The notes under the pieces were generated by a model that was not told where the DNA came from, made no database searches, and saw only the letters and a program-made list of their open reading frames with translations. From positions 806,001-870,000 of the forward strand of contig NZ_AP025523.1 in NCBI RefSeq assembly GCF_027923555.1: 64,000 nucleotides of DNA, read 5' to 3'. The position numbers and the translations under genes are program-made. Source of the stretch: Vulcanimicrobium alpinum (GTDB taxonomy: Bacteria; Vulcanimicrobiota; Vulcanimicrobiia; Vulcanimicrobiales; Vulcanimicrobiaceae). Position 1 is the stretch's first letter, and every line of letters begins with the position of its first letter. Below, piece after piece: positions 1 to 64,000 of this stretch.

Positions 1-2
1 AT

Positions 3-3000
3 GCGTCGAGCGGCGCGTACGCGGGCGACTTCTGGAACGGCTGGTCGTCGGCGACGCCGATCGCGCGCGGCACGATCTTCAGCGATCGTCAGCTCTACCA
101 GCCCGGCGAGACCGCGCAGATGACCGCTGAGGGCTGGTTTCTCGTCGACGGCGAGCTGCGCCGCGGGACGGCGCCGCTCTACACGCTCACGCTTGAAGCG
201 CCCGACGGCAGCAAAACCGATCTTGGCCGCCGGTCGCTGGACGCGTTCGGCGTGATGGCGTTCCCCGTCGCGCTCGCCGCGCACGCCACGCTCGGCTACT
301 ATAGCGTGCACGCGACGGCGGGGAATGGCGAACAGCTCGACGGCTCCTTCCGCGTCGCCGAGTTCAAGCCGCCGAATTTCAAAGTCGATCTCGCGCTCGA
401 CCGCGACGTCGTGCAGCGCGGCGCGACCGTCGCCGCCGCCGCGACGAGCACGTATTTGTTCGGCGCGCCCGTCAGCGGCGCGTCGACGAAGTTCACCGTC
501 ACCCGCGCCCCGGCGCCGTTCGTCCCGAAAGGCCGCGACGGTTTCGTCTTCGGGCGGCGCTGGTTTTGGCCCGAACAGCAGCCCGACGCCGCGACCGACG
601 TCCTGCAGTCGACCCTCGCCGTCGACGCGCAAGGGAAGAACGCCGTCAGCGTCCCGGTCTCCGGCGAGCTTCCGTACGCGATGACGTATCGCGTCGACGC
701 CGACACGACCGACGCGTCGAACGTGGACGTCGCCGACTCGAAGACGTTCACCGCTCTGCCGAGCGCGACGCTCGTCGGCATCAAGAGCGACGACGTCGGG
801 ATCGCGGGAACGCCGCTGCACGTCGGGGTGATCGCGAGCGATCCGGGCGGGGCCAGCATCTCCGCAACGGCGGTGCACCTCGAACTGCAGGCGGCGGACT
901 ACAGCAGCGCCACGCAAATCGTCGAGGGTGCCGAGCGGTCCGTCGACGCGGTCACGTACCGTACCGTCGCCGCCGCGGACGTCACCACCGCTGCCGCCCC
1001 CGTCGATGCCGCGTTGACCCCGCCGAAGGCCGGCACGTACCGCCTGCGCGCGACGGTCGCCGGCAACAACGGGGAAGCGACCGAGACCGACTGGGAGATC
1101 TTCGTCGCGGGCGAGGGCGCCGACGCGTGGTATGCGCGCGATCCGAGCGTCGCATCGGTGAAGCTCGACAAAGACACCTACAAACCCGGCGACACCGTGA
1201 CGGCGCTCGTGCAGTCGCCGTTCCCGAGCGCGGAACTGCACGTCGCAGTCGTGCGCCACGGCGTCCTGTGGGAGACGACGCAGGTGACGGCGAGCCGCGT
1301 ACCGGCCGTGAAGTTCACCGTGACGTCGGAGATGCTCCCGAACGTCGCCGTCGAGGCACTGCTCGTGCGGCGCGGCCCCGTTCCGTCGCACGTGTCGCCC
1401 GCCGGCGGCAACGCGCTCGCGCGCGTCGGCTTCGCGTCGTTCAACGTTGCGCTGGACGCGAAGTATCTGCGCGCAACCGTGCGCGCCGGCAACTCCGTCA
1501 CCGCGCCGGGCGCAGCGCAGACGGTGCGCGTTCACCTGACCGACGCGGCGAACCGACCCGTCGCCGGTGAAGCGACGGTGATGGTCGTCAACGACGCCGT
1601 CCTGCAGTTGACGGGGTATCGTCCGCCCGATCTTGTCAAGCAGATCTACGCCGACCAGCCGATCTCGACGCGATACGCCGACAACCGCGGCGCGCTGGTG
1701 CTCGCGACGCTGCAGCGCCCGCTCCAGAAAGGCTGGGGCTTCGGCGGCGGGCTCTCGGGCGAAGACGCCGATCCGCGCGTGCGCCGCAAGTTTTCGCCGC
1801 TCGCTTTTTTCGCCGGCGCGCTGCGCACCGACGCGAACGGCGACGCGAGTGCGACGTTCACTCTCCCCGACGATCTCACGACGTGGCGGATGATCGCGGT
1901 CACGGCGAGCGCCGACGGCCGCTTCGGCAACGCCGACGCGACCTTCCGCACGACCTTGCCGCTGATCGCGAATCCGGTGCTCCCGCAATTTGCGCGGCCC
2001 GGCACCGGCGATCGCGGCGACCTCCGCATCGACGCGCGCTTCGCCGGGCCGCTCGCGTTTCTGATCGGCGGCAAAGCGGTCCCGGCGACGACCCTGCAGA
2101 CGCCGCTCGAAGCGATCACGCGCGCGTACCGCTTCTCGATCGTTGCAACGGGGACCGGCGACGCGACGGTTACCGTCAACGTGCGCGGCGCGCACGCCGC
2201 CGACGCGTTCGCGATCCCGCTTCCGGTGCGCGATGCGGACGTTGCGGAAGCGGTCGCGCAGACGGGGACGACGCTCGACCACGCGAGCGTCGGGCTGAAC
2301 GTCGCATCCGGCACACCGCGCGACAGCGGCGGGCTCGACATCGTGCTCGCGTCGTCACTGCTCCCGGAGATCGACACGGCGGCGCAGCGCGCGCTGCTCG
2401 GCGACGATCGCCTCGCACTCTCGTCCGCGAGCCGACTCGCGATCGCCGCCGATCTCGTGACGCTGGCCGCGCGCAGCGGCGGCGATGCGACGCTCGCGCG
2501 GCGGCGCGCCGCCGCGGAGCTGACGACGCTCGCGAGCTTGCGCCGCAGGGACGGCGGCTTCGCGCCGTATTGGCAGGCGGAGAAATCCGACGCCTGGGAT
2601 TCGATCGGCGTGCTCTCCGCGCTCGCGAGCGCCCGCGCCGCGAAACTGCCCGTCGATGGGGCGCTGATCGGCGGCGCATCGGCCTACGTCGCGGCGGTGC
2701 TGAACGATCCGCCGGCGCACGTCGCGTGGTGCACAAACGCGTCCTGCAAGGCGCAGCTGCGACTCGCGGCGCTGATCGCGCTCGCCGACGCCGGCGACCG
2801 GCGCTCGACGTTTCTCGGCCAGATCGATGCCGAGGCGGCGCACTTCGACTTCGCCGATCGAGCGCGGCTCGCGCGCGTCATGACCGGTGATCCGGGCTAT
2901 GCGGATCGCGCCGCGGCCCTCGCCAAGGCGATCGACGATCTCCTCACCGCGACGGCGCGCGGCGCCGCTGTAACGCTCCCGGCGCGCTACGCGTGGCGCG

Positions 3001-3854
3001 ATTCCCGCGTCGTCGCCCAAGCCGAAGCGCTGCGGCTCGAACTCGCGCGCGGCGCCGACGGCGAGACGATCAATCGCGTCACCCGCGCCCTGCTCGACAT
3101 GCGCCGCAACGGTTCGTTCGGATGCGCGTGCGAGAACGCCGCCGCGCTCGCAGCGCTCGTCGACGTCTCCGCGCGCGAGTCGCGGGCCGACTTCACCGCC
3201 GCCGCGGCGATCGGCGGACGTACCGTCGCGACGGAACGGTTCAGCGGCGCCCGTGCCGCGCAGCGCAGCACGACCGTCGCGATGCGCGATCTCCCGCGTG
3301 GGCGCAGCGACGTGACGCTGACCAAACAGGGATCGGGAACGATGCACTACGGGGTGACCTACCGGTACCGTCTCGCCGGCGCGGCGCCGGGCCGCCTCAA
3401 CGGCTTGCGTGTCACCCGCATCGTCCATCCGGCGAACTCTGCGACCGTGCTGGCGTCGTTCGGCCTTGCAATCCCGTCGTCGCCGCTCGAACTCGCGGCC
3501 GCGCAGGTCTACGACATCGAACTGCAGGTGATTTCGGACCATCCGGTCGAGCGCGTGCTGATCAGCGATCCCTTGCCTGCCGGTATGCAGGCCGTCGACA
3601 CCGGGTTCGCAACCGCGTCGACCGCGGTCCAGGCGCCGCAGAGCGCGTGGGAGATCGGCGATCAGCAGATACGTTCCGACCGGATCGAAGCGTACGCGGA
3701 TCGCCTCGACCCCGGGATATACCGCCTGCACTATTTGGTACGCACCGTGACGCCCGGAACGTACGCCTGGCCCGGAGCGGACGCCCACTTGGCCGACCGG
3801 CCCGACGAGTTCGGCCGATCGGCCGTGTCGACACTCACGGTTCGCACGAAATAG
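3..3854 (+). CDS. Alpha-2-macroglobulin family protein, 5' partial
   Basis: The frame is open to the left window edge, so the start is outside and the ATG at 120 is internal. About 1,283 residues are visible. Just upstream of 120 the frame encodes GTIFSDRQLYQPGETAQMT, a typical macroglobulin-domain motif, and near residue 620 LPDDLTTWR marks the core A2M domain. Bacterial members are periplasmic, often lipid-anchored, large protease-trapping or envelope-defence proteins. The thioester motif (YPYGCLEQ in the family) should fall near 2390-2440, but the sequence there reads LLGDDRLALSSASRL, with no Cys or Gln, so covalent trapping is not expected. The C-terminal part (HYGVTYRYR region) resembles the last macroglobulin domain. 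First of a same-strand run of four genes. Family assignment is firm; physiological role is inferred. Confidence 0.85.
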   Translation, partial: ASSGAYAGDFWNGWSSATPIARGTIFSDRQLYQPGETAQMTAEGWFLVDGELRRGTAPLYTLTLEAPDGSKTDLGRRSLDAFGVMAFPVALAAHATLGYYSVHATAGNGEQLDGSFRVAEFKPPNFKVDLALDRDVVQRGATVAAAATSTYLFGAPVSGASTKFTVTRAPAPFVPKGRDGFVFGRRWFWPEQQPDAATDVLQSTLAVDAQGKNAVSVPVSGELPYAMTYRVDADTTDASNVDVADSKTFTALPSATLVGIKSDDVGIAGTPLHVGVIASDPGGASISATAVHLELQAADYSSATQIVEGAERSVDAVTYRTVAAADVTTAAAPVDAALTPPKAGTYRLRATVAGNNGEATETDWEIFVAGEGADAWYARDPSVASVKLDKDTYKPGDTVTALVQSPFPSAELHVAVVRHGVLWETTQVTASRVPAVKFTVTSEMLPNVAVEALLVRRGPVPSHVSPAGGNALARVGFASFNVALDAKYLRATVRAGNSVTAPGAAQTVRVHLTDAANRPVAGEATVMVVNDAVLQLTGYRPPDLVKQIYADQPISTRYADNRGALVLATLQRPLQKGWGFGGGLSGEDADPRVRRKFSPLAFFAGALRTDANGDASATFTLPDDLTTWRMIAVTASADGRFGNADATFRTTLPLIANPVLPQFARPGTGDRGDLRIDARFAGPLAFLIGGKAVPATTLQTPLEAITRAYRFSIVATGTGDATVTVNVRGAHAADAFAIPLPVRDADVAEAVAQTGTTLDHASVGLNVASGTPRDSGGLDIVLASSLLPEIDTAAQRALLGDDRLALSSASRLAIAADLVTLAARSGGDATLARRRAAAELTTLASLRRRDGGFAPYWQAEKSDAWDSIGVLSALASARAAKLPVDGALIGGASAYVAAVLNDPPAHVAWCTNASCKAQLRLAALIALADAGDRRSTFLGQIDAEAAHFDFADRARLARVMTGDPGYADRAAALAKAIDDLLTATARGAAVTLPARYAWRDSRVVAQAEALRLELARGADGETINRVTRALLDMRRNGSFGCACENAAALAALVDVSARESRADFTAAAAIGGRTVATERFSGARAAQRSTTVAMRDLPRGRSDVTLTKQGSGTMHYGVTYRYRLAGAAPGRLNGLRVTRIVHPANSATVLASFGLAIPSSPLELAAAQVYDIELQVISDHPVERVLISDPLPAGMQAVDTGFATASTAVQAPQSAWEIGDQQIRSDRIEAYADRLDPGIYRLHYLVRTVTPGTYAWPGADAHLADRPDEFGRSAVSTLTVRTK

Positions 3855-3881
3855 GACGATAGAAAGAGGGAAGGAGGCCGG

Positions 3882-4709
3882 ATGTCGTGGATACGGCAAG
3901 CGGATTCTCCCGAGGCATTGCGGATTCCGCATCGCCTCGCATTCCCGTTGAGGTTGCGCATGAGCGTATTTCCTGTCCCGTCACCGGAGGAAACGCCGCG
4001 CGCCGGTTCACCGTCCGCTCCGGTGGATCCGGCGCACGCGGCGGCTGCATTGACCGAGGCGCAAAAGCGCGCCGCGGAACGTCGTCTGGCTGCAGAACAA
4101 CTGCTCGCGCAAGCGCGCATGCTCGAAGAGCGCATCGGCATCGAAGCCGAACAAGCGCGCATCGCGAGCGCGCGTGCCCGCGTGGGTCAAATCAGCGCCG
4201 CGCTGAACGCGGCCGTCGCCGACGAACACGGCGCGAAAGAGATCGCCGAGGGCGCGGCGACCACCCTGCAAGCGGTGATCCAGGAGCGTGAGAAGCTGCA
4301 GTCGCGGGTGGACGAACTGCGCAGCGCGATCGAGGCCGCCCAGGAAGACGTAACGGCGCTCGAAACGCGGCTCGCGGACGCGCGAAGCATCGTGCAGCGC
4401 GGGGTCGCCGCGCAGAACGATGCATCGGCGCAGCTGGACGAGCTCGCGCGCGCGGAACAGCAGGCGCGCGCGGAAGCCGAGGCGGCGGAGGCGGGGCTGC
4501 GCGAGCGCATCGCGGCGCGCGAGCAGCTCGAGGCCGAACTGCGTTCGGTCGAGACGACCGTCGTGCCGTTCTCCGGCGCGGCGCCGTCGCTCGAATCGAT
4601 CGACATGCTCAACTCGCTCGAGAAACAGATCGACGCCGGCAGCGAAGCGTCGCGGCGCGTCGCCGAACGTCGAGCAGCCGACGAAGCACGGCGCCGCACG
4701 ACCAACTGA
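3882..4709 (+). CDS. Coiled-coil protein of unknown function
   Basis: The 275-residue product is Ala/Glu/Arg rich with long heptad-like stretches from about residue 60 to 235, predicting an extended coiled coil; no signal peptide or membrane segment is seen. I recognise no family. Two starts compete: the ATG at 3882 follows a near-perfect Shine-Dalgarno (AAGGAGG at 3871-3877, 4 nt spacing), while the ATG at 3960 has GAGG at 3950-3953 and codon use after it matches the genome better (the first 26 codons contain several A/T-ending codons). It lies 27 bp after the macroglobulin gene and 2 bp before the zinc-ribbon gene, so all are probably one transcript. A scaffold or envelope-stress role is only a guess. 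Confidence 0.6.
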   Translation: MSWIRQADSPEALRIPHRLAFPLRLRMSVFPVPSPEETPRAGSPSAPVDPAHAAAALTEAQKRAAERRLAAEQLLAQARMLEERIGIEAEQARIASARARVGQISAALNAAVADEHGAKEIAEGAATTLQAVIQEREKLQSRVDELRSAIEAAQEDVTALETRLADARSIVQRGVAAQNDASAQLDELARAEQQARAEAEAAEAGLRERIAAREQLEAELRSVETTVVPFSGAAPSLESIDMLNSLEKQIDAGSEASRRVAERRAADEARRRTTN

Positions 4710-4711
4710 CG

Positions 4712-5995
4712 ATGAAAATGCTCGAATTCGGCGTCTGCCGCAATGCGGCGTGCCCCAAAGCGGCGACCAGCGAACCGATCGAACTGTATCCGGGCCCGGG
4801 CGAGTACTGCCCGGATTGCGGCGAGCGGCTCGACCCGCTCCCCGCACCGTCCGCCGCAACATCCACGGCGCCTGCTCCGAGCGCGCCGCCGCCCGTTCCA
4901 CCGCCGCCGGCCGCGGTCGCGCCGCCGCCGGCCGCGCCCGCAGCCCCGCGTCCGGCGGCTGCCGTGCCGGCAGCGCCGGTCGTCCCCCCGCCCGCTCCGG
5001 CCGCGCCTCTGCCGCCGCCCGCCGCGGCCGCGCCCCCGCCGCCCGCGCCGGTTCCCGCGGCACCCGTCGCTCCGCCGCGCGCCGCCTCGACGTCGCGCGT
5101 CGCGTTTTCGCAGGACGACTTCGAAAAATTTCGCGCTCAAGTCGATGAGGCTCCGGCCGCGCCGCCGCCGACGCGCGCCGTTTTCCGGCCCCCGATCGTC
5201 GCGATCGCGGCGGCGGTCGTCGTCGTGCTGCTCGTCGTCGTCGTCGCCGTTTTCGGTTTGCGTTCGCGCTCCGGGAAATCAGGATCCGCCGCGGTCGCGG
5301 CGGCGCAGCTCTGCGGATCGCCCGGCACGGCCGAACTCGCGTCGGCGATCGCGCAAGCCTACGCGAAGAAGACGGGGAAGCCCGCTCCGACCGTCACCAC
5401 TTCCGATTCGAACGCGTCACCGTGCGACGTGCGGTTCTGGACCGCCGGCGGCGGCGACGCGCGCGCGATCATCGCCCACGACGCGGTCGTCGCGATCGTG
5501 AACCCGCAGAACCCCGTCTCGCGCCTCAGCCCGACGCAACTGCGCGGGATCCTCACCGGGAAAATCACCGATTGGTCGTCCCTCGGCGATACGCCCAAGC
5601 CGATCATCGCGATGCTGCCGGAGAGCGGCAGCGACGAGGTGCGCGTCGTGCAGCAGACGCTCTTGCGCGGCGTGAAGAACGCAAGCACCGTCGTTCACGC
5701 GCCGTCGACCGCGGCGGTGGTGCGGGCCGTCGCCGGGGCCAGCGGCCGCAGGTTCATCGGTCTGGTGTCGTTCAGCGGCGCGGTCCCCGGCAAGGTGCTC
5801 GCGATCGGCGCTTCGACCCCGCCCAGCGTCCTCTCGATCGCCGATCATCGCTACCCGTACTCGTACGACGTAATGGTCGGGTCGGATTTTCGCACCCCGC
5901 CCGCTGATGCGGCGGCGCTCATCGCATTCGCCCGTTCGGACGAAGTGCAAGCGATCGTCACCCATGCGGGCTTCATCGGAAGGCATGGTTTCTGA
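4712..5995 (+). CDS. Zinc-ribbon / Pro-rich / TM / phosphate-type binding protein
   Basis: The 427-residue protein has an unusual order of parts. Residues 9-36 hold four cysteines (C9, C14, C33, C36) of a small zinc ribbon. Residues 45-140 are an Ala/Pro-rich linker. A single membrane segment of Val/Ala/Leu lies at about 160-183. Residues 200-427 resemble the PstS-like periplasmic binding fold: the stretch with LSPTQLRGILTGKITDW is typical of phosphate-type binding proteins. The topology expected is a cytoplasmic zinc ribbon with the binding domain outside. No PstCAB genes are nearby; the next gene, 0 bp away, is another solute-binding protein. It may act as a membrane sensor or scaffold rather than transport component. 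Domain calls are from motif recognition only. Confidence 0.65.
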   Translation: MKMLEFGVCRNAACPKAATSEPIELYPGPGEYCPDCGERLDPLPAPSAATSTAPAPSAPPPVPPPPAAVAPPPAAPAAPRPAAAVPAAPVVPPPAPAAPLPPPAAAAPPPPAPVPAAPVAPPRAASTSRVAFSQDDFEKFRAQVDEAPAAPPPTRAVFRPPIVAIAAAVVVVLLVVVVAVFGLRSRSGKSGSAAVAAAQLCGSPGTAELASAIAQAYAKKTGKPAPTVTTSDSNASPCDVRFWTAGGGDARAIIAHDAVVAIVNPQNPVSRLSPTQLRGILTGKITDWSSLGDTPKPIIAMLPESGSDEVRVVQQTLLRGVKNASTVVHAPSTAAVVRAVAGASGRRFIGLVSFSGAVPGKVLAIGASTPPSVLSIADHRYPYSYDVMVGSDFRTPPADAAALIAFARSDEVQAIVTHAGFIGRHGF

Positions 5996-7225
5996 GTGAG
6001 CACACGTCGTCGTTTCACTGCCGGCGTTGTCGCCATCGCGCTGCTCGGGGCACTCGGCCCCGCGAGCGCGGCGCCGCGTGACACGATCGTGTTCGGGTGC
6101 GCAGTCTCGCTCACCGGGTCGCTCGCCGCCGAAGGGAAGCTGACCCGCGAAGGGTACGATTTCTGGATGCGCTACGTGAACTCGCACGGCGGAATCCGCG
6201 TCGGCCAAACCGCGTACAACGTCGACATCAAATACGCCGACGACGAGTCGACCGCGCAGACGACGGCCAAGCAAGTCGAAAGCCTGATCACCGACCAGCA
6301 CGTCGATTTCATCCTCGGGCCGTATGCGTCCGGACCGACCTTCGCCGCCGCGTCGGTCGCCGAAAAGCACAAGATCCCGATGACCGATAGCGCGGGCGCC
6401 GCGGAACGCATCTTCAATCAGGGCTATCGCTACACGTTCGGCGTGCTCTCGCCCGCGCGCAAATACCTCGTCGGGATCATCGAGTTCGCGGTGAAGCGGT
6501 CGCCCAAACCACGCACGGTCGCGATCAGCGCGGCCGGCGACGCGTTCTCGCTCGAAGTACAACAGGGTGCGGTGCAGTCGGCGAACGATCACGGCCTGCA
6601 CGTCGTCTACGCCGAGCACTACACCGATGATCCGGCGTCGATCGCGGCGGCGGCTTCCGCGATCAAGGCGGCGAACCCCGACATCGTGCTCAACGCCGGC
6701 CACTTGCAGGACGCGCTCGCGATGCATCGGGCGCTGCGCGATCAGAAGGTCGCCGCGAAGATCTACGGCTACTCGGTCGGCCCCGATACGCCGGAGTTCC
6801 GCAACTCGCTCGGCGCCGACGCGCAGGGCGTCGTCGGGAGCGCGCAGTGGTCTCCGGCGGTCACCTACAAGGCCGACCCCGGCTTCTACGCCACGGCGCG
6901 CCAGTACGCGCAGGCGTTCACCAAAGACGTCGGCCACACGCCCGACTACCACAACGCGGAAGCGTCGGCGGCCGCCCTCGCGTTTCAATACGCGATCGAG
7001 CGCGCAGGATCGAAAGACCACGAAGCGGTCCGAGACGCGCTCGCGAAACTCGACGTCGTGACGTTCTTCGGCCTGCTGAAATTCGACACGCGCGGACTCA
7101 ACGTCTTCAAGCCGATGGTCGTTAATCAGATCCAAGGCGCGAAACTCGCGACGATCTACCCCTACCGGCTTTCCGATGCACCGCCGGTCTATCCGGCACC
7201 GGCCTGGACCGTCTCGCAAAAATGA
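5996..7225 (+). CDS. ABC transporter substrate-binding protein, branched-chain amino acid type
   Basis: The 409-residue protein begins with a GTG directly after the stop codon of the previous gene. An N-terminal RRR followed by a hydrophobic stretch and an ASAA-type cleavage site forms an export signal, possibly twin-arginine. The mature part reads GCAVSLTGSLAAEGK, then a type I periplasmic binding fold of the LivK/Peripla_BP_6 family (GGIRVGQTAYNVDIKYADDE, later DGYWS-equivalent region). It binds amino acids or related small ligands in the periplasm. No permease or ATPase genes adjoin it, so a dedicated transporter must lie elsewhere, or it works as an orphan receptor. Family call is secure, ligand unknown. 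Confidence 0.85.
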   Translation: MSTRRRFTAGVVAIALLGALGPASAAPRDTIVFGCAVSLTGSLAAEGKLTREGYDFWMRYVNSHGGIRVGQTAYNVDIKYADDESTAQTTAKQVESLITDQHVDFILGPYASGPTFAAASVAEKHKIPMTDSAGAAERIFNQGYRYTFGVLSPARKYLVGIIEFAVKRSPKPRTVAISAAGDAFSLEVQQGAVQSANDHGLHVVYAEHYTDDPASIAAAASAIKAANPDIVLNAGHLQDALAMHRALRDQKVAAKIYGYSVGPDTPEFRNSLGADAQGVVGSAQWSPAVTYKADPGFYATARQYAQAFTKDVGHTPDYHNAEASAAALAFQYAIERAGSKDHEAVRDALAKLDVVTFFGLLKFDTRGLNVFKPMVVNQIQGAKLATIYPYRLSDAPPVYPAPAWTVSQK

Positions 7226-7279
7226 CGCCGTTCGCGCCCTCTCCAGGCAAGCGGTAAAACCCGGCGGAACCGCACGGTC

Positions 7280-8275
7280 TCAGTGGTGCCGCGGTGCGCT
7301 GCTCGCACCGGGCACGCCGGTTGCGTTGCGCGGCCGCAGGTCGTGCCGCGCATCGATCGTCCGAATCACGTGCGAGTACGATGAGATGATGATCGACTGC
7401 GTGAACGCCGAACCGCGACGATAGCGTACGCCGTCGAGGAACTCGCCGTCGGTGACGCCGGTGGCGGTGAAGATCGCCAGCTCGCTCGCGCAGAGATCGT
7501 CGAGCGTCAGCGTGCGCCCGATGCGCAGCCCTTCGCCGCGCGCGATCTCTTCGTCGCGCTCGTCGCGCGCCCACAGCCGGCCTTGCATCTCGCCGCCCAG
7601 CGCACGCGTCGCGCACGCCGCGATGACGCCTTCTGGCGCGCCGCCGATCCCCGCCAGCATGTCGACGCGGGCGCGATCTTCGAGCACCGCGTACACGGCG
7701 TTCGCGACGTCGCCGTCGCCGAACACGCGCACGCGCGCGCCGACGGCGCGCACCGCGCGCATCAGGTCTTCGTTGCGCGGCCGCTCCAGCAGCGCGACGG
7801 TGAGGTCGGCGACTTCGCGTCCCTTTGCCCGCGCGAGCGCGCGCAAGTTCTCTTCGAGCGGGACGTCGATCGAGACGACGCCGCGGCCCGCCGGGCCGGT
7901 GACCAGCTTCTCCATGTACGGGACGCGGGTGCGGAAGAGCGCGCCGCGCGGCGCGGCGGCGATCACCGCGATCGCGCCGGGGCCGCCTTTCGATGCCAGC
8001 GTCGTCCCGTCGATCGGATCGACGGCGATGTCGAGCGACGGACCTTTGCCGTTCCCGACCTCCTCGCCGTGATAGAGCATCGGGGCTTCGTCTTTCTCGC
8101 CCTCGCCGATGACGACGACGCCGGAAAGATCCGCGCTCGCGAGCGCCGTGCGCATCGCTTCGACCGCCGCACCGTCGACGGCGTTCTTGTCGCCGAGGCC
8201 GACGAGCCGGCCGGCCGCGATCGCAGCGGCTTCAGTACCGCGAACGAACGCATATTCGAGCGCATGGGTCTCCAT
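7280..8275 (-). CDS. glpX: Class II fructose-1,6-bisphosphatase GlpX
   Basis: The product (331 residues) dephosphorylates fructose 1,6-bisphosphate in gluconeogenesis or the Calvin cycle. It aligns throughout with GlpX: GDKNAVDGAAVEAMR near the start, IGEGEKDEAPML for metal binding, the DPIDGTT lithium-sensitive phosphatase motif, and GIGGAPEGV. I chose the ATG at 8275 because the E. coli GlpX N terminus aligns from there; the open frame reaches 8347. No clear Shine-Dalgarno precedes 8275. It follows the PHA depolymerase on the same strand after 90 bp and converges on the binding-protein gene at 7225. With PPDK at 34.8 kb it supports gluconeogenic flux. Confidence 0.93.
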   Translation of the reverse strand: METHALEYAFVRGTEAAAIAAGRLVGLGDKNAVDGAAVEAMRTALASADLSGVVVIGEGEKDEAPMLYHGEEVGNGKGPSLDIAVDPIDGTTLASKGGPGAIAVIAAAPRGALFRTRVPYMEKLVTGPAGRGVVSIDVPLEENLRALARAKGREVADLTVALLERPRNEDLMRAVRAVGARVRVFGDGDVANAVYAVLEDRARVDMLAGIGGAPEGVIAACATRALGGEMQGRLWARDERDEEIARGEGLRIGRTLTLDDLCASELAIFTATGVTDGEFLDGVRYRRGSAFTQSIIISSYSHVIRTIDARHDLRPRNATGVPGASSAPRHH

Positions 8276-8365
8276 AGGAGGCCTATTTCTAGGTGGCCGC
8301 TTGCTCAAAACCTGCCGAAACGCACATTCGCAGGTAAAGAAACGCACGGCCCCCGCCGCCGCGCC

Positions 8366-9553
8366 CTAGACGTGCGCGGCGATGAACTCCGCGATGCGCG
8401 GATAGATCGACTCGCGATAACGGCGCCCGTTGAAGACGCCGTAGTGGCCGACCCCGGGCTGCAGCAGATGCTCGCGATCCTCGGCGAGGATCGACGTCGT
8501 CAACCCGTGCGCCGCGAAGGTCTGTCCGGGTCCGCTGATGTCGTCGAGTTCGCCCTCGACCGTCATCAGCGCGGTACGTGCGATCGCGGCCGGATCGACG
8601 GGACGTCCGCGCCACGTCATCGTCCCGCTCATCAGCGCCGCGCGCTTGAACACGACGTCGACCGTCTGCAGGTAGAACTCGGCCGGGATATCCATCACCG
8701 AGAGATATTCGTCGTAGAACGCACGCCGTTTCGCCGCATCCTCATCGTCGCCGCGCACGAGCGCGTTGAAGATCTTGAGATGCGCTTCGATGTGCCGGTC
8801 GGGGTGCATCGCGACGAACGCGCCGAGCTGCAGGAAGCCCGGATAGACGCGGCGTCCGGCGCCGCGATACCAAGACGGCACGCGCGCGGTGAGCTCGCGA
8901 TCGAACCATTCCAGCGTGCGGTTCGCGGCGAGCTTCGTCGGCGCGGTCGGCGATGCGTCGACGTCGAGCGGGCCGCCCATCAGCACCATCGAGCGCGGCT
9001 GTGCGGGATCGTCGTCCTGCGCCATCAGCGCGACGGCGCTGAGCACCGCCGGCACCGGCTGACACACGCCGATCACGTGAACGTCCGGACCGAGGAGACG
9101 AATCCAATCCATCAGATAGCCGATGTAGTCGTCGAGATCGAACGAACCGGCCGAGACCGGGACGTCGCGCGCATCGGTCCAATCGGTGATGTACACGTCG
9201 TGTTCGTCGATCAGGCTCTCGACGGTCCCGCGCAGCAGCGTCGCGTAGTGACCCGAGAGCGGCGCGACCAGCAGCACGCGCGGCACCTCGCGGGTTCGTG
9301 GGCGCTCGAAGCGGATCAAATCGCCAAACGGCCGGGAATCGATCGTCGCGATCGTCTCCGGGACGTTCCACGCCGGTTTGCCGCGGCGCTCGGCGACGCC
9401 TGAGAAGACGTCGGCCGACGCCGAGATCATCCGGGCAGGCAGCGTATAGGAGAACGGAGAGAAGGGATTGCCGAAGAAGAATTTTGCCGTTGCCGCGGAC
9501 CAGCGGGCGGGAGCCATCGCGAGATAGGCCGCGTCGTACAGTTCGTAGTTGAT
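8366..9553 (-). CDS. phaZ: Intracellular poly(3-hydroxybutyrate) depolymerase PhaZ
   Basis: The enzyme mobilises stored PHB granules in the cytoplasm. It matches the Ralstonia PhaZ1 type along its length: the nucleophile cysteine in VHVIGVCQP, then MGGPLDVDASPTAP, GRRVYPGFLQ, TVEGELDDISG and a C-terminal GHYGVFNGRR. The first in-frame ATG is at 9517, but family similarity extends upstream through INYELYDAAYLAMAPARW. No ATG, GTG or TTG exists between the in-frame stop at 9599-9601 and 9517; a GGAGG at 9562-9566 sits 8 nt before an ATC at 9551-9553, which I take as the start (395 residues). It is divergent from phaB and upstream of glpX. Confidence 0.88.
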   Translation of the reverse strand: MNYELYDAAYLAMAPARWSAATAKFFFGNPFSPFSYTLPARMISASADVFSGVAERRGKPAWNVPETIATIDSRPFGDLIRFERPRTREVPRVLLVAPLSGHYATLLRGTVESLIDEHDVYITDWTDARDVPVSAGSFDLDDYIGYLMDWIRLLGPDVHVIGVCQPVPAVLSAVALMAQDDDPAQPRSMVLMGGPLDVDASPTAPTKLAANRTLEWFDRELTARVPSWYRGAGRRVYPGFLQLGAFVAMHPDRHIEAHLKIFNALVRGDDEDAAKRRAFYDEYLSVMDIPAEFYLQTVDVVFKRAALMSGTMTWRGRPVDPAAIARTALMTVEGELDDISGPGQTFAAHGLTTSILAEDREHLLQPGVGHYGVFNGRRYRESIYPRIAEFIAAHV

Positions 9554-9710
9554 GGAAAAGACCTCCGTGCCGCGCTTACCCGTTTCCCTGCGGCTTCCTC
9601 ACCGTGGAAAAAAGCCCTCGGTCGGCCCCTCGGAAGGTGAAAACGGTATTCGGGCGCTACGATAACGCCACGATTCGCTCGCTGGTTCTCGCAGGCCCGG
9701 AGGTTGACGG

Positions 9711-10451
9711 ATGTTTGACGGTCAGGTCGCACTGGTCACCGGGGGCACGCGCGGCATCGGCGCCGCGATCACCGAGATGCTGGCGAAGAGCGGCGTGAAG
9801 GTCGCCGCCGGCTACAGCCGCGGCAAAGGCGCGGCGGAGCACCTGCAGCAGCGGCTCGAAAAAGAAGGCGCCGCGGTCTCGATCCATCAGGGTCGCGTCG
9901 ACGCGCCGGACGACTGCGAGCGCGTCTTCGGCGAGGTGATCGAGAAGTTCGGCCGCGTCGACTATCTGGTCAACAACGCCGGGATCACGCTGGACAAGAC
10001 GGTCCGCAATATGACCGTCGACGATTGGCAGAACGTCCTCAACGTCAACCTGTTCGGCGCGTTCTGCATGACCAAAGCGGTGCTCGAGCACATGATCGAG
10101 CGCGGCTCCGGACGCATCGTGAACATCAGCTCGGTGATCGGCGAGACCGGGAACGTCGGGCAGGCCAACTACGCCGCCTCGAAAGCGGGGCTGTTCGGCT
10201 TCAGCAAGAGCCTCGCGCTCGAGATGGCGCGCCGCGGGATCACCGTCAACACGGTCGCGCCGGGCTTCATCGCTACGGAGATGGTCGCGCAGATGCCGCA
10301 GGCCGCGCTCGACTCGGTCGTCGAAAAGATCCCCCAGCGCCGCTTGGGCAAGCCGGAAGAGGTCGCGCGCGTCGTGCGCTTCCTGCTCGAAGACGAATCC
10401 AGTTACATCACGGGCGCCGTCTACACGATCAACGGGGGCCTCGACATGTGA
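9711..10451 (+). CDS. phaB: Acetoacetyl-CoA reductase / 3-oxoacyl reductase (SDR)
   Basis: This 246-residue short-chain dehydrogenase reduces acetoacetyl-CoA to (R)-3-hydroxybutyryl-CoA, the PHB precursor. Visible marks are the TGGTRGIG cofactor loop, NNAG, the catalytic serine in NISSV and YAASK, and a C terminus of GAVYTINGGLDM. FabG is very similar, so the PHA role rests on context: a depolymerase diverges upstream and a regulator and phasin follow. GGAGG at 9697-9701 gives a good ribosome binding site for the ATG. Its stop codon overlaps the next start by one base (TGATG). No PHA synthase is in the window. Confidence 0.85.
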   Translation: MFDGQVALVTGGTRGIGAAITEMLAKSGVKVAAGYSRGKGAAEHLQQRLEKEGAAVSIHQGRVDAPDDCERVFGEVIEKFGRVDYLVNNAGITLDKTVRNMTVDDWQNVLNVNLFGAFCMTKAVLEHMIERGSGRIVNISSVIGETGNVGQANYAASKAGLFGFSKSLALEMARRGITVNTVAPGFIATEMVAQMPQAALDSVVEKIPQRRLGKPEEVARVVRFLLEDESSYITGAVYTINGGLDM

Positions 10452-10819
10452 TGAACGACGAGAACGAACGAGTCTGGCGCGGCGTCGGCGAGTTCATTCG
10501 CGCCCAACGGGAGCTCGCGAACTTGTCGCTGCGCCAGCTCGCCGACATCGCGAAGATCTCGAACCCCTACCTGAGTCAGATCGAGCGCGGGATCCACAAG
10601 CCTTCGGCCGACGTGCTCAAGAACTTGGCGTCCGCGCTGAAGATCTCGGCCGAGACGATGTACACGCAAGCCGGTCTCCTGGACGGCAGCCCGACGGAGC
10701 GCGCGCAGTTCGAGGGCGTCGAGCAGGCGATCCGGCTGGACGCCCAGCTCAGCGCAGACCAGAAGGACACGCTGATCCGGATCTATCGCGGCTTCCTGGA
10801 GCGGCTGCCGGCCTCATGA
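10451..10819 (+). CDS. XRE-family helix-turn-helix regulator, PHA-linked
   Basis: The 122-residue protein carries an N-terminal XRE DNA-binding domain: LSLRQLADIAKISNPYLSQIERG is the helix-turn-helix (about residues 26-48), followed by a short C-terminal helical part with no ligand-binding domain visible. The start ATG overlaps the phaB stop codon, so it is co-translated with the reductase. Position between phaB and a phasin suggests it senses PHA or granule state and controls the phasin, in the way PhaR does in proteobacteria, although it is not of the PhaR family. The regulatory target is inferred from position only. Confidence 0.8.
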   Translation: MNDENERVWRGVGEFIRAQRELANLSLRQLADIAKISNPYLSQIERGIHKPSADVLKNLASALKISAETMYTQAGLLDGSPTERAQFEGVEQAIRLDAQLSADQKDTLIRIYRGFLERLPAS

Positions 10820-10846
10820 AGCAGGACCCTCCTGCGACGTTAGTAT

Positions 10847-10876
10847 TTGACGCACATAGCATCTGCTTGGTATAGT
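10847..10876 (+). promoter_or_regulatory. Sigma-70-type promoter of the phasin gene
   Basis: TTGACG at 10847-10852 and TATAGT at 10871-10876 are separated by 18 bp, close to the consensus of the housekeeping sigma factor encoded at 60.8 kb. Transcription would begin near 10883, giving a leader of about 40 nt before the GTG at 10925, with GGAG at 10911-10914 as ribosome site. A/T-rich sequence here stands out from the surroundings. Confidence 0.65.
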
Positions 10877-10924
10877 TAGCGCACCACCTGAATCTGCGCC
10901 TTCGGGCGCTGGAGATCCGCTAAC

Positions 10925-11263
10925 GTGCCTGCCACCTACATCGAGACGATCGAGAAACTGCAGCAGCAGGGCCTGGAGACGCTGAAGCAAGCGCAGGCCG
11001 TCCAGATCGCCGCCATCCACTCGGTCCGCGAGATCGTCGCCTCCGCCCCGGCCGTCCCCTCGGTCCCGTCGTTCGACAAGATCCCGTCGCTCGCCGAACT
11101 CACCGAACTGAGCGCGTCGTTCGCGAAGAAGTACGTCGACCTGCAGACGAGCTATTTCAACGAACTCGCCGGCGTGTTCGCCACCGTCCAGAAGGACGCT
11201 GCCGCGGCCCTCGATCGCGCCGCCGCGACCGCGAAGACCCAAGCCGAAACCGTCGCGAAGTAA
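10925..11263 (+). CDS. Phasin-like granule-associated protein
   Basis: The 112-residue helical protein is Ala/Gln rich (TIEKLQQQGLETLKQAQAVQ at the N terminus, then FAKKYVDLQTSYFNELAGVFATV), typical of phasins that coat PHA granules and limit their size. It starts with GTG behind GGAG. It has a private promoter and is followed within 25 bp by a strong terminator, so it is a monocistronic, probably highly expressed unit, as phasins usually are. Phasins are poorly conserved; the call combines sequence character with neighbours (depolymerase, reductase, regulator). Confidence 0.78.
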   Translation: MPATYIETIEKLQQQGLETLKQAQAVQIAAIHSVREIVASAPAVPSVPSFDKIPSLAELTELSASFAKKYVDLQTSYFNELAGVFATVQKDAAAALDRAAATAKTQAETVAK

Positions 11264-11286
11264 CCTTCGCCCACCGGCAACCCCGA

Positions 11287-11323
11287 GCCGTCGCACCCCA
11301 ATGCGGGTGCGGCGGCTTTTTTT
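11287..11323 (+). terminator. Rho-independent terminator after the phasin gene
   Basis: A 12-bp stem (GCCGTCGCACCC at 11287-11298 with GGGTGCGGCGGC at 11305-11316, one G-T pair) with a 6-nt loop is followed by seven T at 11317-11323. This is one of two canonical intrinsic terminators I can see in the window. Confidence 0.92.
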
Positions 11324-11385
11324 GAAGCGCAGCCCCCTTCGTGCACCTCGGAGGCGCGGGGCGCGTCCGTCGCGCAGTGTCGACG

Positions 11386-12783
11386 ATGCTCGACACCGGA
11401 ACGTCCCTGCTCTCCGCCGTCGACCTGGCGCGCCGCATCGCGGCCAAGGAGTGCTCCGCCGTCGAGGTGATGCAGTCGCATCTCGAGCGCATCGCGCAGA
11501 TGAACCCGCAGCTCAACGCGATCGTCACGGTCGACGCTGAGGGCGCGCTCGCCGCAGCGTACGCAGCGGACGCGCGCCAGGCCCGCGGCGAACCGCTCGG
11601 GCCGCTGCACGGTCTTCCCGTCGCGCACAAGGACACGTTTCTCACTCGCGGGATGCGCACGACCTTCGGCTCGCCGATCTACCGCGACTTCATCCCCGAC
11701 GTCGACAGCCTCGTCGTTGCGCGCCAGCGCGACGCGGGCGCGATCGCGGTCGGCAAAACGAACGTGCCCGAATTCGCCGCCGGCTCGCAGACGTTCAACA
11801 CCGTCTTCGGCGCGACGCGCAATCCGTTCGACACCTCCAAGACCTGCGGCGGAAGCAGCGGCGGCGCGGCGGTCGCGCTGGCGTGCGGGATGGTCGCGCT
11901 CGCCGACGGCAGCGATCTCGGCGGTTCGCTGCGCAACCCCGCCAACTTCTGCAACGTCGTCGGGCTGCGCCCCTCGGTCGGGCGGGTGCCGCAATGGCCC
12001 GCCGACGATCCGTGGAACACGCTCTCGGTCGCCGGCCCGATGGGACGGAGCGTCGCCGACGCGGCGCTGCTGCTGAGCGTGGTCGCCGGCCCCGACGCAC
12101 GCGCGCCCCTCGCGATCGCGGAAGACGGCGCGATCTTTCGCGCACCGCTGGAACGCGACGTGCGCGGCACGCGCGTCGCGTGGAGCGCGGACCTCGGCGG
12201 CCTGCCGGTCGAACCGGCGGTGCGCGCGGTCCTCGCGTCGCGGCGGCACGTCTTCGATGATATGGGCTGCATCGTCGATGAGGCCACGCCCGATTTCAGC
12301 GGCGCCGACGATGCGTTCCGCGTCCAGCGCGGGATCGCGTTCGCGCAGGCGCACGCCGAACTCATCGCGCAGCGCCGCGCCGATTTCAAGGACGCGATCG
12401 TCTGGAACACCGAGTACGGACTTGCGCTCACCGGCGCGGACGTCGCCCGCGCGCAGGCGCTGCGCGGCGCGCTGTTCGCACGCATGCACGACTTCATGGA
12501 ACGCTACGAGATTCTCGTCGCACCGGTGAATCAAGTGACGCCCTTCGACGTCGACACATCGTACCCGACCCAGATCGACGGCGTCGCGATGGAGACGTAC
12601 ATGGATTGGATGCGCTCGTGCTATCTCATCACGGTCACGGGCCATCCGGCGATCTCCGTCCCGTGCGGCTTTACCCCCGACGGCCTACCGGTCGGCATCC
12701 AGCTCATCGGCCGGCACCGCGGCGAACGCGCACTCCTCGAATTCGCCCACGCCTTCGAACAAGCCAACGCCCCGTCACCCTGA
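11386..12783 (+). CDS. Amidase (amidase-signature family)
   Basis: The 465-residue enzyme hydrolyses an amide bond. It has the Ser-cisSer-Lys triad region: lysine in PVAHKDTF, then TCGGSSGGAAVALACG and DGSDLGGSLRNPANFCNVVG, diagnostic of the amidase-signature fold. GatA is related, but no gatB or gatC is adjacent, so it is more likely a general amidase. Start is uncertain among GTG 11341, GTG 11377 and ATG 11386; I chose the ATG at the start of the conserved part. The last two codons and the stop (TCA CCC TGA) lie inside a dispersed repeat, so the original C terminus may have been replaced. Confidence 0.85.
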   Translation: MLDTGTSLLSAVDLARRIAAKECSAVEVMQSHLERIAQMNPQLNAIVTVDAEGALAAAYAADARQARGEPLGPLHGLPVAHKDTFLTRGMRTTFGSPIYRDFIPDVDSLVVARQRDAGAIAVGKTNVPEFAAGSQTFNTVFGATRNPFDTSKTCGGSSGGAAVALACGMVALADGSDLGGSLRNPANFCNVVGLRPSVGRVPQWPADDPWNTLSVAGPMGRSVADAALLLSVVAGPDARAPLAIAEDGAIFRAPLERDVRGTRVAWSADLGGLPVEPAVRAVLASRRHVFDDMGCIVDEATPDFSGADDAFRVQRGIAFAQAHAELIAQRRADFKDAIVWNTEYGLALTGADVARAQALRGALFARMHDFMERYEILVAPVNQVTPFDVDTSYPTQIDGVAMETYMDWMRSCYLITVTGHPAISVPCGFTPDGLPVGIQLIGRHRGERALLEFAHAFEQANAPSP

Positions 12784-12796
12784 GCTTGTCGAAGGG
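12774..12796 (+). repeat. Dispersed CTGAGCTTGTCGAAG repeat, copy 1
   Basis: The copy starts with GTCACC and continues CTGAGCTTGTCGAAGGG. Its TGA is the stop codon of the amidase gene. The 236-bp stretch from 12784 to 13019 beyond it holds nothing else I can identify. Confidence 0.8.
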
Positions 12797-13019
12797 CCGC
12801 CGCCTGGACGGTATGCTTTTGGACAAGCCGGCCCCGCGAGCGCGAAACTCACGCCGCCGCTCGCCGATATCTTAGGTACCGCAGTCACCGCACGAACCGA
12901 TCCACGCACCCGCCGGCTCAACCGGGCGTCGCAAGTCGTGGACGGCGGCGGCCGATACGTGAGGCCGCGCGGTTTGCAGCGCGCGGGGCGGTCGCTTTTC
13001 TGCGACGAAGCGCCGCGTC

Positions 13020-13658
13020 ATGACGATCGGCATTGTCGGCAGCGGCGCGGTGGGCACGACGCTCGCGCGCGGCTTGAGCGAACGCGGACACCAGCTCACG
13101 CTCGGAACGCGCCGCCCCGACGATCATCGCGCGCTCGAGCCCGCCGTCCGCATCGGCGCGTTTGCGGATGCCGCGCGCGACGGCGACGTTGTGATTCTTG
13201 CGGTGCGCTGGAGTGCCGTCGAAGACGTGTTCGCCGCGATCGGCGCCGAGACGCTTCGCGGCAAGGTGCTGATCGACGCATCGAACCCTCTGCGCTACGA
13301 GAACGGGCGGCCCGTCGGGCTCGAAACGCTGGCCGAAGGTTCCGCGGCCCAGCGCGTCGCGGCGCTCGCGACGGGCGCGCGGGTCGTGAAGGCGTTCAAC
13401 GTCGTCGGTGCCGGATTGATGGTCGCGCCGCAGATCGCCGGCGGCCCGCCCGATATGTTTCTGTGCGGCGACGACGCCGACGCGAAGCGCGTCGTCTCCC
13501 AGCTTTGCGACGATCTGGGCTATCCGGCGCTCGACGTCGGTCCGCTCGTGCGTGCCGCGGAACTCGAGCACCTTGCGATGCTGTGGATCTCGCTTGCGAT
13601 GACCGGCGCGTTCGCGAAGCACGCGTTCAAACTGTTGAGGGAACCGAACCGCGGCTAG
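13020..13658 (+). CDS. NADPH-dependent F420 reductase-like oxidoreductase
   Basis: The 212-residue protein begins with a Rossmann motif (MTIGIVGSGAVGTTLARGL) and has LGTRRPDD, DASNPL and KAFNVVGAG, as in the F420H2:NADP+ oxidoreductase (FNO/YqeL-type) family, also found in organisms lacking F420. It would move hydride between NADP(H) and a partner cofactor or small substrate in the cytoplasm. No F420 biosynthesis genes are present in the window, so the cofactor partner is unknown. The gene stands alone and converges on the thioesterase gene. Confidence 0.75.
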   Translation: MTIGIVGSGAVGTTLARGLSERGHQLTLGTRRPDDHRALEPAVRIGAFADAARDGDVVILAVRWSAVEDVFAAIGAETLRGKVLIDASNPLRYENGRPVGLETLAEGSAAQRVAALATGARVVKAFNVVGAGLMVAPQIAGGPPDMFLCGDDADAKRVVSQLCDDLGYPALDVGPLVRAAELEHLAMLWISLAMTGAFAKHAFKLLREPNRG

Positions 13659-13684
13659 ATCGAGAGGTGCGAGCGCCGAGCCCG

Positions 13685-14464
13685 TTACACGCGGCGTTCG
13701 ACCAGCAGCGCCTGCGTCGCCGCCGCGAGGTAGCCGCCTTCGTCGGCGAGCCGTGCGGTGCTGATGCCTAGGCCGTCGTCGCTCAGCGTCGAGCGCGCGT
13801 CGAGCAGGACCCACTCGCCGCGCGGTTCGCGTTCGATCGCTACGCTCAACGACGGCGGGACGAAGAGCCACTTGTCCATCGGCAGTTCGCCGCTGACGCC
13901 GTTCGCCGAATCGACGACGACCAGCGCGCGATCGAGCGGCTCCAGCGAATCGCCGGCGATCAGCGGAATGCGCACCCGCGTCCACACGGCTTTCGGACCT
14001 TGCGCGAGCGTTCGGGTCGCGTAGCGCCATTCGATCGATTCGCCGTAGCCCCAGCCCTGCAGCCAATCGCGCTGGGCTTGCTCCGAAGGGAGCGGCGGCG
14101 GCGTGTCGGGCGACGTCGCCGCGGGCGGGACGCTGCCCGGCGATTGCACCGCAATCCGCCATGCACGCGCGCTGACGACTTCGCGGCCGTCGGCCTCGAG
14201 CGCGCCCTCCAGCATCTCGATCCGCTTCCCGGGCCGGACAATGCGTGTGCGCACCGTCATGCGCGCGATCGGGATCGGACCGAGAAACTCCGCGTTGATC
14301 CGCGCGAGCCGCATCCCTCCGCGCGGGTGCTGCGCGAGCATCGCGCGCGCGAGCAGCGCCGTCGGCGGCCCGCCATGCTGGAGGCGCGCGTCCCACGGAC
14401 TCTGCGTCGCCCGCGACGCGACGAACGTCTGCGCGTCGACGCGCTCGTAGTACGCCGGCTCCAT
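13685..14464 (-). CDS. Acyl-CoA thioesterase-like protein (TesB-type hotdog)
   Basis: The 259-residue protein resembles the thioesterase-like superfamily with two hotdog halves: WDARLQHGGPPTALLARAM in the first half and PMDKWLFVPPSLSVAIERE in the second. It would hydrolyse acyl-CoA thioesters in the cytoplasm. It lies 10 bp downstream of argD on the same strand, so it is probably read through from the arginine operon, without an obvious metabolic link. The substrate is not predictable from what is visible. Confidence 0.72.
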   Translation of the reverse strand: MEPAYYERVDAQTFVASRATQSPWDARLQHGGPPTALLARAMLAQHPRGGMRLARINAEFLGPIPIARMTVRTRIVRPGKRIEMLEGALEADGREVVSARAWRIAVQSPGSVPPAATSPDTPPPLPSEQAQRDWLQGWGYGESIEWRYATRTLAQGPKAVWTRVRIPLIAGDSLEPLDRALVVVDSANGVSGELPMDKWLFVPPSLSVAIEREPRGEWVLLDARSTLSDDGLGISTARLADEGGYLAAATQALLVERRV

Positions 14465-14474
14465 CCGAGGCGCG

Positions 14475-15782
14475 CTACGCGAGCGTCACCGCGATCGTCG
14501 CGCGAAGGCGCTGCAAGGCTTCGCGTATCTCGTCGGCGTTGATGATCAGCGGCGGGACGAACCGCAGCGTGTTGCGGCCGGCGGCGTTGATCAGCAGTCC
14601 GTTGTCGAGTCCGTGCGGGACGAACGCGCTCGCAGCGTGCGGTTCGCGCACCGGCAGTCCGAGCATCAGCCCGAAGCCGCGCGGCTCGTCGAAGACTGCG
14701 GGAAACTCCGCGGCGATCTGCCGCAGCTCCGCCAGCAGCAGCGCACCCATCGCCTCGACGTGCGTGTCGAGGTCGAGGATCTCGCGGATCTTCAGATGCT
14801 CGAGCGCCGCCGCCGCAGGAACCGGCGAGCCGCCGAAAGTCGTGCCGTGATCGCCCGGCTTGAGCGACGACGCCGCTTCACCGCGCACGATCAGCGCCCC
14901 GATCGGCAAGCCGTTCGCGAGTGATTTCGCCAGCGTTAACGAATCGGGGAGCACGTCGAAGAATTGGTGCGCGAAGAGTCTTCCCAGCCGCCCCATCCCG
15001 CATTGAATCTCGTCGAAGATCAGGAGCGCGCCGCGCTGCGTGCACAGCCGCCGCGCTTCGAGCAGATACTCGCGCGTCGCCGGAACGACGCCGCTCTCGC
15101 CTTGCACCGGCTCGATCAGAAACGCCGCCGTGTGCTCGGTGATCGCGCCGTCGAGCGCGGCGAGATCGTTAAACGCGACGTGCCGGAAGCCGCGCGGCAG
15201 CGGTTCGAAGCCTTCGTGATATTTGGGGTTGTCGGTCGCCGCGAGCGCACCCATGGTGCGGCCGTGAAACGAGCCCTTGGCGGAGAGGATGACGTTGCGT
15301 TCCTTCTCGCCGCGGCGCCACGCGTGCTTGCGCGCCAGTTTGATCGCCGCTTCGTTCGCCTCGGCGCCGCTGTTGCAGAAGAAGACCGCGTCGAAGCCCG
15401 CGAGTTCGGCAAGGCGGTCGGCGAGCGTTCCGGTCGGTTCGTAGTGCACGAGGTTCGAGACGTGCACGAGGGTCGCGGCCTGCTCCGCAACCGCGCGCGC
15501 GATGCGCGGATGCGCGTGGCCGAGCGCGCACACCGCGATCCCGGCGACCATGTCGAGATAGGCATTGCCCGACTCGTCGTACAGCCGGCAGCCTTCGCCG
15601 CGCACGATGTTGATCTCGAGCCGCCCGTAGTTCGCCATCACGTGCGGATGCTGCGTCACCAGACGCGCCCCGCGGTTGACCGGTTGCAAGGCGCTCCGCC
15701 CCAGGCTCCGCGCCCCCCACGCTTCGCGCGGGGCACCCGTGTCCGAGCTCGTCACAACGTTGTCGTAGGAGTCCGATTTCAC
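14475..15782 (-). CDS. argD: Acetylornithine aminotransferase ArgD
   Basis: This PLP enzyme converts N-acetylglutamate semialdehyde to N-acetylornithine, and often acts in lysine synthesis too. Class III aminotransferase marks are clear: YLDMVAGIAVCALGHAHPRI, FFCNSGAEANEAAIKLAR, LIFDEIQCGMGRLG and the PLP lysine in LTLAKSLANGLPIGA. At 435 residues it is longer than most ArgD, with an N-terminal extension of about 40 residues; the GTG at 15782 is preceded by GGAG, while a GTG inside (residue about 42) would give a standard length. It is the last arginine gene of the minus-strand operon, 27 bp after argJ. Confidence 0.93.
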   Translation of the reverse strand: MKSDSYDNVVTSSDTGAPREAWGARSLGRSALQPVNRGARLVTQHPHVMANYGRLEINIVRGEGCRLYDESGNAYLDMVAGIAVCALGHAHPRIARAVAEQAATLVHVSNLVHYEPTGTLADRLAELAGFDAVFFCNSGAEANEAAIKLARKHAWRRGEKERNVILSAKGSFHGRTMGALAATDNPKYHEGFEPLPRGFRHVAFNDLAALDGAITEHTAAFLIEPVQGESGVVPATREYLLEARRLCTQRGALLIFDEIQCGMGRLGRLFAHQFFDVLPDSLTLAKSLANGLPIGALIVRGEAASSLKPGDHGTTFGGSPVPAAAALEHLKIREILDLDTHVEAMGALLLAELRQIAAEFPAVFDEPRGFGLMLGLPVREPHAASAFVPHGLDNGLLINAAGRNTLRFVPPLIINADEIREALQRLRATIAVTLA

Positions 15783-15809
15783 TGCACTCGCTCCATCACC
15801 ACGCTCAAG

Positions 15810-17042
15810 TCACGTCCGGTAATGCGCGTTGATGCGCACGTAGTCGCCGGTGAGGTCGCAGCCCCACGCCGTTGCCGTCGCGTCGCCGATTCCGAGATCC
15901 AGCCGCACGTAGACGGTGTTTTCTTCGAGGACGTGATGCGCTTCGGCTTCGCTCATCGCCTCGATCGCGCCGCGTTCGACCCAGGTGTGCTCGCCGAGGT
16001 AGAGCGACCACGTCTCGGGGTTCATCCCCGCCCCGACCGAACCGGCGGCGGCGACGATGCGGCCCCAGTTCGGATCCTCGCCGTAGAGCGCCGTCTTCAC
16101 CAGGCTCGAGTTGATCACGGCGCGGGCGATCGTGCGCGCCTGGCGTTCGTCGTGCGCGCCGCTGACGTTGAACGTCAGCGTCTTGGTCGCGCCTTCGCCG
16201 TCTTTCACCATCGCCACGGCGAGGTCGCGGCAGACCGCCTTCAACGCGGCTTTGAACGCGTCGCTTACGGGCGCGTCTCCCGGCTTCGCGCACGCGTACA
16301 CCGAGTCGTTGGTCGACATGTCGCCGTCGACCGAGATCATGTTGAACGTCCCGTCGACCGCTTCGCGCAGCGCGTCCTGCAGCGACGCCCGCGAGACCGC
16401 GGCGTCGGTGACGAGGAACGCGAGCATCGTCGCCATGTTTGGCGCGATCATCCCGGAGCCTTTGGCGATCCCGCCGATCACCCGGCGTTCGCCGTTCTCG
16501 TGCCACGCGTAGGCGGCGAGCTTCGGCACGTGATCGGTCGTCATGATCGCTTCGGCCGCGTCGTAGGCGGCCTCAGGTCCGTCTTCGAGCGCTTTGAACG
16601 CGCGGTCGAGGCCCTTGGAGAGGCGGTCCATCGGCAGGGTCACCCCGATGACGCCGGTCGACGCGACAACGACCTGCGTCGCGCGAACACCGAGCAGGGT
16701 TGCGGCGTGACGCGCGGTGTTCTGCGCGTCGCGCAGGCCGCGCTCGCCCGTGCACGCGTTCGCGCAACCGGAGTTGCAGACGATCGCGGCGATCGCGTCG
16801 CCGTCGGCGGCGAGCGCCGCGGTCGTTGCGAGCAGCGGCGCGGCCTTGATTTCGTTGGTGGTGATCACTTCGGCGCAGACGTGCGGCCCGGGGAGCGCGA
16901 TCAGCGCGAGATCGGTCTTGCGTTTCTTGATCCCGGCGTGGACGCCGGCGAGGCGAACGCCGGGGACGGCGCCCAACCCGCCGCGCACTTCGATGAGGCG
17001 GACGGCGTCGTTGCCGTGATCAGCGTGCGGGGGTGCGAGCAT
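15810..17042 (-). CDS. argJ: Ornithine acetyltransferase / N-acetylglutamate synthase ArgJ
   Basis: ArgJ transfers the acetyl group from N-acetylornithine to glutamate, making the pathway cyclic, and may also acetylate glutamate from acetyl-CoA. The 410-residue proenzyme self-cleaves; the site is visible as KGSGMIAPNMATMLAF, with cleavage before the threonine of ATML. Other marks are NSGCANACTG and the C-terminal DLTGDYVRINAHYRT. The start overlaps the end of argC by 23 bp. Because ArgJ recycles acetyl groups, no argE is needed, and none is seen. Confidence 0.95.
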   Translation of the reverse strand: MLAPPHADHGNDAVRLIEVRGGLGAVPGVRLAGVHAGIKKRKTDLALIALPGPHVCAEVITTNEIKAAPLLATTAALAADGDAIAAIVCNSGCANACTGERGLRDAQNTARHAATLLGVRATQVVVASTGVIGVTLPMDRLSKGLDRAFKALEDGPEAAYDAAEAIMTTDHVPKLAAYAWHENGERRVIGGIAKGSGMIAPNMATMLAFLVTDAAVSRASLQDALREAVDGTFNMISVDGDMSTNDSVYACAKPGDAPVSDAFKAALKAVCRDLAVAMVKDGEGATKTLTFNVSGAHDERQARTIARAVINSSLVKTALYGEDPNWGRIVAAAGSVGAGMNPETWSLYLGEHTWVERGAIEAMSEAEAHHVLEENTVYVRLDLGIGDATATAWGCDLTGDYVRINAHYRT

Positions 17043-18000
17043 CGATCCCGAGTTCCTCCGGAAGGCCGAGCAGGATGTTCATGTTCTGCACCGCTTGTCC
17101 GGCGGCGCCCTTGCCGAGGTTGTCGAGCGCGGAGAGTACCTGAATCACGCCACCGCGCTCGGCGACCGCGAGGTGCGCATCGTTCGTCCCTTCGAGCGCT
17201 GGGAGATGCGGGGCGCGCGCGTCGCGGAAGACCGTGACGAACGGGCTGGCCGCATAGAAACGCGTGTACGCCGCGACGATCTCCTCGCGCGTCAGCGGCG
17301 CGCGCGGGACGAGATAGACGTCGGCGAGGAGCCCGCGCTTGAGCGGGACCACGTGCGGCGAGAAGACGATCGGTGCGTCGATCCCGGCGGCGCGCGCTTC
17401 CTGAGCGATCTCGGGGCCGTGGCGGTGGCCTTCGAGACCGTACGCGCGCACGTCGCCGTCGACTTCCGCGAAGAGCGACGGCGTCGTCGGCGTGCGTCCG
17501 GCCCCGGTGATCCCGCTTTTCGCGTCGATGATGACCTGCGCGATACGGCCGGCGAGCGGCTGCAGCGGAACGAGCGCGAGCAGCGATGCGGTGACGTAGC
17601 AGCCGGGGTTGGCGATCAACCGCGCGCGAGCGATCTGCTCGCGGTAGCGTTCGGGGAATCCGAAGACGGCTTCGCCGGCGTGCTCAGCGAGACGGAACGC
17701 GTCGGAGAGATCGATCACCCGCGCGCCTTTGGCGAGAAAGTTCGCCGCCTGCTCGCGCGCGAGCTCGCGGCCGCCGGCGATGAAGACGACGTCGTCCTCG
17801 CGCACGCGCGCGAGCGCCGTCCCCGTCTCTTCCATCGCAAGGTGGAGATGCGGGAGCCACGGGAACACGTCGCCGACCGCAACGCCGGCGTTCGAGCGCG
17901 ACTCGAGCGCGCCGAGCGCGACCGACGGATGCCGGTCGATCAAGCGGATCAGTTCTGCGGCGGCGTAGCCGCTTGCGCCGACGACGTGGGCGGTGATCAC
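17020..18000 (-). CDS. argC: N-acetyl-gamma-glutamyl-phosphate reductase ArgC
   Basis: ArgC reduces N-acetylglutamyl phosphate to the semialdehyde with NADPH. The 326-residue protein starts with a Rossmann motif (VVGASGYAAAELIRL), has the active-site cysteine in ARLIANPGCYVTA and the conserved HRHGPEIAQE region. The GTG at 18000 overlaps the argH stop by four bases (GTGA), indicating translational coupling; longer open frame upstream is only antisense-like extension. The 3' end overlaps argJ by 23 bp. Confidence 0.94.
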   Translation of the reverse strand: MITAHVVGASGYAAAELIRLIDRHPSVALGALESRSNAGVAVGDVFPWLPHLHLAMEETGTALARVREDDVVFIAGGRELAREQAANFLAKGARVIDLSDAFRLAEHAGEAVFGFPERYREQIARARLIANPGCYVTASLLALVPLQPLAGRIAQVIIDAKSGITGAGRTPTTPSLFAEVDGDVRAYGLEGHRHGPEIAQEARAAGIDAPIVFSPHVVPLKRGLLADVYLVPRAPLTREEIVAAYTRFYAASPFVTVFRDARAPHLPALEGTNDAHLAVAERGGVIQVLSALDNLGKGAAGQAVQNMNILLGLPEELGIDARTPAR

Positions 18001-19388
18001 GAGAGGGTCTCCGAGAGGGCGGCGATCGCGTGGCGCGTCCGCGCGATCGCCGCGGCGACGGAATCGGGGTGCGTCGAGCCTGCGGTGCGCTTGCCGAGCA
18101 CCGAGCCGCGCGCGTCGACCGCTGCGTCCGGCACGCCTAGCGCGACGGCATCGTCGCGATCGAGCGGGCGGCCGTGATCCTCGGCGAGCAGGACGCGCTC
18201 GCCGACGGCACGGTGCGCTTCGCGTGCGGTCGCTCCGGCCAGAATCACCGCGTCGGCGAGATCGGTTGCGACCGTGTAGCCGTCGCCGGCCCGCGCGTTC
18301 ATCGTATCGTGGCGGAAGTGCACGTGGGCGAACGCTCGCCGGAACGCGTCGACGGCGGCGAGCGCGGGCGGGACGCCGGCGAGCACCTGCGCCTTGGTCT
18401 CCTGGAGATCGCGATGGTACGAGAGCGCCATACCGTTCACGGTGGCGAGCGCGCCGGCGTACGCGCCGATCGCACGCGCCCCGAAGCCGCGCACCAGTTC
18501 GAAGGGATCGGGATTGCGCTTTTGCGGCATCAGGCTCGAACCGGTCGAGGCGGCGTCGTCGAGGCGGATGTACCCGAACGCGGGCGTTGCCCAGATCACG
18601 AGTTCTTCGCTCGGCCGCGACGCCGCGACCGCGGCGCGCGCGGCGGCGTGCAGCAGGTCGAGCGGGACGTCGCGATCGCCGACGCTGTCGAGTGCGTTGT
18701 GCGAGGGCCCGTCGAACCCGAGCGCCTGCGCGGCGGCTGCGCGATCGAGCGGAAGCGACGACCCCGCCAGCGCCGCGCTCCCGAGCGGGCAGAAGCGGCG
18801 CGCGTCGGCCGCGACGCGCGCGAACCGCTCGGCGGCTCGCACGAACCCCTGCGCGACGGCGTCGATCCACAGCGCGAGCAGCACCGGCTGCGCGGGCTGC
18901 CAGTGCGTCGTGGCGGCGAACAGCGTCTGCTTCGCGAGCGCGTCGGCGGCGCGGTCGGCGCACAGCGCGGCGACGTCGAGGCAGGCGAGCGCGCCGTTCG
19001 CCGCCGTGTCGCGTGCGTAGAGCAGCAGCGTCGTCGCGACCTGATCGTTGCGGCTGCGTCCGGCGTGCAGCAGCTCGCCCGTCTTCCCTGCATGTTCGCG
19101 CACGCGCGCATCGACTGCGCCGTGGACGTCTTCGAAGGTGCCGCGCTTTGCCCACGCGTCGAACGAGCCGTCGTCGATCTCGGCTTCGACCGCCGCGAGC
19201 GCGTCGTGAAGCGCCTCCGCGTCGGCGTCGCCGATGATCTCGCCGGAATGAAGCGCGACGACGTGGCCGTGCGAACACTGCACGTCCCAGCGTGCGATCC
19301 CCAGATCGACGTCGAGCGACGAACCGAACGCGAGCAGCTCGGCATCGGGCGCCGACGCGAACCGCCCGCCCCACTGCAAGGTGCTCAC
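17997..19388 (-). CDS. argH: Argininosuccinate lyase ArgH
   Basis: ArgH splits argininosuccinate to arginine and fumarate, the last step. The 463-residue protein shows WGGRF at the N terminus, HAGRSRNDQVATTLLLYARD, TTHWQPAQPV and the fumarase/aspartase signature GSSLMPQKRNPDPFE. The start is a GTG 6 bp after the argG stop; the end overlaps argC by four bases. Length and motifs are normal for the family. Confidence 0.95.
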   Translation of the reverse strand: MSTLQWGGRFASAPDAELLAFGSSLDVDLGIARWDVQCSHGHVVALHSGEIIGDADAEALHDALAAVEAEIDDGSFDAWAKRGTFEDVHGAVDARVREHAGKTGELLHAGRSRNDQVATTLLLYARDTAANGALACLDVAALCADRAADALAKQTLFAATTHWQPAQPVLLALWIDAVAQGFVRAAERFARVAADARRFCPLGSAALAGSSLPLDRAAAAQALGFDGPSHNALDSVGDRDVPLDLLHAAARAAVAASRPSEELVIWATPAFGYIRLDDAASTGSSLMPQKRNPDPFELVRGFGARAIGAYAGALATVNGMALSYHRDLQETKAQVLAGVPPALAAVDAFRRAFAHVHFRHDTMNARAGDGYTVATDLADAVILAGATAREAHRAVGERVLLAEDHGRPLDRDDAVALGVPDAAVDARGSVLGKRTAGSTHPDSVAAAIARTRHAIAALSETLS

Positions 19389-19394
19389 CGAACG

Positions 19395-20642
19395 CTAGAC
19401 GAGCTGCGGCGCGGCGCGCTGCGCGGCTTCGGCGGCTTTCGCCGCACCCGCCGCGACCGGCAGGCCGTGGATCTCGATGAACCCGCCGGCGGCGTCGTGG
19501 CGGAACGTGTCGCCGGCGCCGTAGGTCGCGAGCGATTCGTCGTACAGCGCGAACGGCGAACGCGCGCCGGTAACAACGGCACGTCCGCGCACCAGGCGCA
19601 CGCGCACCTCGCCGGTCAGCCGCTCGGCGATCTTTGCGTTGAACGCATCGAGCGCGTCGCGCAGCGGCGACGACCACAGCGCGTCGTAGATCAATTCGGC
19701 ATACTTCTGATCGAGCGATGCCTTGAACCGCAACTCATCGCGCGTGAGCACGAGCCGCTCGAGCGCCTTGTGCGCCTCGATCAGCGTCACGCTCCCGGGG
19801 CACTCGTACACTTCGCGCGACTTCAGTCCGACGACGCGATCTTCAATCAAATCGATCCGCCCGACCCCGTTCCGCCCCGCGATCTTGTTCAACTCGAACA
19901 CCATCTCGGCGCCCACGTCACGCTGAGCCTGTCGAAGCGCAGCCGACGGCGTCCCTTTCTCGAACGAGATCACGACCTCGTCCCCCTCGGCCTGCGCCGT
20001 CTCCGGCGCGACGCTCCACGCGTACGCATCCTCGGGCGGCCGGTTCCACGGATTCTCCAGCACACCGGCCTCGATCGAACGCCCCCACAAGTTCGCATCG
20101 ACCGAATACGGTTTCGCGGCGGTGTGCGCGATCGGCACGCCGTGCGCCTGCGCGTACGCGATCGCGTCGGGACGCGAAAGCGGCTTGTCGCGCAGCGGCG
20201 CGAGCGTCTTCAAGTGCGGCGCCTTCGCCCGCACGCCGACCTCGATGCGGACCTGATCGTTCCCCTTGCCGGTGCACCCGTGCGCGACGGCGTCGGCACC
20301 GTACTCGGCGGCGGTCTCGACCAGCAGATCGGCGATCAGCGGCCGCGAGAGTGCGGCGCTGAGCGGATAGACGCCCTCGTAGAGCGCGTTCGCTGCCAGC
20401 GCCTTGTACGCGTAGTCGGCGATGAACCGTTCGCGTGCATCGATCAGCACCGCGTCCATCGCGCCGAGCTTGAGCGCTTTCTGACGGACCGCTTCGAGCG
20501 CGTCCTGGGAACCTTCGCCGGCGACCATGTCGGATTCGCCGAGGTTGAGCGTCATCGCGACGACCTGATGCCCGGCGTCGATGAACTGCTTGAGCAGCAC
20601 CGACGTGTCGAGCCCGCCGCTGTACGCCAGAACAATTTTCAC
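19395..20642 (-). CDS. argG: Argininosuccinate synthase ArgG with an in-frame repeat insertion
   Basis: ArgG joins citrulline and aspartate with ATP. It begins MKIVLAYSGGLDTSVLLKQF, the PP-loop, and keeps AHGCTGKGNDQVR and KSREVYECPG. At 415 residues it is a little long: residues about 233-242 (ALRQAQRDV) are exactly the translation of the dispersed repeat at 19917-19945, in a loop where other ArgG proteins have a short sequence such as VALDGK. The reading frame is kept, and the regions either side look intact, so function is probably retained. It overlaps argR by four bases (ATGA) and precedes argH by 6 bp. Confidence 0.94.
   Translation of the reverse strand: MKIVLAYSGGLDTSVLLKQFIDAGHQVVAMTLNLGESDMVAGEGSQDALEAVRQKALKLGAMDAVLIDARERFIADYAYKALAANALYEGVYPLSAALSRPLIADLLVETAAEYGADAVAHGCTGKGNDQVRIEVGVRAKAPHLKTLAPLRDKPLSRPDAIAYAQAHGVPIAHTAAKPYSVDANLWGRSIEAGVLENPWNRPPEDAYAWSVAPETAQAEGDEVVISFEKGTPSAALRQAQRDVGAEMVFELNKIAGRNGVGRIDLIEDRVVGLKSREVYECPGSVTLIEAHKALERLVLTRDELRFKASLDQKYAELIYDALWSSPLRDALDAFNAKIAERLTGEVRVRLVRGRAVVTGARSPFALYDESLATYGAGDTFRHDAAGGFIEIHGLPVAAGAAKAAEAAQRAAPQLV
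19917..19945 (+). repeat. Dispersed repeat, copy 2, inside argG coding sequence
   Basis: GTCACG followed by CTGAGCCTGTCGAAG and CGCAGCCG lies within argG on the opposite strand, adding residues in frame. This is the GCC variant of the core (CCTGTC instead of CTTGTC), shared with the pair at 25 kb. Confidence 0.9.
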
Positions 20643-21118
20643 TGTTCTCCTCGCATGTCTTCGAAGCGTTGTTTGATCATCGGCGTGGTCTCGGGTTTCT
20701 CGCAGATCACGAGCACGGTGTCGTCGCCGCCGATCGTGCCGAGGATCTCGGGCCAGTCGGCGGAGTCGATCGCGGCGGCGAGCATCATCGCCGTCCCCGG
20801 GTGAGTGCGCAGCACGATCTGGTTCATGCTGAAGCGCGCCTGAATGACGACTTCGGAGACGACGCGGTGGAGCCGCGACGTGAACGCCGGACCGACGGTC
20901 GGCTCGACGTACTTGAAGGCGCCGCCGGCGCCGCCCTTGAGCGGCACCTTCAGCAATCCCAGCTCCTTGATGTCGCGCGAGACCGTCGCCTGCGTGACCT
21001 CGTACCCTTGCTGCTCTAGCAGCGTCGCAAGCTCATCCTGCGACCGCACCGGCCGCGCTGCAATGAGAGACAGAATCGCCCGCTGGCGCTTGGTCTTCGG
21101 CTGTTGAAGCGTATCCAT
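20639..21118 (-). CDS. argR: Arginine repressor ArgR
   Basis: ArgR is the arginine-responsive hexameric DNA-binding protein. The 159-residue product has the winged-helix N-terminal domain (KRQRAILSLIAARPVRSQDEL, then YEVTQATVSRDIKELGLLKV) and the C-terminal arginine-binding domain (LRTHPGTAMMLAAAIDSADW, IGGDDTVLVIC). It lies between argF and argG and overlaps argG by four bases, so it is made with the operon it presumably controls. A palindrome in the argF promoter is its likely operator. Confidence 0.93.
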   Translation of the reverse strand: MDTLQQPKTKRQRAILSLIAARPVRSQDELATLLEQQGYEVTQATVSRDIKELGLLKVPLKGGAGGAFKYVEPTVGPAFTSRLHRVVSEVVIQARFSMNQIVLRTHPGTAMMLAAAIDSADWPEILGTIGGDDTVLVICEKPETTPMIKQRFEDMRGEQ

Positions 21119-21127
21119 ACCCTACTC

Positions 21128-21171
21128 GTCACACTGAGCTTGTCGAACGTCACCCTGAGCTTGTCGAAGGG
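21128..21171 (+). repeat. Dispersed repeat, tandem copies 3a and 3b
   Basis: Two units sit head to tail: one at 21128-21148 (variant GTCACA, ending GAAC) and one at 21149-21171 (GTCACC, ending GAAGGG, then GCAGCCCCGA). They fill most of the 77-bp gap between argF and argR. It is the only tandem arrangement in the window. Confidence 0.88.
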
Positions 21172-21195
21172 CAGCCCCGATCCCGCAGCCCGCCA

Positions 21196-22164
21196 TCAGT
21201 CGGTCAACCCGCGAAGATCGGTGAGCAGCGCGAGCAGCAGCGCCTTCTGCGCGTGCAGCCGGTTCTCGGCCTGATCGAACACGACGCTGCGCGCCCCGTC
21301 CATCACGTCGGCCGTCACTTCTTCGCCCCGATGCGCGGGAAGGCAATGCATGAACAGCGCATGCGGCGCCGCCGCGGCCATAAGTTCGGCATTGACCTGA
21401 TACGGCCGCAGCGCCGCTTGATTGCGTTCGACGAACTGCTCGTCGCCCATCGACGTCCACACGTCGGTGTACACCACGTCGACGTCGCGCACCGCCCGCA
21501 GCGGCGACGTGAACGCGCGTGCCGTGACGTTGTGCGGTGCGCCCAGCTTGACGAGCTTCCCAAGAAAGGCGTCGGGCGGCCGATGGGTGACCGGCGCCGC
21601 GAAGGTGATCGACATCCCGCTCATCACCGCCGCCTCGGCGAGCGAGATCGCGACGTTGTTGCGCGCGTCCCCGACGAACGCCAGCCGCAGTCCCTGCAAG
21701 GTCCCGAACCGTTCGCGGATCGTGAGTAGGTCGGCGAACGCCTGGCACGGATGGCCGGCCTCGGAGAGTGCATTGATCGTCGGCACCGTCGCCGCGCTCG
21801 CGAATCGGGCGAGTGGCTCGTGCGCATGGGTGCGGTAGACGATCGCGTCGCCGTACCGCGAGAGGACGCGGGCCGCGTCCTCGGGCGTTTCGCGGGTTCC
21901 GATCCCGAAATCGGCGCCGGTCGCGGCGATCGCGTGACCGCCGAGCTGCGTCATCCCCGCTTCAAAGGAGACGCGCGTGCGCAGGCTGGGCTTCTCGAAG
22001 AGCATCACGAGCGTCTTGCCGCGGAGGAGCGAGAGCTGTTCGCGCCCGCGCTCCTTCACGTTCTGCGCAAGCGTCAGCAGGCCGGCGAGCTCGTCGGCCC
22101 CGAGGTCCGTAACGGAGAGAACGTTCCGGCCGCGCAACCGCGCCGCCGCCGGCAAAGTGACCAT
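21196..22164 (-). CDS. argF: Ornithine carbamoyltransferase ArgF
   Basis: ArgF makes citrulline from ornithine and carbamoyl phosphate. Marks are EKPSLRTRVSFEAGM (carbamoyl phosphate loop), YRTHAH, EAGHPCQAFADL, FVGDARNN and the ornithine loop HCLPAHRGEEV. The open frame has ATGs at 22173 and 22164. The -10 hexamer of the likely promoter ends at 22174, so a transcript cannot contain the 22173 ATG; I chose 22164, which would be nearly the first transcribed codon. First gene of the operon argF-R-G-H-C-J-D. No carbamoyl phosphate synthetase is in the window. Confidence 0.93.
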   Translation of the reverse strand: MVTLPAAARLRGRNVLSVTDLGADELAGLLTLAQNVKERGREQLSLLRGKTLVMLFEKPSLRTRVSFEAGMTQLGGHAIAATGADFGIGTRETPEDAARVLSRYGDAIVYRTHAHEPLARFASAATVPTINALSEAGHPCQAFADLLTIRERFGTLQGLRLAFVGDARNNVAISLAEAAVMSGMSITFAAPVTHRPPDAFLGKLVKLGAPHNVTARAFTSPLRAVRDVDVVYTDVWTSMGDEQFVERNQAALRPYQVNAELMAAAAPHALFMHCLPAHRGEEVTADVMDGARSVVFDQAENRLHAQKALLLALLTDLRGLTD

Positions 22165-22173
22165 GATCTGCAT

Positions 22174-22202
22174 AATTATACATCAAATGTATAAGTATGC
22201 AA
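22174..22202 (-). promoter_or_regulatory. arg operon promoter with overlapping palindromic operator
   Basis: On the minus strand TTGCAT (22202-22197) and TATAAT (22179-22174) are 17 bp apart, a near-consensus housekeeping promoter. A perfect inverted repeat, TTATACAT with ATGTATAA around a 3-bp centre, covers 22176-22194, i.e. the spacer and most of the -10. Its A/T richness and place before argF make ArgR the likely ligand, though it is not a textbook E. coli ARG box. Binding would block polymerase directly. Confidence 0.72.
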
Positions 22203-22226
22203 GAGCGGCGCGGGGTGTCGGCGGCG

Positions 22227-23273
22227 CTAGGTTGCGCTCCGGTACCGTGCGAGGTCGCCGCAGCACCGCGCCGGAGGCGGCAAGCCGGGGAGGCGAGCAA
22301 GCGTCTTCCCGGTGCGTTCGTGATAGATCTTCGCCGCCAGATCGTGGAAGGCGAAGAACGCGGAATACGCGAGGTGATGGTCGTTGACGTACTTCGCGGT
22401 CGCCGGATCGGCGCGGAGACGTTCGCGCATCGCCGGGATTTCAGCGCCGACGTCCTTTCCGGCGGCAACGGCCGCATCGACCGCCGCGGTGACCGCGCGA
22501 AAGTATCCTTGCTGGCGGTCGATGAGTTCCGGCCCGCCGGCGTCGCCATGACCCGGGACGACGATCGCCGGACCGAGAGCGCGCAGCCGGTCGAGGACGC
22601 CGATCCACGAACCGATCGTGCTGTCGGCGACGGCGTTGTACGGACCGTTGGCGACGAGATCTCCGGTGAAGAGAATCCGCTCCTTCGGCAGCCACACGAC
22701 CGCATCGGAACGCGTGTGCGCGACGCCGGGATGGATCAGCGAGAACGCGCGCCCCGCCGCTTCGAAGGTCGTGCCGCTCGGCGCGTAACGCGGCGCCAAC
22801 GGCCGCGAGGACTTCAGCGAGGCCAGGCTCGAGGACATTTTCTGCCACAGCCCGGGACCGCCGCCGAAGAGTTCCGGCTCCGCGGAGGCGAGCTCGGCGG
22901 CGAGACCTTCGACCGCGATCGGCTCGGCGCCGTGGTCGTTCCAGAACGCGTTGCCGTAGGTGTGGTCGAGATGATAGTGCGTGTCGATAACCCGCGCCAG
23001 CGGCAATGCCGAGTGGGCGCGAATCGCCTGCAGTGCCGCGGCGGCACCGTCCGGCACGGCGGCATCGACCAGCGAGAGGCGTCCCGCGGATTCGATCACG
23101 CCCGTGTTGCACGTCAACGCGTTTTCGATGTCGCCGCGAACGTAGCTCACGCCGGGTGCCAGTGCGATCATCTCCGGCAGTGCAGCTGCGCGCGCGCGTG
23201 CCGGGACTGCGATTCCCGCAGCGGCGCCGGCGAGCGCCGCAAGAAACGCCGAGCGGCTGGCATGAGCGTGCAT
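22227..23273 (-). CDS. Secreted metallo-beta-lactamase-fold hydrolase
   Basis: The 348-residue protein has an N-terminal export signal (hydrophobic AFLAALAGAAAGIA, ending ARARA) and the zinc-binding motifs of the MBL fold: THYHLDHTYGN, a histidine in GVAHTRSDAVVW, the aspartate in LFTGDLVANG, and PGHGD. This pattern matches SoxH/quinoprotein-relay-type members rather than true beta-lactamases. Substrate is unknown. I chose the ATG at 23273 because the signal peptide starts there; the frame is open to 23375. It ends 53 bp before argF's start region and lies 44 bp after the AraC gene. Confidence 0.78.
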   Translation of the reverse strand: MHAHASRSAFLAALAGAAAGIAVPARARAAALPEMIALAPGVSYVRGDIENALTCNTGVIESAGRLSLVDAAVPDGAAAALQAIRAHSALPLARVIDTHYHLDHTYGNAFWNDHGAEPIAVEGLAAELASAEPELFGGGPGLWQKMSSSLASLKSSRPLAPRYAPSGTTFEAAGRAFSLIHPGVAHTRSDAVVWLPKERILFTGDLVANGPYNAVADSTIGSWIGVLDRLRALGPAIVVPGHGDAGGPELIDRQQGYFRAVTAAVDAAVAAGKDVGAEIPAMRERLRADPATAKYVNDHHLAYSAFFAFHDLAAKIYHERTGKTLARLPGLPPPARCCGDLARYRSAT

Positions 23274-23317
23274 GACGACGATCATACGTGCGCCGTGGGG
23301 CATGACGGCGGACCGGA

Positions 23318-24199
23318 TTACGGTTTCGGCGGATCGGATGCGGCAGAACCGACGGCCCGCATCCGTTCCCGCCAACGCGCCGGCGTCGTCCCGAACTCAT
23401 CGCGAAAGCGCCGAGCAAGATGGCCGGCATCCGTGAATCCGGCCTCCGCGGCGACGGTCGCGATCGGTGCGTCTCCAAGCAGCAGCGCGCGGCGCGCGAC
23501 GCGCAGGCGGCGTGCCGTCACCCATTCCATTGCTGTCCTGCCGCTGATGCGGCGCACTTCCGAGGTGAGATAGCCCGGCGTCAGCGCGAGTGCGTCGGCG
23601 AGGTCGCGCAGCCGGATCTCCGCGTCGAGGCGCGCGTCGATCGCGCCCATCAGCCGCTCGAAGAGGCCGCTCGTTGTCGAGGTCGCCGCGCGCTCGAACG
23701 AGACGGCGAGCCGCGAGAGTTCCACCAGCACGATCGCAAGGTGCGCGCGCATCGCCGTCGCAAACCCCGGGCTTCGTTGCGTGCCTTCCATGGCGATCGC
23801 CGCCATCGCGCCGCAAATCCGTGCCGCCGCAGCCGTGTGGGCATGCAGCCGCATCGAACGTGCGAAATCGAACGTGCGCAGTGCTGCGGGCACGGGTACG
23901 GCATCGAGTTCGTCATCACGCACGAGCAGCATCCAGCCGGTCGCGCCGTCGAAACCCGACGTGTCGTGGACGCAGCCCTCGGCGATGACGTCGATATCGC
24001 CGTCGCTGACGGGATGTTCCTCGGCACCGACGCGGTGGACTCCGCCGGGAGCATCGAAGACGACGATCTCGTGGAAGCGATGGCCGTGCAGCCCGAATCG
24101 CTCCGTGACGTGGCCCCGGCTGAAGCGTTGCGCCTCCAGCGCGGGCTCGTGCGATGCGAGCGTGTACGGCAAGAACGTCGGGACGGCGCCGCGCTTCAT
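23318..24199 (-). CDS. AraC-family transcriptional regulator
   Basis: The 293-residue protein has an N-terminal cupin-like sensor domain (GHRFHEIVVFDAPGGVHRVG) and a C-terminal AraC DNA-binding domain with two helix-turn-helices (LRDLADALALTPGYLTSEV and IATVAAEAGFTDAGHLARRF). It starts at the ATG at 24199 (MKRGAVPTF); the longer frame to 24604 is antisense to argB. It is divergent from argB with only 23 bp between the start codons, and upstream of the MBL hydrolase, which is the more likely target. Confidence 0.85.
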   Translation of the reverse strand: MKRGAVPTFLPYTLASHEPALEAQRFSRGHVTERFGLHGHRFHEIVVFDAPGGVHRVGAEEHPVSDGDIDVIAEGCVHDTSGFDGATGWMLLVRDDELDAVPVPAALRTFDFARSMRLHAHTAAAARICGAMAAIAMEGTQRSPGFATAMRAHLAIVLVELSRLAVSFERAATSTTSGLFERLMGAIDARLDAEIRLRDLADALALTPGYLTSEVRRISGRTAMEWVTARRLRVARRALLLGDAPIATVAAEAGFTDAGHLARRFRDEFGTTPARWRERMRAVGSAASDPPKP

Positions 24200-24222
24200 G
24201 CGAAGTATGGTAGCATCCGCTG

Positions 24223-25017
24223 GTGCTGATCGTCTTGAAGTACGGCGGGAACGCAATGACCGCCGAGGCGGGCGCCGACGCGACCCTCGATGAGGTCGCG
24301 GGTCTCGCGCGCGGCGGCGAGCGCATCGTGATCGTGCACGGCGGCGGGCCGCAGATCGACGCCGAGCTGCGCGCGAAGGCGATCGTCGAGCCGCGGGTCG
24401 CGGGGCTGCGAGCCACCGGCGGCGCGGCACGCGACGTCGTCGAGTACGTCTTGTGCGGCACCGTGAACAAGGCGCTGGTGCGCGCGCTCGCGGCGCGCGG
24501 CGTGCCCGCGGTGGGGATCTCCGGTGAGGACGGCGGCGTGCTGTCAGCGCGACGAGTCGGGCGTGTCGAGGGGGTGGATCTCGGCTACGTCGGCGAGGTC
24601 GCAAGCGTCGATCCGTCGGCCGTGGCGGCGCTCCTCGATGCCGGGTTTGTGGTCGTCGTGGCGCCGCTGGCGCTCGAAGCCGGGACGCATGCGGCGCTGA
24701 ACTGCAACGCCGACACGGCCGCCGGGGCGATCGCCGGCGCGTTGCGCGCGGACGCGTACGTGGTAATCACCAACGTCGCGGGTGTGCGGCGCGATCTGCA
24801 CGATCCGTCCTCGGTGATTCCGCGGATCGACGTTGCTGAAGCGCGCGCGATGCTCGCCGACGGCACGTTCACCGACGGGATGATTCCGAAGATGGCCGCC
24901 GCGGTCGCGGCGATCGACGGCGGTGCGCGGCGCGCGGTCGTTGCAGGCGCCGGGAACGGCGCGATCGCGCGCGCTCTCGCCGGCGAAGGAACGGAGATCA
25001 CCGCGTCGCCACGCTAA
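24223..25017 (+). CDS. argB: Acetylglutamate kinase ArgB
   Basis: ArgB phosphorylates N-acetylglutamate, the committed step. The 264-residue kinase has KYGGNAM, IVIVHGGGPQID, the substrate region LNCNADTAAGAIAGAL and DGMIPKM. The start is GTG. It is separated from the other arg genes by 2 kb and lies on the other strand, so its regulation must differ at least in promoter; the 23-bp gap to the divergent AraC gene means its promoter must overlap that gene. No clear palindrome like that at argF is seen here. Confidence 0.94.
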   Translation: MLIVLKYGGNAMTAEAGADATLDEVAGLARGGERIVIVHGGGPQIDAELRAKAIVEPRVAGLRATGGAARDVVEYVLCGTVNKALVRALAARGVPAVGISGEDGGVLSARRVGRVEGVDLGYVGEVASVDPSAVAALLDAGFVVVVAPLALEAGTHAALNCNADTAAGAIAGALRADAYVVITNVAGVRRDLHDPSSVIPRIDVAEARAMLADGTFTDGMIPKMAAAVAAIDGGARRAVVAGAGNGAIARALAGEGTEITASPR

Positions 25018-25018
25018 A

Positions 25019-25045
25019 TCACGCCGAGCCTGTCGAAGCGCAGCC
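25019..25045 (+). repeat. Dispersed repeat, inverted pair, left arm
   Basis: The 27 bases are the exact reverse complement of 25089-25115. The unit has the CCTGTCGAAG core and CGCAGCC end. The pair encloses 43 bp and lies between the convergent argB and VPS10-like genes, where it could fold into a large hairpin and act as a bidirectional stop or RNA-stabilising element. Confidence 0.92.
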
Positions 25046-25088
25046 GCAATCGCGCACGCAGGGGAAGCAATTCTATATGCACGATCGG

Positions 25089-25115
25089 GGCTGCGCTTCG
25101 ACAGGCTCGGCGTGA
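25089..25115 (-). repeat. Dispersed repeat, inverted pair, right arm
   Basis: This is the minus-strand partner of 25019-25045, identical over 27 bases. It ends one base before the stop codon of the VPS10-like gene (25117-25119). Confidence 0.92.
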
Positions 25116-25116
25116 C

Positions 25117-28100
25117 TTAGCGGGCGCGTTCGTCGGCGTTGGGGTCGGGTTTGGTTTTCGGAGGGAGGGCGTCGAGGTTGACGACCGCGATCCCGGCGGA
25201 CTTGAGCGCCGCGTTGAGCGGGACGACGTGGTTCGCGACGAACGCGCCGTAGTGCGCGACCGCGTCGCGGGTTTCGCGTTCGAGCGATGCGGTTTCGTCG
25301 CGCTGGGCTTGCGGCGGCGTGCCGGGGGCGATGTTGCCGATCATCGAGAGGACGCGCTCGCGCAGCAGATCGCGTAGGAAGTCGTTGTCCTGATCGTTGA
25401 CCGGCTGCGAACTGATCGACGACTCGAGCGAGCGCGCCGCCGCAAGGACGCCGTTCGCACGCACCGCCAGCGTCGGCTCGTTCAGCGACGGTGTCCGTTC
25501 GCCCAACTGCACGCGGACGTTGTCGAGCCCTTTGAGCGCCGTATCGAGCTCGTCGAGCTGGCGGTACAGCGTGCGCGCGAGCGCGTAGCCCGCGCGCTCG
25601 TCGAGATCGCTGCGGACGCGCCGATCGCGCAGGACGCGGATCGGCTGCGTGTAGGTCATGCCGTCGCGATGCAGACGAACCGTGTACGTCCCGCTGAGGA
25701 CCGCGACGCCGCCGTCGGTGCCGCGATCCCACTTCGCAGCGCGCCGCCACGGCGTGGGCGGCGTCTCGTCGAGGTTCCACACTACACGGTTCAGCCCGGC
25801 GTTGTTCGGCACGTTCGGGACGTCGTTGCCTTCGTCGTCTTCGTGCGTCCCGTCGATGCGGCGCACGACGCAGCCGCGCGCATCGACGATCTCGATCGTC
25901 GGCGCGGTCTTCGCAGGCGTCGCTTGATAGAATGTCACCGTCGCCGGCGGCGCGTCGTCGACGCCGCCCTCGGCATGTCCGGCGATGCTCGTCCGCTGCA
26001 GCGGCAGTGCGTCGCGGAGCGGAAACAGCCGCACGCCGGCGCCCTGCGCGGACGCGAGCTCGCGCAGGGCCGTCGGATCGTCGAGCACGTAGAGTCCGCG
26101 GCCGTGCGTCGCGGCGAGCAGGTCGACGGTCTGCGGCTGCACCGCGAGGTCGCGCACCTCGACCGCGGGGAGCGGCGCCGGGAACGGTTTCCAAGACGCG
26201 CCGCGATCGACGCTCCACCACACGCCGATCCCGGTGCCGGCGTACAGGACATCGGGATTGCGCGGGTCTTCGCGCACGACGTGCACTTCGGCGTGCGGCA
26301 AGCCGGCGGTGAGCGCGCGCCAATGCGCGCCGAAGTCGTCGGTCGCGTACACGTAGGGAGCACGGTCGCCGGCGTAGTGCGGTCGACCGCGACATACGCG
26401 GTTCCCGCTCGATGCACCGAGGCGGCGATCGACGGGATCCGTCCGTCGGCGTCGACGCCGGGGATCTCGGCGCGCGTCCAGTTCGCGCCGCCGTCGCGCG
26501 TGAGCTGCACGAGGCCGTCGTCGGTGGAAACCCACAGCAGGCCGTCGGCCAGCGGCGAGGGTGCGATCGCGAGGATCGTGTCGAACGTCTCGGCGCCGGT
26601 GACGTCGAGCCGCACGCCGCCGGAGAGCGTCTGCCGTTCGCGCAGGTTGCGGGTGAGATCGCCGCTGATCGCACGCCAGTGCGCACCGCGATCGGCGGAG
26701 ACGAACGCGACGTTCCCCGCCGTGTAGAGCACGTGCGGATGCTGCGGCGAGAACGCCAGCGGCGTCTCCCAGTTGAAGCGGTACTGCAGTTCGCTCGGCG
26801 GAACGACGTTCTGATTGCGCAGATACACCGAGACATCCACGGTGCTCGCGTGCGTGCGGTCGAAACGCACGGTCTCGCCCTGATTGTCGCCGCCGCCCGC
26901 CGACGCGAACACCGTCGACGGATCGTGCGGATCGGGGACGACCCACGTGCCGTCGCCGCCGGCGACGCGCGTCCAGTCGTGCGCGCCGATCCCGCGATCG
27001 TCGCCGGTGCGCGACGGCGCACACCACGCGCCGTTGTCCTGCATTCCGCCGCAGACGCGATAGGGTGAGGCGAGATCGAACCCGACGTGACACGCCAGCG
27101 AGATCGGCAGCACGTAGCGCCATTGCCAGCGCGCGCCGCCGTCGCGCGAGAGCGCAACGCCGCCGTCGTTCGCCTCCAGAATCGTGCGGCCGTCGGCGGC
27201 GATCCACAGATCGTGATGGTCGCCGTGCAGGCGCTTTCCGCTTTCGTGCCAGGTCTTGCCGCCGTTCGTGCTCTCGGCGAGCTTCACCGAGACCGAGAAG
27301 AGATGGTTCTCGTCGTGCGGATCGACGGCGAGGCGCGAGTAGTAGAACGGCCGCTCGTTGATGAGCGTGTTCGACGACGTCATCGCCCACGTCGTCGGAT
27401 CGCCACAGAATCCCCTGCGACGATTCGATCAGCACGTAGATGCGCTTGCCGTCGCTCGGCGCGATCGCCAGGCCAATTCGACCGATCGTTCCGTTCGCAA
27501 GTCCGGGTGCATGCAATGCGCTCCACGTCGCGCCGCCGTCGGTCGATTTGTAGATTCCGTCGCCGTCGCCGCCGCTGTCGAGATGCCAGGCGGAGCGGCG
27601 GAAGCGCCACATCCCCGCGAAGAGCACGTCGGGATGCTGCGGATCACGCACCACGTCCGACGCGCCGACACTCGGCCCCGCGTAGAGCGTCTTCGTCCAC
27701 GTCGGTCCCCCATCGAGCGTGCGGAAGACGCCGCGTTCGGCGCTGTCGGCGAACGGATCGCCGAGCGCGGCGACGACGATGCGCCGCGGATCGCGCGGAT
27801 CGATCAGCACGCGCGCGATCTGCGACGTGCTCGCCAACCCCATCTTCGCCCACGTCTTACCGCCGTCGGTCGAATGGTAGATCCCGTCGCCCGGGATCAC
27901 GTCGTTGCGCGGCCACGGTTCGCCGGTCCCCACCCACACATCGTTTTTGTCCTTCGGCGAGATCGCGATCGAGCCGATCGACTGCGTCGTCTCGCGATCG
28001 AAGACCGGACTCCAATCGATCCCGCCGTTCGTAGACTTCCACACGCCGCCGCCAGCCGCGCCCGCGTAGAAGAGATTCGGATCGGCGTCCGTGCCGGCGA

Positions 28101-28296
28101 CCGCGGCGACGCGTCCGCCAGAAACGGCCGGCCCGATGTTGCGCCACTGCAGGGCGGGCGACGGCGACGCGGACGGACGCGGCGAGGGACTCGGGCTTAC
28201 CGCTCCGCGAGGCGACTCCGCGGCGCGGGCGGTCGGGGTCGCGGCTGCGCCGCACGCAAGAATGAGAATGGAAAGGACGACCGGTACGCGATGCAC
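25117..28296 (-). pseudogene. Secreted VPS10/sortilin-like BNR-repeat protein, two frameshifts
   Basis: The gene encodes about 1,060 residues of a secreted beta-propeller protein: signal/lipobox-like start (VVLSILILACGAA), then many Asp-box repeats such as STNGGIDW, STDGGKTW and SADRGAHW, and a C-terminal helical part. Two shifts interrupt it. Near 27390 the frame changes within ILWRSDD, where homologues have a further few residues before TW, so several bases seem missing. Near 26385 the frame returns, consistent with loss of one base in VDR-HYAGDRAPY. Net frame is restored. I set the start at GTG 28296 before the signal sequence; the frame opens at 28416. Either a decayed gene or two consensus errors. 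Function of this family in bacteria is unknown. Confidence 0.75.
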
Positions 28297-28456
28297 TCGT
28301 ACCTGTACGCGAAGTCGGCATATCGTCCCGTCCCCCTGGCTCGCTCTCCGAAACGAATGGCGGGTCGGCCCCACGGTGAAACGCCGGCGTCCGGGCGGCC
28401 GTAGAACGCTCGGCACGCGTTGCGCCGGAGAAAACTCTGTGATACAAAGTCATCGT

Positions 28457-29302
28457 ATGATCGCTCGATTCGGTCCCGCTCTCGCGCTCGCCGTCGCGGC
28501 TGGGCTTCCGCTCGCGGTGCTCGCCGATCCGCTCTCGGTGTTTCAGCCGCAGCAGGTGCGCGCCGTTTCGGTGACGGCCGCCGACGTCAAAGCACTGCGC
28601 GCGCTCCCGCCGCTCGACGCGTTCGGGACGGTCCGCGGGACGCGCAGCCCGGCGGTCGAGGACGTCGGCTCCGCCGCCGAAGCCGCCCACGAAGCCGGCT
28701 ACGCGCTGCGCGTCCCGGCGACGGTCCCCGCCGCGCTCGCGACCGACGTGCACTACCGCGTGACCGGACGCGTGCGCACCACGTTCACCTTCAGCGGCGC
28801 GAAAGCGCGGGCGTGGGCGCGCAGCCGCAAGGTCGCGTTCACCCCGGTGCCCGGCGGCCTCGACGGCGCGGTCTACACCGCGACCCTGCGGCCGATCGCG
28901 CTGATCGAATACGGCGCGATGCCGCGCCCCGACGAGTCGAGGCGCCGTCAGCGGACGCGTTCGTTTCTCACCGTGATGCAGGCGCCGCTGCCGAGCGTGA
29001 GCGCGAACGGCGCACCGGTCGCGACGCTCGCGCGCTGGTTCTCCGAACAGCCCGGCATCCCGCCGCACCTCGCGGCCGAAGTGCGCGCGATCGGCGACCC
29101 GACGCAGACGCTCCCGATCCCGGTGCGCTTCGACAAGCAGACCGCCGCGAGCGTCGACGTCGACGGCGTGAAGGGTCTCGCGATCGGCGACGAGACGGGG
29201 ATCGGCTCCGCCGTCGTGTGGACGAAAGACGGGAAGCTCTACGCGGTCGGCGGCGCGCTCGCGCAGAGCGAACTGCTCGCGGTCGCGAACGCGCTCAAGT
29301 AG
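28457..29302 (+). CDS. Exported protein with DUF4367-like C terminus
   Basis: The 281-residue protein has a signal peptide (ALALAVAAGLPLAVLA). The C terminus (VVWTKDGKLYAVGGALAQSE, then LLAVANALK) resembles the DUF4367 pattern of membrane-associated, often anti-sigma-linked proteins. The middle has no family I recognise. The GTG of the next gene overlaps its stop by one base (TAGTG), so it forms an operon with an ABC-2 type exporter and may be an accessory or a target of it. The start at 28457 lies shortly after an A/T-rich patch that could be its promoter. Confidence 0.65.
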   Translation: MIARFGPALALAVAAGLPLAVLADPLSVFQPQQVRAVSVTAADVKALRALPPLDAFGTVRGTRSPAVEDVGSAAEAAHEAGYALRVPATVPAALATDVHYRVTGRVRTTFTFSGAKARAWARSRKVAFTPVPGGLDGAVYTATLRPIALIEYGAMPRPDESRRRQRTRSFLTVMQAPLPSVSANGAPVATLARWFSEQPGIPPHLAAEVRAIGDPTQTLPIPVRFDKQTAASVDVDGVKGLAIGDETGIGSAVVWTKDGKLYAVGGALAQSELLAVANALK

Positions 29303-30138
29303 TGGCCGATGCGATCGTCGCCCGCGCGCTCGCGAAGCGCTACGGTCGCGTCGACGCACTCCACGGTCTGACGCTGCGCGTCGCGCGCGGCGAGTGTCTC
29401 GGTTTCCTCGGCCCCAACGGCGCGGGCAAGTCGACCGCGGTGAAGATGCTGCTGGGAATCGTGCGCCCGACCGGCGGCGACGGCGAACTCCTGGGGCGCC
29501 CGCTCGGCGACCGCCGCGCGCGCCGCAGCGTCGGCTATCTCCCCGAACTCTTCCGCTATCCCGGCTGGCAGAGCGCGCGTGAAGTCCTCGCCCTGCACGC
29601 GCGTCTCATGCGGCTCGCCGGCGCGCCGCGCGCAATCGACGCGGTGCTCGACGAGGTCGGTTTGCGCGAACGCGCCGGCGACCGCGTGGAGACGTTTTCG
29701 AAAGGGATGCAGCAGCGGCTCGGCCTGGCGGTTGCGCTGCTCGGCGAACCCGAACTGGTCGTCCTCGACGAGCCGACGTCGGCGCTCGATCCGCTCGGCC
29801 GCAGCGACGTGCGCGCTCTGATCGAACGCCTGCGCGCGCGGGGAACGACGGTGTTCTTGAACTCGCACCTGCTCGGCGAGGTGGAACGCGTCTGCGACCG
29901 CGTCTGCATCGTCGACCGCGGACGCGTCATCGCGCAGGGCACCGTCGATGCGCTCACCGGCGAACCGCGCGGCGTGCGCGTCCTGCTCGACGACGGCTGG
30001 CACGACTACGACGTCGCGAACGCGGAGGTTCCGGAACTCGTCGCGCGGCTCGTGCAGGGCGGCGCGCGCATCCAGGCCGTCGAGCCCCGGCATACCTCGC
30101 TCGAGGAACGCTTTCTCGCGCTGGTGCGCCCGTCGTGA
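29302..30138 (+). CDS. ABC transporter ATP-binding protein (ABC-2 exporter type)
   Basis: The 278-residue ATPase has Walker A (GPNGAGKST), Q-loop region, the signature ETFSKGMQQRLGLA, Walker B with ELVVLDEPTSALDPLG and the switch histidine in FLNSHLLGEVERV. It powers export by the permease encoded next, with a 4-base overlap (GTGA). The start is a GTG overlapping the preceding stop codon. CcmA/NatA-like members transport ions, drugs or peptides; the cargo cannot be told here. Confidence 0.9.
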   Translation: MADAIVARALAKRYGRVDALHGLTLRVARGECLGFLGPNGAGKSTAVKMLLGIVRPTGGDGELLGRPLGDRRARRSVGYLPELFRYPGWQSAREVLALHARLMRLAGAPRAIDAVLDEVGLRERAGDRVETFSKGMQQRLGLAVALLGEPELVVLDEPTSALDPLGRSDVRALIERLRARGTTVFLNSHLLGEVERVCDRVCIVDRGRVIAQGTVDALTGEPRGVRVLLDDGWHDYDVANAEVPELVARLVQGGARIQAVEPRHTSLEERFLALVRPS

Positions 30139-30989
30139 CGATCGTGCTCTTCGCGGGCTTGACCCTGCGCGAGCTCGCGCGCCGCAAACTCGTCGCCGCC
30201 GTCGCGCTGCTCACCGCGATCATCGTCGCGTTCACCGCCTGGGGACTGCACAAGCTCGCGACGACGGTCGTCGACGGCGCACCGCTGGGAACGCCGGCGG
30301 TGCACGCCGCGACCGCCGGGATCGTCATCCTGCTCGCGTTTCTGTTCTCGTTCGTGCTCGCGCTCGGCGCGGCGCTGATCGGTGCGCCGGCGCTCGCCGA
30401 AGGCGTCGCGAACGGCGAGATCCTCGCGCTGCTGGCGCGGCCGATCCGGCGCGCCGACGTCGTGCTGGGCCGCTGGCTCGGGACGCTCGCGGCGCTCGCT
30501 CTCTACGTCGCGCTCGCGGGCGGCGCCGAGCTCGGCGTCGCGCGCGCGATCACCGGCTACGTGCCGCCGCAGCCGCTCGTCGCGCTCGCGTATCTCATCG
30601 CGCTGAGCGCGGTGGTGTCGAGCGCGGCGATCGCGCTGGCGGCGCGGCTCCCGGCGCTCGCGGCGGGGATCGTTGCGGCATTGTGCTTCGGTCTCGCGTG
30701 GATCGGCGGGATCGTCGAAGCGATCGGGCTCGCGCTCGCGAACCGGCCGCTCGCCGACGCGGGGACGATCGTCGCGCTGCTCTTTCCCTCCGACGCGCTC
30801 TGGCGCGGAGCGCTCTACGCGCTGCAGCCCGCAGTCTTCACCGCGGCGGCCGGCACCGCGAGCGCGACGACGGCGAATCCGTTCGCGGTGACCGCCCCGC
30901 CGCCGATCGCGCTCGTCACGTGGGCCGCAGGCTGGATCGTCGTCGTGACCGCGGCCGCGCTGCTGCTGTTCCGCACCCGCGACCTGTGA
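30135..30989 (+). CDS. ABC-2 type transporter permease
   Basis: The 284-residue protein is strongly hydrophobic with about six membrane segments and the usual ABC-2 start (LTLRELARRKLVAAVALLTA) followed by a large loop and PIRRADVVLGRWLG in the middle, the region that contacts the ATPase. It starts with GTG inside the ATPase stop codon. Together with the two previous genes it forms a compact three-gene exporter operon. Confidence 0.85.
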   Translation: MTIVLFAGLTLRELARRKLVAAVALLTAIIVAFTAWGLHKLATTVVDGAPLGTPAVHAATAGIVILLAFLFSFVLALGAALIGAPALAEGVANGEILALLARPIRRADVVLGRWLGTLAALALYVALAGGAELGVARAITGYVPPQPLVALAYLIALSAVVSSAAIALAARLPALAAGIVAALCFGLAWIGGIVEAIGLALANRPLADAGTIVALLFPSDALWRGALYALQPAVFTAAAGTASATTANPFAVTAPPPIALVTWAAGWIVVVTAAALLLFRTRDL

Positions 30990-31065
30990 GGGGACGTGCG
31001 ATGAGCCTCGGGTATCCCGTCCGTCAAAATGACTCCGCGCGGACTGCGCGTCGTGAGAGGAAGCG

Positions 31066-32118
31066 ATGCCGAAGGTAAACCTCGCCGATCCCGGTTTCGA
31101 CACACTGGACATCCGAGTCCGCGACGCGGTTCTCTTGGATGTGCTGCGGCAGCAACTCGCTTTCTTGCATGACGAAGTGCCGTTCTGGTCGGCGCGACTC
31201 GATAAAGCCGGCGTTGACGTGCGCCGCATCGAATCGCCGCGCGGACCTCGCTCGCATCCCGATTTTCACGAAAGCCGAACTCCGCAATGTTCGCCCGCGT
31301 GATCTGTTGCCGGAGACCGCATCGACGGACATTCGAATCGGACGCTGGACGAGCGGCACGACCGGCTCGCCGACGGTGAACTTTTGGACGCGCAGCGATT
31401 GGGCTGCCGTCATCGTTTCGATGTCTCGCGTCCTTGCACGCCGAGCGCCGATGGAGAAGCCGTCCGTTTTCAACGGTTACAGCCAATCGCACGTCACAGG
31501 TCCATTTTATCACGATGTCTTCGAGCACATGGGCGGGACGGTCTTCGATCGCAGCCATCATACCGAGGAGGCCTTTCCGACATCGATGCAATCGGAGCTT
31601 TTTGACTTCGACACGCTGGTTCTGCCTGCACAGCGGTGCGCGGTAAAGGCATCGGTCTCGCTGACGTTCTCGAAATCGAACCGAACTTTCTCTCACGGCA
31701 CGGCGTGCGTTGGTGGGCCGGCGGCAGCGGACTCTTCGACCCAACGACGATCGCGACGGCCCGCGAGCAGGGCGTTGAGACGATCAGCAATCTCTACGGT
31801 TCTTCAGAATTCGCTCCGTTCGCCGTCTCATGCGTCGAGCATTTCGGCGATTATCACGTAGCGCAGGGCCATGTCCTCGTCGAAGTCGTCGACTCGTCTG
31901 GCCGGCCGTTGCAAACGCGGCGACGGGCCGAGTCGTCGTAACCCATCTCTGCGGCGTCGATTCGAACCATGAAGCGTGCGCGCATACTGGGACGCAATTG
32001 TTGCGTCTGGCAACGGGCGACCGTGCGATGGTGCTTCGCGAACCCTTGCGAGTGCGGACTGACTACGCCGCGGCTGAGAAACGTCGCACGACTCGACGGC
32101 CAGTTCTCCGCTCCCTGA
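31066..32118 (+). pseudogene. Broken phenylacetate-CoA ligase (PaaK/CapK-type) gene
   Basis: Pieces of one adenylate-forming enzyme lie in successive frames. An N-terminal part (VRDAVLLDVLRQQLAFLHD) from the ATG at 31066 shifts near 31235 to a frame with IPIFTKAELRN and the ATP loop WTSGTTGSPT; shifts near 31635 to one with VRWWAGGSGLFD and NLYGSSEF; shifts near 31915 to one with GRVVVTHL and LLRLATGDRAMV; and again near 32040 to CECGLTTPRLRNVARLDG, ending at 32118. The final domain of about 80-100 residues is missing. Base composition is less GC-rich than the neighbours. Four shifts in 1 kb argue for a true pseudogene, perhaps acquired by transfer. Confidence 0.8.
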
Positions 32119-32131
32119 CCCGTTCGACCGG

Positions 32132-32482
32132 TTACCCGCGCGACGCCCACTCCTGCAGTTGCGCGAGGATCGGGAGGAGCGACGCGCAGCGTTCGCTCGC
32201 GCGATATTCGACGCGCGGCGGGATCTCGGCGTACGCGGTGCGCGTGACCAGACCGTCGCGTTCGAGTTCGCGCAGTGCGCTGGTCAGCACTTTCTGCGAG
32301 ACGCCGTCGAGGCGCCGCTGGAGTTCGCGGAAGCGGACGACGCCGTCGCGCGAGAGCGCGAGCAGGATGCGCAGTTTCCACTTGTCGGCGATCTGATCGA
32401 TCGCGCGCTGCACCGGACAATCGTCCGGCGGCGGTGATGCGAAGAGCGTTGCGACGGCGTCCGGCAGCTCGAGAGGCGTCAT
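32132..32482 (-). CDS. HxlR-family transcriptional regulator
   Basis: The 116-residue winged-helix protein shows the HxlR pattern: conserved cysteine in DDCPVQRAIDQIADKWKLR, then VRFRELQRRLDGVSQKVLTS and LRELERDGLVTR. Members often respond to reactive electrophiles or redox changes through that cysteine. The ATG at 32482 follows AAGGAGA. It is 71 bp downstream of the YceI gene on the same strand and may control that cluster. Confidence 0.88.
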   Translation of the reverse strand: MTPLELPDAVATLFASPPPDDCPVQRAIDQIADKWKLRILLALSRDGVVRFRELQRRLDGVSQKVLTSALRELERDGLVTRTAYAEIPPRVEYRASERCASLLPILAQLQEWASRG

Positions 32483-32553
32483 CAGGTCTCCTTCGCGGAT
32501 GACGACCGGTGCGCGGCTCCCGGGGTTGCGCGGACGCCGCCGCGTCGCGCGCA

Positions 32554-33099
32554 CTACGCCTGCAGGACGGCCTGGACGTTCAATTCGATCCTGACCTCGT
32601 CGCTGACCATCACGCCGCCCGTCTCGAGCGCCTGGTTCCAGTTCAGGCCGAAGTCTTTGCGGTTGATCTTCGTCTCGGCGCTGAACGCGATGCGCGAGCC
32701 GCCCCACGGGTCTTTGCCGCGGCCGTCGAACTGCGCGTCGAGTTCGACGGACTTCGTGACGCCGCGGATGGTCAGATCGCCGACGATCGTGAACGACGAT
32801 CCGCTGCCGGCGATGTTCGTGCTTTTGAACGTGATCGTCGGATGCTGGTCGACGTGCAGGAAGTCGGCCGATTTCAGGTGACCGTCGCGCTGTTCTTCGC
32901 GCGTGTCGATCGTCGTCGCGTCGATCTCGGCGGTGACGTCGGTCGGAACCTCGGAGCCGTCGGGGACGTGGATCGTGCCGGCGACTTTGCCGAAGCGTCC
33001 GCGGACTTTGCTGATGACCAAATGGCGGACGACGAATTCGGCGGTGGAGTGCGCTGCGTCGATGGCGTAGGTCTGCAGCGTTTCGGAGGTGGCGGACAT
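32554..33099 (-). CDS. YceI-family polyisoprenoid-binding-like protein
   Basis: The 181-residue protein is a typical YceI lipocalin-like barrel: YAIDAAHSTAEFVVRHLVISKVRG, IDTREEQRDGHLKSADFLHVD (short segments of each), and GDLTIRGVTKSVELD. These proteins bind isoprenoid quinones or similar lipids. No signal peptide is visible, so this is a cytoplasmic form. The ATG follows AGGAGA. It lies between an esterase (8 bp upstream) and an HxlR regulator. Confidence 0.9.
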   Translation of the reverse strand: MSATSETLQTYAIDAAHSTAEFVVRHLVISKVRGRFGKVAGTIHVPDGSEVPTDVTAEIDATTIDTREEQRDGHLKSADFLHVDQHPTITFKSTNIAGSGSSFTIVGDLTIRGVTKSVELDAQFDGRGKDPWGGSRIAFSAETKINRKDFGLNWNQALETGGVMVSDEVRIELNVQAVLQA

Positions 33100-33107
33100 G
33101 AGTTCTC

Positions 33108-33758
33108 CTATGCGGGGTTGAGCGAAGCGGCGAATCGAGCGGAAAACCACGCGGCGAGATCGCGCTGCTCGTCCGCGGGAAGGTCGTGACCGGTGCGGTA
33201 GGCGTGCTCCTCGAGGCGCGCACCGCTCTCGTCGCGGAGGTACGCGCGCGTGCGCGCGATCGCCGCGGCCGGGATGACGTCGTCGAAGACGCCGTAACCG
33301 AAGAAGAGTTCGAGCACGTCGAGACGGCCGGGTGCCGGCGGCGCCGGCGCGTCGAACGCGAGCGGCCCGTGCAGCAGTGCGGCGCCGGCGAACCGCGCGG
33401 GTTCGTGAAGCGCGAGCGCGCCGGCCATCACCGCTCCGGCCGAGAAGCCGGCGAGCCAGATCTCCTCGGCATCGCCGGCGCGTTCGCGCAGGAACGCGTC
33501 GACGTAGGCGAGCGACGCCGAAAGCGACGCGGGCTCGGGCTGCGCGACGCCGCGCGGACGGTACCACGTGTAACCGAATCCGTCGGCGTCGTGCGGTGCG
33601 CGCAGCGACGCGACGGTCGCTTCGCGCGGCAGCAGATCCGCGAGCGGAAAGAGATCGTCTTCGTCGGCACCGCGCCCGTGCAGCAGCACGATCAGCGCGC
33701 CGCGCCGGTTCTCACACGATCCGCACCGCCAGCGTGCGACGGGCTCGGGAACGTTCAT
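33108..33758 (-). CDS. Alpha/beta hydrolase (phospholipase/carboxylesterase type)
   Basis: The 216-residue enzyme has LLHGRGADEDDLFPLADLLP at the oxyanion region, nucleophile serine in WLAGFSAGAVMAG, aspartate in GYGVFDDVIP and histidine in YRTGHDLPADE, matching the small YpfH/carboxylesterase family. I chose the ATG at 33758, where similarity begins; the frame opens at 33857. First gene of a three-gene minus-strand set with YceI and HxlR. Substrate is unknown. Confidence 0.82.
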   Translation of the reverse strand: MNVPEPVARWRCGSCENRRGALIVLLHGRGADEDDLFPLADLLPREATVASLRAPHDADGFGYTWYRPRGVAQPEPASLSASLAYVDAFLRERAGDAEEIWLAGFSAGAVMAGALALHEPARFAGAALLHGPLAFDAPAPPAPGRLDVLELFFGYGVFDDVIPAAAIARTRAYLRDESGARLEEHAYRTGHDLPADEQRDLAAWFSARFAASLNPA

Positions 33759-33900
33759 GGTTCGCGCATCGTAACGCACCGGCGGCCGGCGCGGAAGTAC
33801 GCACTTTTCGCATACGCAGTTACTTCGCGGAAACCACGGCGCCGGACGCGCGCGCAACCGCCGGAGTGACGGACGCCGCCCGAACCGGTACGATCGACCG

Positions 33901-34572
33901 ATGGTCGATCCCGTCGAACTCGATGCGCGCGGCTATGCCGTGATCCCCGCGCTCCTCGACCGCGAGCGCTGCGCCGCGCTGCGCGCCCTCTTCGACGACG
34001 AGGCGGCATTCCGCAAGACCGTCGTGATGGAGCGCGTCGGATTCGGACGCGGCGTGTACAAGTACCTCGCCGCGCCGGTCCCGGGACCGATCGCCGCCCT
34101 GCGCGAGCGGCTCTACGCGGAACTGCTCCCGGTCGCGAACCGCTGGTCGGAGCGCTTGGGCGAGAACGCGCGCTACCCCGCGACGCTGGCGGAGATGCTG
34201 GCCCGCTGCGCCGCCGCCGGCCAGACCCGGCCGACCCCGCTGATCCTGCGCTATCGCCCGGGCGATCACAACGCGCTCCACCAGGACCTCTACGGCGAGG
34301 TCGCGTTCCCGCTGCAGGCGACGGTACTGCTGAGCGAACCCGGCCCCGACTTCGCCGGCGGCGAGTTCGTGCTGGTCGAACAGCGGCCGCGCAAGCAGAG
34401 CCTCGTCCACGTCGTTCCGCTGGGGCTCGGCGATGCGGTCGTGTTCCCCAATGCGGTGCGGCCGGTACAGGGTGCCCGCGGAGCGTTCCGCACCCGGGTT
34501 CGCCACGGGGTCAGCGAGCTGCGCTCCGGGGAGCGGTTCAGCCTGGGGCTCATCTTCCACGATGCGCGGTGA
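33901..34572 (+). CDS. 2-oxoglutarate/Fe(II)-dependent oxygenase
   Basis: The 223-residue protein carries the iron-binding facial triad as HQDLYGE (His and Asp) and the later histidine in RVRHGVSEL, with arginine following for 2-oxoglutarate, and LQATVLLSEP typical of the double-stranded beta-helix. The proline-hydroxylase-like group fits best. It diverges from the esterase gene; the 142-bp gap has no clear promoter to my eye. Substrate unknown. Confidence 0.82.
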   Translation: MVDPVELDARGYAVIPALLDRERCAALRALFDDEAAFRKTVVMERVGFGRGVYKYLAAPVPGPIAALRERLYAELLPVANRWSERLGENARYPATLAEMLARCAAAGQTRPTPLILRYRPGDHNALHQDLYGEVAFPLQATVLLSEPGPDFAGGEFVLVEQRPRKQSLVHVVPLGLGDAVVFPNAVRPVQGARGAFRTRVRHGVSELRSGERFSLGLIFHDAR

Positions 34573-34786
34573 TCCCCGGTTGCTTAGGCCATCCGGCGCA
34601 TCACAAGGGCTCCCTGCTTGGTATATCATCGCCGTCACACCGGGCGGACAACGGAAATCGCCTGCTTGAAGTCGGCGAGAGCCGGGAAATGTGCAGGGCA
34701 TGGACTCGATGCAGAAAACTTCCGTATCACGGACGTTGCGGTACAATTCGTTTCCACGCACGCCCGGTCAGGGAGGTAACGTAGCG

Positions 34787-37465
34787 GTGTCCGAGGCGGT
34801 GATGACTGCCCCGAGCCAGAGCGCGACCAAGCGTCTTTGGTTCTTCGATCAGGGTGATGGATCGATGCGCGACCTGCTGGGCGGTAAGGGCGCCGGCCTG
34901 GCGGAGATGACGCGCGCCGGGCTGCCGGTCCCGCCGGGGTTCACGATCACGACCGAGACGTGCTTGGCGTACTTCGACTCCGGGGGGCACCTGCCGCCGG
35001 GGCTCGGCGACGAGGTCCGCGCCGCGATGGACGAACTCGAGTCGCGGACCGGCAAGCAGTTCGGCGTCGCGGCGAACCCGCTGCTGGTCTCGGTGCGCAG
35101 CGGCGCCCGAGTCTCGATGCCGGGGATGATGGACACGATCCTCAACCTCGGCCTCAACGACGAGACCGTCGCCGGCCTGGCGCGCCTGACGTCCAACGAG
35201 CGCTTCGCGTATGACGCCTACCGCCGCTTCATGGCGATGTTCGGGAACGTCGTGCTCGGCATCGAGAAAGATCAGTTCGACCGCGTCGTCGACGAGGCGA
35301 AGCAGAAAGCCGGCGTCGCGACCGATCCCGAACTCACCGCCGACCGCTGGAAGGAAGTGATCGCGCAGTTCCGCGAGATCGTGCGCATCCACACCGGCGC
35401 GCCGTTCCCGCAGGACGTTCACGAACAGCTCGAACTCGCGATCGAGGCGGTGTTCGACTCGTGGAACTCCAAGCGCGCGATCGATTACCGCAAGTACAAC
35501 AAAATCCCCGACGACTGGGGCACCGCGGTGAGCGTGTGCTCGATGGTGTTCGGCAACCTCGGTGATGACTCGGGGACCGGCGTGGCGTTCACGCGCGATC
35601 CCAACACCGGCGAAAAGCTCCTCTTCGGCGAGTATTTGCGCAATGCGCAGGGCGAGGACGTCGTCGCCGGGATCCGCACGCCGATGAAGATCGCCGACCT
35701 GCAGAACAGTCAGCCCGACGTCTACGCGCAGTTCGTCGCGATCGCGCACCAGCTCGAGACGCACTACAAAGACATGCAGGATCTCGAGTTCACCGTCGAA
35801 CGCGGGAAGCTCTGGATGCTGCAGACGCGCAGCGGAAAGCGCAGTGCGGAGGCGGCGGTCAAGATCGCGCTCGATCTTGCGCGCGACGGCCTGATCACGC
35901 AAAACGACGCGGTCGCGCGCGTCGACGCCGCGTCGCTCGATCAGCTGTTCCACGCGCGGATCGACCCGAACGAGCAGTTCGAGGTGGCCGGCGTCGGCCT
36001 CAACGCGTCGCCCGGCGCGGCGACCGGGCAGGTCGTTTTCGACGCCGACACGGCGGCGGAGCGCGGCGCGAAGGGCGAGAGCGTGATTCTCGTGCGCGTC
36101 GAGACCGCACCGGACGACGTGCACGGGATGATCGCCGCGAAAGGCGTCCTGACGTCGCGCGGCGGCGCGACCTCGCACGCCGCGGTCGTCGCGCGCGGGA
36201 TGGGACGGCCGTGCGTCGCCGGCTTCGACGCGATGACGATCGACGGGCGCGCGAAGACCGCGACGATCGGCACGCACGTCCTGCACGAAGGCGACTGGAT
36301 CACCATCGACGGGACGACCGGCAAGGTCGTCGTCGGCAAGCTGACGCTGATCCCGCCGCCGTCGCAGCCGCCGGAGTGGCTGGCGTCGTTCCTCGGGTGG
36401 GCCGATGCGGCCGCGCGGATGGAAGTGTGGGCGAACGCCGACACGCCCGACGATGCGCAGCGGGCGCGCGATCTCGGCGCGACCGGGATCGGCCTCTGCC
36501 GCACCGAGCACATGTTCATGCAGAAGGAACGGCTCCCGGTCGTCCAGCGCATGATCATCAGCGATACGCCGCAGGCGCGCGCCAAGGCGCTCGCGCAATT
36601 GCTGCCGTTCCAGAAAGACGACTTTGCCGGGATCCTCGCAGCGATGGCCGGTTATCCGGTCACGATCCGGCTCCTCGACCCGCCGCTGCACGAGTTTCTG
36701 CCGTCGCTCGAGCAATTGCTCGTCGAGACGACCGAACTGCGGATCACCAAGGGCGAGAGCGATCCGGTCTACGTCGAGAAGATGCGCGTGCTCGGACGCG
36801 TCCGCGCGCTGCACGAGCAGAACCCGATGCTGGGCCTGCGGGTCTGCCGTCTCGGGATCGTCTATCCCGAGATCTATGCGATGCAGGTGCGCGCGATCTT
36901 CGAGGCGTCGTGCGAACTGCGCGCCCGCGGCGTCGACGCGCGGCCCGACGTGATGATCCCCGGCGTCGGCACCCGCGAGGAGATGCAGACGACGTACGAT
37001 GCGGTGAAGTCGGTCGCCGACGAGGTGATCCTCGCGCACGGCACGCCGGTTCCGTACCGCATCGGCACGATGATCGAGCTGCCGCGCGCGTGCGTGGTGG
37101 CGGGTGAGCTGGCCTCGATCGCGCAGTTCTTCAGCTTCGGCACCAACGACCTCACGCAGACAACGTACGGCTACAGCCGCGACGACGCCGAGTCGTCGTT
37201 CATTCCGCGGTATCTCGAGAAGAAGATCCTCAAGGACGATCCGTTCCAGGTCCTCGACCGCGTCGGCGTCGGCGGCCTGATGCGGCTCGGCGTCGAGCGC
37301 GGCCGCGCCGCGCGCGGCGATCTGAAGATCGGGATCTGCGGTGAGCACGGCGGCGAGCCGTCGAGCGTCGCGTTCTGCAACGAACTCGGCCTCGACTACG
37401 TCTCCTGCTCGCCCTACCGCGTCCCGATCGCCCGCCTCGCCGCCGCACAAGCCGCCCTCGCCTAG
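34787..37465 (+). CDS. ppdK: Pyruvate, phosphate dikinase
   Basis: PPDK interconverts pyruvate, ATP and phosphate with PEP, AMP and PPi. The 892-residue protein has the N-terminal ATP-grasp (GGKGAGLAEMTRAGLPVPPG), the phosphohistidine in SRGGATSHAAVVARGMG and the C-terminal PEP barrel ending CGEHGGEPSSVAFC. I chose the GTG at 34787 because GGAGG at 34772-34776 precedes it; the open frame reaches 34691. The 214-bp gap upstream holds an A/T-rich TACAAT at 34742 that may be a -10 element. The stop codon is followed at once by a dispersed repeat. With GlpX it favours gluconeogenesis or PPi-linked glycolysis. Confidence 0.95.
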   Translation: MSEAVMTAPSQSATKRLWFFDQGDGSMRDLLGGKGAGLAEMTRAGLPVPPGFTITTETCLAYFDSGGHLPPGLGDEVRAAMDELESRTGKQFGVAANPLLVSVRSGARVSMPGMMDTILNLGLNDETVAGLARLTSNERFAYDAYRRFMAMFGNVVLGIEKDQFDRVVDEAKQKAGVATDPELTADRWKEVIAQFREIVRIHTGAPFPQDVHEQLELAIEAVFDSWNSKRAIDYRKYNKIPDDWGTAVSVCSMVFGNLGDDSGTGVAFTRDPNTGEKLLFGEYLRNAQGEDVVAGIRTPMKIADLQNSQPDVYAQFVAIAHQLETHYKDMQDLEFTVERGKLWMLQTRSGKRSAEAAVKIALDLARDGLITQNDAVARVDAASLDQLFHARIDPNEQFEVAGVGLNASPGAATGQVVFDADTAAERGAKGESVILVRVETAPDDVHGMIAAKGVLTSRGGATSHAAVVARGMGRPCVAGFDAMTIDGRAKTATIGTHVLHEGDWITIDGTTGKVVVGKLTLIPPPSQPPEWLASFLGWADAAARMEVWANADTPDDAQRARDLGATGIGLCRTEHMFMQKERLPVVQRMIISDTPQARAKALAQLLPFQKDDFAGILAAMAGYPVTIRLLDPPLHEFLPSLEQLLVETTELRITKGESDPVYVEKMRVLGRVRALHEQNPMLGLRVCRLGIVYPEIYAMQVRAIFEASCELRARGVDARPDVMIPGVGTREEMQTTYDAVKSVADEVILAHGTPVPYRIGTMIELPRACVVAGELASIAQFFSFGTNDLTQTTYGYSRDDAESSFIPRYLEKKILKDDPFQVLDRVGVGGLMRLGVERGRAARGDLKIGICGEHGGEPSSVAFCNELGLDYVSCSPYRVPIARLAAAQAALA

Positions 37466-37486
37466 TCACGCTGAGCTTGTCGAAGC
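37465..37486 (+). repeat. Dispersed repeat, copy 5, supplying a start codon
   Basis: GTCACG plus CTGAGCTTGTCGAAG begins directly after the ppdK stop. The TTG within it (37477-37479) is the only plausible start codon of the following binding-protein gene. Confidence 0.88.
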
Positions 37487-39099
37487 GCCGCGTCACGCGT
37501 TTTGCGGCGGTCGCCGGTGCGTTGGCCGTTTTCGTCGGCGTCGCCGGCGGTCGGCCCGCGTCTGCCGCCGATCCTCGCCCATTGCGGCTCGGAATGACGA
37601 CCGAGCCGCGTTCGCTCTCGCCGCTCTTCTCGCTCGACGACTACGCGAACACCGTCGACCGGCTTGCGTTCGACGTGCTGATCTCGGTCGGCAGCGACGG
37701 CCGGACGCTCGTGCCGCGTCTCGCCGCCGAGGTGCCGTCGCTGCGCAACGGCGGGATCAGCCGCGACGGCCGCACGCTGACCTATCACCTGCGCCGTAAC
37801 GTGAAGTGGCACGACGGCGTGCCGTTCACGAGCAAGGACGTCGCGTTCTCGTATCACGCGATCATGAACCCGGCGAACAACGTCCCGAACCGTCACGGGT
37901 ACGATCAGATCGCGTCGGTGGCGACGCCTGATCCGTACACGGTCGTCTTTCGGTTGAAGGAGCCGTACGCGCCGGCGATCACGACGCTCTTCGGCGACGA
38001 CACGTGCGGCCCGATTCTGCCCGAGCATCTGCTCGGGCGTTACCCGAACCTCAACGAAGTCGACTTCAACCAGCACCCGGTCGGGACGGGTCCGTTCAAG
38101 GTCGTCCGCTGGGACCGCGGCTCGTCGGTCGAGCTCGACGCCAACGACGACTATTACCTGGGCAAGCCGAAGCTCCGCCGCATCAGCGTGCGCTTCGTCC
38201 CCGACGAGAACACGCTCGTCACGCAGATGCGCACGCACGAACTCGACGTCTTCGCGGAGATGTCAGTCAACGCGTACGGTCAGATGCGCGGCATCCCCGG
38301 GACGCGTGCGGTGCTCAGCAACGTCCACGGCGCGGCGAACCTGCTGATGAACACGACGCACGACGCGCTGCGCGATCCGCGCGTGCGGCGCGCGATCGCG
38401 GCGGCGATCGATAAAGATGCGATCGTGCGCAACTTCGCGTACGGCGCGGGTACCGTCGCCGGCGCCGACCTCCCGTCGTTCATGTGGGCCTACGACCCCA
38501 ACGCGCGCGCCCAGCCCCACGATCCGGCGCGCGCCCGCGCGTTTTTGCGCGACGCAGGCTACGTGCCGGGACCCGGCGGGATCGTGCAAAAGGCGGGCCG
38601 CCCGCTCAGCCTCACCTTCGCGTATTCGCAGAACAACATCGCGGCGCGGCTGATCGCGGTGCAGATCCAATCGTACCTGCGCGAGGTGGGGATCGACGCG
38701 CAGCTCAAGGGCTTCACGACCCAGATGATGTTCAACGCCTACGCGGCCGGCGGGATCTACCAGGCCGGCAAGTTCGATCTGGCCTGGTACACGATGACGC
38801 TCGGCGTCGATCCCGACAGTTCGGGCCGCTTCACGTGCGGCGCAATCCCGCCCAACGGGCAGAACTACTCGCGCTACTGCAATCGCGAGATGGACGCGGC
38901 GCAGACCGCGGGCCTGCGCACGTTCGACCTCGCCGCCCGCAAGCGCGCCTACGCGCGCAGCCAGGAACTTCTGGTGCACGACGTCCCGGCGGTCTTCGTG
39001 TTCTGGCCCAAGAACATCGACGCGGCCGACGCCGGGCTGCGCGGTTTCGCGCCGAATCCGTCGATCGCCACCTGGAACGCCCACGAATGGTCGTGGTGA
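37477..39099 (+). CDS. ABC transporter oligopeptide-type substrate-binding protein
   Basis: The 540-residue protein belongs to the SBP_bac_5 (DppA/OppA) family: LGMTTEPRSLSPLF, then VKWHDGVPFTSKDVAFSYHA and GTGPFKVVRWDRGSSVELDA. It binds peptides, nickel or other solutes in the periplasm. The signal peptide (TRFAAVAGALAVFVGVAGG) is preceded by MSKRR whose first residues come from the dispersed repeat, with TTG as start. No permease or ATPase genes follow, so it is an orphan binding protein in this window. Confidence 0.88.
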   Translation: MSKRRVTRFAAVAGALAVFVGVAGGRPASAADPRPLRLGMTTEPRSLSPLFSLDDYANTVDRLAFDVLISVGSDGRTLVPRLAAEVPSLRNGGISRDGRTLTYHLRRNVKWHDGVPFTSKDVAFSYHAIMNPANNVPNRHGYDQIASVATPDPYTVVFRLKEPYAPAITTLFGDDTCGPILPEHLLGRYPNLNEVDFNQHPVGTGPFKVVRWDRGSSVELDANDDYYLGKPKLRRISVRFVPDENTLVTQMRTHELDVFAEMSVNAYGQMRGIPGTRAVLSNVHGAANLLMNTTHDALRDPRVRRAIAAAIDKDAIVRNFAYGAGTVAGADLPSFMWAYDPNARAQPHDPARARAFLRDAGYVPGPGGIVQKAGRPLSLTFAYSQNNIAARLIAVQIQSYLREVGIDAQLKGFTTQMMFNAYAAGGIYQAGKFDLAWYTMTLGVDPDSSGRFTCGAIPPNGQNYSRYCNREMDAAQTAGLRTFDLAARKRAYARSQELLVHDVPAVFVFWPKNIDAADAGLRGFAPNPSIATWNAHEWSW

Positions 39100-39155
39100 G
39101 CGGCACGGCGCCGCCTTCACAGCAGCCTCAATGAAAGCGGCCGTATGGTGAGTGC

Positions 39156-39647
39156 ATGAAACACGTCCTCTCGTTGGCCGCCGCGGCGCTCGCGATCGGC
39201 CTCCCGCTCGGCGCGGCCGCGCAGTCCGCGCCCGATTCCGCTCCCGGCGGTCCCCCGCCGGAGATGCGCGCGCGCATGGAGCGTGCGCGCGACGATGCGC
39301 GCGCGGCGGCGCTCGGCGCACTCTCGGCGGCGCACCGCACGCAGGTGCAGGCGATTCTCGATCAGCTCAACAGCGGGAAGCTCAACGATCCGCGCGCCGC
39401 GGCCGCGCAGATCGACGGCCTCCTGACCGCCGACGAGAGCAAAGCCGTGCTCGCGGCGCACGACAAAGCCGTCGCGTCGTTCCACCGCGACGGGAATCCG
39501 CCGCCCGGAGCGCCGCAGGGACCGCCGCCAGGCGCAGCGCCGCCGGATGCGCGCGGGGCGCCGACCGCGGGACGGGTGCTCGTGATGCTCGGCGTCAACC
39601 GCGACCGGATGCACGAGATGATGCGCGCGATGCACGACGGTGCGTGA
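39156..39647 (+). CDS. Small exported Ala/Pro-rich protein
   Basis: The 163-residue protein has a clear signal peptide (MKHVLSLAAAALAIGLPLGA) and a helical region with HRTQVQAILDQLNSGKLND and LLTADESKAVLAAHDKAV, then a Gly/Pro-rich linker and a short Met-rich end. The spacing of helices recalls Spy/CpxP-like periplasmic chaperones, but the LTxxQ motif is not present, so I do not assign it. It stands alone between the binding protein and the CoA transferase. Confidence 0.6.
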   Translation: MKHVLSLAAAALAIGLPLGAAAQSAPDSAPGGPPPEMRARMERARDDARAAALGALSAAHRTQVQAILDQLNSGKLNDPRAAAAQIDGLLTADESKAVLAAHDKAVASFHRDGNPPPGAPQGPPPGAAPPDARGAPTAGRVLVMLGVNRDRMHEMMRAMHDGA

Positions 39648-39678
39648 GCGCGTCCGCCGGGATAGGAACTGAGCGCGC

Positions 39679-40938
39679 ATGACGCAGAGTGGTCCGCTCG
39701 CGGGCGTGCGCGTGCTCGACTGTTCGACGATGATCGCGGCGCCGTCGACCGCGGCGATGCTGGCCGATTTCGGAGCCGAGGTGGTGAAGATCGAGCGGCC
39801 CGGCTCGGGCGATCACGTGCGCCGCTACGGCGCGCAGCAAGACGGGATCGGCCTGCACTGGAAAGCGCTGGGCCGCAACAAGCGCAGCGTCGCGCTCGAC
39901 CTGCACCACGCGCACGCGCAGGCGCTGCTGCTGCGCTGGCTCCCGCAGTTCGACGTGTTCGTCGAAAACTTCCGGCCGGGAACGCTCGAACGCTGGAATC
40001 TCGGACCCGAGTGGCTGCTCGCGGCGTCCCCGCAGCTCGTCATCCTGCGGGTGACGGCGTTCGGTCAGGACGGGCCGTACCGCGAACGTGCAGGGTTCGG
40101 GACGCTTGCCGAGGCGATAACCGGAATCGCGGCGGTCTCGGGCTACGACGATCGGCCGCCGCTGCTGCCGGCCTTCCCGCTCGCCGACGTGATGGCCGGA
40201 CAAGCCGCCGCCGCGGCGGTCTGCGCGGCCTACGCCCGGCGCCTGCGCACCGGAGACGGCGAGGTGATCGATTTCGCGATCTACGAAGCGGTGATGAAAC
40301 TGGTCGAATCGCAGATCACCGAGTTCGCGGCGACCGGCAACGTACATCGGCGGCTGGGCAATCGGATGGAAGACACCGCGCCGCGCGGCGCCTATCGCTG
40401 CGGCGACGGCGCATACGTCGCGCTTTCCGGGAGCACGCAGGAGCTCGCCGAGCGCGTCCTGCGCACGATCGGCGGCGACGCGCTGCCCGCCGATCCGCGT
40501 TTTCGCTCGAACGTCGAACGCGTCGCGAATGCCGAGGCGCTCGACGCGCTGATCGAGGGATTCTGCGCGCAGCACACGCGTGACGAAGCGATCGCCGCCT
40601 TCACGGCTGCGGGCTGTGCGGTCGGGCCGCTCGAGTCGATCGACTCCGTCGCCGAGAACCCGCAGATCGTTGCGCGCGGATCGCTGGTGCGGCTCGACGA
40701 TCCCGAGCTCGGCGAGGTGACGATCAACGCGCCGTTCCCGCGCTTCGCGCACGCCGGTGCGCCGCCGCTGCGCCCCGGTCCCAGCGACGTCGGTCGCGAC
40801 ACCGCCGACGTGCTCGCGCGCGATCTCGGGCTGAGCGAGGACGAGCTGCGCGGGCTGGCGGACGCGGGAGCGATCGACGATCCGCGATTTCGAGCGGGAT
40901 CGCACCAAGCGCGGGACCGCGCCACGTCGGGGACGTAA
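39679..40938 (+). CDS. CaiB/BaiF family (type III) CoA transferase
   Basis: The 419-residue enzyme moves CoA between carboxylic acids. The family marks are GVRVLDCSTMIAAPSTAAML, LGRNKRSVALDL, VFVENFRPGTLERW and the catalytic aspartate in FPLADVMAGQ. It is followed in the same direction by a TRAP transporter and two dehydrogenases, so it probably activates the imported organic acid. Many relatives act on dicarboxylates (mesaconate, malate, benzylsuccinate). Which acid is used cannot be told from sequence. Confidence 0.9.
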   Translation: MTQSGPLAGVRVLDCSTMIAAPSTAAMLADFGAEVVKIERPGSGDHVRRYGAQQDGIGLHWKALGRNKRSVALDLHHAHAQALLLRWLPQFDVFVENFRPGTLERWNLGPEWLLAASPQLVILRVTAFGQDGPYRERAGFGTLAEAITGIAAVSGYDDRPPLLPAFPLADVMAGQAAAAAVCAAYARRLRTGDGEVIDFAIYEAVMKLVESQITEFAATGNVHRRLGNRMEDTAPRGAYRCGDGAYVALSGSTQELAERVLRTIGGDALPADPRFRSNVERVANAEALDALIEGFCAQHTRDEAIAAFTAAGCAVGPLESIDSVAENPQIVARGSLVRLDDPELGEVTINAPFPRFAHAGAPPLRPGPSDVGRDTADVLARDLGLSEDELRGLADAGAIDDPRFRAGSHQARDRATSGT

Positions 40939-40985
40939 CCCCCGAAACACGCGTCGCCCGCGCCTTTTCCCAGGAGGACTGTCCT

Positions 40986-41993
40986 ATGCCCGTGACTCGT
41001 CAAGGATTCGTCGCCGGTTCCGCCGCGACGATCGCGTCGATCGCGATCGTGACGCCGGCCCGCGCCGCCGATTTCACGCTGAAGTACGGGCACGATCTCC
41101 CCGTCGAGCATCCGATCAACGTCCGCTCGGTCGAGGCGTTCGCCAAGATCGCGAAAGCGACCGGCGGGCGCGTGCAGATCAAGTCGTTCCCCACCAGCGT
41201 GCTCGGCAGCGACCCGTCGATGATCTCGCAGATCCGCAGCGGCGCGATCGATGCGCTGGCGATGCCCGGCGCGTTTCTCAACGCAATCGTCCCGCTGGCG
41301 TCGATCGAAAACCTCGCCTACGCGTTTCCCAATCGCGAGACGGTCTTCCGCGCGATGGACGGCGACCTGGGCGCCGTGATCCGCGACGAGTTCCGCTCCA
41401 AGGGCCTCGTCGTGCTCGACAAGATCTGGGAGAACGGCTTCCGCGAGATCACGACGTCGACGAAGCCGATCCGCAACGTCAACGACCTGGCGGGTCTGAA
41501 GATCCGCGTCTCGCCGGGGAAGATTCGCGTCGACACCTTCCAGTCGCTGGGCGCGTCGCCGTCGCCGATCGCGCTGAGCGAGCTCTATACGTCCCTGCAG
41601 ACGCACGTCATCGACGCCCAGGAGAACCCGCTGCTCCTCATCGACCAGCAGAAGTTCTACGAGGTGCAGAAGTACGTCTCGATGTCCGACCACATCTGGT
41701 CGGGCTACTGGACGCTCTTCAATCCCGACGTGTGGACGAAGCTCGGCAAGTCGTACCAGGACATCATCTCCAAAGAGATGAGTGCAGCGACCTTGCTCGC
41801 GCGCAACGACAACGTCCAGCTCAACAAATCCGTGCGTGAAAAATTACAGCGCCGCGGGATGCAGTTCAACGACGTCGACAAGAACAGTTTCAAGAAGAAG
41901 CTGCAGGACGCGAAGTACTACGAGCGCTGGAAGGACGAGTTCGGCGAGAAGGCCTGGACCGCACTCGAAAAATACGCGAACAAGCTGGCGTAA
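40986..41993 (+). CDS. dctP: TRAP transporter solute-binding protein DctP
   Basis: The 335-residue periplasmic protein has an export signal (FVAGSAATIASIAIVTPARA) and the DctP pattern: LKYGHDLPVEHPIN, GRVQIKSFPTSVLGSD, ITTSTKPIRNVNDLAGLKIR with the ligand-binding arginine, and ALSELYTSLQTHVIDAQENP. A strong ribosome site (AGGAGG) precedes it. It delivers an organic acid to the fused membrane protein that follows by 15 bp. Confidence 0.93.
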   Translation: MPVTRQGFVAGSAATIASIAIVTPARAADFTLKYGHDLPVEHPINVRSVEAFAKIAKATGGRVQIKSFPTSVLGSDPSMISQIRSGAIDALAMPGAFLNAIVPLASIENLAYAFPNRETVFRAMDGDLGAVIRDEFRSKGLVVLDKIWENGFREITTSTKPIRNVNDLAGLKIRVSPGKIRVDTFQSLGASPSPIALSELYTSLQTHVIDAQENPLLLIDQQKFYEVQKYVSMSDHIWSGYWTLFNPDVWTKLGKSYQDIISKEMSAATLLARNDNVQLNKSVREKLQRRGMQFNDVDKNSFKKKLQDAKYYERWKDEFGEKAWTALEKYANKLA

Positions 41994-42008
41994 GCGTGAT
42001 CGAATCGC

Positions 42009-43916
42009 ATGGCTGACGCCGCCGTCGTCACGGTCGAGAGCGCGCAAGAGGTCGTTCACTCCCGTTCTCACCGCTACCGGCTCGGCTGGACGGGGGCCGT
42101 CGATCGCGCGATCGGCGCCGTCGTCGAACCGATCGCCGCACTGCTGGTCGTGGTCGAAGTGGTCATCCTCGCCAGCGGCGTGTTCACGCGCTACGTGCTG
42201 GGCCGTCCGCTGGTGTGGACCGACGAGCTCGGGTCGATCATCTTCCTGTGGCTGGCGATGCTCGGTTCGGTGGTCGCCTACCGCCGTGACGAACACATCC
42301 GGCTCTCGGTGCTGGTGCGCCGCGCGTCGCCGCGCGTCGCCGAGTACCTCAACGCGATCTCGTCGGTCGTCGTCGCGCTGTTCGTCGCGGTGCTCATGCC
42401 GGCGTCGCTGCGCTTTCTCAATCAGGAGCGCGACAACCTCACCCCGGCGCTGCAGATCCCGCAGTCGTACGTCGTCCTCTCGATCATCATCGCGCTCTCG
42501 CTCATCCTGATCATCGCGCTGCTGCGGATGGCCGAGACCGATCTGCGGGTGGTCGGACCGGTGCTGCTCGCGGCGATCGTGATCGGCGCCGGAGTCTATT
42601 TGGCGCGCGGCGCGTTCGCGGGGCTCGGCAACCTCAACCTCGTGATCTTTTTCTTCCTGCTCGTCGGCGCGTGCGTCGCGATCGGGGTGCCGATCGCGTT
42701 CAGCTTCGGCCTGGGGACGCTCAGTTACGTCCTCGTCGTCACCACCGTCCAGCCGGACATCGTCGTCCAGCGGATGAGCGAAGGCGTCTCCAACCTCGTC
42801 CTGCTCGCCGTTCCGCTCTTCATCTTCCTGGGCTTGCTGATGGAGACCGCGGGGATCGCACGCCGGCTGGTCGAGGCGCTCGCGAGCCTGGTCGGACACT
42901 TTCGCGGCGGGCTGTCGATCGTGCTCGTCGCGGCGATGTATCTGGTCTCCGGGATCTCTGGTTCGAAGATCGCCGACATGGCGGCGGTGGCCCCGGTGCT
43001 CTTCCCCGATATGGTGAAGCGCGGGCAGAAGCGCACCGACATGATCGCGCTGCTCGCGACGTCGGGCGCGATGGCGGAGACGATCCCGCCGAGCCTGGTG
43101 CTCATCATCATCGGCTCGGTTACCGGCGTCTCGATCGCGGCGCTCTTCACCGCCGGGCTGCTGCCCGCGGTCGTGTGCTCGATCTTCCTGATCGCGCTCG
43201 CGCTCTGGAAGGCGCACCGCCAAAACGAAAGCGTCTCGCAGCGCGCGCCGCTCAGCGTGATCGGACGGACGCTGTTCGTCGCGGTTCCCGGGCTGCTGCT
43301 TCCGCTGCTGATCCGGTATTTCGTCGTCACCGGAATCGCGACCGCGACCGAGGTGAGCGTCGTCGGGATCATCTACACGCTGCTGGTCGGCGTTCTCGTC
43401 TACCGCGAGTTCAAGTGGCGGTCGCTCTATCCGACGCTCGTCGACACCGTGGCGCTCGCCGGCGCGATCCTGCTGATCATCGCGACGGCGACGGCGATGG
43501 GCTGGGCGCTGACGCAGTCGGGGTTCGCGCAGCAGCTCGCCGACATCCTCAGCCACGCTCCGGGCGGCAAGGGCGGGATCATGCTGCTCTCGATCGTGCT
43601 GTTCATCGTGCTCGGGTCGGTGCTCGAAGGGATTCCGGCGATGGTGCTGTTCGGTCCGCTGCTCTTCCCGGTCGCAAAAGCGGCGGGGATTAACGAGGTG
43701 CATTACGCGATCGTCGCGGTGCTCGCGATGGGCGTCGGGCTGTTCTCGCCGCCGCTGGGGATCGGGTTCTTCAGCGCGTGCGCGATCGGCAAGGCCGAAC
43801 CCGAACACGCGGTGTTTCCGATCCTCCCGTATCTCGGCGTTCTGCTCGTCGGCCTGCTCGTGATCGCGTACGTCCCCTGGATCTCGCTCGGCTTCTTGCC
43901 GGCGAATCAGCGCTGA
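42009..43916 (+). CDS. Fused TRAP transporter membrane subunits DctQ-DctM
   Basis: The 635-residue protein joins the small four-helix DctQ domain (about residues 35-185; FTRYVLGRPLVWTDELGSII) to the large DctM domain (about 215-630; GVPIAFSFGLGTLSYV, VPLFIFLGLLMETAGIARR, SGISGSKIADMAAVAPVL). It drives sodium- or proton-coupled uptake of the ligand presented by DctP. Fused QM proteins are a known minority form. Its stop overlaps the start of the dehydrogenase gene (TGATG). Confidence 0.93.
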   Translation: MADAAVVTVESAQEVVHSRSHRYRLGWTGAVDRAIGAVVEPIAALLVVVEVVILASGVFTRYVLGRPLVWTDELGSIIFLWLAMLGSVVAYRRDEHIRLSVLVRRASPRVAEYLNAISSVVVALFVAVLMPASLRFLNQERDNLTPALQIPQSYVVLSIIIALSLILIIALLRMAETDLRVVGPVLLAAIVIGAGVYLARGAFAGLGNLNLVIFFFLLVGACVAIGVPIAFSFGLGTLSYVLVVTTVQPDIVVQRMSEGVSNLVLLAVPLFIFLGLLMETAGIARRLVEALASLVGHFRGGLSIVLVAAMYLVSGISGSKIADMAAVAPVLFPDMVKRGQKRTDMIALLATSGAMAETIPPSLVLIIIGSVTGVSIAALFTAGLLPAVVCSIFLIALALWKAHRQNESVSQRAPLSVIGRTLFVAVPGLLLPLLIRYFVVTGIATATEVSVVGIIYTLLVGVLVYREFKWRSLYPTLVDTVALAGAILLIIATATAMGWALTQSGFAQQLADILSHAPGGKGGIMLLSIVLFIVLGSVLEGIPAMVLFGPLLFPVAKAAGINEVHYAIVAVLAMGVGLFSPPLGIGFFSACAIGKAEPEHAVFPILPYLGVLLVGLLVIAYVPWISLGFLPANQR

Positions 43917-44983
43917 TGGCAACGCATCGCATCGCCGTCATCCCGGGCGACGGGATCGGCAAGGAAGTGGTCCCCGAGGGGATTCGCGTCCTCGAAGCGG
44001 CCGGCCGCCGCTTCGGGATCGATTTTGCGTGGGAGTCGTTCGACTGGAGCTGCGAGCGGTACGCCGAGACGGGTGCGATGATGCCCGAAGACGGGCTCGC
44101 GCAAATCCGCAGCCACGACGCGATCTTCTTCGGCGCGGTCGGATTTCCGAACGTCCCCGATCACGTCTCCCTGTGGGGCCTGCTCATCCCGATGCGGCGC
44201 GGCTTTCAGCAGTACGTGAACTTGCGCCCGGTGCGGCTGATGCCGGGGATTCCCTCGCCGCTCGCCGGCCGCGCGCCGGGCGAGATCGACTTCTGGATCG
44301 TGCGCGAGAACACCGAGGGCGAATACAGCTCGATCGGCGGCCGGATGTTCGAGGGGACCGACGACGAGGTCGTCGTCCAGGAATCGATCTTCACGCGTCG
44401 CGGCGTCGACCGCATCCTGCGCTACGCGTTCGAACTCGCGCGCTCGCGTCCGAAGAAGCACCTCACCTCGGCGACGAAATCGAACGGGATCGCGATCACG
44501 ATGCCGTTCTGGGACGAACGCGTGCGCGCCGTCGCCGACGAGTACCCCGACGTGCGGACCGATCAGTACCACATCGACATCCTGACCGCGCACTTCGTCC
44601 AGCACCCCGACTGGTTCGACGTCGTCGTCGGGTCGAATCTGTTCGGCGACATCCTCTCCGATCTGGGGCCGGGCGTCACCGGCACGATCGGGATCGCACC
44701 GTCGGCTAACCTGAATCCCGAGCGTGCCTTTCCCTCGCTGTTCGAACCCGTGCACGGCTCGGCACCCGACATCGCCGGGCGCGGGATCGCGAACCCGATC
44801 GGACAGATCTGGTCGGGCGCGATGATGCTCGAGCACCTCGGCCACGCCGACGCCGCCGCGGCGGTGATGGCGGCGATCGAAGGCGTCCTCACCACCGGGC
44901 CGCGCACGCGCGACGCCGGCGGAACGGCGAACACGATCGAGGTCGGCACCGCGATCGCCGAGGCGGTCGCGAGCGCACGATGA
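43916..44983 (+). CDS. Tartrate / D-malate-type dehydrogenase
   Basis: The 355-residue enzyme belongs to the isocitrate/isopropylmalate dehydrogenase fold: AVIPGDGIGKEVVPEGIRVL, WIVRENTEGEYSSIGG, TSATKSNGI, and FEPVHGSAPDIAGRGIANP. The sequence LIPMRRGFQQYVNLRPVRL is typical of the tartrate dehydrogenase/decarboxylase (D-malate dehydrogenase) branch. It oxidises a 2-hydroxydicarboxylate with NAD and may decarboxylate it. The ATG overlaps the transporter stop, and its end overlaps the next gene by four bases, so uptake and oxidation are co-translated. Confidence 0.9.
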   Translation: MATHRIAVIPGDGIGKEVVPEGIRVLEAAGRRFGIDFAWESFDWSCERYAETGAMMPEDGLAQIRSHDAIFFGAVGFPNVPDHVSLWGLLIPMRRGFQQYVNLRPVRLMPGIPSPLAGRAPGEIDFWIVRENTEGEYSSIGGRMFEGTDDEVVVQESIFTRRGVDRILRYAFELARSRPKKHLTSATKSNGIAITMPFWDERVRAVADEYPDVRTDQYHIDILTAHFVQHPDWFDVVVGSNLFGDILSDLGPGVTGTIGIAPSANLNPERAFPSLFEPVHGSAPDIAGRGIANPIGQIWSGAMMLEHLGHADAAAAVMAAIEGVLTTGPRTRDAGGTANTIEVGTAIAEAVASAR

Positions 44984-45954
44984 ACGGCGTTCCGCCTGCG
45001 GTCGCGACTGCGATCGCGCTGCCGCCGTCGGTGCGCGCCGCGCTCGAACGGCACGCGCACGTGTTCGACATCATCGATCGCCCGCGCGCGACATGGCCGA
45101 TGTCGGTCGAGACCGCGCAGGCGCTGCTGATCGGATCGGGCGTGAAGCTGACCGGCGACCTTCTCGACGGTCTGCCCGGGGTGCGACTGATCGCGACGCA
45201 GTCGGTGGGCTACGACAACGTCGACCTGGCCGAACTGCACCGGCGCGGCATCGCGTTCACCAACTCGCGCGGTTCGCTCATCGAAGCGGTCGCCGACATT
45301 TCGTACCTGCTCGTGATCGCGGCGATGCGCGGAATCGCGCGCGGGATCAATTGGGTGCGCGACGGCCGCTGGCTGCAGCACGGCGACATGCCGTTCGGCC
45401 GCGACCTGGACGGCGCAACGCTCGGGATCGTCGGTCTCGGCGACATCGGCAGCGCGCTCGCACGCCGCGCGCGCGTAAGCGGGATGCGGGTGATCTACGC
45501 GAATCGCACGCCGCGCAGCGACGACGCCGCGAACGGAAACGCCTATCGCACCTTCTCCGCCCTGCTCGGCGAGGCCGACTGCGTCGTCGCGCTCGTCCCG
45601 CTCACGCCGCAGACACGCGGGATGTTCGACGCGCAGGCGTTCGCCGCGATGAAGCCGAGCGCCGTCTTCGTCAACGTCGCGCGCGGCGCCGTCGCCGACA
45701 CCGCGGCCTTGCTGCACGCGCTCGAGGCGAAGCAGATCGCGGGCGCCGCGCTCGACGTGACCGATCCGGAACCGTTGCCGCACGATCATCCGCTCGTCGG
45801 CCGCGACGACGTGCTGATCGTCCCGCACGTCGGAAGCGCGACCGTCGAGACGCGCACCCGGATGGCGATGGTCGCCGCCGAGAACGTGATCGCGTACTTG
45901 GACGGCAAGCCGCTGCTCACGGCGGTGGAAGGCTTCGGCCGCCCCAGCGAGTAG
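44980..45954 (+). CDS. D-2-hydroxyacid dehydrogenase (glyoxylate/hydroxypyruvate reductase type)
   Basis: The 324-residue NAD(P)-dependent enzyme shows LGIVGLGDIGSALARRA as nucleotide-binding loop, the catalytic arginine in NVARGAVADTAAL, glutamate in DVTDPEPLP and histidine in VPHVGSATVETR. Start ATG overlaps the previous stop (ATGA). In this operon it could reduce the oxo-acid made from tartrate or hydroxymalonate-type intermediates, e.g. hydroxypyruvate or glyoxylate. Confidence 0.9.
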   Translation: MNGVPPAVATAIALPPSVRAALERHAHVFDIIDRPRATWPMSVETAQALLIGSGVKLTGDLLDGLPGVRLIATQSVGYDNVDLAELHRRGIAFTNSRGSLIEAVADISYLLVIAAMRGIARGINWVRDGRWLQHGDMPFGRDLDGATLGIVGLGDIGSALARRARVSGMRVIYANRTPRSDDAANGNAYRTFSALLGEADCVVALVPLTPQTRGMFDAQAFAAMKPSAVFVNVARGAVADTAALLHALEAKQIAGAALDVTDPEPLPHDHPLVGRDDVLIVPHVGSATVETRTRMAMVAAENVIAYLDGKPLLTAVEGFGRPSE

Positions 45955-45963
45955 GACGTTTGG

Positions 45964-46605
45964 ATGCCCTTTGCACCGCGGCGCGCCGTCGCGCTCTCCG
46001 TGTGCACGTTCGCGTGCGTGTCCGTGGCCGTCGCGAGCGCCGCGGCGTCGCGCTTCGGCGGCCCGTTCTATTCCGTCGAGGCGAGCACGTTCAACTACAA
46101 TTTGGGTACCGGCGCGTTCGCGGTCCCCGCGCACGTCACGATCCGGCGGCCGGGGCTCGAGGCGGCCGCCGACGGCGCGAGCGGGAACGTCCGCGACGGC
46201 CGCGCGCAGCTGCGCGGCAACGTGCGCGTCCACGACGCCGGCGGAAAGGCGAGCCCGCAGGGCCCCAAGGCGGAACCCGCGACGCTCACCTGCGACCAGC
46301 TCGACATCGACGGCAAGGCCGACACCTACCGCGCGACGGGCCATCCGAAGTACGACGCGACCACGCGCCACGCGAGCGCCGACACGATGCTCTACAACCG
46401 CAAGAGCCGCACGCTGCACCTCGAAGGCGACGTCACCGTCGTCGAAAACGCGACGATCGTGCACGGCGCGACGATCGACCTCGACTTGAAGAAGGGCGAG
46501 ACGACTGCCGTCGGATCGCCGGTCACGATCACCCGTCCGGCGACGACGAGCCCGTCCGCCGCGCCCAACCCGTCGCCGAACCCGTCGCCGTCGCCGAAAC
46601 GCTAA
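45964..46605 (+). CDS. LptA/OstA-like periplasmic protein
   Basis: The 213-residue protein has a signal peptide and a repeating beta pattern of the OstA/LptA type: LRGNVRVHDAGGKA, LTCDQLDIDGKADTYRATG, ADTMLYNRKSRTLHLEGDV, and VVENATIVHGATIDLD. LptA proteins bridge the periplasm for lipopolysaccharide transport, so this supports a diderm envelope. The C terminus is a Ser/Pro repeat (NPSPNPSPSPKR). The link to the preceding metabolic genes is probably only read-through. It converges on the truncated GHR gene, 19 bp from where that gene loses similarity. Confidence 0.75.
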   Translation: MPFAPRRAVALSVCTFACVSVAVASAAASRFGGPFYSVEASTFNYNLGTGAFAVPAHVTIRRPGLEAAADGASGNVRDGRAQLRGNVRVHDAGGKASPQGPKAEPATLTCDQLDIDGKADTYRATGHPKYDATTRHASADTMLYNRKSRTLHLEGDVTVVENATIVHGATIDLDLKKGETTAVGSPVTITRPATTSPSAAPNPSPNPSPSPKR

Positions 46606-47407
46606 CGGTCAGCTGTTGTGCGCGGTAGTCGACGATGCGGCGCAGGTTGCACTTGAAATGGCCGTGATAGACGGCATCGAAGCGGATCAGCGTGACGAAG
46701 AGGCGCCAAGCTGTCTCCACCGGCGCGGCGCCGAAAAGATAGCGTGAGCCGGCCAGCCGCGCGTCGAGTGCGTCGAGGGTCTCGAAGACCCGGTAGGCGG
46801 TGCTCTCGTTCGCCGCCTGCGAGGATGCGAAGCCCGCACGATAGACGCCGTCGTCGATCGTTTCGTAGATCGCGTCGTTGAGCGCATCGATCTCGCCGCG
46901 CAGCGAGACCGGATAGAGAGCGAGTTCGGGCTTTCGCGCGAACGCGTCGAACTCGGTTTCGAACATGCGCATGATGTCGTCGTCGGAGTTGCTGACGATC
47001 GCGTGCGCGTGCGTGTCCCACAGCACCGGAACGGTCACCCGCCCGTGATAGTGCGGGTCAGTCGCGCGATACGCCTCGGCGAGATAGGTGAAACCGTTGG
47101 CCGGATCCGGCGTCGCGCCGGGAACATCGCGAAACGCCCAGCCCGATTCGTCGCGGATCGGGTCGACGACCGACATCGCGATTGCGTCCTCGAGCCCCTT
47201 GAGGCGGCGGACGATGATCGTGCGGTGCGCCCATGGACACGCCAGCGAGACGTAGAGGTGATAGCGTCCCGCGCTCGCCGGGAGTCCGGAGTTTCCGTCC
47301 GCGGAGATCCACCGGCGGAACGCGTCCTGCTGGCGGACGAAGCGGCCGTCCTCGGACTGTCTACCAGCCTTCCGTTCCCGGTTCGCCCTTGATCGGGCCG
47401 GTGAGAT
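46529..47407 (-). pseudogene. Glutathionyl-hydroquinone reductase (YqjG type), both ends damaged
   Basis: The frame encodes a GS-hydroquinone reductase core: DGRFVRQQDAFRRWISADG, the catalytic cysteine in YVSLACPWAHRTIIVRRLKG, DPHYHGRVTVPVLWD, YKAGFA-like YRAGFASSQ, and VYHGHFKCNLRRIVDY. Two defects are seen. No ATG, GTG or TTG exists between the upstream stop (47414-47416) and the cysteine motif; the first ATG at 47176 lies after the active site. Similarity stops at about 46625, where homologues continue 60-70 residues more, and the frame runs on into antisense of the LptA-like gene. Either a decayed gene or a non-standard start with a 3' deletion. It follows the DUF427 gene and overlaps its end. 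Confidence 0.75.
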
Positions 47408-47948
47408 TCTGCGTCACCCAACCGCCGTAGAAACCGCCGGGCTGCGAGCGGACCCGTTCGTCGCCAAGGAAGCACGCGTCCATCCGCGAGGCGTAGAACG
47501 CGAACCACCCGGCGACGCGCTCGTATCCCATCCCCAAATCCGTCAGCGGTGCGGGATAGCTCCACGCGCCGTGCGCGGCCGTGCGGCCGCCGGCGCGCAC
47601 GTCGTATGCGTACGCCGCGCCCTTCCACTCGCAAACGGTCCAGTGCTCGGTGCGCCGCAGCGCGCCGAGGTCGCAGTCGTCGGGCGGGAGATAATAGCAC
47701 GGCGCGCCGGCCGTTTCGACGATCCGCAGCGCGCGCGTCGTTCGTGCTATCGTGACGCCGCCGAGTTCGACGCGTACCGGCAGCGCGACGGACTCGACGC
47801 GCGGCGGCCGCGGGAAATCCCAGACCGATTCTTGACCGGGGCCGGGGACGATGATGCGCGATGCCGGCGGCCGTCCGCCGGCGTGTACGCGCGCAGCCTG
47901 CACGAGCGCGACGAGTTCGGAAGACGAAGGCGGCCGGCGGGAGCGCAT
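47361..47948 (-). CDS. DUF427 domain protein
   Basis: The 195-residue protein matches the DUF427 family: VWDFPRPPRVESV, TRALRIVETAGAPCYYLPPDD, CEWKGAAYAYDV, GAWSYPAPL, and a C-terminal GGFYGGWVTQNLTGPIKGEP. The C-terminal tail is common in this family. Function is not established. Its stop lies inside the region that opens the GHR frame, so the two were probably one transcript; fused or paired DUF427 and glutathione-type enzymes suggest a redox or detoxification setting, which is inference. Confidence 0.82.
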   Translation of the reverse strand: MRSRRPPSSSELVALVQAARVHAGGRPPASRIIVPGPGQESVWDFPRPPRVESVALPVRVELGGVTIARTTRALRIVETAGAPCYYLPPDDCDLGALRRTEHWTVCEWKGAAYAYDVRAGGRTAAHGAWSYPAPLTDLGMGYERVAGWFAFYASRMDACFLGDERVRSQPGGFYGGWVTQNLTGPIKGEPGTEGW

Positions 47949-47997
47949 CCTTGCTCCTACCGGCCGCGTACCGGACTTCCTACCGATGGGTCAGCGG

Positions 47998-48564
47998 TCA
48001 GCGCTGATACCAGTTGTTGCCGACCACGTCGATTTCGTTGGCGTTGAACGTGTTGCCGTTCCAGTAGCCGTAGATGCGCACGCGTTGCCCGCCGGTGAGG
48101 TTCGTCCCGGTCGGATTGATCACGGTGCCGTCGTGCAGCGCCACGTGCGTGCCGTTGGTGAGGTACAGGTTGTACGGCGAGAACGACGCGACCGTCGCGC
48201 TCAGCGTCTGGTTCCCGTTGTTGTTGCCGTAGCCGCCGTAACCGCCGTAGTTGCCGTTGCGGTGCGGATTGCCCCGGCCGTGGTTCCAGCCGTAGTGGTG
48301 ACCCTCGTTGCCCCGATCGTTATCGTCTTCGTCGTCACGATCGCGATGGCGTCCCTGTCCCTGCCACTGTCTGTTGTTGTACTGCCCGTTGTTCCACTGG
48401 CCGTTGTTCCACTGGCCGTTGCTCCAGCGCACGCATTGACCCTGATTGTTCCATTGCACGCATTGGTTCGCGTTGGAATTGTTGTCCGGCGCCGCCAGCG
48501 CAGCGGTCGGCAGGGCCAGGATCGCGGCCGCCGCGGCGGCGCGGACGAGGGTGTGGGGATTCAT
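47998..48564 (-). CDS. Secreted Asn/Gln/Gly-rich protein with WNNGQ repeats
   Basis: The 188-residue protein has a signal peptide (LVRAAAAAAILALPTAALAA). Residues about 30-65 contain short repeats such as QWNNGQWNNGQYNN; a charged segment (HRDRDDEDDNDRG) and a Gly/Tyr/Asn run follow. The last 60 residues form a small beta domain (ATVASFSPYNLYLTNGTHVA, then GQRVRIYGYWNG) resembling DUF5666. The start at 48564 has AAGGAGG upstream. It is probably exported and surface or matrix associated; I know no function. Confidence 0.7.
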   Translation of the reverse strand: MNPHTLVRAAAAAAILALPTAALAAPDNNSNANQCVQWNNQGQCVRWSNGQWNNGQWNNGQYNNRQWQGQGRHRDRDDEDDNDRGNEGHHYGWNHGRGNPHRNGNYGGYGGYGNNNGNQTLSATVASFSPYNLYLTNGTHVALHDGTVINPTGTNLTGGQRVRIYGYWNGNTFNANEIDVVGNNWYQR

Positions 48565-48589
48565 GAATAAGTGCTCCTCCTTGGGTGAT

Positions 48590-48610
48590 GACTCGGAAAC
48601 GTACCGAGTC
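48590..48610 (-). other. Stem-loop in the leader of the WNNGQ-repeat gene
   Basis: GACTCGG and CCGAGTC form a perfect 7-bp stem with a 7-nt loop, about 25 nt upstream of the start codon and just before the ribosome site. No T-run follows, so it is not a terminator. It could affect RNA stability or translation. Confidence 0.45.
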
Positions 48611-48649
48611 TCCTGAAAATCCTGGGAAATCGCTGGGAACAAGCGAGGG

Positions 48650-49423
48650 CTATGCTGCGTACCCGGGGTCCTTGGCGTCGAGCATCCGCCGCAAGGCGCT
48701 CCAAGCGAGCTGCGCGACCGGGCCCACACCGCCGCCTACCTGGCGCCGGACGACCTCCTGGACGGATTCGACCGGCCAGTGCAGTTCCGCTCCGCCGGCC
48801 AGGGTCGCGATCTGCGTCGCGCATGCCCGCTCGAAGAAGTACATCGTCAGGAACGCGTCGGCGATCGTGGTGCCGCAGGTGAGCGTGCCGTGATTGCGCA
48901 GCAGCATCGCGTTTTTGGTGCCGAGATCGGCGACCAGCCGCGGCCGCTCGTCGAGTTCGAGCGCGACGCCTTCGTATTCGTGGTGCGCGATCTGACCGTT
49001 GAGCAGCATCGCGGTCTGGTTGATCGGGAGCAGCCCATGCTCTTGCGCGGAGACCGCGACGCCCGCGACCGTGTGCAGGTGCAGCACGCAGGCGACTTCC
49101 TCGCGTGCCGCATGGATGGCGCTGTGGATCGTGAAGCCCGCCGGGTTGACGATGTAGGGCGTCGGTTCCACGATGTTCCCGTCGAGATCGATCTTGACCA
49201 GAGTCGACGCGCTGATCTCGGAGAAGAGCTGACCGTACGGGTTGATCAGAAAGTGATGGTCGGTGTGGGGGACGCGCGCCGAGATGTGCGTGAAGATGAG
49301 ATCGTCCCACCCGTAGTGTGCGACGAGGCGATACGCCGCGGCGAGGTCGACGCGAACCCGCCACTCCTCGTCGCTGACGCGCGACCGCAGATCGGAACCG
49401 GTGTGGGGAGCGGCAACCGCCAT
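48650..49423 (-). CDS. Class II aldolase/adducin family protein
   Basis: The 257-residue protein has the zinc site of the aldolase II fold: IHAAREEVACVLHLHTVAGV with the HLH pair, upstream FTHISARV and INPYGQLFSEI, and a later histidine in LLRNHGTLTCG. Relatives split sugar phosphates or decarboxylate oxo-acids. AGGAGG precedes the ATG at 49423, which overlaps the stop of the YdeI gene by one base. No sugar kinase is adjacent, so the substrate is open. Confidence 0.87.
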   Translation of the reverse strand: MAVAAPHTGSDLRSRVSDEEWRVRVDLAAAYRLVAHYGWDDLIFTHISARVPHTDHHFLINPYGQLFSEISASTLVKIDLDGNIVEPTPYIVNPAGFTIHSAIHAAREEVACVLHLHTVAGVAVSAQEHGLLPINQTAMLLNGQIAHHEYEGVALELDERPRLVADLGTKNAMLLRNHGTLTCGTTIADAFLTMYFFERACATQIATLAGGAELHWPVESVQEVVRRQVGGGVGPVAQLAWSALRRMLDAKDPGYAA

Positions 49424-50106
49424 CAGGCACCTCCTCGGGAGCAGGAGGCTTCGTGCGCTGCCCCGCGGCCTCCCCGCGCCGCGGATGCCCCCTTTGGCTG
49501 GCGGTACTGGTTGGCGCGGATGTTCTGCGCCGCCAGACGCACGGTTTCGGCGACGCGTTTCGCGCGCGTCGCATCGGTTTTGGCGCTCGCGATCCACCGG
49601 AAGATCGCCTTTTTCGTGCTCGGCGGAAAGGCCTCGAAGTAGCCGCGCGCTTGGGGGCTGCGTCGCAGCGCCGCGGCGAGATCGTCGGGGACGGACAGCG
49701 ATTCGATGGCATCGTACGACGACCACGACCCGTCGCGCTTCGCGGCGTCGACCATCGCCAGCCCGGCCGGCGTCATCCGCCCTTGCGCGATGAGCGCCGC
49801 GACCCGCCGCTTATTGATCTGCGACCACGGCGAGCCGGGTTTGCGCGGCGAGAAGAGCCGCATCGTGCGCTCGTCGTCGAGGGTGCGCGGCAGGCTGTCG
49901 ACCCAGCCGAAGCAAAGCGCTTCGTCGACGACGTCGCCGTAGGGAACGTACGACGAGCCGGTGCTCCGTTTGTAGGTCACCAGCCAGATCGGTCCCGAGT
50001 CGGCGTGGTGCTGCGCCAGCCATCTCCGCCACGCCGCTCGGCTGCGGATCGTCACGCGCGGATACTGCTCGAGCCGGCGTTTCGCCGACGGGGGTAGGTC
50101 CGTCAT
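49423..50106 (-). CDS. YdeI/OmdA-family protein
   Basis: The 227-residue protein matches the YdeI/OmpD-associated family: ADSGPIWLVTYKR, YVPYGDVVDEALCFGWVDSLPR, RLFSPRKPGSPWSQINKRRV and a C-terminal FEAFPPSTKKAIFRWIASAKT. The family has been linked to resistance to cationic peptides, but its biochemistry is unclear. It is the first gene of a pair with the aldolase-like protein. Confidence 0.85.
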   Translation of the reverse strand: MTDLPPSAKRRLEQYPRVTIRSRAAWRRWLAQHHADSGPIWLVTYKRSTGSSYVPYGDVVDEALCFGWVDSLPRTLDDERTMRLFSPRKPGSPWSQINKRRVAALIAQGRMTPAGLAMVDAAKRDGSWSSYDAIESLSVPDDLAAALRRSPQARGYFEAFPPSTKKAIFRWIASAKTDATRAKRVAETVRLAAQNIRANQYRQPKGASAARGGRGAAHEASCSRGGA

Positions 50107-50192
50107 GCGGATGGTGACCCGGTCGCTGGGCGAAGGGCTACAACTTTTGTGGAGATGCCCGGCGCGCCCGCGGCTGGTACGGTTACGGAACC

Positions 50193-50531
50193 GTGGACGA
50201 CGCGAACAAGGCCGATGCGCGCGCGGCGCTCAAGGCGTTTCTGCGCGACCGGCGCGAGCGCGCGCTCCCAGTCTCGCAGACGCGCGCGCGACGCGGTCCC
50301 GGCCTCTCGCGCGAAGACGTCGCGCGCCGCGCGCAGATCACCGCGAAATGGTACGTCCTGATCGAGACGGGGCGGGCCTCCGGCGTCTCGACGAAGACGC
50401 TCGACGCGATTGCCGACGCGCTCGCGCTCGACGCCCGCGACCGTCGCGAACTGCACCGCCTTGCCGCCGCGGTCTTCGTGAACCCGCCCGCCGGGGCGCC
50501 GTCGAGAAGCGAGCCGCCGCCCAAACCTTGA
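50193..50531 (+). CDS. XRE-family regulator (MmyB-like DNA-binding domain)
   Basis: The 112-residue protein starts with GTG and consists of a helix-turn-helix domain of the MmyB type: RRGPGLSREDVARRAQITAK, WYVLIETGRASGVSTKTLDA. The C-terminal ligand-binding PAS-like domain normally following in MmyB regulators is absent, so it is a short form. It diverges from the YdeI gene and precedes a DJ-1 gene by 75 bp, which holds two CACGTG palindromes (50540 and 50548). Confidence 0.78.
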   Translation: MDDANKADARAALKAFLRDRRERALPVSQTRARRGPGLSREDVARRAQITAKWYVLIETGRASGVSTKTLDAIADALALDARDRRELHRLAAAVFVNPPAGAPSRSEPPPKP

Positions 50532-50606
50532 TATTTTCTCACGTGGTCACGTGCGGCCCGCGGCCGTATCCTTCCCTCAGATCACCATCCGCGAGGAACA
50601 CACCCG

Positions 50607-51371
50607 ATGGCCGCATCCGCCGATCTCGCCGCCAACCACACCGTCCGGCTCGATACGTTCGCACCCAAGCGCATCTTGATAGTCGTCGCCAATGCCGGGA
50701 TGCACCCGACGCTGCAGTACCCCGTCGGGTTCTGGGCCGCAGAACTTGCCCACCCGTGGTACGAGTTCACGGAAGCCGGGTTCGACGTTACTGTCGCCAG
50801 TCCGAAGGGCGGGAAGGTGGAGGTCGACGGCTTCAGCGATCCGCGCGACGCGTCGAAGTGGTCGATCGGCGACATCCTCTCGCTGGGCTTTCTCACCTCG
50901 CCCATCTCGGCGCCGCTGCTGGAACGCACGCCGGCGCTCGGCACGCTCGACTTAACCCGGTATGATGCCCTTGCGATCGCGGGGGGACAGTCGCCGATGT
51001 TCAGCTTTCGCGACGACGCGGCGCTGCATCACGCGATCCGAACGTTCTACGAATCGAATCGCGTCGTCGCGGCGTACTGCCACGGAACCGCGGCGCTGGT
51101 CGACTGCACGCTCAGCGACGGCTCGTATCTCGTCACCGGCAAGACGGTCACCGGTTTTGCGAACGTTGAGGAAGACTATTCCGACGCGTACGTCGGCGCG
51201 ACGGTGATGCCGTGGCGCATCGAAGACGCGTTACGGGCGCGCGGCGCGAACTACGTGCAGGGCGGACTCTTCAAACAGTTCGTGGTGCGCGACGGCCGCC
51301 TGATCACCGGCCAGCAGCAATACTCCGGCCGGAACGTCGCGCGCGCGATCGTCGCCGCGCTCGGAGCCTGA
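50607..51371 (+). CDS. DJ-1/PfpI superfamily protein (Hsp31-like)
   Basis: The 254-residue protein has the class I amidotransferase-like fold with nucleophile cysteine in VVAAYCHGTAALVDC and IAGGQSPMFSF; WYEFTEAGFDVTVASPKGGK is typical of the Hsp31/glyoxalase III branch. It may act on methylglyoxal-type damage or as a chaperone. An epoxide hydrolase follows after 7 bp, which supports a detoxification unit under the XRE regulator upstream. Confidence 0.85.
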   Translation: MAASADLAANHTVRLDTFAPKRILIVVANAGMHPTLQYPVGFWAAELAHPWYEFTEAGFDVTVASPKGGKVEVDGFSDPRDASKWSIGDILSLGFLTSPISAPLLERTPALGTLDLTRYDALAIAGGQSPMFSFRDDAALHHAIRTFYESNRVVAAYCHGTAALVDCTLSDGSYLVTGKTVTGFANVEEDYSDAYVGATVMPWRIEDALRARGANYVQGGLFKQFVVRDGRLITGQQQYSGRNVARAIVAALGA

Positions 51372-51378
51372 CCGCGCG

Positions 51379-52512
51379 ATGCGCGCGCAGGAGAGTCCCG
51401 CGGTACGGCCCTTCTCGGTGTCGATCGACGAACCGGTGCTGGCGGAGATGCGTGCGCGCCTGGCGCGCACGCGCTGGCCGGATGCGATCGACGGCGCAGG
51501 TTGGGCGTACGGCACCGACGAGACCTATTTGCGCGAACTGGTCGTCCACTGGCGCGACGGCTTCGATTGGCGCGCGCAGGAGCAACGGATCAACGGCTTC
51601 GAGCACGCGATCGTGACGGTCGACGGTCTGGCAATTCACACGATGCATGCGCGCAGCAGTGCACCCGATGCGATCCCGCTCCTGATGCTGCACGGCTGGC
51701 CGAGCACGTTCGTGCAGATGCTCGACATCGTCCCGCTGCTCACGCCGTACTTTCACGTCGTCGTCCCGTCGCTGCCGGGATTCGGTTTCTCGCCGCCGTC
51801 GCGCACGCCGGGAATGCACGTCGGACGGATCGCCGGTGCGTTCGTCATGCTCATGGCGTCGCTCGGCTACGCGCGCTTCGGGGCGCGCAGCAGCGACTTG
51901 GGTGCCGGCGTTCTGCAGCAGATGGCGCTCGACGATCCCGGCGTCCTCATCGGCCTGCACCTCTCCGGAACGAACCCGTACATCGGGTACGTCCCCGACG
52001 ATCTTTCGCCTGCGGAGCAGACGTTCGTCGCCGACGCGCAGCGATGGAACCAAACCGAGATGGCCTATGCGATGATGCATTCGAGCAAGCCTCAGACCGT
52101 CGCGGTCGCGCTGAACGACTCGCCGGCCGGGTTGGCGTCGTGGATCGTGGAGAAGTTCTGGCGCTGGAGCGACGACGGCGGCGACCTCGGCTCGCGGTTC
52201 ACGTTCGACCAGCTCCTGACGAACCTGACGATCTATTGGGCGACGCAGACGATCAATTCGTCGATGCGCCTCTATTACGAAACGGCGCGCGCGACGCTGG
52301 CATACGGACACGTCGACGTACCCACCGCGATGCTGATGTCCGATCGCGACTTGTTTCCGACGCCGCGTGAATGGGCTGCGCGTCAGTACAACGTGGTGCG
52401 CTGGACGAAGATCGACCGCGGCGGCCATTTCCTCGAATGGGAAGAGCCCCGCCTCGTCGCCGACGATCTCATCGCAACCTTCGCCCCGGCACGGACCGCT
52501 CCGTCACGCTGA
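51379..52512 (+). CDS. Epoxide hydrolase (EHN-type alpha/beta hydrolase)
   Basis: The 377-residue enzyme begins with the epoxide-hydrolase N-terminal domain (LARTRWPDAIDGAGWAYG) and has the oxyanion motif MLHGWPSTF, the nucleophile aspartate in GARSSDLGAGVLQQ, ring-opening tyrosines in the cap, and histidine in DRGGHFLEWEEP. It opens epoxides to diols. The end reads TCA CGC TGA inside a partial dispersed repeat, like two other genes in the window. Confidence 0.9.
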   Translation: MRAQESPAVRPFSVSIDEPVLAEMRARLARTRWPDAIDGAGWAYGTDETYLRELVVHWRDGFDWRAQEQRINGFEHAIVTVDGLAIHTMHARSSAPDAIPLLMLHGWPSTFVQMLDIVPLLTPYFHVVVPSLPGFGFSPPSRTPGMHVGRIAGAFVMLMASLGYARFGARSSDLGAGVLQQMALDDPGVLIGLHLSGTNPYIGYVPDDLSPAEQTFVADAQRWNQTEMAYAMMHSSKPQTVAVALNDSPAGLASWIVEKFWRWSDDGGDLGSRFTFDQLLTNLTIYWATQTINSSMRLYYETARATLAYGHVDVPTAMLMSDRDLFPTPREWAARQYNVVRWTKIDRGGHFLEWEEPRLVADDLIATFAPARTAPSR

Positions 52513-52524
52513 GCACCGCGTGAC
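52503..52524. repeat. Partial dispersed repeat with small palindrome
   Basis: GTCACGCTGAGC matches the left end of the dispersed repeat; GCGTGAC follows after 3-5 bp and pairs with its start as a 7-bp inverted repeat. It lies between convergent genes, provides the stop of the epoxide hydrolase, and touches the stop of the aromatic fusion gene. Confidence 0.65.
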
Positions 52525-54305
52525 TAGGCCGGGAGCGGGATGCGTTCGAGATCGGCGACGATCGTGCGGAAGTCGCTGAATGTGAGGGCTTGGTCGCCGT
52601 CGCAGCGCGCCTCGGCGGGATTCGGGTGCACTTCGAGGAGCAGACCGTGGGCGCCGACGGCTTTGGCCGCGCGGCACAGCGGGGCGATCCAGCGCCGCAC
52701 GCCGACGGCGTGCGACGGATCGACGATCACCGGCAGGTGCGTGCGCTCGCGCAGCACCGGGACCGCCGAGAGGTCGAGCGTGTTGCGCGTCGCCGTCTCG
52801 AACGTGCGGATCCCGCGCTCGCAGAGGATCACGTTCGGGTTGCCCTCGCTCATGATGTACTCGGCGGCGGCGAGCAGCTCGTCGATCGTTGCCGCCATTC
52901 CCCGCTTGAGCAGCACCGGACGCTCCGTCTTTCCGATCGCTTTGAGCAAGTCGAAGTTCTGCATGTTGCGCGCGCCGATCTGCAGCAGATCGACCGAAGC
53001 CGCCATTCGCTCGACCTGTTCGATGCTCATTACCTCGGAGACGATCGGGAGTCCGGTCGCGCGCGACGCTTCGGCGAGCAGCGCGACGCCTTCCCAGCCC
53101 AGTCCCTGAAACGCGTAGGGCGACGTGCGCGGCTTGAACGCGCCGCCGCGCAGCATCACGCCGCCCGCGGCCGACACGGCTTCGGCGGTCGCGAGGATCT
53201 GCTCGCGCGACTCGACGCTGCACGGGCCGCCGATCACCACGAACGCGCCGTCGCCGATCGCGACGTTCCCGACCATCACGCGCGACCGCACGTCGGGATC
53301 CTGGCGCTGCGCTTTCGGGAACGACACCTTCGCCGGCTTCGGCACGACCGGCGGCGCGTCGTCGACGACCACCGCCGGCTCGCGCCGCACGCGCGGCGGC
53401 GCAGTCGCCGCGTCGTAGGTGCCGATGACGTGCAGTGTCGCGATGACGCTACGCAGCTCTTTGAGCGCGTCGACGAACCGGGGCTCGCGCACGTCGCCGT
53501 CGACGTCGGCGTAGAATGCATACTGATCCGAGGCGCCCAGACGCGACTTCGAATCGAGCTTCGAGACGTTGAGTCCGTGCGTTCCGAAAATCGACAGACA
53601 GCGCCCGAGCGCGCCCGGCGAATCAAGGACCGCGAACACGAGCGAGGTCTTCCGGTTGCTGACGTTCTGCGCCGGTTCAAACTCGGCGGCGAGCCCGCGG
53701 GCGTTCGGGGCGCGGAAGAGGATGAAGCGGGTGAAATTGTCGGGATGGTCGGCGATCGTGGTGGCGAGTTCGATCAGACCGTAGCGTTTCGCGGCGTCGC
53801 TCGACGCGATCGCGCCGCGCGACGGATCGCCGGCGGCGGCGACGTCGCGCGCCGCGATCCCGGTATCGGGGACCGGCACGCGGCGCACCTCGGGGAGCGT
53901 CGCGAGAAATCGCCCGCACTCGGCGAGCACGACCGGGTGCGAATCGATTTCCCGCAAACCCGCGATCGTCGCACCCGGCACGCCGAGCAGCCGATGCTCC
54001 ATGCGCATCGTGATCTCGGCGAGCAGGTCGAGCTCGTATTCGGCCAGGGTGTCGTAGCCCTCGCGGATCGTCCCGGCGATGGCGTTGTCGACCGGGAGCA
54101 GACCGACGTCGGCACGCCCGCTGAAGACCGCCTGCGCCACCGCGCGGTACGACGCGCAGCCCAGCGGGGTGAAGATCACGCCGCGGCGCGCGGCGTACGC
54201 ATCGAGCACCCCATGCGAATACGAGCCCTCGATGCCCTCGAAGGCCGCGGTCATCGTCAGTGTCGGGGTGGTCTGCCCGTCGGGCAGGGTCTGCGCGCTG
54301 GTCAT
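52524..54305 (-). CDS. Prephenate dehydratase-ACT-DAHP synthase fusion
   Basis: The 593-residue protein joins the first step of the shikimate pathway with the last common step to phenylalanine. Residues about 18-205 are prephenate dehydratase ([30 protein letters not shown]). Residues about 215-295 are an ACT domain ([20 protein letters not shown]), the usual phenylalanine sensor; the ESRP motif is changed to SKSR. Residues about 335-590 are a type I-beta DAHP synthase ([31 protein letters not shown]). One protein can thus control both entry and branch flux. The ATG at 54305 follows GGGAGCG. A terminator and an aromatic-rich leader peptide lie just upstream. Confidence 0.93.
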
Positions 54306-54318
54306 CTCGCTCCCTTGT

Positions 54319-54350
54319 AAAAAGAGCCCCTCGCTCGGCGAGGGGCTCTT
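54319..54350 (-). terminator. Attenuator terminator upstream of the aromatic fusion gene
   Basis: On the minus strand AAGAGCCCCTCG (54350-54339) and CGAGGGGCTCTT (54333-54322) form a perfect 12-bp stem with a 5-nt loop, followed by T-rich sequence to 54319. It ends 14 bases before the start codon of the gene it precedes, so it can only act as a conditional terminator. The segment GCAAGAGCC (54352-54344), which overlaps its first arm, can pair with GGCCTTTGC (54389-54381) in the leader with one mismatch, a candidate antiterminator. Confidence 0.9.
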
Positions 54351-54375
54351 GCTGCTGGCAGTCCGTGAAGACCCG

Positions 54376-54453
54376 TTACGGCAAAGGCCTACCGCGCCGG
54401 AGCGCTGCGCACTCGGCATAAAAATAGCGGTAAAACCACGACGTCACGGCCAT
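54376..54453 (-). CDS. Aromatic amino acid leader peptide
   Basis: A 25-codon frame from ATG 54453 to TAA 54376 contains the run TGG TTT TAC CGC TAT TTT TAT at codons 6-12, i.e. WFYRYFY: one Trp, two Phe and three Tyr in seven codons. Immediately after it GCCGAGTGCGC and GCGCTCCGGC (54417-54396) can form a pause hairpin. The terminator follows 25 nt after the stop codon, then the aromatic fusion gene. This is the classical layout of translation-coupled attenuation (as pheL, trpL): ribosome stalling at aromatic codons when charged tRNAs are scarce would favour antitermination. No Shine-Dalgarno is visible; the promoter position suggests an almost leaderless start. Confidence 0.88.
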
Positions 54454-54462
54454 GTCCGTGTG

Positions 54463-54492
54463 ATCTTGCCACGCCCGGGGGCACCGCGTCAA
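54463..54492 (-). promoter_or_regulatory. Putative promoter of the leader peptide transcript
   Basis: TTGACG (54492-54487) and CAAGAT (54468-54463) are 18 bp apart on the minus strand. The -35 is near consensus, the -10 weak. Transcription would begin near 54456, a few bases before the leader ATG. The divergent msrA gene starts at 54540, so both promoters must share this 86-bp gap. Confidence 0.5.
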
Positions 54493-54539
54493 CCTCGCAA
54501 CGTCATCCGGCTTACGGTCCGGCGCGTTCTCCCCATGCT

Positions 54540-55199
54540 ATGGTTGCGCCCATGATCACCCGATTTGCCGCCCTGCTCGCGGCGCTGAGCGTCCTCGCGG
54601 CGCCGGTCGCGGCCGTTGCCGCACCCCCCGTCCACACCGAGAAAGCCGTCCTCGCCGGCGGCTGTTTCTGGGGGATGGAGGCGGTGTTCGAGTCCCTGCG
54701 CGGCGTCACCAGCGTGGTCTCGGGCTTTTCCGGGGGCAACGCGATGACCGCGCACTACGAGATCGTCAGCACCGGGATGACCGGTCATGCCGAATCGGTC
54801 GAGATCACCTACGACCCCGCGCAGATCTCGTACGCGCAACTGCTCGACGTGTACTTCGCCGTCGCGCACGATCCGACGGAGCTCAACCGGCAAGGCCCCG
54901 ACGACGGCCCGCAGTACCGCTCGTCGATCTTCTACACGTCCGACGAACAGCGCCGCGTCGCCGAGCAGACGATCAAGAAGCTCACCGACGAGAAGACGTT
55001 TCGCGCTCCGATCGTCACCAAGGTCGTGAAGTTCACCGCCTTCTATCCGGCGGAGTCGTACCATCAGCACTTCGCCGAACGCAATCCCGACAACGGCTAC
55101 ATCGTCTTCAACGACAAGCCGAAACTCGAAGCGTTGCGCAAGCGCTATCCGCAGCTGCTCAAAGCGAACGCGGTGGCGCTTCGGCTGACGAAGTCGTAG
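54540..55199 (+). CDS. msrA: Exported peptide-methionine (S)-sulfoxide reductase MsrA
   Basis: The 219-residue enzyme repairs oxidised methionine. A signal peptide (ITRFAALLAALSVLAAPVA) precedes the catalytic GGCFWGMEAVFE; GPQYRSSIFYTSDEQ and ESYHQHF are conserved. The ATG at 54540 or 54552 could start it. The last 41 bases overlap the end of the epimerase gene on the other strand. Periplasmic MsrA fits with the secreted redox-related proteins nearby. Confidence 0.93.
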   Translation: MVAPMITRFAALLAALSVLAAPVAAVAAPPVHTEKAVLAGGCFWGMEAVFESLRGVTSVVSGFSGGNAMTAHYEIVSTGMTGHAESVEITYDPAQISYAQLLDVYFAVAHDPTELNRQGPDDGPQYRSSIFYTSDEQRRVAEQTIKKLTDEKTFRAPIVTKVVKFTAFYPAESYHQHFAERNPDNGYIVFNDKPKLEALRKRYPQLLKANAVALRLTKS

Positions 55200-56038
55200 C
55201 TGCGCGCCACGCGGCGAGCAGCGCGCGCTCGCGCTCCGGCGCGAGCGAGGCGCGCCGCGCGCCGCTGCGCCGTTCCCAAGCCAGCGTCGCCGCGAGCGTC
55301 GCGTCGATCGGGGTGAAGCGCAGTCCGGCGGCGATTGCGGCCTCGCACGAGACCCGGTCGAGCAGCGTGTCGCCCGGGACCCACAGCGGGAGCTCGATCC
55401 ACGGATCGACGCCCTGCGCGAGGAGAAACGCCTCGTCGCCGGCGTCGATGAAGCGCGCGCGGAACGTCCCCGGTGCAGGCGCGAGGACGTCGCCGCCCGC
55501 GGCGAGCCGCCGCACCCAGTAGCCGAAGCGGTCCGTGTGATCGTCGGGTCCGACGATCAGGCCGGGTCGGACGATCAGCGCGCGCTCGCCCCAGCGTCGC
55601 ACCACCTCGTCCTCGCAGCCGGCCTTCATCTCGCCGAACAGCTCCGGCGTATAGGGCGGCTCCGGCGCCGGAAGCTGCCGCCGCGCCGCCGTTTCGGAGA
55701 GCGCGTCGTCGCCGCCGACGCTGACGCTGCTGATGAACGCGTAGCAGCCGGCCCGCTCGCGCAGGTGCCGGCCGAGGCAGCGACGTCGCGGGCTGATAGC
55801 CGCACAGGTCCACCACCGCGTCCCAGCGGCCCTCGAGCCGGTCGAGATCGCGCGCGCGGTCGCCCAGGATCTCGCGGACGCCCGCGTTCGGGTTCGGCGT
55901 CTGGCCGCGATGGAAAACGGTGACGTCCCAGCCGCGCCCGAGCGCCTCGGCGGCGATCCGCCGCCCGAGAAATCGGGTGCCGCCGATCAGGAGAAGCCGG
56001 ACGGTGGGCAATGTGGACAACTCCGTGGACGCAGGCAC
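55159..56038 (-). pseudogene. NAD-dependent epimerase/dehydratase, one frameshift
   Basis: The first 85 residues (RLLLIGGTRFLGRRIAAEAL, WDAVVDLCGYQP) are a Rossmann start of the extended SDR family; after a shift near 55775 the next frame continues with CYAFISSVSVGGDD, MKAGCEDEVVRRWGERALIV and RPGLIVGPDDHTDRFGYWV. Together they form one reductase of about 290 residues like the RNA-binding/isoflavone-reductase-like epimerases. One base change of length would restore it, so a consensus error is as likely as decay. The catalytic YxxxK is replaced by a MKAGCE region, as in this subfamily. Confidence 0.75.
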
Positions 56039-56106
56039 GTTTCAACCCTTCGAAGATGGGGACGACGCCCGCGATTGCGCCCCCCGGCGCCCGGTGGAAA
56101 AGCGGG

Positions 56107-57354
56107 TCAGAAGAGCCGCTGCTGGCCGCCGGTCGCGATGATCTCCGCGCAGATCGCGCGCGCCTCGTCGACCGAGGCGACCTCGGTCCGCACGAACAGC
56201 TTGCGCCAATAGGCCTTCCCCGAGAGTTTCGCGATCAGGTCGGAAGCGAGACGGGCGTCGACGGTACGCCCCATCAGCCGGATGCGCACCGTCGGTGCCG
56301 ATCCGCCTGTCCCCAGCGGCAGACGGTGGATCAACTGCTCCTGCGAATCGCTCCAGACCGCGTCGCCGTAGCGCGAGCGCAGCGCCGCCTCGCACTGCGC
56401 GAACGTGCTCAGATCGCGTTCCGCGTTGAACTCGGCGGCGAGGCCGTAGACGGTGTGCCGTTCGCGCAGCGCGCGCACGCCCTCGTCGTCGAGCTCGCGG
56501 ATGTCGTCGATCACCCGGAAATCGTCCCAGGCGAGAAACGTTTCGATCGCGTCGAGCGCGCGCGGATCGGGCCACAGCACGCGCAGCACGTCGCCGAGCA
56601 CGCGTTCGAACGCGCGCGTCGTGTGGTGAAAGTAGACGGTCGCGAACATCATGTAGCGCGCGAGAACGAACGATTCCAGCGCGACGACGCCGCGGCCGTC
56701 GACGCCGAGCTGCGGACGTCCGTCGACCTCGAGGATCCGCAGCGACGCGATGAGCTGCGCCGCGTCGTACGTTCCGCCGGCGACGCCGGTGAAGTACGCG
56801 TCGCGCAGCAGGTAGTCCATCCGGTCCGCGTCGAGATTCGGGCCGCTCACCAATTCGCGCAACACGGGGTCGGCATCGTGCGCGCCGACGATGAGGCCGA
56901 GCACCGCGTCGGGATCGACGTCGATCGCCGCGAGCGCGTCGCGGATCTCCGCACCCGCGAGGATCGCCGCCGTTCGCTGCTCGTGGCGCACGCCGAGGAC
57001 GGCTTCGCATGCGTGCGAGAACGGACCGTGACCGAGATCGTGCAGCAGCAGGCTCGCGCGCAGCAGGCGGCGCTGGTCGGCGAACGCGCGCTCCGACGCG
57101 AAAGCCTCCGGCGAGTGCGCGCGCAGCGCATCGAACACGCGCGTCCCGATCGCCAGGGCGCCGAGCGCGTGCGAGAACCGCGAATGTTCGGCCGACGGGA
57201 ACGCCAGGTACGCGAGGCCGAGCTGCCGCAAGCGGCGCAGCCGCTGCACCGCCGGCGCGGCGAGCAGCGCGACCTCCCCGCCGTCGAGTTCGATGAAGCC
57301 GTGGACCGGGTCGTAGATCCGTTTCGGTTTCAGCGTGCCGGACGTGTGAACGAT
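56107..57354 (-). CDS. HD-domain phosphohydrolase (dGTPase/YwfO-like)
   Basis: The protein (415 residues) has FSHALGALAIG, the HD pair in SLLLHDLGHGPFSHACEAVLG, and GPNLDADRMDYLLRDAYFTG, marks of the SAMHD1/YwfO-like nucleotide phosphohydrolases. The first usual start is a GTG at 57249, but conserved sequence extends upstream (KRIYDPVHGFIELDGGEVAL). No ATG, GTG or TTG is found there; GGAGG at 57360-57364 lies 5 nt before an ATC at 57352-57354, which I take as start. It follows the AraC gene by 40 bp. Confidence 0.85.
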   Translation of the reverse strand: MVHTSGTLKPKRIYDPVHGFIELDGGEVALLAAPAVQRLRRLRQLGLAYLAFPSAEHSRFSHALGALAIGTRVFDALRAHSPEAFASERAFADQRRLLRASLLLHDLGHGPFSHACEAVLGVRHEQRTAAILAGAEIRDALAAIDVDPDAVLGLIVGAHDADPVLRELVSGPNLDADRMDYLLRDAYFTGVAGGTYDAAQLIASLRILEVDGRPQLGVDGRGVVALESFVLARYMMFATVYFHHTTRAFERVLGDVLRVLWPDPRALDAIETFLAWDDFRVIDDIRELDDEGVRALRERHTVYGLAAEFNAERDLSTFAQCEAALRSRYGDAVWSDSQEQLIHRLPLGTGGSAPTVRIRLMGRTVDARLASDLIAKLSGKAYWRKLFVRTEVASVDEARAICAEIIATGGQQRLF

Positions 57355-57394
57355 GGCGTCCTCCCGCGTCCGCTGTGCACCGCCGCCGGAGGCT

Positions 57395-58213
57395 TTACCT
57401 CTCCCGCTTCGCGCGGCGATAGCGTCCCGGCGTCGTGCCGAGCACGGTGCGGAACGTGCGCGTGAAGTGGCTCTGATCGACGAAGCCGCTGTCCGCGGCG
57501 ATCGCCGCGAGCGGCGCGTCCGTTTCGACGAGTGCGCGGCACGCCTGCTGGACGCGCAGGGCCGTCACGTGGTCGCCGAGGGTGCGTCCGCGCAAGCGGC
57601 GGAACGCGCGCGCGAGATGGGTCGGATGCACGCCAGCATTCGCGGCCAGCGCGCGCAGATCGAACGTTCGCTCGGGCGCGGCGGCGACCGCGTCTTCGAC
57701 GCCGCGCAGCCACGGCGGCTCCTTGGCCTCGAGCGTGCGCGCGGCGTCGCCGGCGATCGACCCGCACAGATCATACAGCAGCGATTCGACCGCCGCATCC
57801 GAGGCCGCCGCACCGAGCAGATACTCCCGATGCAGCCGCACCGCGAGCCACACCGCCTCCTCGCCGTGCAGTTGGTGCAGTTCGACCGTCGCGTCCCCGG
57901 CGCCGGCGATCGTCTCCACCAACGCGGGTCCGAACTCGATCATGAAGAGCCGCGTGCCGTCTCCCATCTCGTCGGAATGCGACGTGCGCGGCGGATGATA
58001 CGCGGTCGTGAACGGACCGTACTCGATCGTCGTCGCCGCGGACGTCTCGCGGTAGCGGCCTTCGAGCAGCAGGCTCGCGTACGCCGCTTCGTGCACGTGC
58101 TCGTCGCAGATCCGCGCGCGCTCGTGCACGACTTCGGAGAGGATCGCGCCGCAGCGTGCGAGCGACCGCGTCTCACCGTAAAGAACTCCCGCGGCGAGCG
58201 ACCGCGCCGTCAT
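57395..58213 (-). CDS. AraC-family transcriptional regulator
   Basis: The 272-residue protein has a cupin-type sensor domain (ICDEHVHEAAYASLLLEGRY) and an AraC DNA-binding domain (LRALAANAGVHPTHLARAFR, IAADSGFVDQSHFTRTF). The ATG at 58213 overlaps the stop of the DJ-1 gene (ATGA); the longer frame to 58543 is antisense-like. It is co-translated with the secreted DJ-1 protein and probably controls that gene pair. Confidence 0.87.
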   Translation of the reverse strand: MTARSLAAGVLYGETRSLARCGAILSEVVHERARICDEHVHEAAYASLLLEGRYRETSAATTIEYGPFTTAYHPPRTSHSDEMGDGTRLFMIEFGPALVETIAGAGDATVELHQLHGEEAVWLAVRLHREYLLGAAASDAAVESLLYDLCGSIAGDAARTLEAKEPPWLRGVEDAVAAAPERTFDLRALAANAGVHPTHLARAFRRLRGRTLGDHVTALRVQQACRALVETDAPLAAIAADSGFVDQSHFTRTFRTVLGTTPGRYRRAKRER

Positions 58214-58926
58214 GCCGGCCGCGGAGGCTCCGGACGCTCGGTGCGCACGAACTCCATGTATGACGCGACCCGGTCGGCAACCTCGCGCCCGTGGAACCGC
58301 TCCACGACGTGCAGGTCGAGATTGATTCCCGACGTCAGCCCGCCGGCGCTGCACACGTTCTCCGCGTCGACGAAGCGCGGGCCGCGCACCAGCGTGACGT
58401 TGGGAAATTGCTTCGCGAACGCGTCGTAGAATTCGTGATGCGTGGTCGCCTGCTTGCCGTCGAAGAGCCCCGCTTGCGCGACCTTGAACGCGCCGGTGCA
58501 GACCGACATGACCAGCGCGTGCGGCGCCTGAGCCTGCAGCCACGCTGTCAGGCCCGGGGAGCCGCGCTGGGCGCCGACGACGACCACGTCGGGCTGCGGC
58601 GCGTCGGCGAACGTGAAGCGCGGCAGCATGCCGAGTCCCGCGGTTGCGGCGACGGCGTCACGCGCATCGCTCACCAAGAAAGGGAGGAAGGCGCCGTCGT
58701 CGTCACGGCCCGCGAGCGGCGTGTCTTGAAACACTTCCCACGGGCCCGCGACGTCCATGACGTTCGCGCCCGCGGTGACGGCGATCGCGACGAGCCGTTG
58801 TCCGGGCCGGAGCTGCGCGCGCGCCGCGTCGGACGACTCGGCGGCACCGGCCGGCGACGCCGCGGCGAGCGCGGACAGCGTCGCGGCCGCGGCGCCGGTT
58901 GACGAGAGAAAGTCGAATCGTTTCAT
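58210..58926 (-). CDS. Exported DJ-1/PfpI family protein
   Basis: The 238-residue protein has an export signal (MKRFDFLSSTGAAAATLSAL) and the DJ-1/ThiJ fold with nucleophile cysteine in LVMSVCTGAFKVAQAG and FADAPQPDVVVVGAQRG. This looks like the amidotransferase-like sensor half of GlxA-type regulators, here exported and separate from its AraC partner, which is encoded next. Isonitrile hydratase-like activity is possible. It diverges from dnaG. Confidence 0.8.
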   Translation of the reverse strand: MKRFDFLSSTGAAAATLSALAAASPAGAAESSDAARAQLRPGQRLVAIAVTAGANVMDVAGPWEVFQDTPLAGRDDDGAFLPFLVSDARDAVAATAGLGMLPRFTFADAPQPDVVVVGAQRGSPGLTAWLQAQAPHALVMSVCTGAFKVAQAGLFDGKQATTHHEFYDAFAKQFPNVTLVRGPRFVDAENVCSAGGLTSGINLDLHVVERFHGREVADRVASYMEFVRTERPEPPRPA

Positions 58927-59004
58927 GCCTCGATCGTAGCGCCGATCGGCCGCCGGGGCTTGCACCACATTAGCACGGCGGGCCCGTGACAGGGGGCGTC
59001 GAAC

Positions 59005-60780
59005 GTGTCGGCCGTGCGCGTTGACGACGGCGTCAAGCGGGAGATTCTCGCACGCACCGATATCGGCGAGGTGATCGGGGCGTACGTCAGCCTGCGCAAA
59101 CGCGGGAACGACCTGGTCGGGTTGTGTCCGTTCCACGGCGAGAAATCACCGTCGTTCCACGTCCACCCGGACCGCGGTTTCTTCAAGTGCTTCGGCTGCG
59201 GCGTCGGCGGCGACGTCTTCACGTTCGTCCAGAAACACGAGAACGTCGGCTTCCCCGACGCCCTGCGGATGCTCGCGAAGCGCGTCGGCGTCGAGATCGA
59301 GAACGAGGATCCGCGCGCCGCGCGCGTGCGCAGCGAACGCGAGGCGATCTATCACGCCAACGACATCGCGCGCACGTGGTTTCACCGCATGCTGCTCGAC
59401 GGACGGATCGGTGCAGCGGCGCGCGCCTATTGCGAGCAGCGCGGGATCACGGCGGCGACGATCGAAGCGTTCGCGCTCGGGTTCGCGCCCGACGGCTGGG
59501 ACGGGCTCGTCGACGAATTGCGCCGCAACGGCGTCGACCTCGAGCTTGCGGCGAAGGCCGGCCTGCTCAAGCCCAGCCAGCGCGGCGGGTTCTACGATTT
59601 CTACCGCAACCGGCTGATGATCCCGACGCTGGCGACCACCGGCGAGACGATCGCCTTCGGCGGCCGCGCGCTCGGCGATGCGGAGCCGAAGTATCTCAAC
59701 ACGTCGACGACGCCGGTGTACACGAAGGGCCGCTATCTCTTCGCGCTCAACGTCGCGCGCCGCGCGGCCGCACGCGAAGATACGGCGATCGTCGTCGAGG
59801 GCTATCTCGACTGCATCGCGGTGCATCAGGCGGGCTTCACCAACGCGGTTGCGGCGCTCGGCACCGCGTTCACGCCCGAGCAGGCGCGCGAGCTGCGCAA
59901 GGTCGCGAGCCGCGCCATTCTGTGTTTCGATGCCGACGCGGCCGGGGTCGAAGCATCGCTGAAATCGATCGACGTGCTGGCGACGGAGGGGATCGCGGCG
60001 TTCGCGATCCGTGTCCCGGGCGCGAAGGATCCCGACGAGTTCATCCGCGCCAACGGCGCCGACGCGTTCCGCGCGCTGCTCGACAAACCGCTGACCGCGA
60101 CGCAGGTGAAGATCGACGCCGAGATCGAGCGGCGCGGCAACCGCATGGAACGTGGTGCGCTGGCGCGCTGGGCCGAGGAGACGATCCGCCGCCTCTCGTC
60201 GCCGGCCGAATACGACCGCTGGCGCACGTACGCCGCCGGACGGCTCGATCTCGACCCCGACGACCTGCGCCGTGCGCGGCTGATGGTGGAGACGGGGCAC
60301 TTCACCCGCGGCGCGGGGACGAACGGTTCGCGCCACGTCGTACCGGGGACGATCGAGAAGCCGACCTTCGAACGGGAGGTGCTCTCGATCGTGCTCGACG
60401 AGCCGGCCCTGATCGCCGAGTACGCCGAGCGCATCCCGCCGGAACGGTTCGGTTCCGAGCGGTTCCGGCGCGTGTGGGACGCGCTGCGGACGCACGCCGG
60501 CTCGCTCGCGCAACCTTCCGACGTGTTCGCCGTGTTTGCAGGAGATGATGACGCGGCGGCTACGCTCGCGTCGGTCTCGGGAGCGGTTCGGTTGGCTGAT
60601 TCCGACGACCGGCGAGCGAAGTTGGATCGCGTCGTTGCGCGTTTCGCGCGCGACGACGCCGAACGCCGCTATCGCGAGCTTGACGGGGAGATGACGCGGC
60701 TTTTCGAGGCCGACCGTCCGATTCCGGACATGCTTCGGGCCGAGCTCAACGCACTCTCCTCACAACTGAAAAAAGGATAA
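59005..60780 (+). CDS. dnaG: DNA primase DnaG
   Basis: DnaG makes RNA primers for replication. The 591-residue protein has the CHC2 zinc finger ([12 protein letters not shown], then [12 protein letters not shown]), the catalytic Toprim domain ([16 protein letters not shown] and [13 protein letters not shown]) and a C-terminal helicase-binding part. The start is a GTG. It is followed by rpoD after 59 bp, the widespread dnaG-rpoD (macromolecular synthesis) arrangement. Confidence 0.96.
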
Positions 60781-60839
60781 CCCCTCGGGAGAACCTTACT
60801 TGTCCGCTTCGGACACTTCGGAAAGGGGGTGATGACCAG

Positions 60840-62009
60840 ATGGCACGCACGAAAAAATCCGCCGGCGAAAACGCCGAGACACCGCAGCTCTCGCTCGACG
60901 AGCAGATCAAAAAACTGCTCGAAAAAGGCAAGAAGCGCGGCACGCTGACCTACGAAGAGATCAACGCCGTCTTCGACAACGTCGAAGACGTCGCGCCGGA
61001 GCGCATGGACGATCTCCTCGAAGAGATCGCGTCGCTCGGGATCGAGATCGTCGAAGAACAGGCCAAAGACGAGAAGCCCTCGGACGACGGAGAAAAAGAA
61101 GAAGAAGGGATTCCGGCTGGTCTCGCCCTCGACGATCCGGTCCGGATGTATCTCAAAGAGATCGGCCGCGTCCCGCTCTTGTCGATGGACGACGAGCGCC
61201 GCCTCGCGATGTCGATCGAAGCCGGCGAAAAAGAAGCGCTCAAGAACGGCACCGCCGACAACCGCATCGTCCTCGACGGCGAAGAATCGAAGCGCAAGCT
61301 CACCGAAGCGAACCTTCGTCTGGTCGTCTCGATCGCGAAGAAGTACGTCGGCCGCGGCATGCTCTTTCTCGACCTGATCCAGGAAGGGAATTTGGGCTTG
61401 ATCCGTGCGGTCGAGAAGTTCGATTACCGCAAGGGCTACAAGTTCTCGACGTACGCCACATGGTGGATCCGCCAGGCGATCACCCGCGCGCTCGCCGACC
61501 AGGCGCGCACGATCCGCATCCCGGTCCACATGGTCGAGACGATCAACCGTCTGATCAAGATCAGCCGCCAGCTGCTGCAAGAGCTGGGCCGCGATCCCAC
61601 GGTCGAAGAGATCGCCAACGAGATGGGGCTGACCCCGGAGAAGGTCCGCGAAGTCATCAAGATCTCGCAGGAGCCGATCTCGCTCGAGACGCCGATCGGC
61701 GAAGAAGAAGACTCGCACCTTGGCGACTTCATCGAAGATCAGGAAGCCGTCGCGCCGGCCGAAGCCGCCTCCGTCATGCTCCTCAAAGAGAAGATGCAGG
61801 ACGTGCTCAAGAACCTCACCGAGCGCGAGCGCAAGGTGCTGGTCTTACGCTTCGGTCTCGAAGACGGCCACCAGCGCACGCTGGAAGAAGTCGGCCAGGA
61901 GTTCGGGGTCACGCGCGAGCGCATCCGCCAAATCGAAGCGAAGGCACTGCGCAAACTCCGCCACCCCAGCCGCGGCAAAGCCCTCAAAGACTACTGGTCC
62001 AACGAATAA
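60840..62009 (+). CDS. rpoD: Housekeeping RNA polymerase sigma factor RpoD/SigA
   Basis: The 389-residue sigma factor has region 1.2 ([16 protein letters not shown]), region 2 ([19 protein letters not shown], which reads the -10 element), region 3 ([19 protein letters not shown]) and region 4 ([18 protein letters not shown]). The N terminus is acidic and short (region 1.1). A good ribosome site (AAGGGGGTG) lies before the ATG. A small stem-loop, TGTCCG/CGGACA at 60801-60815, lies in the 59-bp gap after dnaG. Region 2 and 4 sequences agree with the TTGACx/TATAAT promoters proposed in this window. Confidence 0.97.
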
Positions 62010-62010
62010 C

Positions 62011-62036
62011 GGCGAGGGGCAGCAGCTCAGGGTGAC
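62011..62036 (-). repeat. Dispersed repeat, variant copy supplying a stop codon
   Basis: On the minus strand GTCACCCTGAGC is followed by TGCTGCCCCTCGCC, a diverged unit. Its TGA (62029-62027) is the stop codon of the following minus-strand gene, read TCA CCC TGA. Confidence 0.65.
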
Positions 62037-62830
62037 GCCGCCGGCGCCGGCGACGCCAGCTCCTCGCGGCAGGCCACGGAGATCGCGATCACCGTCGGGC
62101 TGAGTTTCTGTTCGCGGGCGGCGATGAGATGCTGCTGCAGTTCGAGCGTACCGGCAAGCCGATCCCACACGGTACGGCCGAGCGTCTTCGATGCAACGTA
62201 CGAGCGCGGATCGAACGTCGGCGTCCCCGACGGCATGTCGAGCCCCGCTGCGCCGATGTAGTCGCCGTTCGCGTCGGGACCGCGCGCCGCGTTGACGACG
62301 GCCCCCTTCGGAAGACTGCCCGGCCCCGTGGCGGAGAGACCCGCGGGAAACTCGTTCTGCATCCGGCCGAGCGCGTCGGTATCGAGCGCGCCGTTCATCA
62401 CGTCGAGCGTTTTGCGCTGCTGCCCGGCGACGGCGGCGATCTGCTCGCCGAGCAGCTGCGCGATCCGATCGTCGTCCGTCTTCGGCGTGTTCGGAAAGCG
62501 CTTGCGGTCGGCCAGGAGCGTGTCGATCACCGCGAGATTGTGCGCCATCGCGAGCGACGCGCGCCGCAGATAGAGCTGATCGATCTGCAGCGCATTGTCG
62601 GAGCCGGTTCGCTGGTCGTCGGCCATCTTCAGAAACGCGCGATGCCCGGCCCCGACGAGTTCGTCGCTCTTCATCAGGCCGAGCACCATCGGCGCGACGC
62701 TGTCGCGTACGGTCGCGCACACGCCCCGCGACCGCACGCGGCCGATCTCCGGCAACGTCGGCGCCGGCGTCTGCGGCGCGGGCGATTGCGCGGTCAGCGC
62801 AACGAAGACGAGCGCCCCCGCAGCCGTCAC
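62027..62830 (-). CDS. Exported protein of unknown family
   Basis: The 267-residue protein has a short hydrophobic signal (TAAGALVFVALTAQS), a helical middle (MADDQRTGSDNALQIDQLYL and LLGEQIAAVAGQQRKTLDVM) and no motif I know. The start is a GTG at 62830 located inside one dispersed repeat, and the stop lies inside another, so both ends of the gene are bounded by repeat sequence. It converges on rpoD. Confidence 0.6.
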   Translation of the reverse strand: MTAAGALVFVALTAQSPAPQTPAPTLPEIGRVRSRGVCATVRDSVAPMVLGLMKSDELVGAGHRAFLKMADDQRTGSDNALQIDQLYLRRASLAMAHNLAVIDTLLADRKRFPNTPKTDDDRIAQLLGEQIAAVAGQQRKTLDVMNGALDTDALGRMQNEFPAGLSATGPGSLPKGAVVNAARGPDANGDYIGAAGLDMPSGTPTFDPRSYVASKTLGRTVWDRLAGTLELQQHLIAAREQKLSPTVIAISVACREELASPAPAASP

Positions 62831-62855
62831 CTTGAGCTTGTCGAGGGGCAGCCCC
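62826..62855 (+). repeat. Dispersed repeat copy supplying a start codon
   Basis: GTCACCTTGAGC and TTGTCGAGGGGCAGCCCC form a slightly diverged unit between two minus-strand genes. On the minus strand its GTG (62830-62828) is the probable start codon of the unknown exported protein. Confidence 0.8.
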
Positions 62856-62874
62856 GAGTGACGAGGCACCGCGC

Positions 62875-63606
62875 TCACATCGAGTCTTCGCCCTTCCCGG
62901 CGCTCGCGCTCGGCTTGACGTTGGGGTTCTTGTCGGCGAACTGACCGAGCGGGTTGGGAATGACCCACACCGACACGTCGTAGATCGCGGGATACAGGAA
63001 CACGAACGCGACCTGCGATGCGTCCTTCACGGCGCCGGTCGCGACGAGCCCCTCCGCGGTCGGTGAGGTCGAGCCGTTGTTGGCGGCGCCGTACTTCTTC
63101 GCGCCGACAGCCTTGCCGTAGAGCAGCGTGCCGCCGGGCCCTTTCTCCACGTAGTGCACGTGCGCGCCGATCGTGTCCCAGCGCGACGCATCGATACCGA
63201 AGCGCGTCGGTTTCCCCGTCGACGACTCGGCCTGCGGAACGCTGAAGTCGGCGCCGATCAGCCGGCCTTGCGCGTCGTACCACAACTGCGCGGGATGGCT
63301 GGGATCGGTCGTGTCCCAGTATTTCGTATTCACCCAACTGATCGCGCCGGTACGATCTTCGTTGGAATAGCGGACGTAGCCGGCCGCGGTCGCCGCGGCC
63401 GTCGTCCCGTAACGCTTCGGAAGATCGGTCATGACCTTCTTAAGAAACGCCGCTTCGGCGGCGTTCGGCGACGGCGCCGGAGTCGGCGACGCTTTTACGG
63501 GCATCGCGCCCGTCGGCATCGCCGGCATCGCGGATTGGGCGTCCGCGACCCGGACGCTGCAGCAGAGCGCTCCGATCGCGGCAAGGGCAACGAGACGTCG
63601 ATTCAT
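62875..63606 (-). CDS. Exported protein of unknown function
   Basis: The 243-residue protein has a signal peptide (LVALAAIGALCCSVRVADA), a Met/Ala/Pro-rich linker and a C-terminal domain with ISWVNTKYWDTTDPSHPAQLW, LWYDAQGRLIGADFSVPQ, AHVHYVEKGPGGTLLYGKAV. I recognise no family. Conserved-looking aromatic and Gly residues suggest a folded periplasmic domain. It lies 44 bp upstream of another unknown exported protein in the same direction. Confidence 0.65.
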   Translation of the reverse strand: MNRRLVALAAIGALCCSVRVADAQSAMPAMPTGAMPVKASPTPAPSPNAAEAAFLKKVMTDLPKRYGTTAAATAAGYVRYSNEDRTGAISWVNTKYWDTTDPSHPAQLWYDAQGRLIGADFSVPQAESSTGKPTRFGIDASRWDTIGAHVHYVEKGPGGTLLYGKAVGAKKYGAANNGSTSPTAEGLVATGAVKDASQVAFVFLYPAIYDVSVWVIPNPLGQFADKNPNVKPSASAGKGEDSM

Positions 63607-63629
63607 GCGCGCGCCGTTCGTGCCGCGGG

Positions 63630-64000
63630 CTACGGCGCCTTCGTCGGCGAGGCGCCGGGGACGGGAACGCTCGTCGGCGTTGTTGCCGGGATCGGCGTCG
63701 CGGTGGGGAGCGGGCGCGCGCGCCCCGGGCTCAGCGGGTGCGGCGGCGCGGTGCGCGCCGGCGTCGGCGTGTAGTACGCAGCCGGCCGGTCCGCCGACAG
63801 GGGAAACGGGAACGGGATCCGGATCGTGATCCGGTCGCCGTCGCGGCCGATCTCAGCCTCGGTGGCGGCATCGATCGTCTCGCCGGCGGTGACCGGTGCG
63901 ACGATCGGCGTGAGGCTGCGGACCGGAAGCAGGCCGGCGTGGATCGTGACGCGGTCGATCGTGATCGACGGAGTCCTTATCCCGGCACTATCGGTGTGGC
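63630..64000 (-). CDS. Protein with Pro/Thr-rich C terminus, 5' partial
   Basis: The minus-strand frame is open from the right window edge to the TAG at 63630-63632, so only the last 123 residues are visible. They contain a beta-rich segment (TIDAATEAEIGRDGDRITIR) and a proline/threonine-rich tail (TPTPARTAPPHP). No family is recognised. The gene would be first of the three secreted-protein genes at this end. Confidence 0.5.
   Translation of the reverse strand, partial: HTDSAGIRTPSITIDRVTIHAGLLPVRSLTPIVAPVTAGETIDAATEAEIGRDGDRITIRIPFPFPLSADRPAAYYTPTPARTAPPHPLSPGRARPLPTATPIPATTPTSVPVPGASPTKAP

Follow-up and report, generated by a model that had tools for sequence, protein, structure and literature searches.

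A putative leaderless leader peptide attenuator before the prephenate dehydratase-DAHP synthase gene of Vulcanimicrobium alpinum, and attenuators of the same design in its lineage

The window analysed here (64 kb of the Vulcanimicrobium alpinum genome, with a GC content of 68.9%) contains a short open reading frame crowded with aromatic codons, followed by a hairpin and by the gene of a prephenate dehydratase (PDT)-DAHP synthase fusion. The question raised by this locus is whether the short frame senses aromatic amino acids and controls the fusion gene, as a first-pass annotation had proposed, and whether the arrangement stands alone in the genome. Our analysis indicates that the locus is very probably a ribosome-mediated transcription attenuator with a leaderless leader ORF sensing aromatic amino acids, and that it belongs to a set of at least ten such attenuators in this genome.

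Layout of the locus

The leader, the terminator and the competing arm were found where the first-pass annotation had placed them, and the sequence confirmed the run WFYRYFY at codons 6-12 (Table 1). The perfect terminator with a T-run that it had described just before the fusion start is indeed free of mismatches over 13 bp, with 13 nt between the T-run and the fusion start codon (54305-54303). The competing pairing, said to overlap the terminator arm, joins GGCCTTTGC (54389-54381) to GCAAGAGCC (54352-54344) with one mismatch, and the identification of the downstream gene as a prephenate dehydratase-DAHP synthase fusion was borne out by Pfam (PDT and DAHP synthase I); this fusion is the sole PF00793 (DAHP_synth_1) match of the genome. 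Note that a simple terminator scan missed the leader terminator, probably because the stem takes in part of the T-run. The promoter scan of the locus did not return a consensus promoter; it was the comparison of relatives that revealed the conserved TTGAC box, and CAAGAT, the -10 box of the window, matches only weakly.

Table 1. Features of the fusion locus (window coordinates) and of the sister attenuators in the same genome (coordinates on G000:C1)
Feature	Position	Strand	Basis or content
-35 box TTGACG, leader promoter	54487..54492	-	sequence; TTGAC conserved 5' of leaders
Extended -10 region TGGCAAGAT	54463..54471	-	family consensus TGGTAnnAT, alignment of 34 attenuators
Leader ORF, 25 codons, putatively leaderless	54376..54453	-	ATG 54453-54451, TAA 54378-54376; 31 further aromatic leaders in relatives
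Sensor codons 6-12 (W6 F7 Y8 R9 Y10 F11 Y12)	54418..54438	-	last aromatic codon 57-77 nt from terminator, 32/32 leaders
Segment 1, TACCGC, inside sensor codons	54427..54432	-	predicted to pair with GCGGTA (54395-54390) when ribosome-free; fold prediction
Hairpin 3' of sensor codons (pause hairpin of the first-pass annotation)	54396..54417	-	fold prediction
Segment 2, antiterminator 5' arm, end of leader ORF, CCGGCGCGGTAGGCCTTTGC	54381..54400	-	folding and arm comparison
Segment 3, terminator 5' arm, also used by antiterminator	54338..54350	-	terminator search and covariation
Segment 4, terminator 3' arm	54322..54334	-	terminator search and covariation
Terminator as a whole	54319..54350	-	stem AAGAGCCCCTCGC/GCGAGGGGCTCTT, 13 bp, zero mismatches, loop CGA
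Terminator T-run	54319..54323	-	sequence
Shine-Dalgarno-like AAGGGAG of fusion gene	54310..54316	-	sequence
PDT-DAHP synthase I fusion, controlled gene	52524..54305	-	Pfam: PDT, DAHP_synth_1, weak sub-cutoff ACT match
msrA, peptide methionine sulfoxide reductase, divergent	54540..55199	+	ORF and Pfam
aroA attenuator	3082547-3082721	+	leader MLSGAYFYRWYPRC...
ilvA attenuator	530566-530742	-	leader MLRCALVIIAGSIIAA...
ilvC attenuator	2956014-2956194	+	leader MLSRLVVLVSVLLAVLI...
ilvE attenuator (L205)	2602621-2602800	-	leader MASRYAFPVFSLTVG...
hom attenuator	2679070-2679243	-	leader MFAHGVITTTMTTTLG...
metY attenuator	2681638-2681805	-	leader MNRRSLAMMMCCCSPRGTV
cysH attenuator	51004-51167	-	leader MISLAVRACASC...
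Sulfite reductase attenuator	3331121-3331290	-	leader MLLCCCLLMACP...
SsuA-type sulfonate transporter attenuator	1786764-1786944	-	leader MPNAASFLAMCMCC...

Conservation, geometry and alternative folds

The fusion protein was searched in 99 family and 149 phylum genomes, and the upstream regions were then compared. An aromatic leader and then a terminator lie ahead of 32 DAHP synthase genes from 16 genera; of these genes, 3 are unfused and 29 are fused to prephenate dehydratase (including L037 and L039, whose contigs end after the PDT part and which were classed as fused by relatedness); L011, L014 and L036, which meet a contig end or a sequence gap, stand outside this count. These leader-bearing DAHP synthases belong to Vulcanimicrobiota (Eremiobacterota), extend down to 58% protein identity and include one genome from another family (L127). 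The leader frame persists through the divergence of the DNA (e.g., MLTNRSLAFAYYYYFRRPPGRLGFVCA, MTRNGFSFAYWYYYFGLTGRRGFAHA, MLATASFYAYYFYWVESPLG and MIAFTSAAFTYSYFSRPEGSAGRRLRA), and the terminator is present with all 32 leaders. The comparison suggested by the first-pass annotation, i.e., a search of orthologues for a W/F/Y frame and compensating hairpin changes, thus gave the outcome expected of an attenuator, while its statement that the peptide reads all three aromatic residues fits WFYRYFY here but weakens across the family, where Trp (23/32) is less constant than Tyr (31/32) and Phe (27/32).

In genus g36, neither the leader frame nor the terminator was found at eight loci (L021, L022, L026, L027, L029, L030, L038 and L042), which is a lineage-specific loss and no refutation of the attenuator. 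In several of the last seven, the fusion starts about 9 nt after a -10-like box (TATTAA or TATAAA), and the mRNA of these loci may itself be leaderless; L021, without a leader, has retained a TTGACA promoter. The other subfamily of DAHP synthases was represented by 18 genes, and upstream of these no aromatic leader was found.

In the 32 aroF-type leaders, the start codon lies 37-42 nt beyond the first base of TTGAC (38 or 39 nt in 24 of them), and with a standard promoter this spacing would place the 5' end of the transcript within a few nt of the start codon, so that the leader ORF is probably leaderless or nearly so, with almost no 5' UTR. At the other end, the distance from the leader stop codon to the terminator varies between 23 and 51 nt, whereas that from the last aromatic codon is kept within 57-77 nt. 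The sensor codons are AU-rich although the lineage is high in GC and its fusion genes prefer TTC and TAC: TTT accounts for 71% of the Phe codons in leaders compared to 17% in 22 fusion genes, and TAT for 46% of the Tyr codons compared to 18%. Such codons perhaps keep the sensor stretch unpaired.

Both alternative structures are supported by comparison or folding. In the terminator, 8 of 12 pairs display changes on both sides, a result equalled in none of 500 shuffles (wider attenuator set). The antiterminator, in which the end of the leader ORF pairs with the terminator 5' arm, rests on comparative evidence, as single-sequence duplexes are mostly weak when compared to shuffles; the duplex-versus-shuffle test was replaced by a permutation of cognate and non-cognate arms, and with one sequence per genus the cognate arms reached a mean of -22.4 kcal/mol versus -19.5 kcal/mol for permuted partners (p=5e-5). 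In folding with the sensor codons covered by a ribosome and before synthesis of the 3' arm, 72% of the terminator-arm bases paired upstream, compared to 37% with shuffled leaders (32/32 above), while a ribosome at the stop codon left 4% of the arm paired upstream and a terminator probability of 0.98 in folding. The 22 non-aroF attenuators that went into model R2 (see below) behaved in the same way (antiterminator pairing 0.75 versus 0.37 shuffled, 22/22), with 57-72 nt from sensor to terminator. Note that in the full equilibrium fold the terminator wins in most sequences, and antitermination would thus need kinetic pre-emption. An inverted repeat resembling the post-sensor hairpin is also visible, by eye only, in the family alignment.

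Attenuators of other pathways

A covariance model of the attenuator 3' half (R1, with an RNAalifold structure of only 4 pairs) was searched over the phylum, and the leaders read at its matches elsewhere displayed the same layout with other sensor codons. In this genome, nine sister loci were identified (gene names from NCBIfam), at which the sensor codons mostly suit the pathway; in relatives, the same architecture stands before ilvB, leuA, trpD and a chorismate mutase/TyrA locus. The tie between attenuator and fusion gene drawn by the first-pass annotation must therefore be loosened, since the fusion does carry the device but unfused aroF, aroA and the chorismate mutase/TyrA locus carry it too. 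An R1 match of the own genome at 322912 (+), a terminator without leader, was set aside, and no attenuator was found upstream of its trpE, whereas Trp leaders (MYLVRWCVNWCSDHPGGW) precede trpD at L293 and L323 of genus g5.

A second model (R2), spanning promoter to terminator with a structure set by hand, recovered the nine loci and the fusion leader at E-values of 5e-20 to 2e-11, which are optimistic since all ten loci are in its training set; the informative part is the gap beneath them, where one site at 7e-7 (1128256+) is followed only by partial terminator-like matches from 6e-5 down. This site (G000:C1 1128256-1128391 (+), L235) combines a TTGAC promoter-like box and a terminator with no clear leader start codon. 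R2 marks 98 of 148 phylum genomes, mostly in the own family and order, and its best match in 12 genomes of other phyla reached 30.5 bits (E 7e-4). A strong R2 match at 38433-38570 (-) of G051:C11 (L183) has promoter and terminator, no clear leader ORF and an isopropylmalate synthase-like gene downstream, and is possibly a degraded attenuator.

The match between sensor and pathway was evaluated on 40 R2 matches outside model building, of which 35 had an assignable gene (some by eye from near-identical starts) and L284, L308, L310, L313 and L319 were left out for want of an assignable gene or leader. Sensor residues agreed with the pathway at a mean z of 2.25, versus 0.05 for permuted labels (maximum 1.26; none of 20,000 permutations as good), with gene-to-pathway labels assigned by us and the peroxiredoxin and permease genes put in the sulfur class after their leaders had been seen. 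Three-class calls were right in 32 of 33 held-out cases, which are not fully independent, as several of the genes are orthologous to one another or to genes used in training. The leaders of this set were partly chosen by a 36-42 nt distance from the -35 box, and this distance is no evidence there. In the own genome alone, 8 of 9 calls were right (p=1e-4), with ilvE as the exception. The ilvE leaders of the genus (L205 and L316) mix Phe/Tyr with Val/Leu/Ile codons, and this aminotransferase may be under the control of both amino acid groups.

These results lead us to favour, by a modest degree, the hypothesis of one modular design (a strong TTGAC promoter, a leaderless ORF with exchangeable sensor codons at about 4-14, a fixed arm of about 64 nt and a terminator with a 3' arm that the ORF end imitates) serving as the lineage's standard control of amino acid and sulfur assimilation, copied or re-evolved for each operon, in which an any-of-three aromatic sensor would guard the entry to the shikimate pathway. 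Among the less usual members, a Cys-rich leader (MFETGRSAMCCCLCRPRTG) before a peroxiredoxin gene (L298) suggests, from its sequence, that Cys supply may control an antioxidant enzyme, and an aromatic leader with YYRYY (L319) precedes a 259 aa ORF with no Pfam match.

Proposed mechanism, rival explanations and known systems

According to the proposed mechanism, RNA polymerase would start at the leader ATG or within a few bases of it, and a ribosome would begin translation at the very 5' end of the RNA. When charged Trp, Phe and Tyr tRNAs are ample, the ribosome would reach the stop codon and mask segment 2, leaving segments 3 and 4 to form the terminator and transcription to stop near 54319. 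When any of these tRNAs is short, the ribosome would stall in codons 6-12; segment 2 would then remain available for pairing with segment 3, and the polymerase would continue into the fusion gene. In untranslated RNA, segment 2 would be held by segment 1, with termination as the default. From this geometry, a stall anywhere in codons 6-12 would free segment 2, and thus running short of any one aromatic amino acid should be enough for the gene to be opened.

Other explanations must be weighed against attenuation. The leader might act mainly via translation or Rho rather than by intrinsic termination, with leader translation controlling access to the fusion gene's Shine-Dalgarno or to a Rho site there; some actinobacterial leader peptides are without terminators (PMC1262725) and the Shine-Dalgarno directly follows the hairpin here, but the strong hairpin and T-rich tail are kept in 32/32 cases with compensating changes, and the conserved competitor pairs with the terminator 5' arm and not with the Shine-Dalgarno, which leaves this explanation improbable. 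Less credible still is that a protein or ligand is sensed here, as by a T-box, a riboswitch or a TRAP-like element, with the aromatic frame being incidental: although T-boxes or riboswitches control amino acid genes in other phyla (PMC2965389), Rfam leader, T-box and riboswitch families gave no match above cutoff, or near the gathering score, at the fusion locus and the nine sister loci (best Leu_leader, 20.7 bits versus a cutoff of 50), the sensor residues track the pathway across different operons, and the frame is kept despite DNA divergence.

A chance or coding artefact can be almost entirely discounted. The open frame of the fusion does extend to an ATG at 54419, and the gene could in principle start upstream with the hairpin inside its coding sequence, or the hairpin could be the ordinary terminator of a neighbour. 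However, leader and hairpin are retained among the relatives, where the gene starts 3' of the terminator, and the terminator does not come from an upstream gene because msrA is divergent. In addition, stretches of eight codons with six aromatics occur only twice in the six frames of the 64-kb window, none with more, and both are overlapping stretches of the leader itself.

The attenuation reading has to be placed among known systems. The trpL/pheL-type layout claimed by the first-pass annotation is supported by the leaders of 16 genera, their terminators and the coevolving antiterminator arms. As in this class, a short leader ORF with codons for pathway end products lies between promoter and gene, a conserved intrinsic terminator separates leader and gene, and comparison and folding point to an antiterminator sharing the terminator 5' arm. 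Both have sensor codons as well as an antiterminator and a terminator that exclude each other, and in both a ribosome at the stop codon blocks the antiterminator, here as seen in folding. Enteric trpL/pheL leaders have ribosome-binding sites and read Trp or Phe alone, whereas the Vulcanimicrobium leader holds codons of three amino acids and appears leaderless; the 5' UTR with a Shine-Dalgarno before the leader has no counterpart at 37-42 nt from the -35 start, given the presumed transcription start. The likeness thus holds for the layout and is limited by the probable leaderless start and by the membership in a larger set of switches.

The closest known system, as far as it is described in later papers, is the Corynebacterium glutamicum aroR leader of aroF (Neshat et al. 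2014, via PMC11802643 and PMC4046766), which contains Phe-Tyr-Phe and according to these accounts answers to Phe and not to Tyr. Both are leader peptide attenuators before a DAHP synthase gene with aromatic codons as sensor; when compared by description and not by sequence, the present case differs by WFYRYFY, another phylum, the PDT-DAHP synthase fusion and a regulon of one architecture. Leaderless leader peptides are known in actinobacteria, e.g., trpL, leuL, ilvL and others of Streptomyces lividans (PMC8079986) and ilvB of C. glutamicum (Morbach 2000, as cited in PMC4046766), and share with ours an ORF without ribosome-binding site and, in several cases, a terminator; they belong to another phylum, and among those listed for S. 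lividans (PMC8079986) none lies upstream of a gene for DAHP synthase, of aroA or of genes for sulfur assimilation. The mycobacterial cys operons have Cys-rich leader ORFs without obvious terminators (PMC1262725), their runs of Cys codons before sulfur genes recalling our cysH, sulfite reductase and ssuA loci, but the Vulcanimicrobium sulfur loci have terminators. In Thermoanaerobacter and Thermus, tyrA-containing operons that also include DAHP synthase have predicted attenuators (PMC1173090), and a 2010 survey placed leader peptide attenuation in Proteobacteria, Actinobacteria and, as its own finding, some Firmicutes (PMC2965389).

The first-pass annotation knew of no such attenuator in this lineage, and the open literature searched under the name Eremiobacterota likewise yielded no paper joining the phylum with leader peptides. 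The mechanism is of a known class, while its occurrence in this lineage and at the scale of a regulon seems undescribed. Knowledge of gene regulation in Vulcanimicrobiota appears scant, and our findings would add a new lineage to leader peptide attenuation, with one genome-wide rule by which reading a 25-codon ORF predicts which operon answers to which amino acid, and with many natural replicates for the coupling of leaderless translation to transcription. V. alpinum WC8-2 is in culture (DSM 115291), which makes these predictions testable if it is the source strain. As a last observation, full-length PDT-DAHP synthase matches with 41-45% identity were found in Ignavibacteriales, Melioribacter, Myxococcales and one further bacterium (L045, L046, L047 and L049), and the fusion thus also occurs outside Vulcanimicrobiota.
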